A program made the translations under genes and the position numbers. Positions 1 through 64,000 of a stretch of DNA of 64,000 bases are shown piece after piece. The first letter of the stretch is position 1; each line of letters starts with the position of its first letter. A model generated the notes under the pieces. That model was not told where the DNA came from, searched no databases, and saw only the letters and a list, made by a program, of their open reading frames with translations. This DNA is from Hexactinellida sp. DTS-2022 (taxonomy: Eukaryota > Porifera > Hexactinellida): NCBI GenBank assembly GCA_028753945.1, contig JAPNXP010000010.1:2669042-2733041 (forward strand), read 5' to 3'.

Positions 1-667
1 CATTCCCTGGTACACGTATGTATATTTGATTACGTCATTGTGGTTAAATCCGATGTGAAATCATTCTCAAAAGTATTTTAGATGTTTCTGGCGTATTTGA
101 AAACCTAAGTTTAGTTTATTCCATGACGATAGTTAATTCATTTTACGAGCAATTAGAAAGTAAACACTGGCCTGGAAATAAATTAGCAAATACTTGACTT
201 ATCTAGCTGTATAATATAGTAGGTCATGGTCCGATAGATGAATTACAATATTTTATATTGTTATAAATGTATAGAACCAATTTTTTCTGAACAGCTATGT
301 TATATAACGAATCAATTATTCAATAAAATACTAATTTGCATACTCACCCCTTAAAACTCATTATTTGTTCGAATTTAGTACTTATAGTTAGATTCAAGTA
401 TTCATAATCATTAGACATACCAATAAATTAACACATATTAGCACTATGTAGTGTTTGGGCAAGCTCGAGTTCAAAATTCTCACATTGAGGCTCAGGATTT
501 TGGAGAAAAGGTCAATTTATCAAGGGGTGCACAGGCAACACTTTAAAACAAAGGATCACTTTAAAACAAATTCCGGGCTTCATGTTTGAAATATAAGGTA
601 TCCATTTATCAACGGTATCCACGCATGAAGATTCACAGCAATAACATAAAAATGTAACAATTTTAAA
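1..667. other. AT-rich intergenic DNA, no gene seen
   Basis: No open frame with recognisable protein motifs, no RNA gene and no clear repeat was found before the Penelope-like element begins. Confidence 0.5.
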
Positions 668-834
668 TAATAATGGGGTTGATTCAAGGTTGGGATTGCA
701 CACTATGCCCGCAAGATCCGAGGGGTTGAGAAGGTGTTGTAAAAGTAGTCAGTATCTAGGTTGAAGGTTATTGACGGGTTTGCACGGGATAACCTAGCTA
801 ATATTCTGGTCTCGGGTTCCGTTGAGGTTCTGGA
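668..834. repeat. terminal direct repeat of Penelope-like element, copy 1
   Basis: About 167 bp starting around GGGGTTGATTCAAGGTTGGG and ending GTTGAGGTTCTGGA. It matches the segment at 7067-7234 in the same orientation with only a few differences. Confidence 0.85.
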
Positions 835-1179
835 GGAGGTGGTCAAACGGGGAGAGAGTAGTAGGAGGATCTGCAGTGGCGGCCGCCCCCGCTGTGGGGA
901 GCGGAAACTCGCTTATCTGATATAAGAGCGGAAATGCTATACGCCTTGGACAGGGAGTTCATAATTAGCTGTTTTGCTGAGATTCCTCACCGTATATTAT
1001 TATGGGACAGAGTATTTAACTAAGTTTATCATTAAAAATATCGATTTTGGTTTGATTGTGAAGTTTTGGAATGTTTTAAACTGTTGGGTTTGCCCCTCCA
1101 GTGCATTAGTCCGCCCCCCCCAAGGGGGCTGTGCTGGCGCCGCCCCTGAGGATCTGCCAAGACAGATTGGGGGTGATTG

Positions 1180-1313
1180 CACAGAGATTGGTGCTTAAGG
1201 AAGCGATGGTTATGGGGTCTTTGATTCAAGGTGCGGGAGGTGGCGCCTGTTTGCTCTATATAGACAGTAAGGTGGTGTGGGGCGAATATGGCGTAAATAC
1301 AGCTATACATCAT
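1180..1313 (-). pseudogene. GIY-YIG endonuclease remnant of Penelope-like element
   Basis: The minus-strand translation holds CIYAIF, then about ten residues later VYIEQTGATSRTLNQR and a following HNH. This fits the start of a GIY-YIG nuclease (GIY, YIG, QTG, Arg, His), with GIY changed to CIY and YIG to YIE. In known enzymes of this family the two motif halves shape the active site, so this copy is probably inactive. It lies downstream of the RT remnant in the same direction, as expected for Penelope-like elements. Confidence 0.55.
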
Positions 1314-1548
1314 ACAGGAATGATAGGATGGTGAAGGGTGGTTGGGAAGAACATGTGGTAACTTTGACAGACATCACATCTGTTGGGGCAGGCAGTAAAT
1401 TGAGAAAAGGCCAATGGATTAAAGTATGATAGGAGGGATTTAAGGGGGGCCATGGGTAAGATTGGGATCAGTCTAAATGGGTGGATGGTGTTGGGTTGTA
1501 ATTGGTTGACTGTTGGTCGGGTAGAAGAATAGGCATAATTTAATGTGT

Positions 1549-2330
1549 CTATCTGGGGAGGGGTAATTTTCGTGGTTCGGGTGGGTAAATGCAGATCAAA
1601 GCTATTTCGGTGATGATGTCCGCATCATCTCGGCCAGTGAGGCATAGGTTTCCTAAAAACCTGGAGAGAGAGGTGTAGAGAGCGATATTTGGATCGCTAC
1701 AAAATGCAGAGAGGCGGGAAACGGTTGAGTGGTAGGATTTCACTATCATTCGCCGGTATGGATGATAGGAGTGGGGGTGGATTGGAGTGTTCTTCGGTTT
1801 TCGTTTGGTGATAGTGGTCGAAAGCCTCAAGGGAGAGAGTGTGGGGAATGGATGGGTAAAATTTAACGATATCGTAATGATACACATTAGGTGGAGGGCC
1901 GTAAATCGATAATTGGGTTATAGCTGAGTTAATATTGTCAGCTAACATTGGATGAGAGGCTATAATTGGAGAGAACAGGGGGCGTAATGCTTGAGAAGCA
2001 AGGGATGAGATTATGAACTTTAACCTTGAGTAAAAAGTTGGAGGGCGATCGTCGGTGGTAGAGGCTTTTAGATTTTGATCGTAGGAACAGTGGGCGAAGG
2101 GTTGCAGTAATTGAATAATACCAGGAGGGGGGTATAGTGCGAAAATTCAGGAGATAGGATGAATATAATACCAGAAGGTCGGTATCGGTGAGAATAAGGA
2201 TATCCGCCTGATTGGTCGGTAAGGAGAATTCGAAGCTGGTGATCTTGATCATTTTATTGAATGCGGCGAGAAGGGTAAAGAACATCCGGTGTGCAGTTCG
2301 ATGAGCCACAGGAAGTGGGTATCTGGTTAG
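1549..2330 (-). pseudogene. reverse transcriptase remnant of Penelope-like element
   Basis: Minus-strand frames read ALRPLFSPIIASHP at about 1990-1948, resembling the RT 1-2 motif (R-P followed by a conserved stretch). About 25 residues later comes YHYDIVKFYPSIPHT (about 1895-1850), resembling RT motif A, where the Asp binds metal. The reading then shifts frame and has stops, and no clear YxDD motif was found. Functional RT would copy the element RNA at a chromosomal nick. A family-B DNA polymerase (which also has a D..x..YPSI motif) was considered; the RT 1-2-like stretch just upstream and the GIY-YIG remnant downstream favour RT. Confidence 0.5.
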
Positions 2331-3276
2331 GGGAGGCGCATTTAGGTCGAGGTCGAGGAGATGTTAAAATGGTGTTAGAAATGGGTTAGAATTTGGAGAC
2401 GCAGGGACCCGAAAGGAGAGGCCTTAAGACATTAGCCTTTGGAGTTTAAGAGGGATGTTAATGGAGAGACTATCCGAATAGTACACAAGTGGGGAAGATG
2501 CAGAGAAAGAAGAGAGGGGCGGTAAGTCCGGGGTGTCTCGAATATGCTTGGCGGCCATTGCCGGCGCCACGTATTATGAAGTGTGGGTGTCACTGTCCAA
2601 GCACCGCTTCATTTCCTTGAGGCAGTGGGTGTCCGGACACCCAGGACACCCCCGGTGGCGCCGGCCCTGGCGGCATAGGCGTAAAAGTTTCCCCAAATCA
2701 TTATTATCTGCCCGGGCGAGTTAGCGATACTTGGCTGGTTGAGACATAGTCAATATGCCTCTTAGACATTCTCGGAGAGCAGCTTGGACACTAACAAGCG
2801 ACAAGCCTCAAGGTATAGGTATATTAGTGGGGTCAAAAATTAAGGTTCCGTGACCAACCTCTGGCTAGTTTAGTTTTATGCCTGATTCTGATACTTTAGG
2901 ATATAACTCGCGATTTAAGCTCCCATGCCGCTCTGGAAAGTTTGGGCAAACTTTTTTATAGCGACAAATTCAAAGGGCCTCCGGCAATCATTTTGAAAAA
3001 TTAAGGCCCCTCTCTGAACATTTCATAAATTGAGATTAGAGTATTTTTGAACAGTATGCAATAAGTAGTAGCTGCACTGAAAATTTCAACTCAATCGGGA
3101 CTATACTTTTAATGTAATAACTTTTTTTAGGCTGCGGGGGGGAGGTGAATCAGTCATCCCCAGCCGTGCTAAAAAGGGAGAGCTGTGGTAGCGCGGAGCA
3201 TATTATTGGTTTTAGAGGTTACTGTTACTTCGTCCATTCGCAAAGGAAGGGTGTCGTGTGGTAGGGCTGGATACAT
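2331..3276. other. interior of Penelope-like element, no recognisable domain
   Basis: GC-rich sequence of the same character as the rest of the element, upstream of the RT on the minus strand. No motif was recognised. The MULE target duplication starts at its end. Confidence 0.4.
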
Positions 3277-3284
3277 GCGCCATC

Positions 3285-3565
3285 GGGAACACGTAATTTG
3301 GTCAACGCTAAGTTAGGAATTCGGTCAACGTGTTTAAAGGTAGGAATTTGGTCAACGTTTTTAAAACATTAGGATTTTGGTCAACGCCATAGTTGGGAAT
3401 TTAGTCAACGTTTTTAAAACGTTAGGATTTTGGTCAACGCCATAGTTAGGAATTTGGTCAACGTTTTTAAAACGTTAGGATTTTGGTCAACGCCATAGTT
3501 AGGAATTTGGTCAACGTTTCTAAAACGTTAGGACTTTGGTCAACACCATAGTTGGGAATTTGGCC
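3285..3565 (+). repeat. MULE-1 left inverted end made of tandem repeats
   Basis: Repeated motif GGAATTTGGTCAACG, spaced by short AT-rich segments with CCATAGTT or AAAACGTTAGG; about ten copies of TTGGTCAACG. The inverted counterpart is at 5505-5710. Confidence 0.9.
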
Positions 3566-3706
3566 AATGGTTTCTAATTTGAGTGTGAATTTACTACATG
3601 ACACTAGTGAGAGGTTTCGACAAATTGTAAACTATATGTTATTTGAAAAGAAGACAGAAACTCTATTGTTTCCTGGTTATTGATATATAGTTGTAATCGT
3701 AACAAT

Positions 3707-5305
3707 ATGTTTCATTTGATAATAATGGAATTTATAATTGTTGAAGGAAAAAAACTTAACTCTTTTATCTATGAATCAGATGAATATCTATACATAAAAG
3801 TTCGAGCTTCAGAAAACTTTACTTATCTTAGGTGTACACTGAGTAGAAACTCAGGATGTAAAGGATTTGCGAAAATAGAGCATGCATCAAATACGTTGAT
3901 CACAACTCATGAGCATGACCATGATGAAACTGTCTATAAAAAGGGCGAGTCACTATTGAAGAATAAATTAAAACGAGCTGCTGATTCTTCGTCGGATAGA
4001 CTGCGAGAAGTTTTCAATGAAACTTGTCGAAGTGATCCATGCAGTTCATCAGTAACATTTAGACAAATGGAGAGCAGTATGTGTAAAAGAAGACGAAAAA
4101 TGTTCCCACCTCTCCCCTTGGATCCTCAAGATTTATGTCAGTGTATTCATGACTCCCCTTTTGTGCATTTATATAGAGGAAGCGTCTGTAGTGAAGGTTC
4201 ATATGCAATCATATTTGCATCTGATTTCATGCTACAGAAGATGAAAGATGTTGAACAAATCCAATTTGATGGAACGTTCTATACAGTACCGGCGATTTTC
4301 TATCAACTCTTTACAATATTCATAACGTTTCATGGACATTGTATTCCAGCTATGCACATTTTGATGCAGAATAAAACTGAGAATCTATACACACTTGTTG
4401 TACTAAAGCTACGTGAGCTAATTCCTGATTTTTCTCCTAAAGTTGCTGTCAGTGATTTCGAAAAGGCACCTAGAAATGTATTCGCACATTTTTTTCCTGG
4501 AATAAAAGTATTTGGGTGTTGGTTCCATTTTACTCAAGCCATCTGGAAGAAAACACATTCCTTAGGCCTAGGAAAATTATATAAAAATAATAATACGTTT
4601 GCAAATTGGATCAGAAAACTAATGGCATTGCCTTTATTACCCGAGGATAAGATACCCGAGGATTTCTCAATTTTGGAACAAGAAGATTTTAATCTTAGTG
4701 AAATTGAGAATGAGCTAATTAAAAAGTTAAAGTTTTACTACAGAAAGACATGGATTGTTGGAGAAAAAGCATTGTCAATATTTTCTGCTGAAAATGCAAC
4801 AAATAATGGTGCTGAGACATATCATAAAACTCTAAAATTGTTCGTTAAAGTTCACCATCCAAATATATGGAAATTTTTGTCTGATCTAAATAAGATAATA
4901 CTTGATTATGAAATTGAATATCAAAGGTTAGAACAAGGTCTTCAAATTACCAGAAAATCAAGCAAGAAAAATATCCAAAATGCTGAACGTAGAAAAGCAT
5001 GTAAAGACAAGTTGCAAGATGGAACATTCTCAACTACTCAATATCTCAACGCTATTTCACTAACTATAGGGCGTACTTCTAAAATTTCCCAGGACGATTC
5101 AATTGACGAATCAATTCACAGTGACGATGACACACTTCAAAACACTTGCCTAATTTGTTGCCAAACAATTGAAGGAATATTTGCATTGGTCCCTTGTGGT
5201 CATGCAAATCTATGTCGCAATTGTGGACAGAAATTTATTGATGAAGGCATGCACTGTCCCATTTGCCGTAGTGAGATACTGAGATTAATGCAGATTTTTC
5301 AATAA
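3707..5305 (+). CDS. MULE transposase with N-terminal FLYWCH and C-terminal RING finger
   Basis: About 532 residues from the first ATG (3707); a second ATG at 3725 would give 526. Residues about 10-75 look like a FLYWCH zinc finger (Cys at YLRC and GCKGF, then HEHDHD), a DNA-binding fold common in animal MULEs. The transposase core has Asp188 in FDGTFY, Asp250 in VSDFEKA, the GCWFHFTQAIWK motif and Glu370 in NNGAETYHK, giving a complete DDE set. A C3HC4 RING finger fills residues about 479-520: CLICC, then PCGHANLCRNC, then CPICR. RING domains usually recruit ubiquitin-conjugating enzymes; that role here is inference. There is no frameshift or premature stop, so this copy may be recent or active. 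Confidence 0.88.
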   Translation: MFHLIIMEFIIVEGKKLNSFIYESDEYLYIKVRASENFTYLRCTLSRNSGCKGFAKIEHASNTLITTHEHDHDETVYKKGESLLKNKLKRAADSSSDRLREVFNETCRSDPCSSSVTFRQMESSMCKRRRKMFPPLPLDPQDLCQCIHDSPFVHLYRGSVCSEGSYAIIFASDFMLQKMKDVEQIQFDGTFYTVPAIFYQLFTIFITFHGHCIPAMHILMQNKTENLYTLVVLKLRELIPDFSPKVAVSDFEKAPRNVFAHFFPGIKVFGCWFHFTQAIWKKTHSLGLGKLYKNNNTFANWIRKLMALPLLPEDKIPEDFSILEQEDFNLSEIENELIKKLKFYYRKTWIVGEKALSIFSAENATNNGAETYHKTLKLFVKVHHPNIWKFLSDLNKIILDYEIEYQRLEQGLQITRKSSKKNIQNAERRKACKDKLQDGTFSTTQYLNAISLTIGRTSKISQDDSIDESIHSDDDTLQNTCLICCQTIEGIFALVPCGHANLCRNCGQKFIDEGMHCPICRSEILRLMQIFQ

Positions 5306-5504
5306 TAATTTTGTATTACTCCATTACTAATAATTTCACTTCATTGCTATGTCATTTCTTTCACATTAAATTGTCTTTCATTAGTATTTATTTAATTTCA
5401 TAATTAAATTTATTTCTATATCCAATGCTCACATTCACAAATCCTGGCGTTAGTAAAATTAGTAAAGATACATTGTAATTTTCATTAACAATACAGGATT
5501 GAAA

Positions 5505-5710
5505 ATTTAGCGTTGACCAAATTCCTAACTATGGCGTTGACCAAGTTCCTAACTCTTAAAAAGCGTTGACCAAGTTCCTAACTATGGCGTTGACCAAGTT
5601 CCTAACTCTTAAATAGCGTTGACCAAGTTCCTAACTATGGCGTTGACCAAGTTCCTAACTATTGCGTTGACTAAATTCCTACCAAAGCGTTGACCAAATT
5701 CCGGCGTCCC
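5505..5710 (-). repeat. MULE-1 right inverted end made of tandem repeats
   Basis: Tandem copies of GCGTTGACCAAGTTCCTAAC with ATGG or TCTTAAA spacers, inverted relative to 3285-3565. The outermost bases are GGCGTCCC, followed by the second GCGCCATC. Confidence 0.9.
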
Positions 5711-5718
5711 GCGCCATC

Positions 5719-7066
5719 ACGGCAACGAGTGGTCAATTCTCGAGGCAGTTTTGGGACCAGGTTCGCAGCGTACATGGGAGAGTGAGGTAGCGATCGTCCG
5801 AGGACGGCCGCACTTCATGCAGAGGCCATGAACATTACAGGATCCGAGGTTTCATTTAGAAAGGGTTGTATGTTGAAACTGATTCATGGGAGTGGGGGCA
5901 GATTGAGCAAAGGCTTGTCGTTTATCTGGACTAGGGGCAAGAGGGCACATATTTCTTTCAGAATGGCCGGGGAGACCGCAAGTGATAGCGGTAAAGATGT
6001 CGATATATGTTTGGCGGAGGGTGGCAGGGAAGTGGGCACCTGCAAATCGTTGTGCTGTTTTGCCCTTAGTGCAAAATTTGATAGCGGCGGTGTACTTCTC
6101 TGAGGGGGAAGTCAGGATTGCTGCTGACGCGAGACAACGAGCGCAGTGAGGTTGTTTTGGGGCGGATAATGGGTTGTTGGATTCGTATAGGTTTTCGGCC
6201 AATTTGTAGGGTAGCATCTTGGTCGTGGGCGGGGATAGAGAACCGAGCTGGAGGAGGGGGTCGTCTTGGAGTACTAGAGTCTATAGGGGGTGGGAGAAAA
6301 GGGTGTGAGCGTAGGCGAGGAGCTAACAGACGGATATAAAAAAACGTCCTTCATGTGAGTGGGGTCCAGGTCGAGAACAGCTGCTATGCCATAGTAGGCT
6401 TCGAGAGCTACTGTAGGGAGATTGAGGATCTGAGCGGGTCGAGGGTCGATTTGAGTGGTCGAAAGGATGTTTATGAGTACATAATTATATGCTTGGTATG
6501 AGTAGGCATCGGTTTCCTGGATTAGGGCTGTATATTGGAGTTGAGGGGGGATCGGTGTTCGGTTGAGCTCGAGGGTAGCTGCTATGGTAAGGTCTATTTA
6601 CTCTATTAGAAAGGAGATTGTGGAGCGAGGGATAGAGGAGAGAAGTATTTGCCATAATTGGCTGAGGATGAGGAGAATAGTAGGGTCGGTGATAGTGGTA
6701 CCGGGGGGAGAGTTGCAGGTTCGTTCATTGAGCGATCGAGTGGAGATCCTCGGGCGAAGGGGTGGAGTGGGTCTTCACTGGTAGACCAGTTCTGGAGGCT
6801 GAGGTCGACTTCTCCGTCTTCATTATCGTCGGAGTAAGGGGGCTAGCAGGGCGTCGTGGGAGTGAAGATTTACCTCCTCGAGTTGACGAAGGGTAAGAGG
6901 AGGCGGGGCGCTAGTGATATTCGGCCATGAGTAATTTACGTGGTATATATATATATATACGAAAAAGGAATCGAAGATTTAATAGGTATAGGTTTATTAG
7001 ATGGTAGTACATACAGATCTTTCGAATAGAAGCACATCAGAATAATCACAAAAATTGTAGTCTATT
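5719..7066 (-). other. upstream part of Penelope-like element, coding-like but unidentified
   Basis: Minus-strand stretches without stops (for example 6217-5852, and about 6840-6610 with an acidic segment SDDNEDGEVDLS) lie upstream of the RT remnant. They could be the N-terminal part of the element protein. No domain was recognised, so identity is inferred from position only. A short TA repeat lies near 6950. Confidence 0.35.
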
Positions 7067-7234
7067 AATAATAAAGGGGTTGATTCAAAGTTGGGATTGC
7101 ACACTATGCCCGCAAGATCCGAGGGGTTGACAAGGTGTTGTAAAAGTAGTAGTATCTTGGGTAAAGATTATTTACGGGTTTACTCGGGATAACCTAGCTA
7201 ATATTCTGGTCTCGGGTTCCGTTGAGGTTCTGGA
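7067..7234. repeat. terminal direct repeat of Penelope-like element, copy 2
   Basis: Same sequence and orientation as 668-834, again ending GTTGAGGTTCTGGA. Confidence 0.85.
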
Positions 7235-8640
7235 CAAGTTATGACGTCATTGTCACATTTCGTTAACAATGAAAATTCACCTAATCGCACATAATTCGCG
7301 CCCTCTAAGTGATAAAAATCTGAAATATTAATAGAATATGCACATTAATGATGCAGACACGTTGGCCAGATTGCCATTATGCTTACTCATTATCGCATGA
7401 TGACGTAATCACTAAAATTTCATACTGTGAAATTGAACTATTAGGACTACATATTTACTCTTTATAATCAATGTTAGAAGTGTTGTTGTGTTCTGCCGCG
7501 AAGCGACCTGGCAAGCGAAGCGTGCTAGTATGATATAATATTGAAATAAACCAATCATAATTTATTGCTTTAGTTAATTGTAACATTAGGCTTTTTCAGT
7601 AAAAATCACAGGATAGGTTTTAGTGTATGTGATTTGAAATTACGAAACTTAAATTGTGCTATTCAATACCTATTACCTATCACGTTAATTATTTCCATCT
7701 ATACCATAGGATCCTCAGCAACATTCCTGCATTGCGATTATCTTATAAACGATTTTAATTGCGTCCAGAACAAAAATTGCCTGGTCATATCTGACGAATG
7801 AAATCTATCACAAGAAATTCACCACAAACACATTGATTCAGTACACAATTATTTGGTACTAGAACTTTGGAGTTTTAAGCCATTCCAAAAAGGTTACTGA
7901 AGTTAGTCGCATAAAAATAATTTAGTAACTTTTATCTGACCCTGACTGACAGCTTTTGGAATTATCTTACTTCAGCCGATGTTCATTTCCTCCAAAGTAC
8001 ATACCGAAATTCGCTGCGGGGCGCTTATGGTTTTCTTGAGCTAAAATAAATCTCAAATTTCATGAAAATCCAGAAATAATGTGTAGGTTCATCTCAAATG
8101 ATTGTGCAAGGCAGATACTTACCGAGCTTGCCTTAATGAAGTAACTTTACTTCAATCACTAATGGGTAATAATTTTATGTAGGGCTGAAACGAGTAAAGG
8201 AATAAAACGAACGAAACATTTATAAACAAACGATATTCGTCTATTATTTCGTTTGGATGACTATGCATTAAATCAATTCAAGACTCAAAATACAGTGGAA
8301 AATAGTCTTCCTTAATGTTAAAATAGTTTAATCATAATTACAAAGTGTATTAGACACAAGTATATATACTAATATATATTTAGTATATCCAACGAAAAAA
8401 TCATGTTGTTTGTCAAAAGAATATCCGAATCAAACCAATATGCATTAAACGACTATTCGTTTGTAAACGAACGAATACTCGAATATTCGGTTTCATACTT
8501 TTTATTATTATCAAAGGAAATTTTTTAGCCCGGGCGCTTATTCGATGTTGTACGTTCTTTGCCTTATTAAGAATTAGAGGAATTTAATTATGATTATTAT
8601 TGAAATAAGTCCACAAGTCAATAACGTATTTATCTCACAA
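7235..8640. other. AT-rich DNA without a gene; possible decayed palindromic MITE
   Basis: No coding sequence was seen. Around 8186-8500 sequences rich in AAACGAACGAA and its complement face each other, with ends near GGGCTGAAACGA and TCGGTTTCA. This could be an old hAT-like MITE, but no target duplication was confirmed. Confidence 0.35.
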
Positions 8641-8825
8641 TACAGTACACCCTCGCTAATCCGAACAGAGGTGTTCAGATTCAAAAAATTCTGTTCCGAT
8701 TATGAATTCGTTCGGATTAGTGAAGGAAACCTATTCAAAACAATGAATTAAATCAAAGGACAAAATCAATTAGGAAAAAATCAAAGCAATTAAAATCAAA
8801 TTAAAGAATCGATTCAAATATTCTG

Positions 8826-9427
8826 CGTACCATTAACCTGTTTGGCGTACCATTAACCTGTTTGGTGTACCATTAACCTTTTCGGCGGAACAATAAGCTG
8901 TTTGGCGTACCATTAACCTGTTTGGCGTAGCATTAACCTCTTCGGATTAACTTTTTCGGCATACCATTAACTTCTTCGGCGTAACATTAACCTCTTCGGC
9001 GTACCATTAACCTGTTTGGCGTAGCATTAACCTCATCGGATTAACTTTTTCGGCGTACCATTAACCTCTTTGGTGTACCATTAACCTCTTCGGCGTACAA
9101 TTAACCTCTTTGGTGTACAGTCGAAATCGGGTTTTTTTGCCACGGGTTTTTTTGCTTATTGGGTTTTTTTGCCTCCTTTTGTCGTGCAAAAATGAGATAT
9201 CTTAATGTGTTTTCCATCGGGTTTTTTTGCTTATTGGGTTTTTTTGCCTCCTTTTGTCGTGCATTTTGGGGGGCAAAAAAACCCGATTTCGACTGTACCA
9301 TTAACCTGTTTGGCGTACCATTAACCTCTTCGGATTAACTTTTTCGGCGTACCATTAACCTTTTCGGCGTACCATTAACCTGTTTGGCGTACCATTAACC
9401 TCTTCGGTGTACCATTAACCTCTTTAG
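8826..9427 (+). repeat. minisatellite, 19-20 bp unit (first block)
   Basis: Tandem units of the form GGCGTACCATTAACCTGTTT with variants TCTTC, TTTTC and GATTAACT. Interrupted by the MITE at 9118-9295. The same unit resumes after the foldback. Confidence 0.95.
9118..9295 (+). mobile_element. 178-bp TA-flanked MITE (family A, copy 1)
   Basis: Perfect inverted ends CAGTCGAAATCGGGTTTTTT and the complement, flanked by TA on both sides. A second copy of the same length lies at 48663-48840 in the opposite orientation. Runs of T and A inside make false open frames. Confidence 0.9.
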
Positions 9428-9433
9428 CGTACC

Positions 9434-10498
9434 CATAGCATTCTATACATAAGGCAATGGTACGCACTCAAATTTCTGGACCAGGGATTAACTAGTATAG
9501 TCAACTAAATAGATGCAACTCAATTATTCTTCGAAATAACTAATCCAGGGTGCTTCTACTTATGTAATTGTTTTTTATATAGGTGGTCATATACAAGACG
9601 CATATTTTTGAGATGCCACTTGGGCGAAATGACGTCACTGTATTGTCTAATAGTCCAAATATGCCAAAACTTTGAACGCATGTAAAATGTTCAATTTCGC
9701 TTTTTAAAACAAATCGCTGTGACTAACCCATCTAGGAGTCATTTTACATAAAATATCTCAGAATCAATTATGGAATGTTGACACATTCCTCTGTTGCTAT
9801 GGAAACGTGATTTCAATGCTTGTGGTCATATCTCGAGAAGAAATATAGTTACAGCTTAGTTAATGGATCCAATTGATAGCCCGTCCTCAACTTCCTATTC
9901 AATGATAATACACTTCGATGCTCTATCTCCAACCAATTTTCTGAGAATTGTGATTATTGTAATATACATTCAAACGGTTATACACATTTTCGCAAAATTG
10001 GTTTGAGATGGAGCATCGAAATGTATTATCTTGAATAGGAAGTTGAGGACGGGCTATCAATTGGATCCATTAACTAAGCTGTAACTATATTTCTTCTCGA
10101 GATATGACCACAAGCATTGAAATCACGTTTCCATAGCAACAGAGGAATGTGTCAACATTCCATCATTGATTCTGAGAAATTTTATGTAAAATGACTCCTA
10201 GATGGGTTAGTCACAGCGATTTGTTTTAAAAAGCGAAATTGAACATTTTACATGCGTTCAAAGTTTTGGCATATTTGGACTATTAGACAATACAGTGACG
10301 TCATTTCGCCCAAGTGGCATCTCAAAAATATGCGTCTTGTATATGACCACCTATATAAAAAACAATTACATAAGTGGAAGCACCCTGGATTAGTTATTTC
10401 GAAGAATAATTGAGTTGCATCTATTTAGTTGACTATCTAGTTAATCCCTGGTCAAGAAATTTGAGTGCGTACCATTGCCTTATGTATAGAATGCTATG
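9434..10498. mobile_element. foldback element with long inverted arms and 7-bp duplication
   Basis: Two arms of roughly 490 bp are nearly perfect reverse complements around a short loop (about 9940-9990). Ends are CATAGCATTCTATAC and GTATAGAATGCTATG. The flanking duplication is GCGTACC (9427-9433 and 10499-10505), taken from the minisatellite. The arms contain GAATGTTGACACATTCC and AACTTCCTATTCA, also found in the foldback at 53201-54029. It encodes nothing. Confidence 0.85.
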
Positions 10499-12625
10499 GC
10501 GTACCTTTAACCTGTTTCGCGTACCATTAACCTGTTTGGAGTACCATTAACCTGTTTGGCGTGCCATTAACTTTTTCAGTGTACCATCTTTGGTATATCA
10601 TTAAATTCTTTGGTGTACCATTAACCTGTTTGGCGTACCATTAACCTCTTCGGTGTACCATTAACCTCTTTAGCGTACCATTAACCTGTTGGCGTACCAT
10701 TAACCTCTTCGGTGTACCATTAACCAGTTGGCGTACCATTGACCTGTTGGCATACCAATAACCTTTTCGGCGTACCATTAATCTGTTGGCGTACCATTAA
10801 CATCTTCGGTGTACCATTAACCTCTTTAGCGTACCATTAACCTGTTGGCGTACCATTAACCTCTTTGGCGTACCATTAACCTCTTCGGTGTACCATTAAC
10901 CAGTTGGCGTACCATTAACCTGTTGGCGTACCAATAACCTTTTCGGCGTACCATTAACCTGTTGGCGTACCATTAACCTCTTCGGTGTACCATTAACCTC
11001 TTTAGCGTACCATTAACCTGTTGGCGTACCATTAACCTCTTTGGCGTACCATTAACCTGTTGGCGTACCATTAACCTTTTCGGCGTACCATTAACCTCTT
11101 GGCGTACCATTAACCTCTTGGCGTACCATTAACCTCTTTGGCGTACCATTAACCTGTTGGCGTACCATTAACCTTTTCGGCGTACCATTAACCTATCGGT
11201 GTACCATTAACCTCTTAGGAGTACCATTAACCTGTTAGAGCACCATTAACCTCTTCGGCGTACCATTAACCAGTTAGGGTACCATTAACCTCTTCGGTGT
11301 ACCATTAACCTCTTTGGCGTACCATTAACCTGTTGGCGTACCATTAACCTTTTCGGCGTACCATTAACCTGTTAGGGTACCATTAACCTGTTGGCGTACC
11401 ATTAACCTCTTAGGCGTACCATTAACCTGTTAGAGTACCATTAACCTCTTCGGCGTACCATTAACCTGTTAGGGTACCATTAACCTCTTCGGTGTACCAT
11501 TAACCTCTTTGGCGTACCATTAACCTGTTGGCGTACCATTAACCTTTTCGGCGTACCATTAACCTGTTAGGATACCATTAACCTGTTTGGTGTACCATTA
11601 ACCTGTTGGCGTACCATTAACCTCTTTGGCGTACCATTAACCTGTTGGCGTACCATTAACCTTTTCGGCGTACCATTAACCTGTTGGCGTACCATTAACC
11701 TGTTGGCGTACCATTAACCTTTTCACTGTACCATTAACCTCTTTGGCGTACCATTAACCTGTTGGCGTACCATTAACCTTTTCGGCGTACCATTAACCTG
11801 TTAGGGCACCATTAACCTGTTTGGTGTACCATTAACCTGTTTGGTGTACCATTAACCTGTTTGGCGTACCATTAACCTCTTGGCGTACCATTAACCTCTT
11901 CGGCGTACCATTAACCTGTTAGGGTACCTTTAACCTCTTCGGCGTACTATTAACCTCTTCGGCGTACCATTAACTTCTTCGGCGTACCATTAACCTTTTC
12001 GGCGTACCATTAACCTCTTCGGCGAACCATTAACCTATCGGTGTACCATTAACCTCTTAGGCGTACCATTAACCTGTTAGGGTAACATTAACCTCTTCGG
12101 CGTACCATTAACCTGTTGGCGTACCATTAACCTCTTCGGTGTACCATTAATCTGTTGGCGTACCATTAACCTCTTCGGTGTACCATTAACCTGTTGGCGT
12201 ACCATTAACCTATCGGTGTACCATTAACCTGTTGGCGTACCATTAACCTCTTCGGTGTACCATTAACCTCTTTAGCGTACCATTAACCTGTTGGCGTACC
12301 ATTAACCTCTTCGGCGTACCATTAACCTGTTAGGTACCATTCACCACTTCGGCGTACTATTAACCTCTTCGGCGTACCATTAACTTCTTCGGCGTACCAT
12401 TAACCTTTTCGGCGTACCATTAACCTCTTCGGCGTACCATTAACCTATCGGTGTACCATTAACCTCTTAGGCGTACTATTAACCTGTTAGGGTACCATTA
12501 ACCTCTTCGGCGTACCATTAACCTGTTAGGGTACCATTAACCTCTTCGGTGTACCATTAACCTGTTGGCGTACCATTAACCTCTTCGGCGTACCTATTAA
12601 CCTGTTGGCGTACCTTAACCTGTAC
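10499..12625 (+). repeat. minisatellite, 19-20 bp unit (main block)
   Basis: About 2.1 kb of tandem GGCGTACCATTAACCTSTT units, with recurring patterns of the CTGTTGGCG, CTCTTCGGTG and CTCTTTAGCG variants that suggest higher-order duplication. Units are directly joined with no unique spacers, so it is not a CRISPR array. Confidence 0.95.
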
Positions 12626-12883
12626 AATTTGACATTAACTTGTTCAGTGTAATATTAACTAAGCATTCAGTGTAGCATTAACATCCTTGAGTTTTAATAT
12701 TTGAGACTTCTTATTTTTGCATAATTCTTAATTTAACTAGTCCATTCAAATTCTTATGCGTACACTTAACCTGTTCTGTCGTGGTTTACAATAGTAATAC
12801 ATTTTCTATATGTACGAAACATTTTCTATTTATACGAAAAATTGTTTTGGATCTTCTGTTCGGATTAGCGAGGGTGCACTATA

Positions 12884-14190
12884 GTTCCAATGGTTTGCAA
12901 TAATCGCCCATTTCTAATTTAATTGGCAATTGATTACTCCATTTTTGGAAGACTCGCGTCACTAATTGCAAATATCTAAATAAAGTTGGAGAATGCTTCT
13001 ATAGACCTGAGCTCTAGCAGAGTTCAGGTTTTTCCCCATACTAAAGCCCAGGCTTACTTTCTAAAGGTCAATTCAAGTCTGGGGAAAACTGACCTTTCTC
13101 TATGCCTGAACACACATACTGAAAAACTGGACTCTACTAGAGCTGAGCTCTATATAAGTTATTTGATAAAGTTGAGTGTGTTTATAAATACGCAAAAGGA
13201 ATTATAATAGTGGCAATTAAAATCTTTAGTAAAAGAAATAATTAATTAATAGAAATATGGAAAATAAATCTAGAATTAATACACTACCCGGACAAACGTA
13301 TTTGGACAACAATAATCTGTATTCATACATTCAAGTTTCAAGCTGCCTATTAACATTGGTAGATGTTTGAACATGCATGTTTTCATAAAACAATATTTAC
13401 GTATAATAAAATAGCAATTTTTTGAATTTTCATTTTTATGGAGGTGTCAAACACATTAAACTATATAATGATCTAAATAAATTAATAATTTCTGATCATT
13501 ATGAGGAAATGGAATAAACAAATTCTGATTTCACATATGAATTCAACGTGGTTGAATTTTTCTAATTGCGAATTTCAAATTATTACGATAATTTATCCAG
13601 TGATACTGCCAGATTCTGATGTGTCACTTGTGCCACAAGTGGAATGTGAAACCCCCTAAGGTACACCACTGTCTGGATTGTAACTAATTGTGACATATAC
13701 AGCGTTAAATAGTAGGATTAATATTGAAGTAATTCTATTGGTAATGGCAATACTATTCCCATAAAAATGTGCTTACTGTAAACAATTTTCGTAAGGAGCC
13801 CCCGGGCCCCCTCGCTTTGCCGAGTCTCAGCGCATAGGCGTTACGCCACTGTTTGGATGGTTAGTCTACAATTATGGGAAAAGATAACTCATTTCTGTTT
13901 ATACGTTTAGGAATATAATTTCATAAAATAAGTATAAATTCCTATTAACAAGAACAGGAAGAATAAACTAATGCAAGTAAATACATAGTTTATCACTAGA
14001 ATGGAAAGAAATTCGTTATAATCAATATCTGTATGACATTAAAATCTTCGAATCTTGCTTGAGAAGGTAGATTTATTTTCTAAAAGTGTGTCACATCTAT
14101 AATTAGACCACGAAATATCGATAAACTGTCAAATACTTTGCTACCCCGACTTTTGTTCCCATTTATAAGATCAGTCTGTATGTACCAATA
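12884..14190. other. intergenic DNA upstream of METTL5
   Basis: No convincing gene. A GC-rich patch near 13797-13850 ends ACGCCACTG and could be the terminus of an old hAT element, but its partner was not found. The METTL5 promoter should lie toward the right edge; no specific element was recognised. Confidence 0.35.
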
Positions 14191-14291
14191 TTATGCAACG
14201 CCATTCTGACAAATTATTCCTTTCCCATTTATACACTTTTCTACTTGCTCTTCGTTTTATTCTAAATCACTCTAGAATTGATTCTTTTTTG

Positions 14292-14930
14292 ATGTCTTCA
14301 TTATTTACAGAAAAACAGTTAAAGATATTATTATTTCAGGTTGATGGATTTAAAGCACCCAAGATTTATCTTGAACAGTATAGTACTCCTCCCGAAATCG
14401 CTACAAATATTTTAACATTTATTGATAGAAAGTACAATGATCTGCGAGGAAAAAATATATTGGATTTAGGCTGTGGCACAGGTATCCTTAGTATAGGTTC
14501 AAGTTTAATCGGTTCTAACTCAACTGGTGTTGATATTTGTATGAATGCATTGTTGATTGCTAAGGAGAATGCCTTTAAACTCGGTATTAGCAATATTGAT
14601 TTTATTTGTAATGACCTATTAATCAACAAGTTTCCTATTTTTTCCAGACAATTTGATACTGTAATAATGAATCCTCCATTTGGAACTAAACTCAATTCTG
14701 GAATTGATATTCATTTCTTAAATGCAGCAATTGCACTTTCCAACAGTGTAATTTATTCTTTGCATAAAAGAACGACTAGAAAATTTATCTTGCAATATGC
14801 ACAATCAAAAAAGTTACATACCGAAGTTATTGCTGAAATTAGATTGAATATTGAAAAAACTTTTAGATTTCAGATGCACAGTTCAGTTGATATTGATGTA
14901 GATTTAATTAGATTTGAAATTTCGCCTTAA
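14292..14930 (+). CDS. METTL5: METTL5-type rRNA adenine-N6 methyltransferase
   Basis: METTL5 with its partner TRMT112 methylates one adenosine of 18S rRNA. The frame is open from 14193, but the ATG at 14292 gives 212 residues, close to the human protein (about 209), so I prefer it. Numbered from the 14193 ATG, the motifs are: QVDGFKAPKIYLEQYSTPP (the family N-terminus), DLGCGTGILSIG at about 91-102 (SAM-binding motif I), then IMNPPFGTK with N160-P-P-F163 (the target-adenine motif), and a C-terminal DIDVDLIRFE as in METTL5. No stop or frameshift interrupts it. It is the only ordinary cellular gene recognised here. It has no visible intron, although TTATTTCAG precedes GTTGATGG (about 14331-14340) and could be a splice acceptor for an alternative first exon. 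Confidence 0.9.
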   Translation: MSSLFTEKQLKILLFQVDGFKAPKIYLEQYSTPPEIATNILTFIDRKYNDLRGKNILDLGCGTGILSIGSSLIGSNSTGVDICMNALLIAKENAFKLGISNIDFICNDLLINKFPIFSRQFDTVIMNPPFGTKLNSGIDIHFLNAAIALSNSVIYSLHKRTTRKFILQYAQSKKLHTEVIAEIRLNIEKTFRFQMHSSVDIDVDLIRFEISP

Positions 14931-17606
14931 AGAGATCCAAAAGATAAGTTCATTGCTGACATTCGATTCCTGGATTTAAAACCTATTTTGATAGGCGTTG
15001 CCTTACCTATTAAGATGGTTCCACAATCCCCTTCACAACGTATCATTAACATTGCATTCATAATAACCCAAATTTCAGATATATCTTTGTTTATAGAAAA
15101 ATTTCAATTAATGTTAAGGTAAATGATTTGTCATTTAGTTCCATATCCACATACCTTGCTGTATCTCGGGAAGTATATAAGCTAGAGAGTCAAACTTTGT
15201 CTTAAACAATAGATAATACGAAGGGATATTATGGGACAGACTAACGTGTCCAAGTACTCTTTAGATTTCCAGGGGATACTTGGCCTTATTATTGCGTTTT
15301 TGGATAGTACAAGTTATTCTAAGAAGGACGAAGAAACTCAGAATTTCTAAAATCGAAAAATTTGAATTAGATATTGATTGTTAAAAATAGCGTAATAGAG
15401 AATCCATACTAGTCAATGGCATTTCTAGCAATTTTCTTTGTTTGGCGCAAGTTCTAATTTAGTGCCAATTTAACTCTACTCTATTATTACAAGTTTTCCC
15501 CCCACACAGAATTATCGATTTCGATTATATTCTTTTTATCTATAGATTTTAAAATAATGACTCGATTTTATCAGAAATTTGGCATTATTTAATTATTAAC
15601 TCTATAACTTTGTATTAACTGTAGACTGCCTAATTGAAACACGTTGTGTCAGGAGGGAAACATGTCGATCAAATCATTCAAATTTCGAGAAAATTCGGAT
15701 TTAGACATGGTTTTGTATTCTCATTCGATTTCAATCATAAAATCAAAATTTTCAGAATTTGTTATGGTGACGTAGCACAAAAGTAAACTGCTCCGCTTCC
15801 CACTCTCTTACTTTTGTAGTTAAGAAATGTGAAAATCTCAGCGTGGGAATACCCATAAGAATATAGTAGACTAATCTTATCTTTTTTAGGATATTTGGGT
15901 GGACTAATATAGAGTTGTGACAGATATAACTCAAATATATGTATATTTTCGTAATCCATGGTTAATCAAATACAGATTTATAATTTTTATGAAAACGACG
16001 TAACTTTAGTTTCCTGATGCAGAATTGTTCAAATTTTGAGATCTGATAACTAATATGATAGTCGTATTTGTTCCTGTTTAGAAACAAAGGATTACTTATA
16101 TATTAACGGCGTTATATCGATTTAAAGAGAAAGTGCGTGTCATCACTTTTTGTCTAAATCCTCGAATAAATATTTTAAAAAATTCTAGCATGTTGATATA
16201 TTATTGTGCTCTTGTTGGATTTCAAATTTATAGGTTCTACATATTATATACAAAAAACTACAGGTTAAGTTATTTTCCTGAAAATCACACCGGCAGTCTA
16301 CGGTTAAAGTAGAAAATCGATACGGCGGGAAAAACCTACTACTGATAAGGATCATTTTTGAGGGATAGTTTTTTTCTCTCCGACTTATAGTTTTTGAGAT
16401 ATGAGAGCCATACAAAGGTCACTCTCAGGAAATCTTTCGGAATATTCTTTAGTACAAAATAACGGCGATTTTGACCTTTAGTGACGTAAAAAGGTCAAAG
16501 AAATGTCCGAATCATATTTTTCTTTCGGAATTGGATAGATAGTATATCAAAGTATAGTTGGGAGTCCTTAAACAATAATCCATCATTTTTCAGGATTTTC
16601 CAATGATTGAGCATCCTATCCCCTAATCTTCACAATCCCCTTTTCTTTGACCTTTAGTGACGTCAAAAAGGTCAAAATTGCAATTTTTCTTTCAGAATCG
16701 GAAACCTAGCATGTCAAAGTATATTTGGAAATGCTAATACACGAAATATGGTATTTAGTTATATTTGTATAAATGTGCCATTGTATCTTCTCAAGGGAAC
16801 TGAAGCAACATGTGTCCTCCAGCATATTCTCTATATTGACCCCTGCCGCAAGAAGATAATCGCATTTCTTTGGTCTAGATTTATCAGATTCTCATTTTCC
16901 AAACATTCGTACCAAAAAAGAGTTACTCCAGGATCTTTTCAACTGGCCACATATTGTTTAATATACTCTATTGTGAGTGCAGCCAACCTGAATCTTCCCC
17001 GAAGTGAGTATCAGCGGGAGCTTGACTTAAATGTAGGCGGTTGATGCTCCAAAAACTGGGCGAAAAAGATGCTCAAGAAGGGGTCAAATTTCAGTAATTA
17101 TAGAAAATATGGCAACAATATCATAATTAACGTTTTAGCTTTTTCGGATTTTGGTTATCCGGTCTATTAATTTTAAGATTGGTAAACATCTCTATGGTTC
17201 TCTTATGGAAGGAGTGGTAAGCACATTAACAATCAAGAGATGGCTCCCTCCCTTTAAGTTTTTACAAAAAAAACATTCTCAAACGAGTGAATGCTACTTA
17301 TATAAGTTATCCCTCAAGTGAACCTCTATCTTAGAAAATGTATTAACGAAAACTTTGTGTAATTAATTGTAAACCTGAATATCTTTAGGTGCTAAGGTGA
17401 GGTTAAAAAGTTTTGAAATTCGATGCAATCTCTAGATTGTTTTAAATAAGAAAAGACGGCACACCCTGTAACATAATTAAGACGCTTACCTGAGAGTTAT
17501 ATAATATATTATTCGATATTTTCTTTATCTCATTAAAATTTAATATCCTAGACCAATAACTAAGGGCGTTTCTGAATTACTATCCCTACAAACGCTTTTA
17601 AGTATT
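14931..17606. other. gene-poor stretch after METTL5
   Basis: AT-rich DNA with no recognised coding sequence. Two related segments of about 90 bp (16445-16560 and 16640-16735) share GACCTTTAGTGACGT, an AAAAAGGTCAAA motif and a TATCAAAGTATA-type tail. A third relative lies inside the hAT MITE near 58390-58490. An open frame at 16748-17044 (98 codons) has no recognisable domain and is probably chance. Confidence 0.4.
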
Positions 17607-17721
17607 CCCATAGCATTCTATACACAAGGAAATGGTGGTGATTGAAGGGCTTGGACCAGGGATTGGTGAGGTCAGTTACTTACTTTTAGATCTAGATCCA
17701 AATACAGCTCTAAAAAAAATA
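17607..17721. repeat. fragment of foldback-element arm
   Basis: CATAGCATTCTATACACAAGG followed by GGACCAGGGATT matches the outer end of the foldback at 9434-10498. Only one arm end is present, so it is a remnant. Confidence 0.55.
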
Positions 17722-17830
17722 CCAAATTGCAGCTGTGCCGACACATGTTCCTTTGGTGGCACTATATTTTTGTGGTGGTTTATTAATAGTGCCTCCAAAG
17801 GACATGCTGTCGGCACAGCTGCAATTTTGG
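17722..17830. repeat. long hairpin of dispersed repeat family (copy 1)
   Basis: A stem of roughly 45 bp (CCAAATTGCAGCTGTGCCGA and its complement) closes over a loop of about 20 bp. Relatives are at 42479-42565, 43215-43326 and 44079-44190. Confidence 0.85.
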
Positions 17831-18620
17831 ATTTTTTTAGCCAAGTCATCAACGCCTCAAGGTGTCAAGAACCATTTGTTAATTGGTCTGAGCCACAAGG
17901 AATGGTAGATAAATGGTGGCTTGTTTTTTCTGTCACAAACCATCTTGAGTTTTATGCCATTCATTCATTATGTATTAATAATAAATTATATTAATAGTTA
18001 TGTATTTTAGCAATGTTATCCACGGTGAGTTTGATTTAAGCAATTAAGCTCACAAATTCCTAATTTAATTTAATTTGCTTTAATCCATGAAAAGTAATAC
18101 TACAGTTAAATAGAAGCCAGCTCAAATTCACAAGTTAAATTAATATAATTATGGCAAGTTGAAACAATAGTGAAAGATTTAACAAGTTAAATGAATAAAT
18201 TTACTACAAGTTTGAACAATAGAATTAGATTTAACAGTTTACTGAATCTGAAGTGTGGGAAATACAGGAGATTGGTACCCCAATTATGCCACAAACCTAG
18301 TCCAAATTGAACTTTTGTAATTTTCCAAATGGTGTAGAATTTAATTCTCTATCCAAATATGTAAATCTTATCTAGTTCGCTATTAAATATTTCATGTTAA
18401 CCTTAAGAGCCATACTTAGTTTAAATAGGTGTTAAAATTATTTGATCAAAAATCGCAACCCCAGGTGCAAATTAGACGGTAACTCCGAACATACATGCCA
18501 AGTTTCATTCCTCAATGTATAAAGGTGTGGTCAGGGCACCGTCTACGGAGAAAAAATATAAATAAAGGCAGTGATTTCAATACTGGACCAATAAACTATA
18601 GTATAGTCGGCACAGTAAAA
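17831..18620 (+). repeat. dispersed hairpin-family repeat body (copy 1)
   Basis: Shared blocks with 43080-45110 and, inverted, 63300-63830: GCCATTCATTCATTATGTAT, AGCAATGTTATCCACGG, AAGTTGAAACAATAG, CCCAGGTGCAAATTAGACGG, and finally TACTGGACCA..TATAGTCGGCACAGTAAAA at 18580-18620. No protein coding. Confidence 0.7.
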
Positions 18621-18634
18621 GCCCCTCACAGAAT

Positions 18635-19450
18635 GGATGGGAGTGTGCTCCTTCTGATTGCACTTCCCCAATGTTTAATTTACCTAGAATTTCAATATTC
18701 AAATTACATTTCATCTTACTGTAATATAATTTAATTAATGTTTGAATTGTGAAGACTTCAAATGTTTAAATTAATTAAAGATTAATTATTACAAATAGAA
18801 ATTAGGAATATGTGCTAGTATTTACGTTACTATTTTGAATAATAGAATTGACATCATCATCAACTTGCAAAATATTCCAACTTCCAAGTGTTTTCATTGC
18901 ACTTGTTTGAAACACATATTCGCTTAAAAACCAATCAATAACGGTCATTATCTAGCAGATAGTAGGCTTATGTAATATGTTTTATAGTATTCACTATTCA
19001 GTATACTATAGAGTAATTACAATATGGAGATGATTGTTTATATTAAAAAGCGTTAATAAAACGTAGAATTGATATTCATTTTAAATAATAAATAGAAAGA
19101 TCATCCTTAGGAAAATACAACGTACGTATCTATTTTTAATTGCTAATTAGAATTATAAAAGAGTAACTAGACCAAAACACAAATTTCGATATAACTGACT
19201 AACAAAGACAAAATTGAGAATTCAGGCTTCGAGGTGATCATCTCCAGGAAATTCTATTTCTCCTATTTAAATTTGAGAGCTCTATCACCAATGGTCTAGT
19301 CAGGCCATCGCGTACGGCCGGCCGGCCGGAAGTCCGACAGAGGTAAATTTAGTAGTGTGCACTTATAGTATAAAACTATAGTAGGATCCTATTATAACGT
19401 TTTTTTACTAGAAGTACACTAAAAAATGTAGTGTCATTGCGAAGGAAAAA
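18635..19450 (+). repeat. dispersed repeat, second family (copy 1)
   Basis: From GGGAGTGTGCTCCTTCTGAT through a GGCCGGCCGGCCGG patch near 19320. It aligns by eye with 47197-48590, which is split by an insertion. Noncoding. Confidence 0.7.
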
Positions 19451-21209
19451 AATTGATAATTCACCACCCTTCTAGGAAAATTAAGAATTGTAAGGATATA
19501 TCTTAATATAATTTAATGTATTTATATATAAAATATACGAATCATAACATAAAATAAGTATAAAAAGTTACAATCAGAGATTAATAGTATGAAGGTAAAT
19601 TTATAGAATGGTGATCTGAGTTCTAAAGGAAGAGCAGTTAAGCAGTTGTACATCTATGACGACAGGGGAAGGGAATGTGGTTACGATGCGTCCTGAATGA
19701 GCGGCTTGATTGTAGGTGTTAATGTAGAGAATACTGTTAAATGATGGTGGTAGATGCACACTGGTATATCAGCATGTCAGGAACCTATCTATAAGATTAG
19801 GGGAATTGAGAACTGCTATTATCTCGACCAACAACTATTGAATTAAAGTTTCAAACCTTCTTCGATAAAATTCCGACCGCAGAATCCCTCGTAAAAGTTT
19901 ACTCAAATGTGAATGCTTATCGATTTCAAAAATATTTCATACAATATGATGAGATTGGAAAATAATTCCAGATGGATACTTAAGTGAGCCTATATCAGGG
20001 AATTAAATGATTGAAAATTCCGTCGTTTAAAACTTGAATATATTTGGGAGGTGTTAAAAAATCTTTGCAGTCTCGACATTCTTTAGAATTTTCAAGGTAC
20101 GAAAAGAAGGCATACCCAGCCACGTAGTTTAGGCATTCAATTTGTGAATATAAAATAGAGGGTAGCAATGTTAAGTATTTCACTTGTAACATACTCAAAA
20201 TCAAACACTGGGTGCTATTCTTTATCGTCCTGTGTAAAAATTTCTAATATTATTTAAGAGATTTTTAATCGGACTGTTGATTTATGTAAAATTTTAGAAG
20301 AATAGATAATTTACTCGACGTTCACACTCCAAAATTTGACAGTAAGATTTATTATAGTTTGAACCAGACATTCGACGATATAGCCCGAATTGATGTTGTA
20401 ATGGGTCATTTTCTATTTGAGATGAGAGCATATTTGTATTAAGAGTGGGAGCGAATACAAGTACAATATTTGTCGGATATAAGCACACCGGTTATAAGAA
20501 CACTAAGTTAAAAAACGGTTTCCATATACCCCATATAGTTTATGTCGGTTATAAGAACATTAAGTGCAGTTCCCGACGATGTGCTAATAACCGGCATCCA
20601 CTGTACTGTATGTCTAAACTAATGAATGTTTGTGGTGTAAGCTTCCCACTAGACATAGGAAGTAATTTCAAACATTCCAGCCATTTAACTACATGGTCCA
20701 AAAGGATGATCTCTAAGAGTTCAAGCGAAGCGGAGCAAAATTTGGATTGTTGAAGCGATACATTGTGGCAAAATGGAGATTATGGGGTAATAGCTAATAG
20801 GTATCTACGTTAATGGTAAACATAAAAGTTGCATTAGTACAAGGTAGGAAATCGACTCCGTAGAATCCAAAAAAATTTGTTCTTTTTCTAACTCAACTAG
20901 AAACATGTGAAAATTACATCATCATTCATTTATTTCTAATATTTTTAATATGGGTCAATAATAATCAAATATTTATCACTCTATATTTTATCATGTGCGT
21001 AGGCTTCGGTAGGTTTGGTAGAGCCATGGTTCTACCAATAATTTACACAGAATCAGTATTTTCTATTAAACATAATCAAAATTGTCCCAAAAGGTCCTAC
21101 CTATGATGACTCGTAATACATAATACCAATCTTTAACTCAAGGCTACGCCCTATGTATGACACTGCAATAGCTGCTCTACCTTATGTTAACAATTTTTAT
21201 GGAAACAAG
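19451..21209. other. gene-free DNA left of the P element
   Basis: No coding sequence recognised. Near 21000-21050, GCGTAGGCTTCGGTAGG and a palindromic TAGAGCCATGGTTCTA match the family of the element at 38990-40770. Confidence 0.4.
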
Positions 21210-21217
21210 AACAAAGT

Positions 21218-21512
21218 CATAGACTACTTAATACTATGGACTGTCGACTCTCAATCTCGGGTCTTCAAACTCGGGTCCATTGTTATCTCTAGAACTATTA
21301 AGTGTGTTGATATTAAATGTATTATTGTTGAATAGGAAGTCGTATATGGTGATGCCATAGGTCGTATTGGCATATCTAAAATATCTCTGGTTTTTTAGTT
21401 TTGCGGTTTTTCACACCTTTCCATATATGGTAAAAATGTTGAAAACTCGGAATCAGTTAAAGTTAGACATGAAGAATGTATTATGGGCGAATGGGAAGTC
21501 GTATATAGGGAG
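21218..21512 (+). repeat. P-element left inverted end (outer part)
   Basis: Matches the complement of 29765-30058, for example GACTGTCGACTCTCAATCTC and ATTATGGGCGAATGGGAAGT. The inner part of this end resumes at 25947-25998 beyond the inserted MULE. Confidence 0.92.
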
Positions 21513-21715
21513 GGAAATACGACAGTTGTGTATAAGACTAGTGCGACAGTTGTGTACAACTTAGTGCGACATTTGTGTACAACTTTGGTACGACATTTGT
21601 GTACAGAGATTTTTGTGCACAGCGACATTTGTGTACAGCGACATTTATGTACAGCGGCATTTGTGTATAGACTACAGAGTTTTGTACATGGGGACACTTG
21701 TGTACAATCACAGTC
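21513..21715 (+). repeat. MULE-2 left inverted end of tandem repeats
   Basis: Repeated CGACATTTGTGTACA units; its counterpart is at 25785-25938. These repeats create false open frames on both strands. Confidence 0.88.
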
Positions 21716-22402
21716 AACCTGGTAAGGTGAAGAGATTGTCTCATTGAAATGAATGCACGTTTTTACTAAATTAAACATTTTTACAAGTTTTATTTAAGTA
21801 TAAATGATTAACAATTTTTAAGATAACAGTCAGGTTCTTTATTCTAAACATTCAAGGAACCAAAATTGTGTTTATAATATAGAGGCTTCTAATAAGCAAA
21901 CTAACTCAAACAAACCTAAGTTGTTAAATTGGGAGCCGTGTAGTACTTGTTCATTATAATTATAATAATTTCATAAGTAGACGATTATTGTTCATAATAA
22001 GTAGACCTGATCCTGACTGTCAGTTTCTTTTTCTTCACCCTAAAATGAGCCCTCTTACTGCAAATTCAGCTTCCATAAACAAGTACACATGATTATTTTC
22101 GTTACTGAACATCTAATAAATGAAATACTTGTACTTTTTTTATTGGCTCTACAGTGCAACCTGCTTGCTGGTGCTAATTCTAGTGTATCGACTTATCTGA
22201 TACCGTAAGAATTCTCATTTCCCCTGAAATTGATTAATTAATATACTTATACCACTTTGAGACACTTTTTATTAATCAAATTGGATATAACATCAATCAA
22301 TGTATACGCTTCACCTGACTGTATATGACTTCACTCCGGGTGTAAATATTAAAATAGGATTTCGGGCCTTGCATTCCTTATATATGTATTCCTCGACTAA
22401 AT

Positions 22403-22904
22403 ATGAAATTTCAAATTCTAATGGATTATTTATCAATTTCTTGGTCTACATTCATTGAACATAAATGGACTAATCTTGAACAGATAGCAGATTCAACGTA
22501 TCTCAATACTAATGCTACCCTTTTAAACTCAGAAATGATTATATCTGAATTGACAAATCTACCGTCGGAAGTATTAATTGCGCTGACATTATCCAAAGCG
22601 AAACTTTAAGTCTACTTTTGAACATTTGTCTCAGGCTTTGGATTAAATATTCTTAAACCTTGGTAACCCTTTCCTGAAGGCAGCATACAAAATAAGGGTG
22701 ACGCCTTACCCATTGAACGTTGCCGTTATGAAATGGGGAACAGCACAAAAAGAGGGTGGACTTTTAAGCTGGATAGATGATGATGGTATTATTTTGATTA
22801 ACAATGAGCACATATTCAAAATACTCTCAGAATTTCATTTGTACTGTCATGGCAGAGAACAACAAATTGTGCAAATAAATAGCGAAGCTGGCAAAATGCC
22901 TTAG
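22403..22904 (+). other. two short open frames in MULE-2, unidentified
   Basis: Frames at 22403-22609 (68 codons) and 22698-22904 (68 codons) read smoothly (for example EHKWTNLEQIADSTYLNT and LLSWIDDDGIILINNEHIFK) and precede the transposase remnant. They may be broken pieces of a second MULE protein or an N-terminal extension. No family recognised. Confidence 0.35.
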
Positions 22905-22906
22905 AT

Positions 22907-24348
22907 TTGCAGGAAATAATGGATATACTAGATAACCCTCCAGCGCTAACTTTAGAATATCCACAATCTGACTTAATTCAAAATAATATTACTTGCAACG
23001 ATTCTCTTTCGAATGCCTCTACTGATTTATCAACATCAGTTATTCCATCGGTCACTCTGAGTAGTGACAATTTTCCCAGGGACAATTGGGACTACAAATT
23101 GATAAAATCCTCTAATGGACATGATAAATTATCACACGAAGGATTCATCTACAATTTTCAGCGTGAAGATAGTGTAAAGAAGCAGTGGCGTTGTCAAGTA
23201 AAAAACTGTAGGGGGCGGGGCGTATACATACAAAATCAACAAATATCCTTAATTAAAATGATTGGCGAACACTGTCTTGACCAGAGATCGGAGCTGAAGA
23301 GTACTTGTATTCCGCGCAGGTATTAAGAGACGGGCTCAATAATCTCACGATAATCCACATAGAATAGTTGCTGAAATATCTGGTACATGTAGTTTGTCTG
23401 AAATTGCTAAAAGCCTTTTACCACCTGAAAAAGTCTGAAAAGAACCTGTCAAAGAGTAAGGCCAGCTCGAGCTAACCCTACTTCCCTCTTGGATCTCGTA
23501 ATTGACCAAAATATTAAAACCCTAGGGGGGAAAGAGTTTTTGATATACTATTCTGGCCCAGGGTCAGATAGAATTCTAATGTTTGGTACAGAAGAAAACA
23601 AAAATATACTAACTTTATGTTCGATATGGATGGCAGATGGAACATTCAAGACTGTTCCTTCTTTATTTGCACAGCTTTACACAATCCATGGGTTAGCTGG
23701 TGGAGTTTACCCTTTCCTGGATGGACATCTGCTTCCATTTATTTATGTTTTACTCCCAGTCAAGAGTTCATTCTATTATCGAAAGATGTGGAAGATTATA
23801 AAAGACTTATGTCCTAATTCTAAATCCCCAATATTTGTTGGTAGATTTTGAGAAAGCTGCCATAAATACCTTCCGAGAGGTTTGGGCTTTAACAAATGTC
23901 AAGGGCTGTTTTTCCATTTATCTCAGGCTGTCTATAGAAAGATACAGGAAGTTTGGTTGCAAACTCGCTATCTAAATGATCTTGAATTTTCATTACTCAG
24001 AATGCTACCTGCTCTAGCTTATTTACCACCTCAACATGTTGTACACACTTTTGAAAGCTTATAAGCTCAAGTTCCTCATGAAGCACTACCGCTATATGAT
24101 TACTTTGAAAGTACTTATGTTGGGAGAAGAGATGAATTTGGATGTTACGATTCGCCACTATTTCCAATCGAGATGTGGAACAACTTTCACTTAGTTCGAT
24201 ATGGAATACCGAGGACAACGAATGCAGTCGAAGCTTGGCATCGCGCGTTTTCAGTCACCGTTGCATGTCACCATCCAACATTCTGGAAATTTTGTCATGC
24301 ATTGACTATTGAACAATCTAGCGTCGAACTGAGACAAGCACAATACTA
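22907..24348 (+). pseudogene. MULE-2 transposase (FLYWCH-DDE), frameshifted
   Basis: The pieces in order are: a FLYWCH-like segment (HEGFIYNFQRED, WRCQVKNCRG, ending GEHCLDQR) at about 23120-23300; the first catalytic Asp in MADGTFKTVPSLFAQLYTIH at about 23630-23690; the second in VDFEKAAINTF at about 23847-23880; GCFFHLSQAVYRK at about 23905; and the Glu in TTNAVEAWHRAF at about 24217-24250. Stops and frameshifts near 23325, 23435, 23850 and 24063 separate them. It is a distant relative of the MULE-1 enzyme; no RING finger is visible at its end. Confidence 0.85.
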
Positions 24349-24683
24349 ATAGGGAATTCGACCAACTAAATCTAAAAAGTCACTGGAAAACGAATCAACA
24401 TTGGTGACGATAGTAATGAATTACTTCACCAGACCAGTTATGGTCTTTCTTAAGAGCATTGCTTTTAAAATAACTTTTTAGATAAACATCTTATACCTCC
24501 ATACGGATAATTAGATGGAATAGTTCCTAATAACAGTTAATTTAGATTCTTTAAATTCAGCCCTACTTCAACTCAACTCATCGATTGCCTTTATCTAAAA
24601 TTATCATTCATAAATAAAGATAGATTCTCGTTTATTTGTATGTTTGATCAGATTATTAAATTGAAATATTACGAATAACGTTG

Positions 24684-25722
24684 ATGTTGCAGCGTGTACG
24701 CAAGATTAGTGCGCATGCGTGCATGCATGTAGACTAAGTTTCTAGCCTGCATGCATGCACACTAGCGTATATGCACGAAAATCACTATTTTCATATTCGT
24801 GCATATACACTAGCGTATACACACGATAAAGTGTTCTCTTTTGCTAATGGTTGTATGTTAATAGAAATAATTTGCATTTATTAATAATTCCACGAGCCTT
24901 TCGATCTCGGTCGTCAATTAACGGCCGCTTCGCGGCCTTTCCCTCCTTAAAAAAACAGTAATATAAATGATAAATAAGTTAACCTTATTCTTGTAAATTA
25001 CTCACTACTACTTCGTTCATTTCAGTGTGTTGTTATTTGAGAGAGGATATTTACTAACTCATGTTTTATTTTCTGCATAGTTGGTACAGGCGCGCCTAAA
25101 ATTACCGACCATTTCGCGGCGTACTTTCCTCAAGTTACCATTTATAACTAGTACTTCATTTTGGGTTGTGATTCGTTAATAATGCCACAATGTAATTTTT
25201 TTGGAGAGTATGTTATTTAATTAAGTTATTTTCATTACTTTATTAGTTTTCAATTATTAGTTAATTAATAGCTCAATAATTCTTAAGGGTAGCTGGTTTC
25301 AGCTACATCAAAAGGTAATCTCGTTAGCTCAAATAATACTCATATTATAAAATAGTAATTGAAACCTGTTGGCTAGTAAAGTATACGTAATTAATTAATT
25401 AAATTGTATACTATAGTATATCTCAACTATATATAGCAATATGCAGCAATTCGATTTCAAAAATTGTTGATCAATACGTAGCGAACAAGATAAAAGTAAA
25501 AATTCACTAGACATTTGGTGAAAAATCAAAGTCGGTACTAGAATAAATGTTAATTAGACAACCATTAGCAAAAGAGAACACTTTATCGTGTGTATACGCT
25601 AGTGTATATGCACGAATATGAAAATAGTGATTTTCGTGCATATACGCTAGTGTGCAATGTGCATGCATGCAGGCTAGAAACTTAGTGTACATGCATGCAC
25701 ACTAGCGTACACGCTGCAACAT
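24684..25722. mobile_element. non-autonomous element with tandem-repeat inverted ends, nested in MULE-2
   Basis: Arms of about 165-170 bp (24684-24854 and 25558-25722) are reverse complements, beginning ATGTTGCAGCGTGTACG, and contain repeats of TGCATGCACACTAGCGTA. The 700-bp interior is noncoding. No clear target duplication was found. The architecture resembles the MULEs here. Confidence 0.75.
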
Positions 25723-25784
25723 TTATATTATAAAATAATAAGAATGGGTCATTATCCATCACTTAATGTGACCCATTTACAGCT

Positions 25785-25938
25785 ATACATTCTGTACACA
25801 AATGTCGCTGTACTGTACACAAAAATCTCTGTACACAAATGTCGTACCAAAGTTGTACACAAATGTCGCACTAAGTTGTACACAACTGTCGCACTAGTCT
25901 TGTACACAAATGTCTCTGTACACAACTGTCTCCCTCCG
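25785..25938 (-). repeat. MULE-2 right inverted end of tandem repeats
   Basis: Tandem GTACACAAATGTCGC-type units, inverted relative to 21513-21715. Followed by the second ATAGGGAG and the inner part of the P-element end. Confidence 0.88.
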
Positions 25939-27109
25939 ATAGGGAGTTTATTAACCCTATTGGCTTATCTTAAATATTTCTAGTTTTTTAGTTTTTTTCC
26001 TTTTCGCACTCCAAATATGGTAATAATCTTAATAACTCGGAACCGATTGTAGATTTTTGTTTATAGTCGCAGTTTTAGTAATCTTTCATTAAAATAGAGT
26101 TATATTTTGTACTTAAGCTAAAAAGAGACTAAAATAAATGTCAGACGACTAAGTGATAATTATTAGAAAGCTTTTCCTTGCTTCTCAAGCAACCTAATTC
26201 TCTCTCAGTGTCACTATTATTTAATACATATGCCTTGTATGCAACGTTGGTTGCTGTTTGGCATGCAAATAGGTGCATCAATATATGATAAAAGTCTTTG
26301 AAGTATATAGTACAATTTCGTCTACATTCCAGGAAAGTTTTCGTGAGCAGTTATTGCACAATGAAAAAGATTGTATTTAAAGTGGGTATTGATAGCCCAA
26401 CTCGATTAAGCTCGTTTAAAAATTCTGATGATACCTCTCCTTCATCAACATCAGGTTGTCCATGCTTATGAACTAAAAATCCACCAATGTAAACAACTTT
26501 ATGTTTTAATGAATCACTTGAATTTAGCAAATTTGTGTATCTTCGACACTCAACTCATGTAGTAGTTGTATGTCAGTTTCTTCAATATATGAGTCACAGA
26601 CCGAACAATTTCTACCAGTAGTGCCATGGGAAATTATGTCATATTTTATTAATTGGTGAACGTGTTGAATTTTTCCAGCTGATATTATATCTTCAATGTC
26701 GATGTAATAATTTCCGCCGCAACGCTGCCTAGCCTGACCAAAAAACTTTTCTAGAGGATCTTGAGAAAATATAGAAGGAAGAATATATTGGAAATCATAA
26801 TTTTCCAACAGATATTTAGATGCAGCTATATTATTAATGGTTGTAGTCACAAATGCCTCAGCAGTGAATTTAGTCAACTTCTTTTTCCGTTCCCGCCCAC
26901 CAGTCCATTTACAACTTGAAATTACTTCACAGATTTTTTGCAAAGCATCAAAACTTCCGCAATTATCAGACCAAGGAGCACGAGATTCATCTTTAAGTCG
27001 AAAGCAGGAGAATTTATCTTTAACATTCTTCATTTTAAACCACTGCGTTATAAGATTGATGAAAACAAGTGTCCCTTCTTGAAAATTGAAATTGCACTGG
27101 AGTGCTTTA

Positions 27110-28041
27110 CAGTGGCGGCGCCAGGGGGGGCACACTTTTGAAAGATTCTTTAGAAAACAAATATTCTCAGATATTTTTAGCAAAATATGAACAATATTGA
27201 ACATGAACAACAAGATTCATCAGAGTCTACAAACATGAATGCCCAATCAATGTTAAGCGTTAAATGCAACAGTGTTATTAGACCAGTTTTGAATGCGAAC
27301 GGCTTGCGATTCTTGGAGTTTTGTGCAAATTGGGATTAGTTTTCTATACTTTACTGGGGAAATATGTGTATTCTCGATTCCCGAAGGCAACTATGAATCA
27401 GGGTTGGGTTCAAGTACTTTGAAAGTACTTAAGTACAAGTAACAAGTACTCCAAAAAATTTCAAGTACAATTACAAGTACAATTACAATTGAAATGAAAG
27501 TACTTAAGTACAATTACAAGTACTTTCGGAAAGTACTTAAGTACAATTTTAAGTACTTTTGAAATTTAATGGGAATTAATATTGCTGATAGACGATAATT
27601 AGTTCTCTACGTTCAAACACAACAAATATAAATGAACATAATTAAGATCAATCCATATTAGACCTAAGAAACATCAGTGTTTCAAAGTAGTATAGTGAGC
27701 TTGCACTGCAATGATCAACAATAGAAACTATAGTGTTGATCAATAAATTGGCAACAAAGCCAACAATCATTCTAGTTAAGAATAGAAGTTTAATAAAAAG
27801 TACTTGAAAAAGTACTTGAAAAGTAATTTAAATTTCAAGTACATTTGGAAAGTATTTAAGTACAAGTACAAGTACATTGGATTAAACAAAAAAGTACTTA
27901 AGTACAAGTACAAGTACTCAATAATGTGTACTTAAGTACAGAAGTACTTAAGTAAATTGTACTTGAACCCAACCCTGCTATGAATTCCTGCTTTTTTTTC
28001 TAAAAAGGTGTGCCCCCCCTGGGTTCAGGTTTGCCCAGCTG
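27110..28041. mobile_element. hAT-type insertion in the P transposase
   Basis: The left end is CAGTGGCGGCGCCAGGGGGG. An 8-bp duplication GTGCTTTA (27102-27109 and 28042-28049) flanks it, and removing it with one copy of the duplication rejoins the transposase frame (THAAFKAL to QCNFNFQEG). The right end (GGTTTGCCCAGCTG) is a poor inverted match, although CCAGGGGGGGCACAC matches just inside. It carries another hAT at 27399-27977. Confidence 0.85.
27399..27977. mobile_element. hAT MITE of the CAAGTAC family (copy 1)
   Basis: The ends CAGGGTTGGGTTCAAGTAC and its complement are flanked by an 8-bp duplication CTATGAAT (27391-27398 and 27978-27985). The interior is full of AAGTACTTAAGTACAAGTAC motifs. 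It is nested three deep (P, then hAT, then this). The second copy is at 40092-40640. Confidence 0.92.
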
Positions 28042-29716
28042 GTGCTTTAAAAGCAGCGTGGGTTTTATCATTAAAAACTTGGCAAACTAATGGTACACTT
28101 TGACGCTGTAGTGGTTTTGGATGAACAGAACAGTTAGATAATTTGGTAAGTCGAATTGGCTTTTTAATTATCTTCATGATAAAGTTTGATAACATCATCC
28201 CAACATGCAACATAGTCTTTGTTGTTTACCGTAAATGATAATTCTTTAAGTTTTTCGGTAATTCAATTATTTCTTATATTCTTAAAAATATGGATAAAGT
28301 CATAAACAAGAAATACTTGTAGTCCATCTGGTTGTAAATAAACTCTTCCGGGGCCACCAAGTTGAATATAAGTTTGCTGGTTTAAAGGGCAATTGTCACA
28401 GATAAATGAAATAATGTATCCCCCTTTTTCTTACGACAAAAGCAGCTTCCAATAGCATTTCTTTTAATTGATAAGATTTTAGGCATGTGACAGGAATAAT
28501 TCTTATGATGTACCTTGGTCCACCATAATGGCATATTAATTCAATTACTAATGCTGAAGTTGCAAGTTCTTCTGATTTGTGCGCTGCATGACCAACTACA
28601 TGCCCCCCAGTAAAACGCATTGCTTTTTTAAGTTTGACCTCAACAAATAATATGTTTACCAAACGTTGTTGTGGCTTCAATGTTTCAAAATGTTTTGCCA
28701 AATTGTTGTCTTGAAATGATTTTGACATTAACTCTCGAATTAATTTTTCTCTTGGTAGTGTAATTGTTTTAGAATTTCTTAACAACCTGTATGCTGCTGG
28801 TGATATGCAAAGTAACTAGGCTGCAAGGATAACGATATGCTTAGTATAACGGCGTCCTTTAACTTGTGGCAAAAGGAGGTCCACTTGTCCCAGAATGAAT
28901 TGAAAGTTCGGCGAATCTTGTAATTCTTCAATTTTGTTAAGCTCTTTCATAGCTTTTGATAAATAGTCCATATTTGATGTATGATAACATTTCATTACAG
29001 ATATTATATTGCTCAACTGTGACCATTTTTGTAGAAAGTTATTCTTTTGTAAATCTAATTTGTTGTTGGGCACTTCAAATCCATTTTTTTCTGCCAATAT
29101 GAGTTGTAAATATCCAAATGTGGATTCGACTTATCGGAAATGTAAAAATGGACGACTTTTTTACAAAGTGTATCAGTCATAAACATGGTTAAATCCTTTC
29201 CGTTATTTATAAAACAAAAATTAGTACATGTGATGCAAATAATTAACAAAGTTCTGATAATTGTTGATATTACGAGTTTTTCTTCAAATCTTCTCCCATT
29301 TTCTTTCTTGATAAGATGTTGCAAATTTAGTAGGTCTTGGGATGGGTTTACTTTGTTTCATGCAAGATTTGGGAACACCAGGAAATTTAGTAGGGGCTTA
29401 GCAGGACGTTTCCCTCCTCTTGTTTTTACCAAATCGCAGTCAAAGTGTGAAGCGCATACCAAATTTCCTTTCTCCAATTAAAGTTTGGGATTATTGGGCA
29501 TTGCACCAATCCAAGTTTTTCTTTCGTTTTCATTAGAAGGAAAGCTAACTAATTGCGAGTAAGGTTTACGACTATAATTCCCTCGACAATTAGATGCTGC
29601 ACAACGTCTGGGCATCTTTGGATTGAACGTGGCTAGTAAATAGTTAACTAAAAACTAAAAAATATAAGTAAATATGGATAAAATATGGATAAAATATAGA
29701 TTAGTCATAAACGACA

Positions 29717-30058
29717 AAACTAAAAAACTAGAAATATTTAAGATAAGTCAATAGGGTCAATAAACTCCCCATATACAACTTCCCATTCGCCCATAATACA
29801 TTCTTCATGTCTAACTTTAACTGATTCCGAGTTTTCAACATTTTACCATATATGGAAAGGTGTGAAAACCGCAAAACTAAAAAACCAGAGATATTTTAGA
29901 ATTGCCAATACGATCAATGGCATCACCATATACGAACTTCCTATTCAACAATAACACATTAAATATCAATACACTTAATAGTTCTAGAGATAACAATGGA
30001 CCCGAGTTTGAAGACCCGAGATTGAGAGTCGACAGTCCATAGTATTAAGTAGTCTATG
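29717..30058 (-). repeat. P-element right inverted end
   Basis: Reverse complement of 21218-21512 plus 25947-25998, ending GTAGTCTATG at 30058 and followed by AACAAAGT. Confidence 0.92.
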
Positions 30059-30066
30059 AACAAAGT

Positions 30067-31126
30067 TAATATACCTAGGAGGCGAAGACAAATAATTCAG
30101 TAACTATATAGTATTAATTGACATTTATTGATTGCTTTCCATTAGTGAATTATTGTATAATGTGTATTGTACGCAGTTTGTAGGGTCTTTATATACCTTT
30201 ATAGCTTTGAAACGATTTTTTACCAATACAGGTTTGCTATTACAGAATATACGGACGAATTTCAACTAGAGTTTGTCCAGAAATAGTGATACTTCCGTCG
30301 TTAGCTACTTAATTATCATATGTGTTTTTATTATAAACAAATTCACTCAGAATGTCAAATTTGAAGTGTTGGTTCAGATTACAATAGTTATTATTCAAAC
30401 AAAATGAATTTATATTATTTTAAACCATTATTTGCTGAGAAATTAGTCAATTAAGATGATTGAAAAACCGTGCGATAACTATAGGAGGATATTTTGACAT
30501 AGTAAATTCCCTCGGATCCAAAAGTATATTAGCAACAGGTAGATAAACTTTAAGCTGAGTAGATGGTATGATTACTGGTAGTGGAATAATATGTCTAAGA
30601 ATAAAATGCCGTTGCGCGTTTCGCGTCATATGAAAATAATTTAAATACACTAGCATTTAATTAAAGGATGATTATCGGTACATATTGCCTCAACAAATAA
30701 ATCACAACTCTATATATCACTAATTGTTTTTGTAATAATTGGATACAAATCAGCAGGGAAGAAAAGCTTAACGGAATCAGACGAACATTGGGGAAAACTT
30801 TTTCAGAAGACTGGATCATAATTGAAAACACACTTATGGGGGGTACAGTGTGGAACCATGGGGTAATAGGTCAAATTTTGACATAGTTAAATGCTAAATA
30901 AAAAACATACATTAAATTCCACAATATTGAAATATTAGAAAATAAATCATGCTTACGGGTGCTTCGACTGAAATCACAATTAGCTATATCAGAGATTTCG
31001 ATTATTTGCTCTTTTGTAAACTGTTTGAATCGAAACATAATGCTTTTTAACTAACTAAGAGTTTCCACATTTCAGTATAACTTTCATTGTTCTATTTACG
31101 GCATGCTATTGAATTCTTTCGAAATA
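30067..31126. other. gene-free gap between P and Ginger-like elements
   Basis: AT-rich, no recognisable coding sequence or repeat. Confidence 0.45.
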
Positions 31127-31130
31127 GGGC

Positions 31131-31317
31131 TGTTGCATGAGAAATTGAATTGCCATGAGAAATTGAATATAACCATGGATGCCGTGAGAAATTGAATTGC
31201 CATGAGAAATTGAATATAACCATGGATGCCGTGAGAAATTGAATTGCCGTGAGAATTTGAATACAACCATGGATGCCGTGAGAAATTGAATTGCCGTGAG
31301 AATTTGAATACAACCTG
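31131..31317 (+). repeat. Ginger-like left inverted end, tandem units
   Basis: About three copies of a unit of roughly 57 bp: GAGAAATTGAATTGCC(A/G)T, GAGAAATTGAATATAACC, ATGGATGCCGT. The unit makes an open frame on the minus strand that is not a gene. Confidence 0.9.
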
Positions 31318-31368
31318 TGTAACATAGAATGTGAATCTTTAGTCTCTATAGATTGCAAATAATACTAT

Positions 31369-31464
31369 ACAGTAGAACCTGTCTAATCCGACACTCGGGA
31401 CAGGAAATTTGTGTCGAAATAAGGAGACTTCCGGTTTATAGGGGGTCGAATTACGCAGGTTCTA
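31369..31464. mobile_element. possible TA-type MITE near the left end of the Ginger-like element
   Basis: ACAGTAGAACCTGTCTAATCC at the left and GCAGGTTCTATACT at the right are imperfect inverted copies. TIR resembles that of 32669-32769. Boundaries uncertain. Confidence 0.45.
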
Positions 31465-31616
31465 TACTCGTATTGTTGACTCAATAATTTATATTACTAC
31501 TATAGATACTCACTAATGTGTCCCAATTTTGAAATTTAGAAAACTCAATATTTATTATTATTTAGCAATTATTCACTAGTCAATCGTGTCACTTTTATAA
31601 GGAACAAGACGAACTT

Positions 31617-34600
31617 ATGGAACCTGTTGAGCATCAGGAACTTCGCTCATTCTTGCTAGGGGGAGAATTCCCAAACACAGTGGAAGCATTAGCTCCTGAA
31701 AAGCGAGGAAATGCGCGCAGTAATTTTAAAAGAATGGCTTCAGTGTATCGCGTTGAAAAGGAAAGTGAAAAGTTATTCAAGGTAGCAAACAATTGTCTAA
31801 ATTCGTATTACATCTAAGTATATTACCATTGATGAGATGTTGCCTTAAAACCTTAAATTTTACAATCCCAGGAATGACCAATAGTGGATGCATTATGATA
31901 CTGTTCATAGGATTCTCTGGTTCATTATTGCTCTAATATAGTTATGAAATTGCTGATGCGACCCCACAGGGTTGTTTGATTTAAATCAAGTGATTTAAAT
32001 CGATGATTTTTGTTAATAAAAATCATGATTTTTATCAACCCTGCCGGGTCACCCCCACCATATTAATAAAAAATAATTCTTTTTTTAGAGACTAAAGCTA
32101 CCAAATGGAAGATTGGAATACAGAGAGTGTCCACTTATATCTCAAGATTCTAAAATTTTGCATCTATACCATGACTTACACCACCCTGGTATCAATGCAA
32201 CTATCTCCAATATAAGGAGGGAATATGTGTGGCTACGAATGGCGGATCAAATTAGGCAATATGTGAGTTCATTAGTTTATTATCAAACAAGTATATTTTA
32301 GAAAATATTAATTTGATACATTGTTTTAAATTTAATAGGTTAATTCTTGTCATATATGCCAAACAGCGGCACCTATTTGTTCCAAACCACTGAGATTATT
32401 GCAGCCGATACCACCACCTGAAAGACCGTGGCAGCATATTGGAATTGACCTAGTATGCAACCTGCCAAAGAGCAAATCAGGGTATCTGCATATTCTAGTA
32501 GCTGTTTGCTATCTCAGCAAATATGTAGTATCACGTCCGCTGAAATCAAAAACATCTACTGATGTTATAACAGCACTTCGTGATATTTATCTTACATTTG
32601 GAACCCCAATGATCTTACAACATGATCAAGGTCCAGAATTCATGAGTAGAGTAAGCATACCCAAAGTACAGTAGAACCTCTTTTGTATGAACACGGTTAA
32701 TACGTAACTCCTGGTGATACGAACACATTTTGACGGTCCCCTGGTGTTCGTACTAACGAGGTTCTACTGTAAATTAAGAACCTACAAGTGTAACTTAGAA
32801 TTACATCGAAATTACAAATCTGTAACTTCATCTTTGTAGGAATTCAAACTGTTCAATCAGACACTGAAGATAGAAAATCGTGCTACTACTGCTTACCACC
32901 CGCAGAGTAATGGCTTGGTTGAAGCCCACAACAAAATTATTAAAATGTAAGGAATACGTATATAATTTTCAAAAGAAAAATCATTTTTAACTTTAATTCC
33001 AGACCTTTGTCAAATTCTTTAGGAAACTAGATAAATTTAGAGCAAGCTCAGATGTAGAATGGCCAGATAAACTTAAGCAAGCTTGTTTAGCAGCAAATAC
33101 TCACTTTAAGCGCGCAATCCAAAGTACACCGTTTAAGTTGATGTTTGGGCGAGATTGCAATCCTGAATATTTGTTTCTCAATTGTCACACTGCTACTGAA
33201 GATGAGTCCGATCGAGAAGACATAAATATTACAAATGTTCAGACAAACTTGGATATAAACTGTGACACACTACATGAATGGATTGGTGAGATGGATGTGG
33301 ATACTCTTAGCGACCGCAATACTGCACGTCAGAATATCAGAACTGAACAGGAGAGACAAAAACGTATATATGACGCCAAAGTAGACCATGAAAGGTAATA
33401 CAGTGGAACCTCTATAAGTGGGGGAGCTGGGACGGTGAAAATTTCAATTGCCCCCCATTCCCCGGTTATAAAATTCAATTGGAAAAACATTATATATGCT
33501 ATATTACACAAAATATTCATATAACACACACATTAATGCACGTTCTAGTTATTATTTGTATATTATGACAATTTAGTTAACTGCTGATCTACACTAGGTG
33601 ATTTCTTCTAAAAACATCAGAGTAGATCAATCGAAAATATTTTTTCTGTAGAACTCTTGAGTCGATTTATTGGAAATATTGTATTATTTTATAAGAATCA
33701 TGTTAGGATTTGTCCATTCCCCCCATTTATGGAGGTTGTTTTGTATGGAGATAAAAACTCCTTGAAATTTATGGTCCCCCATTCCCCACTTCCCCGCTTA
33801 TAGAGGTTCATTTGTATGGATATATACGAATATGGTAAAAAAATTCCCCACTTATGGAGGTTCCCCATTTATAGAGACCCCACTTATAGAGGTTGCACTG
33901 TATAAGTTGAGGGATAATTATTAATTTAGAACTTCGACACATTTTATGATTTATCAATAATAGATCAAAGCTTAATGTATCAGATTATGTTCTGGTACGT
34001 AATGTAAGCAGAGAAAAGAAACTTCCAGGAACTAAGCAGCAACCGAAGTACTTAGGACCCTACAAAATTCTGAAAATCACAAAATCTCATCTGTTAATTA
34101 AAACTCCGAAAGACGGTAAGAGGAAAAAGAATATTCCAATACATTTAGCTAAGAAATATACATTGCGTGACCTACAGGTAACTTTTCCCTTAACCCTTGG
34201 AGTAACCTTCGTATATATATTTTAACGAGCCCTTTGGTCTCGGTCGCTTTGCGACAGATCGATTATTGTATAGATTATTGACTATTTGTATCTTATTAGG
34301 GCAAAAAAAGTGATCCCAAATCATTGGTGTCCAAATCAACTGTCAAGGAGAAAATAACTTCTAGTCCATCACCATCTTATAGAGTTGTGAAGAATCAAAA
34401 TACTAAGGACATTACAGAGAATGTAAATTCTGGAATTGATGCTATACTTTCTGAAATTTCTAACCCTGATTTTTTCGCAGATAACTCTATTGACTTAATA
34501 ACTGTAGATATCCCCGAAGTAAGTGAATCTGAAAAACGAATTGAATTGGAATCTGTCATGGATATCCTTAATTCAATGAAAGATTCTATCATCAACAGTT

Positions 34601-35762
34601 TATCCTCTACTAGTACTTGTCAGAATTACACTCTGAATTGGCTAAGAGAGTTAATCTGCACCCAAAAAGACTATTAGAATGGAGGCAACAACATTATCCA
34701 CAAGCGCGTTCCCTTTCTTGCGATTCTTTCGATATCATTGAGATATTAATTAAATGGTATAAAGAAGCATTTAAGGCAGATGTTCCCTATTGGTTGGTAA
34801 CTGATGAAGATCGAGCAAAAGCAGGTTACTGGGATAGAAAAGCAATAGATTACACAACTAAGGTATTATATCCTGCAATCAGCGACATTAATGCTTCAAA
34901 AATTGAACAAACTAAGCAGACAGACACTCTTGAAAATATCTTGAAATCTAGCGATTATTCGACTCAAACAAATGAATTATCTTCTTTGGAAAGTCTCGGA
35001 GTGAATTGGGGAGGGATGTACCTAGGCACTCATTTAATCAATACGTGTTCTATAGATAATATTATAACCTTAATTAGTGTCAACATGGATACTATCATGT
35101 CGGTCATCAAAAGGAAAGTCGTATCTCCCCTGAATGTAATCAGTGAATTTCTCATACTAATTCAAGATAAAGATTTCAATAGATTAAAAAACTTTATTGG
35201 AGAAAAGCTGAAAATTCCTAAACAAAATGGGAATACTTACAATTTATATGGCTCTGAGGGGCCATTTTTACAGTTTCTGAGTAACGCTATTGGGTCATCT
35301 TATTATGAAGTTTCTTACCAATGCTCAAATTGTAGAATTGTTTCAGATAAAATCCTAAATTTGACAACGGTAATACAATTTTCAAACAGCTGTCAGGAAT
35401 CACTCAATACTCAATTGCAAATGCCTTCTTGCCTAAAATGTCGTGATACTACTGCAATTTATGAAATGTTAGAATGCCACTTCACACGATTACCTCTCAT
35501 TTTTATATTGGAAGTTGGCCATCTCAATATCCGAGATGATAAAGGAATTGATGTTACAATCTACGTTAACCACGAACACGAAGTTATTAGCTTTAATTTG
35601 ATTGGATATACTGTCCACACTGTTGGCCATTTTTACCTTAGATGTCTTGTAGATTGCAAGTTTACCTATGATGGGATGACAACACCGAATTTCGCAAACC
35701 TAAATAATTCAAGCTTTAGACCTGATGAAAGAATTAGTAGTATTTTCTATATTTTAAATTAG
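31617..35762 (+). CDS. Ginger-like transposase: H2C2 + DD35E integrase + GPY/F + USP-like cysteine peptidase (8 exons)
   Basis: Predicted exons: 31617-31781, 32089-32262, 32339-32650, 32840-32946, 33023-33394, 33964-34177, 34300-34518, 34614-35762. All introns are GT..AG and the phases agree, giving about 903 residues without a stop. An H2C2 zinc finger (HLYHDLHHPG, then CHIC across exons 2-3) precedes the integrase core: Asp150 (IGIDLV), Asp209 (HDQGPEF) and Glu245 (GLVEAHNK), spaced 35 residues between the last two as in retroviral-type integrases. KYLGPYKILKIT is a GPY/F-type module. Exon 8 has WGGMYLGTHLINTCSIDN (Cys666), zinc-knuckle pairs C758/C761 and C794/C797, then GHFYLRC (His860) and KFTYDGM (Asp874), the order seen in ubiquitin-specific-protease folds. 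The peptidase call is inference. A shorter 573-residue product would result if the last intron (donor GTAAGT at 34519) were retained. Exons upstream of 31617 cannot be excluded. Confidence 0.75.
31967..32043. mobile_element. small hAT-like MITE in intron 1
   Basis: CAGGGTTGTTTGATTTAAAT at the left and ATGATTTTTATCAACCCTG at the right are inverted ends of a 77-bp palindromic element. No clear 8-bp duplication, so the boundaries are probable only. Confidence 0.55.
32669..32769. mobile_element. 101-bp TA-flanked MITE in intron 3
   Basis: CAGTAGAACCTC and GAGGTTCTACTG inverted ends, with TA at 32667-32668 and 32770-32771. Lies wholly within intron 3 of the Ginger-like gene. Confidence 0.85.
33401..33900 (+). 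mobile_element. 500-bp TA-flanked MITE in intron 5 (family B, copy 1)
   Basis: CAGTGGAACCTCTATAAGTG and the near-complement CACTTATAGAGGTTGCACTG, with TA on both sides. A near-identical 500-bp copy lies at 61852-62351. It starts six bases after the exon 5 donor and leaves an intron of about 67 bp when removed. Confidence 0.92.
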
Positions 35763-35860
35763 TAATTTTTCCAGGTCTATTGTTATTCTTTACTATTGTC
35801 ATAATAAAATGAGTAATGAACTATTGTTTGATTGCTTTGAATTGAATTTGGAGAAACAAA

Positions 35861-35938
35861 TTCTCACGGCAATTCAATTTCTCACGGCATCCATGGTTAT
35901 ATTCAATTTCTCACGGCAATTCTATTTCTCATGCAACA
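35861..35938 (-). repeat. Ginger-like right inverted end, tandem units
   Basis: TTCTCACGGCAATTCAATTT units with one CATCCATGGTTATATTC segment, the reverse complement of the left end but with fewer units. Ends TCTCATGCAACA. Confidence 0.9.
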
Positions 35939-36567
35939 GGGCTTCCTTAGCAATAACACTGTAGTGTTGAAATTGACTTAATTAATTCAAGGAAACTGTA
36001 CAAGCTAGAGTTTCAAAAACTTCTGAGTAATTTCTTAACCACTATTAGAAAAAAGTGATGCATTTCTGAATAAATGGTGCTAGGACATCTTGCCGAAAGG
36101 ATATCTTGCCGAAAGACATCTTGCCGAAAAGACATCTCGCCGAAAGGACATCTCGCCGAAAGACATTGTGCCGAAAGCCATTGAATATTAATCAGGATCG
36201 TAGCCAAGGGGGTCTGAGCCCCCGTGATAATTATTAAGGTCCACTTGAATTCTGTTGACATTGCCTAGGATTTTCATAATATGTATAGCTCCCACTTGCA
36301 ACTGTCATTGCCCCACCCACTAATACTTTCTGGCTACAGGTCTGATATTTATTGTAATAATTAACAACTATATACCCCATTAACTAGTTTAGAGTTGAAA
36401 TAAGTTTAATTATATGAGTAAGAAGTGATAACATGAAAAAAGAAATATTAGAAAGATAAGTTTTGTGATATGCCGCGCAGATATTCTAGATGTGGAATAT
36501 ATATATATATATATTCATCAACCAGCTTCTCTACACGTTTATTCAATTGGAGAACTTTGACTGTGAC

Positions 36568-36670
36568 CAGGGACGGGCTAAGCCATGGTGAGGCCCTAAG
36601 CTATATTGCCCCCCAATTCAATAAGGCCCTGAGCTATAGCTTAATTAGCTTATGCCATAATCCGGCCCTG
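36568..36670. mobile_element. 103-bp hAT MITE inside MULE-3
   Basis: Ends CAGGGACGGGCTAAG and ATAATCCGGCCCTG, flanked by an 8-bp duplication ACTGTGAC (36560-36567 and 36671-36678). A longer relative is at 39002-40066. Confidence 0.9.
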
Positions 36671-36679
36671 ACTGTGACA

Positions 36680-37850
36680 GTTGATGTCCGCTTCTAACTT
36701 TTTCCAGCGTAATTTCATTGGCACTCTGTTCCATAATAATTTTCCGAATTAATTTGGAGACAGAAGGATGAGTTGTATTTATTCTAACATCGAAGGCCCT
36801 ATGCCAACCCTCTACAGAATTATTCGTTCGTGGAAGAGCTCGTTCCACTCTATCTCTGACGTTCCATAGTTCGATTGAGAATAAAGGACGACGTCTTCTT
36901 CCATGATGTTCCAAACCTATCCATGTCTTCTCAAAATAATGAGAAAATCGCTTAAGTCATCAACAAGCTTATCAGATAGTGAATCTACAAGTTCTTCATT
37001 ACATGGAATTACATCTATAGCCGGTACAAACGCTAAGGCCCGAAATTGCTTCATAATCACTGCAAATTTGTCTTCATTTTCTTAGCGATGTTGAAATCCG
37101 AGGGCCTGAATTTGTCTCCAAATCGCTTGTCCAAAGTGAAAAAAGCATCCCAGAAGTTCAGTTGTTGGGAAATTCTGTTCTAAGGCGTTTAGAGCAGCTC
37201 TTTCAAAATCAATCATAATAGTTTCAGGCTGTAATGATGGATTATGCTCTTTCAAGGTAGAGAAAATTTTCCTGAACGTCAATTCTGTTTTATATTTGGC
37301 AATGCAAAATATTAGAGGGATTGTGACAGTCTCACTTACCAAAGCATGCACAGTGTATAATTAGTGTCTAATTCCAAGAATAAGTAAATCGGTATCTGGG
37401 TTGTTGGAGAACAAATATTGCTGGCCCCTTGGCCCCTCGTCGTGTGTAATGGTTCATAAAAATCAACCTCTTGAAGCTTCCTTTTTCGTCGCACTATTTT
37501 AGATAAACTTTCTTTCGAGGGAAGTTTTATTGCCGCTGCAATTGAGATTGAATTGGTTGAGTTTTGGATAACCGAGGAAGTAACCTCATCAGTTAGAGTA
37601 GATCGTAATTTAATTGCATCAACAGTTTAACTGCCTCAATAGAAGCCAAATCGGGTTGATGACTGTGGGTTTTTCACTGATCCGTTGGCTCGATATGTTA
37701 TCATACGACTATTACATAACACTCTCTTCTCGCAACGCCAATAGGTAGAATCGTCTGAGTCTTTATCTTTAATATATATGTAACCATCATATATTAGCTT
37801 TTTTCCTCCGAAAATTGTTGAAGTTAGTTCTATATTTTCGATATTATTTA
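36680..37850 (-). pseudogene. MULE-3 transposase (FLYWCH-DDE), broken
   Basis: Reading the minus strand: a FLYWCH finger at about 37835-37650 (FGGKKLIYDGYIYIKD, then YWRCEKR); a loss of frame around 37640-37350 that removes the first catalytic region; VHALVSETVTIPLIF-type sequence, then the second Asp in IMIDFERAALNAL and GCFFHFGQAIWRQ (about 37230-37110); a stop near 37081; a further stop near 36915; and the Glu in RTNNSVEGWHRAF (about 36840-36800). No RING finger seen. It is closer to MULE-2 in layout than to MULE-1. Confidence 0.82.
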
Positions 37851-38090
37851 GTCAATTAATTGCGAGCTATTTATAGGGGTTAAACTGGTCGATTGTTTTC
37901 TAAACAACTTTACTCTGATTCATTATGTTTTTGCTTGATACAGTACTTACAGGATTCTCATTGTAATAACTAAGTAATCATTAACCACATATTTTCGGCA
38001 ACATGTCTTTCGTCAACATATCCTTTCGGCAAGTTATCCTTTCGGCAAGATGTCTTTCGGCAAGGTGTCTTTCGGCAAGGTGGGCGGACA

Positions 38091-38640
38091 CTAAATAAAT
38101 CGGGTCAGCATTATGTATCTGGAAAATAAAACGAAGCGGAATACACAAAAAGGGTCCAAAAAATGCAATATTTAGCCTTTCGTGTGTCAAATATATATGA
38201 AACTATGGCACGATTAGTACCAAGTTGCATCATAAATTTAATTATACGAAATACAAGTATCCCCAAATTTCAGAGCAATAGAGATATTTTTTCGTATTGA
38301 AAATATTCTTCGAAGTGTAAAATTATGTGTTTTGAGATAATAGGAAAGGCGCCGAAATATATTTTAAATAAAGAGTTTGTCGAAATTTCGGAGGGTTTTC
38401 AATTTTTCGCATTTTGAACATTTATTTTAATTGACTAATTTCCTTCATACGAAAAATCGTTAGAACAATATTAATTATTTGTCATAATAGTAATTTTAAA
38501 TGATTTGGCTATCAAATTTGAATTCAGCAAATTGGACAACCCCTATAACAAACTAGATGCTTCTCTATACTTATGTTAAAAACTGAATAAGTTAATTTTA
38601 ATTGATACGCCATGATATTAATAGTGCAAGAATATTCTTG
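38091..38640. other. AT-rich DNA, no gene seen
   Basis: No coding or repeat structure recognised between MULE-3 and the next repeat-rich block. Confidence 0.4.
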
Positions 38641-38649
38641 CAGAAGGAA

Positions 38650-38990
38650 ATATAAACACATAATTTGTCGATGTTATGGAATGTAAAATATTAGTTTTCG
38701 ATTGCAAAATAGACTACCAGATTTCACAGATGAATCGATATAATAATCACGAGTTGAAACATTCAGAATTTGATTTAACACTTTTAATTGAACTGAAGTG
38801 TTAGTAAACAAAGGAAATTCGGGATTGCCGGAATAAGTCCGAATTTTAAGTAGGAATAATTTCGAAAACTTATGAAGTAGGAATTAGTCCGAAAATATTT
38901 CTGAAGTAGGAATCAGATCGAAAGGACTATAAGTAGGAATAATTTCGAATATATTTCTGAAATAGGAATAAGTTCGAAAACTTACATAGG
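38650..38990 (+). repeat. hairpin-family repeat fragment followed by GTAGGAATAAGTTCGAAA minisatellite
   Basis: About 38770-38815 (TTTAACACTTTTAATTGAAC, AAGTGTTAGTAAACAAAGG) matches 44580-44625. From 38820 a tandem array of GAAGTAGGAATAAGTTCGAA-type units begins and resumes at 40777-40855 after an inserted element. A related array is at 45365-45495. Confidence 0.75.
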
Positions 38991-39744
38991 CGTAGGCCCG
39001 GCAGGGCCGGACTAAGGTATGTTGAGGCCCATAAGTTAAATGAATGTCCTAGGCCCAACCCAATGAGTTTTATAGGGTGTAGCTAAAGTCCCGGGGAGAG
39101 AACCAAGGATAGTAATTTCGTTTAAAATAAGAGGAGAATACAATAGAAAATGGAGGCTAAGACTGCAGAGGATTAATTAATAACTCTTTCTAAATACAAG
39201 TTTGTAACGTCCTATCGCCCCTACTTTAAGAATGCAATCATATGTAAAGGCTACACAGTTTCAATTAAGTGGGCTCGTGTTTAATTTACTCAATAATTCA
39301 CAAATTAACAATATTGATCACTGAGCTAAGTAGTCTTGGAATTATTGTATTAATATGGAAAGTAGAGTAATATGAACGGAAAGGATATGACTATATTGAT
39401 GACAACATAATAAAATAAATACCTATCTAGAAAATACATCCTACTGAGGGCTAGCTAATGAAGTACTGCCACTGGAAAATTGGTCACTGAACGAATTGGT
39501 CCAAGGGACCAAAATTCCCTGGAAAACGGTCTAATGACCATTTTCCATGGAATATTGTTCCCCGGACCATTTTCTTCTGGAAAAATTGGACCGGAGAACC
39601 AATATTCCATTGAATTTTGTTCCCGAATAATTTTCGGGGCGCCATTTTCCAGTGACGGGCTTATTCATAAAATTTACTTCCAATATGGCGAAAAATCGCT
39701 AGTCTACTATTCTAGTAAATATGGTAACTAATTAAACAAAACCT

Positions 39745-39845
39745 CAGGACATCAATTTAGGTGATGTCCACAGGACATCAATTGTCCTCAGGACATCAAT
39801 TGTCCTCAGAACAGCAATTGTACTCAGAACATCAATTTAAGTCAA
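39745..39845. repeat. short tandem palindromic repeats
   Basis: Four or five units of CAGGACATCAATTGTCCT, about 22 bp each and each self-complementary. Confidence 0.8.
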
Positions 39846-39868
39846 TTTAGGCCTTGACATCAATTTAA

Positions 39869-39984
39869 CCCTCGTCTGGCTAGGAATGTAAAATTGAAAC
39901 TGAAAGTTAATTGAATTTCAATTGAAAGTGAAAGTGAAAGTGGGGTTTTTCTATTTATACCTTTTACCCCAAGCCAGCCGAGGG
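39869..39984. mobile_element. piggyBac-like MITE (116 bp)
   Basis: CCCTCGTCTGGCTAGG at one end and CCAAGCCAGCCGAGGG at the other are inverted with two mismatches, flanked by TTAA on both sides (39865-39868 and 39985-39988). TTAA targets and CCC termini are characteristic of piggyBac. Confidence 0.82.
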
Positions 39985-40091
39985 TTAAGTCCCAACTTGT
40001 CAGGCCCCAAACCTATGGAGGCCCCCAAGCTATAGCTTAGTTAGCTTATTGGGTAATCCGGCCCTGGGCTCTGGTAGGGCCATGGCCCTAC

Positions 40092-40640
40092 CAGGGTTGG
40101 GTTCAAGTACATTTGAAAGTACTTAAGTACAAGTACTACTACTTTTCAGATATTCAAGTACAATACAAGTACAAGTACAGGTAAACTTAAAGTACTTAAG
40201 TACAAGTACAATGAAAAAATTAGGAAAATACTTAAGTACAAGTACAAGTACTTCCCAAGCTCTTATGATAAATCTCGTACTTATAGTAGAAATTGCTAAA
40301 TACATAGTTTATATAGTATCATCCAAATATATTTAATTGATTTAGCAGTAGTCCTTGACAAGAACACAATTCCTAATACTAAGTATTAAGTAACACTACT
40401 TTATTTGAGATGGGATTTGAGGAACATCAATGATGTGTGTTGGAAATATATTTAATGATAAGAAAGTCACGAGTAACAAGTACTCAAGTACAAGTGCAAG
40501 TACTTTAGAAAATTGAGGAAAGTAATCAAGTACAAGTACAACGGAAAAATGGTGAAAGTACTTAAGTACAAGTACAAGTACACAAAAAATGTACTTAATT
40601 ACAGAAGTACTTAAGTAAATTGTACTTGAACCCAACCCTG
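40092..40640. mobile_element. hAT MITE of the CAAGTAC family (copy 2)
   Basis: Same ends as 27399-27977 (CAGGGTTGGGTTCAAGTAC and complement) and a perfect 8-bp duplication GGCCCTAC (40084-40091 and 40641-40648). Confidence 0.93.
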
Positions 40641-40860
40641 GGCCCTACCAATAATTATAATTGTCTTTTCTCCATAGAAGCTAACACAAATATACCAAGA
40701 TGGCCCTACCAATCCTAACATCCAGCCTATAAGGGCCCTACCAATCTCCAAAACGAGTCTACGCCCCTGACTTATGAACTAGGAAAAAGTCCGAATATAT
40801 TTCTGAAGTAGGAATAAGTTCGAAAGGCCAGCAAGTAGAAATAAGTTCGAATCCCTATTA

Positions 40861-41211
40861 ATTTGGAGAAACCCTATGCATGCATGAATTATCAGATTTA
40901 AATGTATATAATAAATATGATATATGACTGGACGAAAAGATATGGAGTAAATACTAACAATATATTATATTTATAAATAGATTAATAAATTATTAAATGA
41001 ATAATTAGACTAAATAAAGCAGTATTCTACTGGAAGACCCTCATAATCCCAACAATCTTCTCACGACAGATAAGACAGTCATGTTTCAACTGGTGTAATC
41101 TATTTGCACAACTTTCGCAAATAGAGCATGTGCATAACTTCCATGGAGTAAGGTAAATTTTCGCCCTGCTTCCCAAGGCACACGTGACACTTGATCTCTA
41201 TAAATTCGTCA
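40861..41211. other. AT-rich spacer, no gene seen
   Basis: No recognisable feature between the minisatellite and the next hAT MITE. Confidence 0.4.
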
Positions 41212-41219
41212 TCTCTAGG

Positions 41220-42120
41220 CAGTGGCGGCGCCAAGATTTTCAATCAGGGGGGGCTCTGGCAGGTCAGGAGGATTTCACGGGGGACACAATTAATAAATAT
41301 TTTTAATGCTCCATTACAAGACTATAGTATAAAGTTTAAGAAATCCATCAAATTTTTAGTAATAAAGGAGCTACAGCAGAGGAGGGAATTGTCGATTGGT
41401 ACAGCGGTGAAGGCATTTAGGAACACTTGAAAATTTAATTATTAGAATAAATAAAAATTATTTGCCATTTTTTTAATGAATTATATAATTTAGATAGTGG
41501 ATTAGTGATTACGAAATGAAAACAAATGAATTCCAATTACTATGTATATGCTTTCATATTTCAAATATTCATTCTAATTCAAAGGTACAGGGGCAACATA
41601 AATGTAATTTGTATATCACAAGCTCGTTCAGAGGTTGTAACATCCTTATGAGGATGATATTCTATTGCAGCTCCATGGGGGCTCACCCGAAAATAGGGGG
41701 GGGGGGCTCGAGCCCATAGGCGCCGAAACTCTCCAGCCAGGGGGGTGTAACTTTACATTTAAATGTGAAAGGTCGAAAAAACGATTCCTATGATGCACGG
41801 ACGCAAAGTTTACAAGTATAAGGTTAAAGTTTGGGTGGGGCGGAGCGATGTTGCGAGCGATCCTTAGGGGGTTCTGGGGGCAAGCCCAACAGTAAAATAT
41901 ATAGAAAAACTCCTTATGGAATTATAATTTTCAATGGGTTTACGTGTATGTTTCATACTTTAACATTAAATAATAGTCTAATATACCCTTCCTGACTCTT
42001 GTCTCAGCCAGGGGGTGTGAAACCTTCCCTGACGAAAACCAGGGAGGATGTAACCCCCCCTGACCCCCCACTTTCGGCGCCTATGCTCGAGCCCCCCCTA
42101 TCCCCCCCTGGCGCCGCCTG
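41220..42120. mobile_element. hAT MITE of the CAGTGGCGGCGCC family
   Basis: CAGTGGCGGCGCCAAG and CTGGCGCCGCCTG, flanked by an 8-bp duplication TCTCTAGG (41212-41219 and 42121-42128). It contains another hAT MITE at 41715-42085. A frame of 79 codons at 41191-41430 crosses its left end and is not a gene. Confidence 0.92.
41715..42085. mobile_element. nested hAT MITE of the CATAGGCGCC family (copy 1)
   Basis: CATAGGCGCCGAAA and TTTCGGCGCCTATG are perfect inverted ends, flanked by CTCGAGCC (41707-41714 and 42086-42093). Relatives are at 46363-46662 and 49684-49972. Confidence 0.93.
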
Positions 42121-42128
42121 TCTCTAGG

Positions 42129-42478
42129 TGAAACTGAATCTTCCTCATCTGATAGCCCTGTTTGATACTTGATGTATTTTGCATACCTTGATTTTGACAT
42201 CCTATCGTAAATAAAATTTAAGTTGATATATTCAAGGGGTGAATATATTTTGTCTAGATGCTTTGTTTTGTATTCTGTTCTGAGTTCAACATTTTTACGA
42301 TACTTAAGTTTGGGTAATCTTGTAATTTCTAACCCATCTCGTCTCTAGTAGACTCTCCACTTCTAAATCATAATCAGTCATTACTTTATCCATTGCTGAC
42401 ATGAATTTTTATGTATTCGGCTAGTTTGTTTTTATGTAAGTCCTTTTATGATAGGAGTAGTGACCTCGTTGTAGAAAT
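42129..42478. other. AT-rich DNA, no gene seen
   Basis: Nothing recognised between the hAT MITE and the first truncated hairpin. Confidence 0.4.
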
Positions 42479-42565
42479 CCAAAATTGCAGCTGTGCCGAC
42501 GCATTTCCTTTTGGTGGCTACCTGTTGGGTAATTAATAGTGCCTCCAAGGAAAATGCTGTCTGCT
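42479..42565. repeat. truncated hairpin of the dispersed family
   Basis: CCAAAATTGCAGCTGTGCCG and the returning GCCTCCAAGGAAAATGCTGT; the outer right stem is missing, so it is a broken copy. Confidence 0.75.
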
Positions 42566-43214
42566 TTCCCGCGCGCCTAGATTAGTTTGAGCTCGCTTAC
42601 ACGCGCCTAAATTACTCATTTTGTATTGTCTATGGAAGCATCTATCGATTTTCGCCTAGAAATGTTTCCCTCCAAATTCACGTGCCTCCAGGCGCGCTGC
42701 ATACGCCTGGATGAAACCCTGAGTGATCCATTGTGCAGAAATATTCACGCAGAAGTAAATATAATCACATAATCTGTTATGGAATGTAAAATCTTAGTTT
42801 TCAATTAGAAAATAGAAGCCTACTCGATATCAACAAGTTAAATCAATATAATTATCGCAAGTTGAAACAATGGAATTAGGTTTAATAATTTACTGAAATT
42901 GAATTCTTGAGTAAATATTGAAATTTCTACCCCCTTTTATGGCAGAATTAAACCAATTAATAAAAAATTTATCATCCCATCAGACGCAGAATTTTATGAT
43001 GAATCCAATGGTAAATAAAATTTTGGGGTTTAGTAAAACATCTTTTGAGTTATGAACCAGACAGATTTTGAAAGGTTAAAGACGTATCCAAAATTTGTTA
43101 ATCAATAATCGAAACCCCAGGTGCAAATTAGACGGTCCATACGCACCTACATGCAAAGTTTCAGCCCATCAACTATAAAGCTCTGGCCAGGGCACCATCT
43201 ACGGAGAAAAAAAT

Positions 43215-43326
43215 CCAAAATTGCAGCCTGTGCCGACGCATGTTCCTTTGGTGGCACTATATTTGTTGGTTGTTTATTGATAGTGCCTCCAAAAGAACAT
43301 GCTGTCGGCACAGGCTGCAATTTTGG
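43215..43326. repeat. long hairpin of dispersed family (copy 2)
   Basis: CCAAAATTGCAGCCTGTGCC and its complement form a stem of about 45 bp with a short loop near TTGGTTGTTTATTG. Confidence 0.9.
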
Positions 43327-44046
43327 ATTTTTTTCGCCAAGTCATCAACGCCTCAAGGTGTCAAGAACCATTTGTTAAGTGGTCCGAGTCACAAGGAACG
43401 GTAGATAAATTTGAAGTTTGTTTCTATCATAACTAACTTGAGTTTAATGCCATTCATTCATTATGTATTGATAATAAATTATATTATTAGTTATTTATTT
43501 TAGCAATGTTATCCACGGTTGAGTTGAATTAAGTCAACAAATTCCTTATTTAATGTAATTTGTTTAATCCATTGTATAGTAATACTACAATTAAATTGAA
43601 GCCAGCTGGAATTTATAAGTTGAATCAATTTAATTATCGCAAGTTGAAACAATAGTGAAAGATTAAACAAGTTAAATCAATATAATTATTAAAAGTTGAA
43701 ACAATAGAATTAGATTTCACAGTTTTATTGAAATTGAAGTGTTGAGTAAACAAAGGAATTTCAACTCCCATTTATGGCAGAAATTAAACCAATTTTTACA
43801 AATTTTCTTCTCCCATCAGACGCAGAATTTTAATATGAATCTAAATATGAAATAAAATTTTTGGGCTTATTAAAACATATTTTGAGTTATGGACCAGACA
43901 AATTTTGAAAGGTGTTAAAGATGTGTCTAAAATTTCTTTAAAAAAATTCGTAACCCCAGGTGCAAATTAGAAGGTCCCTCCGCAACTACATGCCAAGTTT
44001 CAGCCCTAAATGTATACAGGTGTAGCCAGGGTACCTGCTACGGAGA

Positions 44047-44077
<31 letters not shown>

Positions 44078-44078
44078 T

Positions 44079-44190
44079 CCAAAATTGCAGCCTGTGCCGA
44101 CGCATGTTCCTTTGGTGGCACTATATTTTTGTGTTGTTTATTGATAGTGCCTCCAAAGGAACATGCTGTCGGCGCAGGCTGCAATTTTGG
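44079..44190. repeat. long hairpin of dispersed family (copy 3)
   Basis: Same stem as 43215-43326, preceded by an ATA/ATAA microsatellite (44047-44075). Confidence 0.9.
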
Positions 44191-44922
44191 TTTTTTTTTT
44201 GCCCAGTCATCAGCGCCTCAAGGCGTCAAGAACCATTTGTTAATTGGTCGGAGTCACAAGGAAAGGTAGATAAATTTGAAGTTCGTTTCTTTCATAAACC
44301 ATCTTGTGTTTAATGCCATTCATTCATTATGTATTGATAATAAATTATATTATTATTTATTTATTTTAGCAATGTTATCCACGGTTGGTTGAGTTGAGTC
44401 AACAAATTCCTTATATGATATTATTATATTTAATCCATTGTATAGTAATACTACAATTAAATAGAAGCCAGCTGGAATTTATAAGTTAAATCAATATAAT
44501 TATCGCAAGTTGAAACAATAGAATAAGATTTAACAAGTCAAATCAATATAATTATTACAAGTTGAAACAATAGAATTAGATTTAACACTTTCAATGGAAC
44601 TGAAGTGTTAGTAAACAAAGGAAACTTGCAACTCTATTGTGGCACTAACGAAACCCAATTTTAAAATTCGTGCACTGTGAAAAGGTGTAGAATTTAATTC
44701 TCTATCCGTACATGTAAATTTTATCAAGCTCAATATTAATTATTTCATGTTATGAGCTATAATTAGTTTAAATAGGTGTTGAAATCATTTGATAAAAAAT
44801 TGTAACCCCAGGTGCAAATTAGACGGTCCCTCAGCAACTACATGCCAAGTTTCAGCCCTCAATGTATACAGGTGTGGTCAGGGCACCTGCTACGGAGAAA
44901 TAATAAAAATAATAAAAATAAA

Positions 44923-45103
44923 GGCAGTGATTCCAATACTGGGCCACTATACTATAGTATAGTCGGCACAGTAATAAAGGCAGTAAGATTAGAACTGGGC
45001 CACTATACTATTGTATAGTCGGCACAGTAAATTAAACAAAAATACAGGCAGTGATTTCAAAACTGGGCCACTATACTATTGTATAGTCGGCACAGTAAAA
45101 TGG
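44923..45103 (+). repeat. three copies of a palindromic CTATACTATAGTATAG module
   Basis: Units of about 60 bp: AAAGGCAGTGATT..ACTGGGCCA, CTATACTATxGTATAG, TCGGCACAGTAA. Other copies are at 18565-18620, 45605-45682 and, inverted, 63301-63355. Confidence 0.85.
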
Positions 45104-45364
45104 ACAAGCTTTGACTCCCATCCATCCATGTTTTAAATAGCGTTAACTAAGAGCCCACATTTTCTGGATAGGTGTCTCATGGGTTACAGATGTGCACCAG
45201 TGATCAGGATTTTACTACATTTTACCTATTCAATCTCACAAAAGGAACAGTAAATTGTTCCCAAATATTGAATTTATATGCATTCCATAGATAAATTAAT
45301 TATACACCTTGTTATAGTGCACAAATTTTAAAATTTGGCTTAGTTTGTGCCACAGTTGAGTTCC

Positions 45365-45500
45365 GAATTTCGGGGATGCGGAATATGTTCGAAAGTTGAA
45401 GTAGGAATTAATACGGAAAATGAAGTAGGAATAAGTTCGAAAGGCCTGTAAGTAGGAATAAGATCGAAAGGCTTCCAAGTATGAAAAGTTCGAAAACCAA
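45365..45500 (+). repeat. GAAGTAGGAATAAGTTCGAA minisatellite (second locus)
   Basis: Four or five units of the same repeat as at 38820-38990 and 40777-40855, same orientation. Confidence 0.8.
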
Positions 45501-45699
45501 TAAATGGGTTTGAAGTCGGTTTATTGGTGTTTTATCATAACACTTGCATTTGCATTAATTAATAAAACTGTTCTGTGGAGAGGATACGGACTAATAATAA
45601 CTAACCAAGGCAGTCATTTCAATACTGGGCCATTCATTTCAATACTGGGCCATACTGTAGTACAGTCGGCACAGTAAAAACACAATTGTTATCTTTGTG

Positions 45700-46354
45700 T
45701 TAGTTTGCTTGCTTGTCCAGAATGAATTGAAGACTACGAGTCCCATAAAGCTGAAAATGTATTTATATAGGGATAATTTTGCACTGCGAAAACGATCTAT
45801 TGGTTTTTGAAGAGAAATATTCGCATTTTCTTCTAAAAGGGACAAAGTATGTTGGCCAATTAAGTTCGAGGATTTATTAGCATGGATTAGCTATACTTCA
45901 TTCAATCAGTGTAAATAGAACGTGCAAAATAGAGGCCGAAATTTGATTAAGCCTAATAGCGAATAGATACTAGCTTAATTAAATTCTAGCAATTTAGTCT
46001 ATTTGGCACAAGTTCATATAAAGTGCCAATTTAACTATTAGTGCAACAAATTATGCCACACTCATTTTTCGAATTTGATTTAATTTTTTTCTATAGATTT
46101 TCAAATTATTAGCCCATTTTGACCAAAATTCTTTTAATTATTATCTTTATAACTTTGTATACGTTGTATATAAACATTGTCGTTGTTTAGCTTAAATATG
46201 AAAAGTTGGCTTTCGAGTTTTAATTATTAGTTTAAATATATCTAACAAGCCATTAATGAATAAGCATAATCGTGATATTTGGTGTGGGATATGTAGATGT
46301 TACGGTCAATATCCGAAACCAGTCAATACCGTTACTGACTGGTCAATACCCGTA
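45700..46354. other. AT-rich DNA, no gene seen
   Basis: No recognised feature up to the hAT MITE at 46363. GTCAATACCGTACTGACT-type short repeats lie just before the insertion. Confidence 0.4.
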
Positions 46355-46362
46355 CTGACTAC

Positions 46363-46662
46363 CATAGGCGCCAAGTTTGGGATTTGGGGGGGGGGGCGGC
46401 CCCTCCCATATTGCTGATTGGGGGGGGCATGGGGTCACTGGGAGCGACCTCTCGGACCTTTCGGTGGATTAATCTTTATATGAAAGTGGTCCTTTTGATC
46501 GACCAAGGGATATAGAGGGTGAGAATCACGTTTGTTTACTTAATATATCCAGATTTTGTTTCTGAAGAAACAAATCTGGAAATATTTAGCAAACCTCCCA
46601 GTGGGCCCCTCCCAAGTGGCCCCCCCATTTTTGATTATATTTTCCAAAACTTGACGCCTATG
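46363..46662. mobile_element. hAT MITE of the CATAGGCGCC family (copy 2)
   Basis: CATAGGCGCCAAGTTT and AAACTTGACGCCTATG, flanked by CTGACTAC (46355-46362 and 46663-46670). The interior has G and C runs. Confidence 0.92.
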
Positions 46663-46935
46663 CTGACTACCCTTCTGGGTAGTACGCGTAGTGACTGAAT
46701 TATTGTATTTACTACTTTGTCTTTAGGATAATTAATCTTATAATTAATGTGTCAAATAACTAATAAGTATATAGGCTTCCGATCTTGGCCGGGATCGGTT
46801 CTCTCTGGAGCCCAACTATTTTACAATTTCTTTTTAACTAGAATTTTGATTTACACTAACTACCGAGGAGTAGCACTAAGTAATAAATAATCAAAACTGC
46901 AGAAAAATGTTTAAACATCAACTCAAGAATAAATA

Positions 46936-47040
46936 CAGTTGACAACCGTTTATTCGAAAACCAGTTAATTCGAACTTTCCCTAATTCGATCAATTTAATT
47001 TTTCCATGAGTGTTCGAAATAACGGATGTTGATTGCACTG
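46936..47040. mobile_element. 105-bp pogo/mariner-like MITE
   Basis: CAGTTGACAACCGTTTATTCG on the left and, reading inward from the right, CAGTGCAATCAACATCCGTT. TA precedes the left end; the right flank is CG rather than TA, so one side has probably mutated. Confidence 0.6.
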
Positions 47041-47196
47041 CGTTATAGTACTCATGGAGTTATAATTAGTTCAATGAATGCATGTGTAAATGAACTAAAT
47101 TAATGATCAAGTAATATTTGAATCCTGTTCTTGTGATTAAGTAAACAATCCTTTCAAACGAACTATAACTATTATCAATTTTTTTAAACCCTCACA

Positions 47197-48590
47197 TACG
47201 GGATGGGAGTGTGCTTCTTCTGATTGCATAGGCCGTACCCAATGTATAACTTAACTAGAATTCAATATTTAAATTACATTTCATCTTAGTTTCATAAATA
47301 TTCTGTAATTTAAATAATGTTTGAATTATGAAAACTTCAAAAGTTTAATTAATTAATTAAAGAATAATTGTTACAAATAGAAATAGGAATACGTGTAGTA
47401 TTTATTTTCTCTTTTGAATAATAGAATTGACATCATCATTAACTTGTAAACACGAGTGCCAAGTTTTGTTTTATAAATATACTTACAAGTTAGTTAAGAT
47501 TTTTTAGCCCCCTTAGCAATAGTACACTGTACTATTATGTTGTAGTTCGAATTTGGAAGACATTCTTAAAATATCCCGGTGGCTTTGTGCCTACATCGTC
47601 CAGACAGTTGTTATACTAGATACGATGTTGAATTTCTTCTCGTTTAGTTTATATGTCGATCTACGCACCAGGAGTGAAATAAGCTTTACAACACATTTAC
47701 AAATTTGATGGCCTAATCGTCATGAAATTCCTAGAAATCTCAAAAAAATGTCCCTAAATCACGAAAACTTTGAAGATATTTAAATCTGCCACATCCACTT
47801 ATATCTATTAAAAAAACTACTTTGTAGAAAAATACAATTCATTAATCTAGCTAGTATTTCGTGTTTGTCGTATGATTGCATATTTTGGGTGAATACGAGA
47901 TACGCGGGAAGAAATTTGATGGATAGAACTAGAAAAATAAGCGTTTCCTAATTGTAGATATCCATACATAAAAAAATAATCATATTATATCGTCCTATTC
48001 AGGCTATTCATGATAGATTTATAAAAATAGCGTATATTTTGAGTCTCCCGCTTTTTCATCTTCGATCTCCCGCTTTTTTGGTAAACTCGCGCCAAAAATG
48101 GCAAAACCTCCCGCTTTTTGGTTTCCAGAGGTTGGCATCCCTGGTTCTATAGTATCAGTATACTATAGAGTAATTACAATATAGGAAAGATGGCTGATAT
48201 ACGTAAACCGTTAATAAAACGTTGAATTGGTTACTGACCTATTCATTTTTAAATGATATATAGAAAGAACATCCTTAGGAGAATACAACCTCTATATTTT
48301 AAATTGCTAATTCGAATTATCAAAGAGCCACTAGACTAGAACACAATTTTCGATATAACTGACGAACAAAGACAAAATTGAGAATTCAGGCTTCAAGGTG
48401 ATCATCTCCAGGAAATTCTATATCCCTTGTCTAAATTTCAAATCTCTATATCAGCAATGGTCTAGTAAGGCCATCGCGTACGGCCGACCGGCCGGAACTC
48501 TATCAGAAGGATTTCATCAATACTGTGTAAAACTATAGTACTATAACGTTTTTACTAGGAGAAGCACACTAAAAACTATTAATATATAAC
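47197..48590 (+). repeat. dispersed repeat, second family (copy 2), split by an insertion
   Basis: 47197-47455 matches 18635-18870, and 48146-48590 matches 18995-19450 (AGTATACTATAGAGTAATTA, GGCCATCGCGTACGGCCG). The 690 bp between has no counterpart and ends GAGGTTGGCATCCCTGG, like a hAT terminus; its left end was not firmly identified. Confidence 0.65.
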
Positions 48591-48662
48591 AATTGATGAA
48601 TCTCTATCACTACTAGCAAGCTGACAACACGAATTAGGAATAATATAGCAGAATCCTATATA

Positions 48663-48840
48663 CAGTCGAAATCGGGTTTTTTTGCCCCCCAAAATGCACG
48701 ACAAAAGGAGGCAAAAAAACCCAATAAGCAAAAAAACCCGATGGAAAACACATTAAGATATCACATTTTTGCACGACTAAAGGAGGCAAAAACACCCAAT
48801 AAGCAAAAAAATCCGTGGCAAAAAAACCCGATTTCGACTG
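48663..48840 (-). mobile_element. 178-bp TA-flanked MITE (family A, copy 2)
   Basis: Same ends and same length as 9118-9295, inverted; TA at 48661-48662 and 48841-48842. Confidence 0.92.
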
Positions 48841-48854
48841 TAATATCAGGGCTT

Positions 48855-49315
48855 TTCATGAGTCACCGAGTCATCTGACTAGTGACAAAATTCAGTGACT
48901 CGAGTCACCGAGTCAATTGACTCGTGACAAAATTCAGTGACTCGAGTCACCGAGTCAATTGACTCGTGACAAAATTCAGTGACTCGAGTCACCGAGTCAA
49001 CTGACTCGAGTCACCGAGTCATCTGACTAGTGACAAAATTCAGTGACTCGAGTCACCGAGTCAATTGACTCGTGACAAATTCGGTGACTCGAGTCACCGA
49101 ATCTGAATCAATGACTCGCGAGTCATCAAGTCCATCAGATTATATATTTTGATAATCATGGGTTTTTCGAATTCTGACTACAATCAGATTAGTAATAGAA
49201 TATACAGGGACAGTATATACTTAATTTCCAATGCTTATTCTTACCATAGGTACACATCGATAATCATAATTCGCGAACCCTGACTCGCGAGTTAAGACTC
49301 GAGTCACCGAGTCAT
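48855..49315. repeat. tandem GAGTCACCGAGTCA repeats
   Basis: Units of about 42 bp: GTGACTCGAGTCACCGAGTC, AATTGACTCGTGACAAAATTC. Each holds palindromic CTCGAGTCACCGAG-type sequence. A last partial unit lies at 49280-49315. CAGGGCTTTTC near 48847 and CGAACCCTG near 49280 might be hAT ends, but no duplication was seen. Confidence 0.8.
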
Positions 49316-49683
49316 TTTCATTTAAAGTATACTAATTCAATTTTTTGTATTATAGTGCCTAAACAACCGCGATTGAAAACATTCGTCTACATTTCCTGAG
49401 GATTTAGAAAAAATTGACTTTCTATTATAAATATTCTGCTTTTTGACATTTTTTTTCCCCAAGTTCACTTTTTTTTTTTCGTAATTATATTTTTATAATA
49501 AAGTACGTACGTAATTATATTTTAATTATTGAAAAATTTCCATCTTGATATAAGTTTTCTAAAAAAAATATCTATCGCAATTTAAAAATTCCAATTATAT
49601 AAGTGTACATTATAGAATTCTTAACTGCGAACTGAATTGATTAACAAGGCCACTTACACTGTCTTTTTGTATACATCTATATA

Positions 49684-49972
49684 CATAGACGTCATTAATT
49701 GTGGGACAGGGGGGGCAGGCCCCCCTAGTATTTAAAACTGGGGGGGCCGAGTATCCCAGGCCCCCCAGTTTATTAAACCTCGATGTTTCATAGATTGATT
49801 GTTTTTTTTACAATGAAGCGACTAATCATTCTACAGTTTCTTCGCAAGGTCTTACAAAAACAAATTGTTTATTTATTGTTAATTGTGTAATGAATATTAA
49901 TAATGAGGTATAGAGATAAACCTTTTTGGCCCCCCAGATTTTGAAAGGATACCTAAAATATCGACGCCTATG
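49684..49972. mobile_element. hAT MITE of the CATAGGCGCC family (copy 3)
   Basis: CATAGACGTCATTAA and ATCGACGCCTATG ends. Flanks TCTATATA and TCTATACA are an 8-bp duplication with one mismatch, so it is older than copies 1 and 2. Confidence 0.8.
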
Positions 49973-49980
49973 TCTATACA

Positions 49981-51480
49981 TATATGCATACTCTACTTTC
50001 AAGATGAAGATCTCCAAAGATCAATAAGATATTTTGAGGGGAATAAATATTTTGATGTACCTCGCCAAAAATATGTCGTATCTAAATCTTCGATAACTTT
50101 ATAAACTGTCCCAGCTACCTCTCTGATACCAATGAAAGACCGATGAGATTCTCAAGAGAACAGAAAGTAGTAACCCTGACTGAAACAGCAATGAAACTAA
50201 GCAGAGAAGAGAGTGCAACCACAACAGCTAAGTTTTCAATTTCATTAATTGCTGATATTATTGATAAATTGTCGTGCATTGACCTCTCCAATGCTTGGGC
50301 TAGTCATATAGCAGATTTAACGCCTGTAACCTGAAAATTATTCCGATTGTCGAACAATTAATTTATTTATCAAATTTTTTAATTCTTGTTCTTGGACACT
50401 AAGGACGCATCATATGATTGCCCTCTACTTCTTTTGGCTCTTTCTGATATATATTCTTGATGTAGTAAGCGTTTCAGGGCAGCGTCCTACGAATTTCGCC
50501 TAAATTCAGCACCTTACAATGGTCTGAAATCTTTTAAAAGGTAATATTGTATCCAAAAATCACAATATTCGGGCTCCATACGTCAAAATATAGAGGTTCA
50601 CGTCAAAAAATTCAGGAATATATCCAATTTAGGGAAATTAGGAGCATATAAGTGAGATGAAAGTGTGGGAAGTATGCGCTATGCTGGCATGCTGCTATCA
50701 TATAATACTGTGGAAGGTTGTACTCCCAGATATTTCTTTTATTACTCATATTTGTTAGATATCTTCTTATCTCTATGTGATATTTGGTTTTAACACACTA
50801 TCTCATCTAAATTTTGAGTTATGACCATTTTATCACAGTTTTTTGTCAATTTTGTGGGATTTTCACACTTCAGGAGCCTCAAATATCCCATAACATATCA
50901 TATATGAACGAGCTTTGTTGATAATAGATCCAAATAGATAAACAACACAAAATGAGACGTTACACATCTCGATCCAAACATTGTTCGATAGGTAATGACC
51001 ATTAACGCATCATAAGGGGGCAAAATTCACACATTTCACACCTGTTGATATTTCAGAAAGGCTTGGAGTTAAAATGACTATAGCCATTAGAGAATACTGT
51101 AAATACCTGACTTTCTATACTTATATAATACATTTTAGAACCATAGGTGTCACGGTTTTCAAAATGACCAAATATGGTAATTTTCATGTGACCAATTTTG
51201 ATGACGAAGCAAATTTTCCAACTCTTGATCTATGGACAGCAGTGATTAGCTCTAAAATTCTAATCATCATGTTACTATTTCTTACTGATTCGAAAAGCTT
51301 ATGGGATTATATTTTAATTTGAATGAAGTGTTCTGCATTCAAATGCCCATATATGGTGGTGGCAGAGTGGCAATATTTTATTACGGTGACAAAAATCCAA
51401 CTTCGGATCCAAATGAGATAGACCTTAGCTCTAAATTGCTAAAAATAATCTAATTCAATTTCAAATGACATTATCTATTT
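49981..51480. other. AT-rich DNA with two short unidentified frames
   Basis: 50143-50334 (63 codons; EQKVVTLTETAMKLS) and 51074-51322 (82 codons; TKYGNFHVTNFDDEANF) read smoothly but match no family I know. They could belong with the pseudogene just downstream. Confidence 0.3.
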
Positions 51481-51482
51481 TA

Positions 51483-52662
51483 TGCAGCCTTGGAACTCCT
51501 TTGCTTTGCGCTTTCAAATTCTTGAATCAGCCACTTCGACACAACTCAAAAGAGTAGTTTTGGAAAAGTGGCTCAAGGAAAATTTCCTTTATGCGGCCTT
51601 CAACAAAAAATTTCAAAAGATCTCTCCATGATTCAAGTTAGTGACATCCGTCAACTTGAAACCCTATTATTAGAAATAGATTGTTTCCCTAAGCCTAAGA
51701 TTAATCAAAGTTCATAAACACCACAACCTACTGTTACAACTCGTCTACAAAATGCCATTAGACCATGAAAATGCCACTAGAACATGATGATTTAGATTTC
51801 GCTGCCGACGAAGCTATTAATTGTAACCTCTTTAATTCATCAAAAATAGGGTTTCATTTTACTTGACCAATTGAAATCTTTGAAAGTTTCTAATTTTGGG
51901 CGCCGATATATTGTTTTAAACTCCGGTTTTTCCCTTAACCCCTATATCATAGTAGTTTCAAACTATTTTATATACAGGATTTTTGGATTCATTAACAAAC
52001 GAACTAATCAACCAACATATTGTTGCTACCATAACAGTTTTATTGTAACACCCGCAAACAATTGTATAGAGATTATATTTATCCTAAACAATTTACACTT
52101 TCCATCTAAATGTTTCCCTATAAAAACCGCAACAATTGACAATTAGATAACCTAACAAAATTATTCTGATTTCTAAAAAAATATGTTTTTCGATACTGGC
52201 ATAAAGTTTAATGGACAAAGGTAATTATAATAAAAGTAACTATAGATTCTCCTTTCAAACCCAATAACTTTAAAGTAAATTTTAGGATATTTTTTAGCTC
52301 ACCCACTGATTATGCAAGTTCGTCTCGTATTTGTAAAACAAGATACCTTAGCCCTGATACTTTTACACAGAGCAGCACTAACCCAAACTCTATTTGGGGC
52401 GATCTGTCCAAGTACATATTTTGGAGCAATAGAGATTATTTAAGGAAAAAGCTGTATCTTAAATGGATAAACAACGCTAGTGCAATTAAATTAATGTTGG
52501 AGAATAATGTCCTTGATAAGCCATCTGCTTCCAGCATTCAGGTTTATATTAGCTTAGATGCACTTACTGTGGAAACGAGAATTTCTTTAATAACCTCAAA
52601 TATGATGAGCAATTCGAATAATTTAGAAAACATGCTTGGCGTTAGTTCTAGAACCTGAGAAT
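51483..52662 (+). pseudogene. coding-like remnant of unknown identity
   Basis: 51483-51629 encodes NSFALRFQILESATSTQLKR and continues KWLKENFLYAAFNKKFQ up to a TGA; a shifted frame continues MIQVSDIRQLETLLLEID. After a mixed stretch, 52303-52662 is open without a start codon (KYIFWSNRDYLRKKLYLKW, then LENNVLDKPSASSIQVY) and is preceded by TATTTTTTAG, a possible splice acceptor. Amino-acid use looks protein-like. It may be an old gene or transposon protein; no domain recognised. Confidence 0.35.
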
Positions 52663-52682
52663 GTTGATTTTCCAATTATTAA

Positions 52683-52774
52683 CCCGCTGATAACCACTTG
52701 TGACCCACATGCCCATATATGGGCATAAAGTGGTTTAGTTCCATTTCCGTGACCCATCGGTGGTAAACGTCGTG
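52683..52774. mobile_element. possible piggyBac-like MITE
   Basis: TTAA at 52679-52682 and 52775-52778. Inward sequences CCCGCTGATAACCAC and, from the right, CACGACGTTTACCAC are partly alike. A palindromic GCCCATATATGGGC lies inside. Weak. Confidence 0.4.
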
Positions 52775-53200
52775 TTAATGCATTTGAAAAAGATACTAAA
52801 TCATCTTATAGTAGAAATTGTTTCGGCGAGTTCTGCATAGATAGAGAGGAGTTAAATAGCATAAGTTACATAGATGATGATGGTAAATATCGATTGATTA
52901 TAGAATGGACTAGGTAGTCTTCTAGCTAAAAAATTTCCGAAATATATTCAATTTGTGTTTTAAAGTTTAAACATTATTGGTTCAAAAAATGTGATAGTAG
53001 GAAATCTAGACTCTTGAATTTTAGTTTGCACCAAAAAATGATGGCTAGAACGTCCGGAGCACATTAAACTAGATATGCTAGCTACCCAAATGTTGGGCAA
53101 TACAGGAAGCTTACTAGCATAGCAATTCATAAAATTAGAAAATATTTCTAATTCTGAATTTTGTATAAATTGTAATTAAATTACGTATCATAAATTGCCC

Positions 53201-54029
53201 CATGGCCTACTATAATACGGCTATACATGCTGCCGAATCATAGTAGGAAATACGAGTCCATTGATAAATAGGTTATTTATATTTATCTCCATAACTAGTA
53301 ATGATAGACGTCATAAATGTACTATAACTATATAGGAACTTGGTATCAAGGTATACATAGCATCCTTCAGAATTGTGCTATGTCATCATATGATGACGTA
53401 ATCGATATTTTGGGTGCGAAATATCGTGTTTTTATAACCTGCTTTTACCATAGTTAAACTCGTTATAAATGTTCAAGATTGGAACATGATGATGCCCATA
53501 ACTAGTTGAATAAAATATATCGAAATTATAAATGGAATGTTGACACATTCCTCGGTAGCCAGGGAAATGTAAATTTCGTAAAATGAGTCATAACTCAAAA
53601 ACTATCGATTTTATGTAAACTGGGCTAGTTCTGATGTAACTTCCTATTCATTGATAATACATAAATTATAATTCACTTCATTAACCTTTGAGATAATGAG
53701 ATAATTTGCTTAGAAAATTGCTTTTTCTAAGCAAATTATCTCATTATCTCAAAAGTTAATGAAGTGAAGCATAATTTATGTATTATCAATGAATAGGAAG
53801 TTACCTATTCCGGATAGATCAGAACTAGCCCAGTTTACATAAAATCGATAGTTTTTGAGTTATGACTCATTTTAAGAAATTTGATACCAAGTTCCTATAT
53901 AGTTATAGTACATTTATGACATCTATCATTACTAGTTATGGAGATAAATATTAATAACCTATTTATCAATGGACTCTTATTTCCTACTATGATTCGGCAG
54001 CATGTATAGCCGTATTATAGTAGGCCATG
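53201..54029. mobile_element. foldback element with long inverted arms (second copy type)
   Basis: Arms begin CATGGCCTACTATAATACGG and meet at about 53720 in AGAAAATTGCTTTTTCT. The flanking duplication is ATTGCCC (53194-53200 and 54030-54036). The left arm has an extra segment of about 220 bp (about 53350-53575). It shares GAATGTTGACACATTCC and CTTCCTATTCATTGATAATA with the foldback at 9434-10498. Confidence 0.85.
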
Positions 54030-54036
54030 ATTGCCC

Positions 54037-54727
54037 ATATAATATGCTCCAAATCTTTGAATAACAAGTTTGGCATACACTAAATAGAAAATTTGAATGT
54101 ATATGAATTTCCATTTTTGGTAATTATTTGTCTAATTATCGAGATAATGAGCTCATTAAATATTACACATCTATTATCATTAATATTGCACTAATTTTGA
54201 GTAAACTTCTATAATATCGATTTGTTTGTGGATTAATATTGAGACGACTGTTTCCAATTCAATTTTGCAAAGTGGTTCATGTGACACAAATACCACAAGT
54301 GGTATGGGCGCAATAAATTCGATTCCCCTTGAACAATCAATATGAAATTATGATTCAAGTGTAATTTGGTGCGTAGAATTCAAATAAATGGTTTAAATTA
54401 ATGTATAAAGTACAGTTTACTGTTAATTGAGGTGTCAGAGCTAATTAGTTCATAATCCTAATAATGAGGGAAATTACCAGAAATGACGCATCATTACAAG
54501 ATCTGAAATTTACCTTTAAAATCTCCCAAACTGGAGAATAAGAGATTTGCAAGAAATTATTGCGTGTAAAGGGTGAGAGAACTCAAATTAAGCCCTAATT
54601 ATTGTAAATATAATGGTATGGTCGAATTCTTTTGTCCAATGACTGTATAAAATTGACTTAAAATAACAATGAAATGAATTTAAGATTCATAGCAATATGT
54701 TTAAACTTTAAAGTCATTTTTATAGTA
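54037..54727. other. AT-rich DNA, no gene seen
   Basis: No recognised coding sequence before the hAT element. Confidence 0.4.
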
Positions 54728-54735
54728 CCTTAAAG

Positions 54736-57167
54736 CAGTGGTTCCCAACCTTTTTTAAGTACTGTACCCCTAATGCATTTCAAGGCAACCTAAAGTACCA
54801 CCTACTACACATTCAATCGTGGTAAACCCCAGATCATGTTTGATTGAGCTAAATTAGGAAGAAATTGTCTACAGGTCCATATATATCCTAAATTAATTAT
54901 ATAATGTCGAATCAAATATAAGAACTAGTGTTCTCGACTTTATCAAAACTAAAACTAAAACTACTGAATAAATGCTTCTCAATGGGACACTTGTGCCTGT
55001 TTCTCACTCAAAAGTTTTGTGAATCTTGGAGAGATTGTTGCAACAGCTGTGGCCAGGTTAGTTTCCAGGTTGAGTCTGTTCCTGTTCTTAGTCTTGAGAT
55101 GGGTCATTGCAGAGAATGTCACCTCACACAACTATGTAGATCCGAAGGGCAATAGTTCATTCAAAGCATGTTTTCCCAATTCTGCATACTCTTTCCCCAC
55201 ATTACTCCAAAACTGGGTCAGTGGCGTGCTTGAGTACTGCATCTTTAGCCCCTTATCTGTGGTCACGTCTATAAGGTTTTCTTGTCTTTTGGCAGTAATA
55301 CTGTTGTTAATGTCCACCGTAAATGGATTACGTATCCAGTCCAGTTTGGAGGACTTGTTTTCAATGTCAGGGAATTATGAGTTAAACTCATTCTTGAGTT
55401 TGGATAGATGTGTGTGCACTATTTTAATAATTGGAGATCTGTCACATGCACCAGTAGCAAGGTATGTGTCCAGCTGTAGGAAACAGCTTGTATCACCATT
55501 TTCACATTTGCTCTCCCAGAGCTTGATCTTCTCCATGAATCCACATACTTTGTCAAAAAAGTTAAGAACATGCTTATCTTTACCTTGAAGAGCGAGATTC
55601 AGCTCGTTGAGTTTGTTGAAAATATCGGAAAGGTATGACAAGCGAGCTACCCAGCCAGCATCGTCGAACCTAGCTACAAGGGTGTGTGTGTGCTCCGTCA
55701 AAAAATCCCTCACTTCATTGCGTAGCTCAAATAACCACTGTAAATTTTTCCCACGGGATAACCAACGAACATCGGTATGAAGGAGTAGCTGTTGATGCTT
55801 AGACCCGCGGTCAAGACAAAATGACTGAAACAATCTATGATTCAAAGCCCTGGACTGTATGAAATTGATCACTTTTACTGCGTCATTTAAAACATCGTTT
55901 AACTCTGAACTCATCTTCTTACTGGCTAACGCTTCTCGGTGAATAATACAGTGTAGCCATTCAACATTAGGGTTTACCTTCTTGATGTGCGCCATTAATC
56001 CATTCAATCTGCCGGTCATGGCTGCGGCTCCATCCGTGCACACATGACTACAGAATTTCCAATCCAGTTTGTATTCAGAGAAAAAATTGTCAATAACATT
56101 AAATATATCTTCACCTGTAGTTCTTCCTGTTACCTGCTTGCAAAATAGAATGTGCTCGTTAATCTCTAAATTGTCTTTATAACGCACAAACGCAATTAGT
56201 TGCGCTTTCCCACTGACATCTGTTGATTCGTCAAACTGTAGAGCGAAAGTACCAGACTCTTTTAATTTATCCACCACTTGTTCAATAATATCGACCCCCA
56301 TGTCATTGATCCGACCGCAGACAGTATTATTTGACAATGGAACAGTCTTCAGCACATGAGCTGCTTTCTTATCAATCATTATTTCTGCGAGAATAACAGC
56401 AGCGGGCAAGATAAGATCTTCTGCTATGGTGAATGGCTTTTTAGATTTAGCTACTAGTAGCGACACAGCATATGATGCTTCCAAAGCTTTCGTTGAGATT
56501 GATGTTGCTCGCTTGATTTGTTCTTGGCTTGCCTTAAATTCTTCTAGCTTTCGATGGAAAAACTCTGCGGGCTTACCCTCACAAGAGAGATGCCTGGTGC
56601 TTAGGTGGCGATGTAAATGGGAAGGTTTCATGCAATTATTAGAAAGCACCTCCCCACAGAGGAAACACAATGGATTGGGTGGCTCTGTGGTTGTGGAGAT
56701 AAATCCATCGAGGACATATTGTTTATCAAATTGACGATGTTTTGCCTTCTCAATTTTCATTTTCTTCAGGACGGGTTCTCCAGATTCGGAAGTACTAGCA
56801 CCACTGTTGCTGCTGTTTCTGGATGAACCAGGGCTCAGCCATTTATCCATAGTTAGCAGAGAGAATTGGTAGTTAGCAAGCTAGCAATGAGAATTCAGTC
56901 CGATACTAACTCAAATGCGTTAGTAATCGGGGTACAACTGACAGAATCCGAAAGGAAACTGAAAGTCGCGATGCCAAAAAGTATTTAAGATTCAAATAAT
57001 ATATTGTGTAATACAGTACTCTGGTAATCTTTTTCATTAAGAGTCTTAAATAGTTATACTGAGAAATTCCTATCAATATTATTTGTACATCTTAAAGATC
57101 TCACGTACCCCCTGAGGGGCGCTCAAGTACCCCTGGGGGTACGCGTACCCCCGGTTGGGAAACACTG
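54736..57167 (-). mobile_element. hAT element, ZBED type (full length, two stops)
   Basis: CAGTGGTTCCCAACC at the left and GGTTGGGAAACACTG at the right, flanked by an 8-bp duplication CCTTAAAG (54728-54735 and 57168-57175). The length is 2,432 bp. One minus-strand transposase frame runs almost its whole length with two in-frame stops. Confidence 0.95.
54979..56850 (-). pseudogene. hAT transposase (BED finger, ZBED5-like) with two nonsense codons
   Basis: A single frame of 624 codons from ATG at 56850 to TGA at 54979. It is broken only by TAA at 55377-55375 (after KLKNEFNS) and TAG at 55134-55132 (after LLPFGST). Near residues 60-88 is a BED-type zinc finger (CFLCGEV, then HLHRHLSTRH). A hAT catalytic Asp is in LQFDESTDVSG (about 205-215) and another in CTDGAAAMTG (about 270-280). 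The C-terminus after the stops, including LCEVTFSAMTHLKTK and RNRLN, is the hAT dimerisation region. The first 491 residues remain open. Close to vertebrate ZBED5-type proteins by pattern. Confidence 0.92.
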
Positions 57168-57175
57168 CCTTAAAG

Positions 57176-58304
57176 CATCAAGTAACTATTAGACACATAT
57201 TGTGTCTGGAATAGAATTCGTGTTGTTCAAATAGACGAGCACTTCGGTCTCGGTCGCTTTGCAACGGTTCGGTGCTCACGTATCAATTGATGATCTCTGC
57301 GTGTCCTTACAACGCCTTGAAATTGATCGCTTAGAATTCTACATCTCTATGGTGTATTAAAGATATTCCTCATAAAGTCCCTTTTTTAAACAATGCTACA
57401 CAATGCAATTTGTTTGGGAAATTCAAATTCTCCCATCAGCAGCTGAATAAATTTAGCTGCACCATAAGGATAACTCGATTGCAAACAATACTAAAAGAAA
57501 ACTTTAATTAATTGTGATAATACTGCTATTTGATACAAATAAAATGTTCCGTTTAAAACGCTATAAAATTGGCGGTAATCGGGTGTCGAATATTTGGTAC
57601 CCTATTACCTTACTAAGCAAAGCGAAGACTATTAGATTGTGATATTATTGTCAATTATAAGCAAATTTTAGAATTTCATTTTTATTCTACTTTCATATTG
57701 AATTTTTTAAACTACAGTTATTCCTAGAAATATATGCCGAGGCACTGTTGTGCATTTATACAGTTGAATACTTTCAAACAGTAATATATGTTTATAAATA
57801 ATACTACATACTTTGTAAATTGATTTAATTAATTTAAAAATCAAATTTATCGCTTTTCGGTGTCGACGCATGGGAATTTTTCTATTTGAATAGGCTTTCC
57901 GGATTGCGCATACATACCTTCAAATTAATAACAGCCCACCCCTAGGTTTATGCATGACCTAGAACAGTGTTTCCCAACATGGGGTCCACGGATGGCTGTA
58001 AGGGGTCCACAAAACAGGGGCGGTGGAAGCGGTCAGGACCACTTTTATAATTGCCCAGGCCTATAGCCTTACCACTCTTACGTTACTAGTTGAGCGGTCG
58101 AGCCATGGCCTGACCACTTTCCATCTTTGAGTAAAGAAGGGCCTTAAGATTCAAGAGATACTGATACTGGAACTAACTACTTTCACTACTAAACACCAAT
58201 TTTATTGGTTTTTTGACCTCTTGCTTCGAGTTGAAATCCCACAAAATTTTTACAAAATCGGCGAAAGCTACATCACTCACACCTTATTAACATAGTTTCC
58301 TTGG
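57176..58304. other. gene-free DNA; possible single hAT end
   Basis: CAGTGTTTCCCAACATGGGG near 57966 looks like one end of another hAT, but no inverted partner was found downstream. The motif CGAGCACTTCGGTCTCGGTC at 57236 recurs elsewhere in the window. Confidence 0.4.
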
Positions 58305-58312
58305 GTTGGGAG

Positions 58313-58684
58313 TAGAGTTACCAACTCGACTCAGTTGCTAGTTGTTTTCCGGGAGGATTTTTTTCCGAATTTGTTTCCACAAATACGGAGATTTTTACCT
58401 TAGTGAAGTCAAAAAGGTAAGAAAAATGTAAGAATGAAATTTTTTCTTTCTGATTTGGATAGATAGCATGTCAAAGGATAGTTTGGAGTATTGAAATATT
58501 TCAATGATTACTAGTAATCGAGTACCGTATCACCTTAATTAATACGAATCGACCTCAGTTTACAAAATCCATGAATTTGGACATCAACAATATAATTATA
58601 TCATTTTAGAGTATTAAAAACTCCCGAATTGGATTTGCTGATTTCCGGGAATCTCCCGGGAATCTGGGAGGGCTGGCAACCCTA
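58313..58684. mobile_element. hAT MITE of the TAGGGTTGCCA type
   Basis: TAGAGTTACCAACTC on the left and GGGCTGGCAACCCTA on the right, flanked by GTTGGGAG (58305-58312 and 58685-58692). The interior contains the AAAAAGGTAAGAAAAATG-type segment related to 16445-16735. Confidence 0.88.
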
Positions 58685-58811
58685 GTTGGGAGTGAACATA
58701 AACGAACACTATAATTGCCTAAATTGAAAACTTCTGGCCTTTGAAGTCAAGTGGGCCAAAAACCTCCAACATGTCGTTTTTTCAAAAATCTGCTTCGTCA
58801 CTTGTATGAGG

Positions 58812-58953
58812 CAGAGGCGGCGCCAGGATTTTCAGGTAGGGGAGCTCTGGAGGTGGCAGGAGGGGGCCACACTACAAATTTGTTATTCTAGGGAGGGCAG
58901 CCTCAAAATAGGGGGGCCATGGCCCCCCCTGCCCCCCCCTGGCGCCGCCACTG
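58812..58953. mobile_element. 142-bp hAT MITE of the CAGTGGCGGCGCC family
   Basis: CAGAGGCGGCGCCAGG and TGGCGCCGCCACTG, flanked by GTATGAGG (58804-58811 and 58954-58961). A deleted relative of 41220-42120. Confidence 0.93.
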
Positions 58954-59013
58954 GTATGAGGTATCCAGATAGTTATAATTTAAAATTTTGTTTACTTCCT
59001 AGCTATGTATATA

Positions 59014-59351
59014 TAGTGTACCCCGCTTAATTTCGACACCGGTTAAAATCGGGACAACCGCTTAATTGGGACAACTCCCAAAAAACGGAATCCTTTACAT
59101 AGCACCTAATACTAAATATTTTCGGTTAATCGGGACAAACTCCGCTTAATCGAGACAAACTCAACAAATTGGGTTTCAAGGGTCTGCAGGCATTGTAGGA
59201 ATTGCAGGAATTTCTGTGACAGGTTTAATTGTAAAATGTGGCAATCGTAGGTAGATTACTACTTTGCATAATTTTTCGGTTAATTTGCTTCTTCGCTTAA
59301 TTGTGACAAGTGGCCTGGAACAAACGTGTCCCAATTAAGCGGAGTAGACTG
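59014..59351. mobile_element. pogo/Tigger-like TA MITE
   Basis: TAGTGTACCCCGCTTAATTT on the left and, inward from the right, CAGTCTACTCCGCTTAATTG; TA on both sides. About 338 bp, with internal repeats of CCGCTTAATxGGGACAA; noncoding. Confidence 0.8.
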
Positions 59352-59353
59352 TA

Positions 59354-61428
59354 TATTAGCTGTGTTTCAATTTTCATATGATTTTGGTATTTACTCATCC
59401 TGCTAGATCAATTCAAATGACGCCAGATCAACGAGAATTATCTTTCATTCCTGACCCCTAACTCTGATGACGGATCTTCATACTGATTGATCAAAATTGA
59501 CTCGTGTAAAATAAACAAGTGACGCAAATCAGATCTGATCGCTTGATCAACTATGCTATAGGCGAGTCTTCCGCAACCGCTCATTTTCCGGCCGCATGCG
59601 GGCGGCAAATTATTTTTTGCGTGCGACAGAATTTCTTCAAAGTAAATAATTGTTTTACAGAATCTCTTAGATTTTTAGTTCCATGTAGGCCAGTGTTCCG
59701 CAACCTTTTTGAATCTCGAGGTCAATTTTCTAAAGCCCACAGCTGTACCGGCCACAATAAAATTTGGAAAAAATTCCCTTCTTATATTAGATATATTGAG
59801 GGCTTATGCAGTAGTACCGTATTTATTCGAATAATAGCCTAGGCGATTATTGTTTTTTGGCCATTTTCTGACCAATAATTTTTGTTACTTTTAGAGAATA
59901 TCACATGTCAATACAATTTATTTAGTGTAGTCGGTTGATAATCGTAATGCGACCAATATTAGATACATAAATTTACTCCGTGTACCGGTTTTAACTCTAT
60001 TAGCTACTGATAGGTTGAAAATTATAATCGAATGCCACCATGTGCCACTTATTCCCATCTTGTAGCATGTGGCAATTGGAAGAAGTGGTACATCACAGTG
60101 GGCAAACCAGTGGAAATAGCGTTATTTTTCATGCAACTTTATTCGTGAAATTGATATATTATCTATTTCTAAGATACCTAAGGATCAAAGAAATGTAATT
60201 ACTTTAGCACATTCCAATTGGTAGTGAAAATATGCAATTTTAGTAGCAGTCATCATATACGAATTCCAAGCGATTGTAGGAGTTTCTATTATGCTATCAA
60301 GTTTCATAGTATTTCTAACAATATAAAAGCAGCATATATGCACTATCATAAGCTTATTCGAATCAATTTTTATCGTAGATTAATACTGAAACATTTAGTA
60401 AACTAGCTACCTCATGCTTTTAGATGAGCATACATTTTATCAATCCCACTCTAGATAAATATTTAATACATTTATTTCCCATATTTAGTCTTCGGACTTC
60501 TTTGGCCTATTTTGGCCAAAAATTTAAATCAGTTTATATTTAACTAGAGAAAATTCTCTATCAAATGCACTTGGTTGTAAGTGACGGAACGTGACGGAAA
60601 CTTTCTCAGCTGAACTATGGTCTCTACCTACCAAAAACCCTTTCAATTAAGAAAATTTAATAAAATTAGATTTTAGATTTCAATAGAAGTTCGAATGTTT
60701 CCATATATTTTATTATTTCTAATGAAGAACAATGTTTTTATGATATTTTATGCTAAAATCTATCAATCAGCACTTCAAGTTAGGAATTCATTCATGCTTT
60801 TAAAATTTCAGTAAGATAATTTAATTCGGTTCGGATGAAATTCAGGCGCTAGATATGTTCCACAATTGACAACTATGCTACTAAGAACGAGCTACAGTTC
60901 TTAAGGGTATTTACACCTGTGATAGTTTCACTCAGCATCCATCTACCTTCTTTAAATTGAATGCAATATCATATTATCCTGGAATATGATATACTTTTTA
61001 AAATATGTTTCCCAAGTTAAGATTTAATATAAACATTATGGGTGAATACTAAAGGATTGTTACTAAACCAAAAATATAACCAATTAAAACAATACATTTG
61101 ATCGTCCAAAACTACTGTTTTGAGATTGCATACATCATTTTTGATTATGCGATTCGGTTTGCAGCTACCAATAACCTATAGGTCAATAATACTTCATTTG
61201 TGGCTAACTGCTAACAAAATTTCTATTTCCCCTAATCTGCCCTTTTTGCCCACTGTGACATGGTGACATCGGATGATAATTTTCAAACTAATCGAAATGT
61301 AATTGAGTTGAAAGATTCTACTATAGTTAATTTGGTGGCATAGAATACGATTCTGAACCCAAAGTGGCGACATTTCATAGTATTTACAGAACATAAGCGC
61401 TAAATATTAGACTTATATACGTGTAGTA
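59354..61428. other. gene-free AT-rich DNA
   Basis: No convincing coding sequence. CCAGTGTTCCGCAACC near 59690 resembles a hAT end without partner. An open frame at 59519-59842 (107 codons) has no domain and crosses that sequence. Confidence 0.4.
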
Positions 61429-62512
61429 CTGTTGCGTGTAAAATTGAAGCACGTGTAATTTTGAGTCAAAGCATTAGTGGACCATGGATATTACTTTACC
61501 GTGTAATTTTGACTCAAATGCATTAGTGGACCATGGATATTACTTTACCGTGTAATTTTGAGTCAAACCAAGTTCCTTTTGTGTAATAATACATACAGTC
61601 CGACTCAATCTTATTTTGACAAAGATAATTTTTAAGATTGTATTAATTTGATTGAATAATTTAACAATTGACGATCAATTAAAACTCAATTCAAGAGCTC
61701 AGTTGGAACTCGTTTTCTAGAAGTAGTCAACCAATCACCGGGGCTAATAGTAATTTCTAAATATTCAGATAAAATTGAACAAAGAAACATTTTATAACTT
61801 CTATAAGTGTTTATAGAATCCGCTATAATATATATTGGACTGTATGTATTACAGTGGAACCTCTATAAGTGGGGAGCATGGGACGGGGAAAATTTCAATT
61901 GCCCCCCATTCCCCGGTTATAAAATTCAATTGGAAAAACATTATATATGCTATATTATACAAAGTATTCATATAACACACACATTAATGCACGTTATAGT
62001 TATTATTTGTATATTATGACAATTTAGTTAACTGCTGATCTACACTAGGTGATTTCTTCTAAAAACATCAGAGTAGATCAATCGAAAATATTTTTTCTGT
62101 AGAACTTTTGAGTCGATTTATTGGAAATATTGTATTATTTTATAAGAATCATGTTAGGATTTGTACATTCCCCCCATTTATGGAGGTTGTTTTGTATGCA
62201 GATAAAAACTCCTTGAAATTTATGGTCCCCCATTCCCCACTTCCCCGCTTATAGAGGTTCATTTGTATGGATATATACGAATATGGTAAAAAAATTCCCC
62301 ACTTATGGAGGTTCCCCATTTATAGAGACCCCACTTATAGAAGTTGCACTGTATTACACAAAAGGAACTTGGTTTGACTCAAAATTACACGGTAAAGTAA
62401 TATCCATGGTCCACTAATGCATTTGAGTCAAAATTTCACGGTAAAGTAATATCCATGGTCCACTAATGAATTTGACTCAAAATTACACGTGCCTCAATTT
62501 TACACGCAACAG
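61429..62512. mobile_element. non-autonomous element with tandem-repeat inverted ends
   Basis: CTGTTGCGTGTAAAATTGA and its complement are the ends. Each arm (61429-61596 and 62354-62512) contains two copies of a unit of about 50 bp (GTGTAATTTTGAGTCAAA, CATTAGTGGACCATGGATAT). The flanking dinucleotide is TA on each side (GTACTG / CAGTAC), so the target could be TA or longer. It carries the 500-bp MITE at 61852-62351. Confidence 0.82.
61852..62351 (+). mobile_element. 500-bp TA-flanked MITE (family B, copy 2)
   Basis: Same length and ends as 33401-33900 with few differences; TA at 61850-61851 and 62352-62353. Confidence 0.93.
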
Positions 62513-63299
62513 TACTATTTCCATAGGAGATTTTTGGGTTTTCAGGGGAGTGTATGTAACAAATTACGCATAATATAGTGATAGTTTTCAAATTAAAAGT
62601 GTGTTTATAATAGAGATTACCATTTCCCGCCCAAATTGAAACACTAGGCTCTGAATAGTGACGAAATTTTTAATATAAATTCAAAGGCCTACAATATAGG
62701 CATACAAACTATTATATGTGAATTCAGTCAATTACTGTTCTATATGCGAATTGGCTAGGGTTTGGAAGTTTGGCTAGTATATAAACCGACGACCAAAATC
62801 TTAATCAAAGGTAACTTTCTATTGGCTGCCCCTCCAAAATGAGTAGGTCGATTGACTTGAAACCTTAATTATATGTATATTTTATTAACATTTTTAGTAA
62901 TTTGGTATGTTATTTAGTATATTTACCAATATTCTACTTTAATATAAATTACGTATGTTTATTTAACATATACAAATTAATCGAGAGATTCTGCTCACTA
63001 GAATTAATAACCGTTTGATAAGAAACAACTTTACCATTTCACAGTGGCACACCACCTGGAAATTTACCATTTTGTTATGTCAATGATCGTTACAATTTAA
63101 TGCTAAACTTAAATCCCATATCCGATTACTTCAAAAATATAAAAATAGTTCTAATACCTCGCCTTATTTAGCACAATTGGAATTCGTCTAATGTGACTAA
63201 GCTAAGTATTCAGAATAAATTATTCAAAACCACAAATGAGCAGTGTATCATCACGCTTAATTCTTGAATTATTCAACAAGTGCATTCCTACTACTTCTT
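62513..63299. other. AT-rich DNA, no gene seen
   Basis: Nothing recognised. Confidence 0.4.
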
Positions 63300-63830
63300 T
63301 TACTGTGCCGACTATACTATAGTATAGTGGCCCAGTATTGAAATCACTGCCTTTATCCCTAAATTATTGTTTTTTCTCCGTAGACGGTGCCCTGGCCAGA
63401 GCCTTATAGTTGATGGGCTAAAGCTTGCCATATAGGTGCGGTGTTACCGTCTAATTTGCACCTGGAGTTACGATATTTGATTAACAAATTTTTTCTTTAA
63501 CACCTTCAAAGATTTTCTGGTCCATGACTAAAAAAATGTTATACTAAACCCAAAATTTTATTACACCATTGGATTCACCATAAAATTCTGCGTCTAATGG
63601 GAGAAGACAAATTTTTATAATGGGTTTAATTTCTGCCATAAATTGGGTTTGAAATTCCAATTTAAGTAATACTGTTAAATCTATTTCCATTCTTCCAATT
63701 TGTAATAATTATATTGATTTAACTTGATAAATCTTACCTATTGATTCAACTCGCGATAATTATATTGATTTAACTTATGAATTCCAGCTGGCTTCTATTT
63801 AATTGTAGTACACAGTGGGTTATTATGGGG
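63300..63830 (-). repeat. dispersed hairpin-family repeat, inverted copy
   Basis: Reverse complement of the 44450-45110 type: TTACTGTGCCGACTATACTA, then TTTTTTCTCCGTAGACGG, CCGTCTAATTTGCACCTGG, and CAACTCGCGATAATTATATT. It has the CTATACTATAGTATAG module but no long hairpin. Confidence 0.8.
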
Positions 63831-64000
63831 AATTAGTGTAATTTTTCAAACTCCTGAATGGCTTTGATATTATTATATTCTTATTCCGCATTGTCTAAAA
63901 CCTATAAATCCAACTTTTCATTGTCATAGTACTTCAGGTTCTTCACTTGTGTGTTGATTAATTACTAACTTGATAAACAATTTTCATAGTGAAAGTTTGA

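Follow-up and report, generated by a model that had tools for sequence, protein, structure and literature searches.

Ginger1 DNA transposons pair a transposase with a protease of the ubiquitin/SUMO field, and this pairing has been in print since 2010. In the parts of the original description available to us, OTU or Ulp1 proteases are reported at the C-terminus of Ginger1 transposases, in all but one published family, and are proposed to activate DNA-repair factors (Bao, Kapitonov and Jurka 2010; PMC2836005). Why Ginger transposases carry such proteases has been a standing question since. The same source lists a Trichomonas vaginalis protein (XP_001314237.1) that combines transposase_11 with Peptidase C19.

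The locus described here lies in a 64,000-nucleotide stretch (the window) of a contig from Hexactinellida sp. DTS-2022 (JAPNXP010000010.1). We consider it probable that the locus is a slightly damaged copy of a cut-and-paste Ginger-type DNA transposon whose one protein runs from a gypsy-type integrase through a linker to a cysteine peptidase of USP fold, with a proposed isopeptidase role at the transposition complex. The element structure, the fusion, the fold, and the conservation of a likely triad and of zinc ligands are demonstrated below (Table 1).

The element works like Ginger1. As far as the available parts of PMC2836005 allow comparison, the two share an integrase with H2C2, DDE, and GPY parts, TGTNR ends, a 4-bp duplication, introns, and a ubiquitin- or SUMO-type protease at the C-terminus, and the ∼82-bp arms beginning TGTTG fall within the Ginger1 range (∼40–270 bp, TGTNR). 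By the same partial source, the element differs in having a USP fold in place of OTU or Ulp1, in protein length (∼900 versus 500–800 residues), and in target site, as none of its family's 15 exact duplications is the CCGG or CCGT/ACGG of Ginger1. We call it Ginger-like because two published features (CCGG/CCGT target, OTU/Ulp1) are missing and because it was placed by features rather than in a tree with published Ginger1. Compared by its description in that source, the T. vaginalis protein likewise joins a DNA transposase to a C19-type peptidase, but the transposase family is another and the host is a protist. The preliminary description of this locus knew of no described element with such a pairing. 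Given the OTU and Ulp1 cases, this holds for the USP class only, which was not found on a Ginger transposase in the open-access literature searched, including the available parts of PMC2836005 and term searches in PMC10045372, PMC12863088, and PMC10282587 (Repbase lay outside this scope). Searches of that literature, as far as its texts were available, found neither the USP class, nor its module behavior, nor one genome holding all three classes.

Table 1. Features of the element in window coordinates; residue numbers follow the eight-exon reading (903 aa)
Feature	Position	Strand	Basis or remark
Whole element	31131..35938	+	4,808 bp; TIRs, TSD, near copy L026, short copies with the same ends
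Left target-site duplication GGGC	31127..31130		
Right target-site duplication GGGC	35939..35942		
Left terminal inverted repeat	31131..31212	+	Inverted-repeat arm less one flank base
Right terminal inverted repeat	35857..35938	-	Inverted-repeat arm less one flank base
47-bp subterminal tandem units, left end	31138..31315	+	Repeat family in window
Exon 1	31617..31781	+	Residues 1-55; 95% identical frame in L026
Exon 2	32089..32262	+	Residues 56-113; first part of H2C2 finger
Exon 3	32339..32650	+	Residues 114-217; end of H2C2 finger, integrase core with D150, D209
Exon 4	32840..32946	+	Integrase core with E245
Exon 5	33023..33394	+	Ends at residue 376; 100% identical L026 frame, 123 residues
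Exon 6	33964..34177	+	Residues 377-448; GPY module
Last exon of family	34300..35762	+	Linker and peptidase; earlier exons 7 and 8 plus supposed intron; one-base length difference here
USP-fold peptidase domain	34983..35762	+	Residues 645-903; structure and profile comparison
Cys666 codon, likely nucleophile (NTC motif)	35046..35048	+	Kept in 18/18
His860 codon, likely catalytic His	35628..35630	+	Kept in 16/18; in register with USP His
Asp874 codon, likely catalytic Asp	35670..35672	+	Kept in 18/18

A USP-Fold Peptidase

Structure modeling and profile comparison support the C-terminal domain as a USP-like cysteine peptidase genuinely fused to the transposase. The preliminary description had expected a papain-like fold, which structure prediction did not refute: a USP fold was recovered across the whole domain by both Foldseek and Z-scored comparison, albeit with moderate Foldseek TM-scores (top match 0.53 by query). 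An early model (382 aa, 12 sequences) was poor, with a pLDDT of 46, and was set aside. OTU and Ulp1 chains were absent from the best 50 structure matches, an absence that by itself excludes nothing. The SUMO isopeptidase USPL1 (C98) scored a Z slightly under those of the best USPs, and the Pfam scans gave no Peptidase_C98 row. Like the C19 deubiquitinases USP35, USP46, and USP12, the domain presents the fold in full, with the Cys box followed by the CxxC pairs, the His, and the Asp, an arrangement read from conservation and position in the sequence; unlike them, it is fused to an integrase, shares only ∼10–15% identity, and falls below the Pfam UCH cut-off. That model was matched by one of 13 members (E = 0.0059; 16.7 bits against a cut-off of 23.9).

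Profile comparison likewise points to the USPs. The family profile matched the main USP profile at 83%, versus 0.1% for OTU and 0.2% for Ulp1. The main profile comprised four of five host USP candidates and left out L064, which is divergent and lacks the NTC Cys; adding it lowers the match to 66%. Compared singly, each of the four USPs matched at <5%. Searching PDB sequences with either exon 8 or the family profile yielded only unrelated chains (E of 0.48 or worse). With the fold, the profile match, and the fusion in relatives in hand, the earlier proposal of a Ginger-type transposon fused to a ubiquitin-protease-like cysteine peptidase is upheld.

The zinc Cys of the two CxxC pairs are conserved in all 18 aligned sequences. 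A forced global alignment to USPs left the Cys box unplaced, so the Cys is assigned as likely nucleophile by its NTC motif, by its conservation, and by lying just before a helix of the model.

To gather relatives, the genome (112.4 Mb, 18 contigs) was searched with the exon-8 protein, which retrieved at least 110 matches including the window's own (262 candidates, 108 scored); 20 match places were fetched with their flanks. Eight proteins encoded in single open frames were compared in 28 pairs, with the near-identical pair L012/L014 left out. At synonymous sites, divergence approaches or exceeds saturation (pS = 0.71–0.94), and dN is 0.20–0.44 for integrase plus linker and 0.23–0.52 for the peptidase, indicating that selection maintains both halves, slightly more strongly on the integrase side in most pairs.

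The peptidase is likely to be an active isopeptidase. A USP domain could also persist as a pseudoenzyme whose sole function is binding, to ubiquitin or a related protein, so as to hold the transposase on modified chromatin, a reading in keeping with the replacement of His860 in two of 18 sequences and with the missed Pfam UCH cut-off. We regard it as unlikely, given that all 18 sequences retain Cys and Asp, and 16 of them His, in families close to synonymous saturation.

Apparent Exchange of the Peptidase, and Three Peptidase Classes in One Genome

Integrase and peptidase trees place the window element differently. In the integrase tree, it groups with L026, L027, L028, and L055, the last an OTU-side fragment that is 28% filled (support 100/100). 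In the peptidase tree, it groups with L009 (100/99), whose integrase falls in another group (89/97). A peptidase tree constrained to unite the window element with L027 and L028 is 38.8 log units worse (AU p = 5e-6), and an integrase tree constrained to unite it with L026 and L009 is 238.8 log units worse (p = 1e-7). L027 and L028 each have one TIR pair and an exact duplication, while L009 has one pair with three of four duplication bases matching.

Identities by exon locate the change. Against L027, the window protein is 36, 58, 77, 54, and 54% identical in exons 1, 2, 3, 5, and 6 and 31% in the peptidase, with no match for exon 4 and no significant match for residues 449–640. Against L009, identity is 23–42% in exons 2–6, 68% for residues 522–640, and 46% in the peptidase, with no significant match for residues 449–521. 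These values put the change between residues 448 and ∼522, at or just past the exon 6/7 boundary.

The protease part thus seems to have been swapped between elements, and we infer that the peptidase, carried on the last exon, is a module that elements can exchange. The tree conflict might instead reflect long branches or unequal rates: the program flags long branches for L024, L046, L009, L055, and L028, which makes false joins possible, and the tested groups were picked after the identities were known. Such an artefact seems improbable, since the raw identities themselves flip, with L027 at 54–77% in exons 2, 3, 5, and 6 but low in the peptidase and L009 showing the reverse, and since the contrary clades are rejected at the p values above.

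Ginger-type integrases of this genome are accompanied by peptidases of the other two classes as well. An OTU search gave at least 150 matches (440 candidates, 150 scored) and a Ulp1 search 17 (34 scored). A Ginger-type integrase piece lies upstream on the same strand at five of the best 10 OTU places (L055, L057, L060–L062), sharing an open frame with OTU through its end in L060–L062, and a Ginger-type integrase is so placed at two of the best 10 Ulp1 places (L046, L047). These seven loci resemble the window element in their upstream integrase, although their peptidase folds are unrelated to its own. By these matches, USP, OTU, and Ulp1 classes all accompany Ginger-type integrases in one genome, the OTU and Ulp1 cases at the level of loci, and side-by-side testing of the three versions becomes possible. 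The occurrence of a third, dissimilar class of peptidase at this site, under selection together with the integrase and apparently mobile as a last exon, argues that deconjugation matters for transposition. A bolder, tentative reading is that Ginger-type transposons need a ubiquitin/SUMO-removing activity but no particular enzyme, so that structurally dissimilar USP, OTU, and Ulp1 modules pass between integrase lineages through last-exon swaps at a single intron, in a phage-like modular evolution driven by some important step of transposition.

Proposed Role in Transposition

In the proposed mechanism, the integrase would cleave at the TGT..ACA termini and integrate the element with a 4-bp stagger. 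The peptidase may act in cis at the transposition complex, stripping ubiquitin or SUMO from the transposase or from chromatin or repair proteins at the cut site; action in cis is preferred because the peptidase sits in the same chain as the transposase, and we put its chances at about even. Deconjugation would let the complex survive or the DNA be repaired. As an alternative to the repair-factor idea of Bao et al., the peptidase would shield the transposase from degradation. That the transposase or its complex is the main site of the predicted activity is a similarly balanced proposition.

In other elements, cysteine peptidases process their own polyproteins. By analogy, and because it sits in the same chain, the peptidase could play a part like that of a retroviral protease, cutting the transposase polyprotein to free the integrase. 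This is rather improbable: the fold belongs to enzymes that work on ubiquitin-like proteins, and Pfam scans of the full-length proteins of the window and L010 named no ubiquitin-like domain.

Exon Structure and Fusion in Relatives

The preliminary description joined eight exons in frame into ∼903 residues. The model does yield 903 aa with GT–AG at all junctions, and its integrase was confirmed: Pfam finds Integrase_H2C2 (1.2e-15), in line with the H2C2 finger described earlier, and rve (1.1e-11), and both the D150, D209, and E245 of the earlier DD35E integrase and a GPY at 408 are present. Introns 1–6 are supported by L026, L027, and L028, whose matching frames break at or near the window exon boundaries, with some exons unmatched in some copies. 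By eye, the region ahead of the zinc finger where Ginger1 has a YPYY motif holds an aromatic–Pro pair in the window, L012, L016, L019, and L022 but not L010, the later aromatics being ambiguous.

The seventh intron (34519–34613) was not confirmed. Across it, the closest copy, L026, agrees with the window at 219 of 222 bases, with a single-base gap on the window side. P0001, a protein 87% identical, continues through the stretch, and relatives with single frames have conserved coding sequence there. These comparisons indicate that the earlier exons 7 and 8 belong to a single exon, that the family has seven, and that the window copy carries a frame break there, leaving it out of frame unless splicing skips the stretch. 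Splicing at its GT..AG could in principle mask the break, at the cost of conserved sequence. L026 carries stops elsewhere, and the window copy lacks the Trp preceding TYDG, which is kept in 15 of the 17 sequences that are ungapped at this position.

A need for the splice from 34518 to 34614 to join integrase and peptidase is thus not supported, as relatives read straight through. Ten of the 20 fetched loci (L010, L012–L019, L022) hold one open frame of 792–931 aa matching most of the window protein, and L024 and L025 (972 aa) carry integrase and peptidase in a single frame, the integrase matching weakly; as L012–L015 are near-identical, these 12 loci stand for about eight families. In the remaining eight, integrase and peptidase occupy different frames or exons. 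The 32 distinct relatives retrieved by three protein searches include P0002 (rve plus peptidase domain) and P0021, both single predicted proteins, and LOD99_15156 of the glass sponge Oopsacas minuta. Ahead of its USP domain, residues 16–67 of the latter match the window integrase end (E = 2e-8), and residues 8–57 are identical to the L028 integrase end at 30 of 50 positions. Judging from the single-frame copies, the fusion is a trait of the family. The discontinuous frames of the window copy could suggest that exon 8, as an adjacent host gene or chance insertion, has always been separate from the integrase, but this very remote reading is refuted for the family by the 12 single-frame loci and by P0002 and P0021.

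Element Boundaries and Copies

The element starts at 31131 with TGTTGCATGAGAAATTGAATTGCC (TGTTG first), the inverse of which closes it at 35938. The outer bases of the ends are complementary at 23 of 24 positions and flanked on both sides by GGGC, corroborating the boundaries first proposed; the full arms are 83 nt and 95% complementary. The end repeat unit occurs six times in the window, always within the element (0 expected in 100 shuffles), and end repeats are ∼92–100% identical in 10 single-frame Ginger-type copies.

Exact 4-bp duplications at TGT..ACA ends were found in 15 of 21 elements, that is, the window and 20 fetched loci (window, L010–L019, L021, L022, L027, L028), in a ranking of end-pair candidates that put exact duplications first and so slightly favors chance matches. 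The end-pair test gave no duplication in L020, L023, L024, L025, or L026, the last having visible ends nonetheless, with flanks GTAC and CTAC. That the element is what is left of a Ty3/gypsy retrotransposon, as the gypsy-type integrase might suggest, can practically be dismissed, as the terminal repeats are inverted rather than direct and carry 4-bp duplications, short copies share these inverted ends, and a reverse transcriptase is missing from the Pfam results for the window protein and for the single-frame copies L010 and L024.

Further copies with the same ends, for which a search was proposed earlier, do exist. The right end has 36 matching pieces in the genome, four of them in the window, while a separate contig scan with the element end gave no match. 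At 11 of 14 fetched places, the pieces form inverted pairs spanning 418–607 bp, which marks them as non-autonomous copies. Target-site duplications are missing in six of these 11, which share two kinds of flank among them; three are exact (GGCC, GACC, GCCC), and two are one base off. The GC content of the window is 33–41% across 8-kb blocks.

USP, OTU, and RING Domains with Transposon Frames

A second integrase lineage in the same host genome also carries the USP-fold peptidase. Two loci matched in a protein search with exon 8, the peptidase exon of the window element (L024 and L025), contain frames of 972 aa that bear the USP domain of that element as well as a distant integrase (rve, 8.8e-5, under the Pfam cut-off). 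Their cysteine-rich stretches were judged by eye to be PHD-finger-like and CXC-motif-like. A separate search of the genome for OTU returned at least 150 matches. Many of them belong to open frames, 226-227 or 1260 aa long, that recur in the genome; at five of the 10 best OTU places among these at least 150 matches, the OTU is adjoined by Ginger-type integrases.

Within one 64-kb window, the USP-carrying element is accompanied by an open frame of 552 aa, in which a ubiquitin-ligase-type finger is fused to a MULE transposase. A weak Pfam match to FLYWCH lies in the same frame.

Neighboring Genes and Repeats

The likely host gene closest to the USP-carrying element is a small methyltransferase gene, which we take to be METTL5-like. 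Two other transposon remnants occur in the window, one encoding a presumably hAT-like DUF4371 protein and the second a TNP-like RNase H fragment. The 5′ untranslated part of the USP-carrying element and two of its introns contain short insertions, likely small non-autonomous elements, that consist of inverted repeats and share the motif TACAGTRGAACCT. A minisatellite with units of 15-16 bp (GACATCTTGCCGAAAG) lies immediately beyond the right end of the USP-carrying element.

Features in the window and at the two peptidase-matched loci
Feature	Position	Strand	Support
MULE transposase, RING finger C-terminal	3647-5305	+	Pfam, 1.2e-13 (MULE), 8.2e-10 (RING)
Methyltransferase gene	14169-14930	+	Pfam MTS, 3e-12
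TNP-like RNase H fragment	26527-27216	-	Pfam, 4.7e-6
Inverted-repeat insertions	31363-31464, 32667-32771, 33398-33903		Inverted repeats I7-I9, I23
Minisatellite	36084-36176		Repeat family D4
DUF4371 protein	55378-56880	-	Pfam, 1.5e-5, under cut-off
Integrase-USP frame	L024:3407-6322		
Integrase-USP frame	L025:3436-6351
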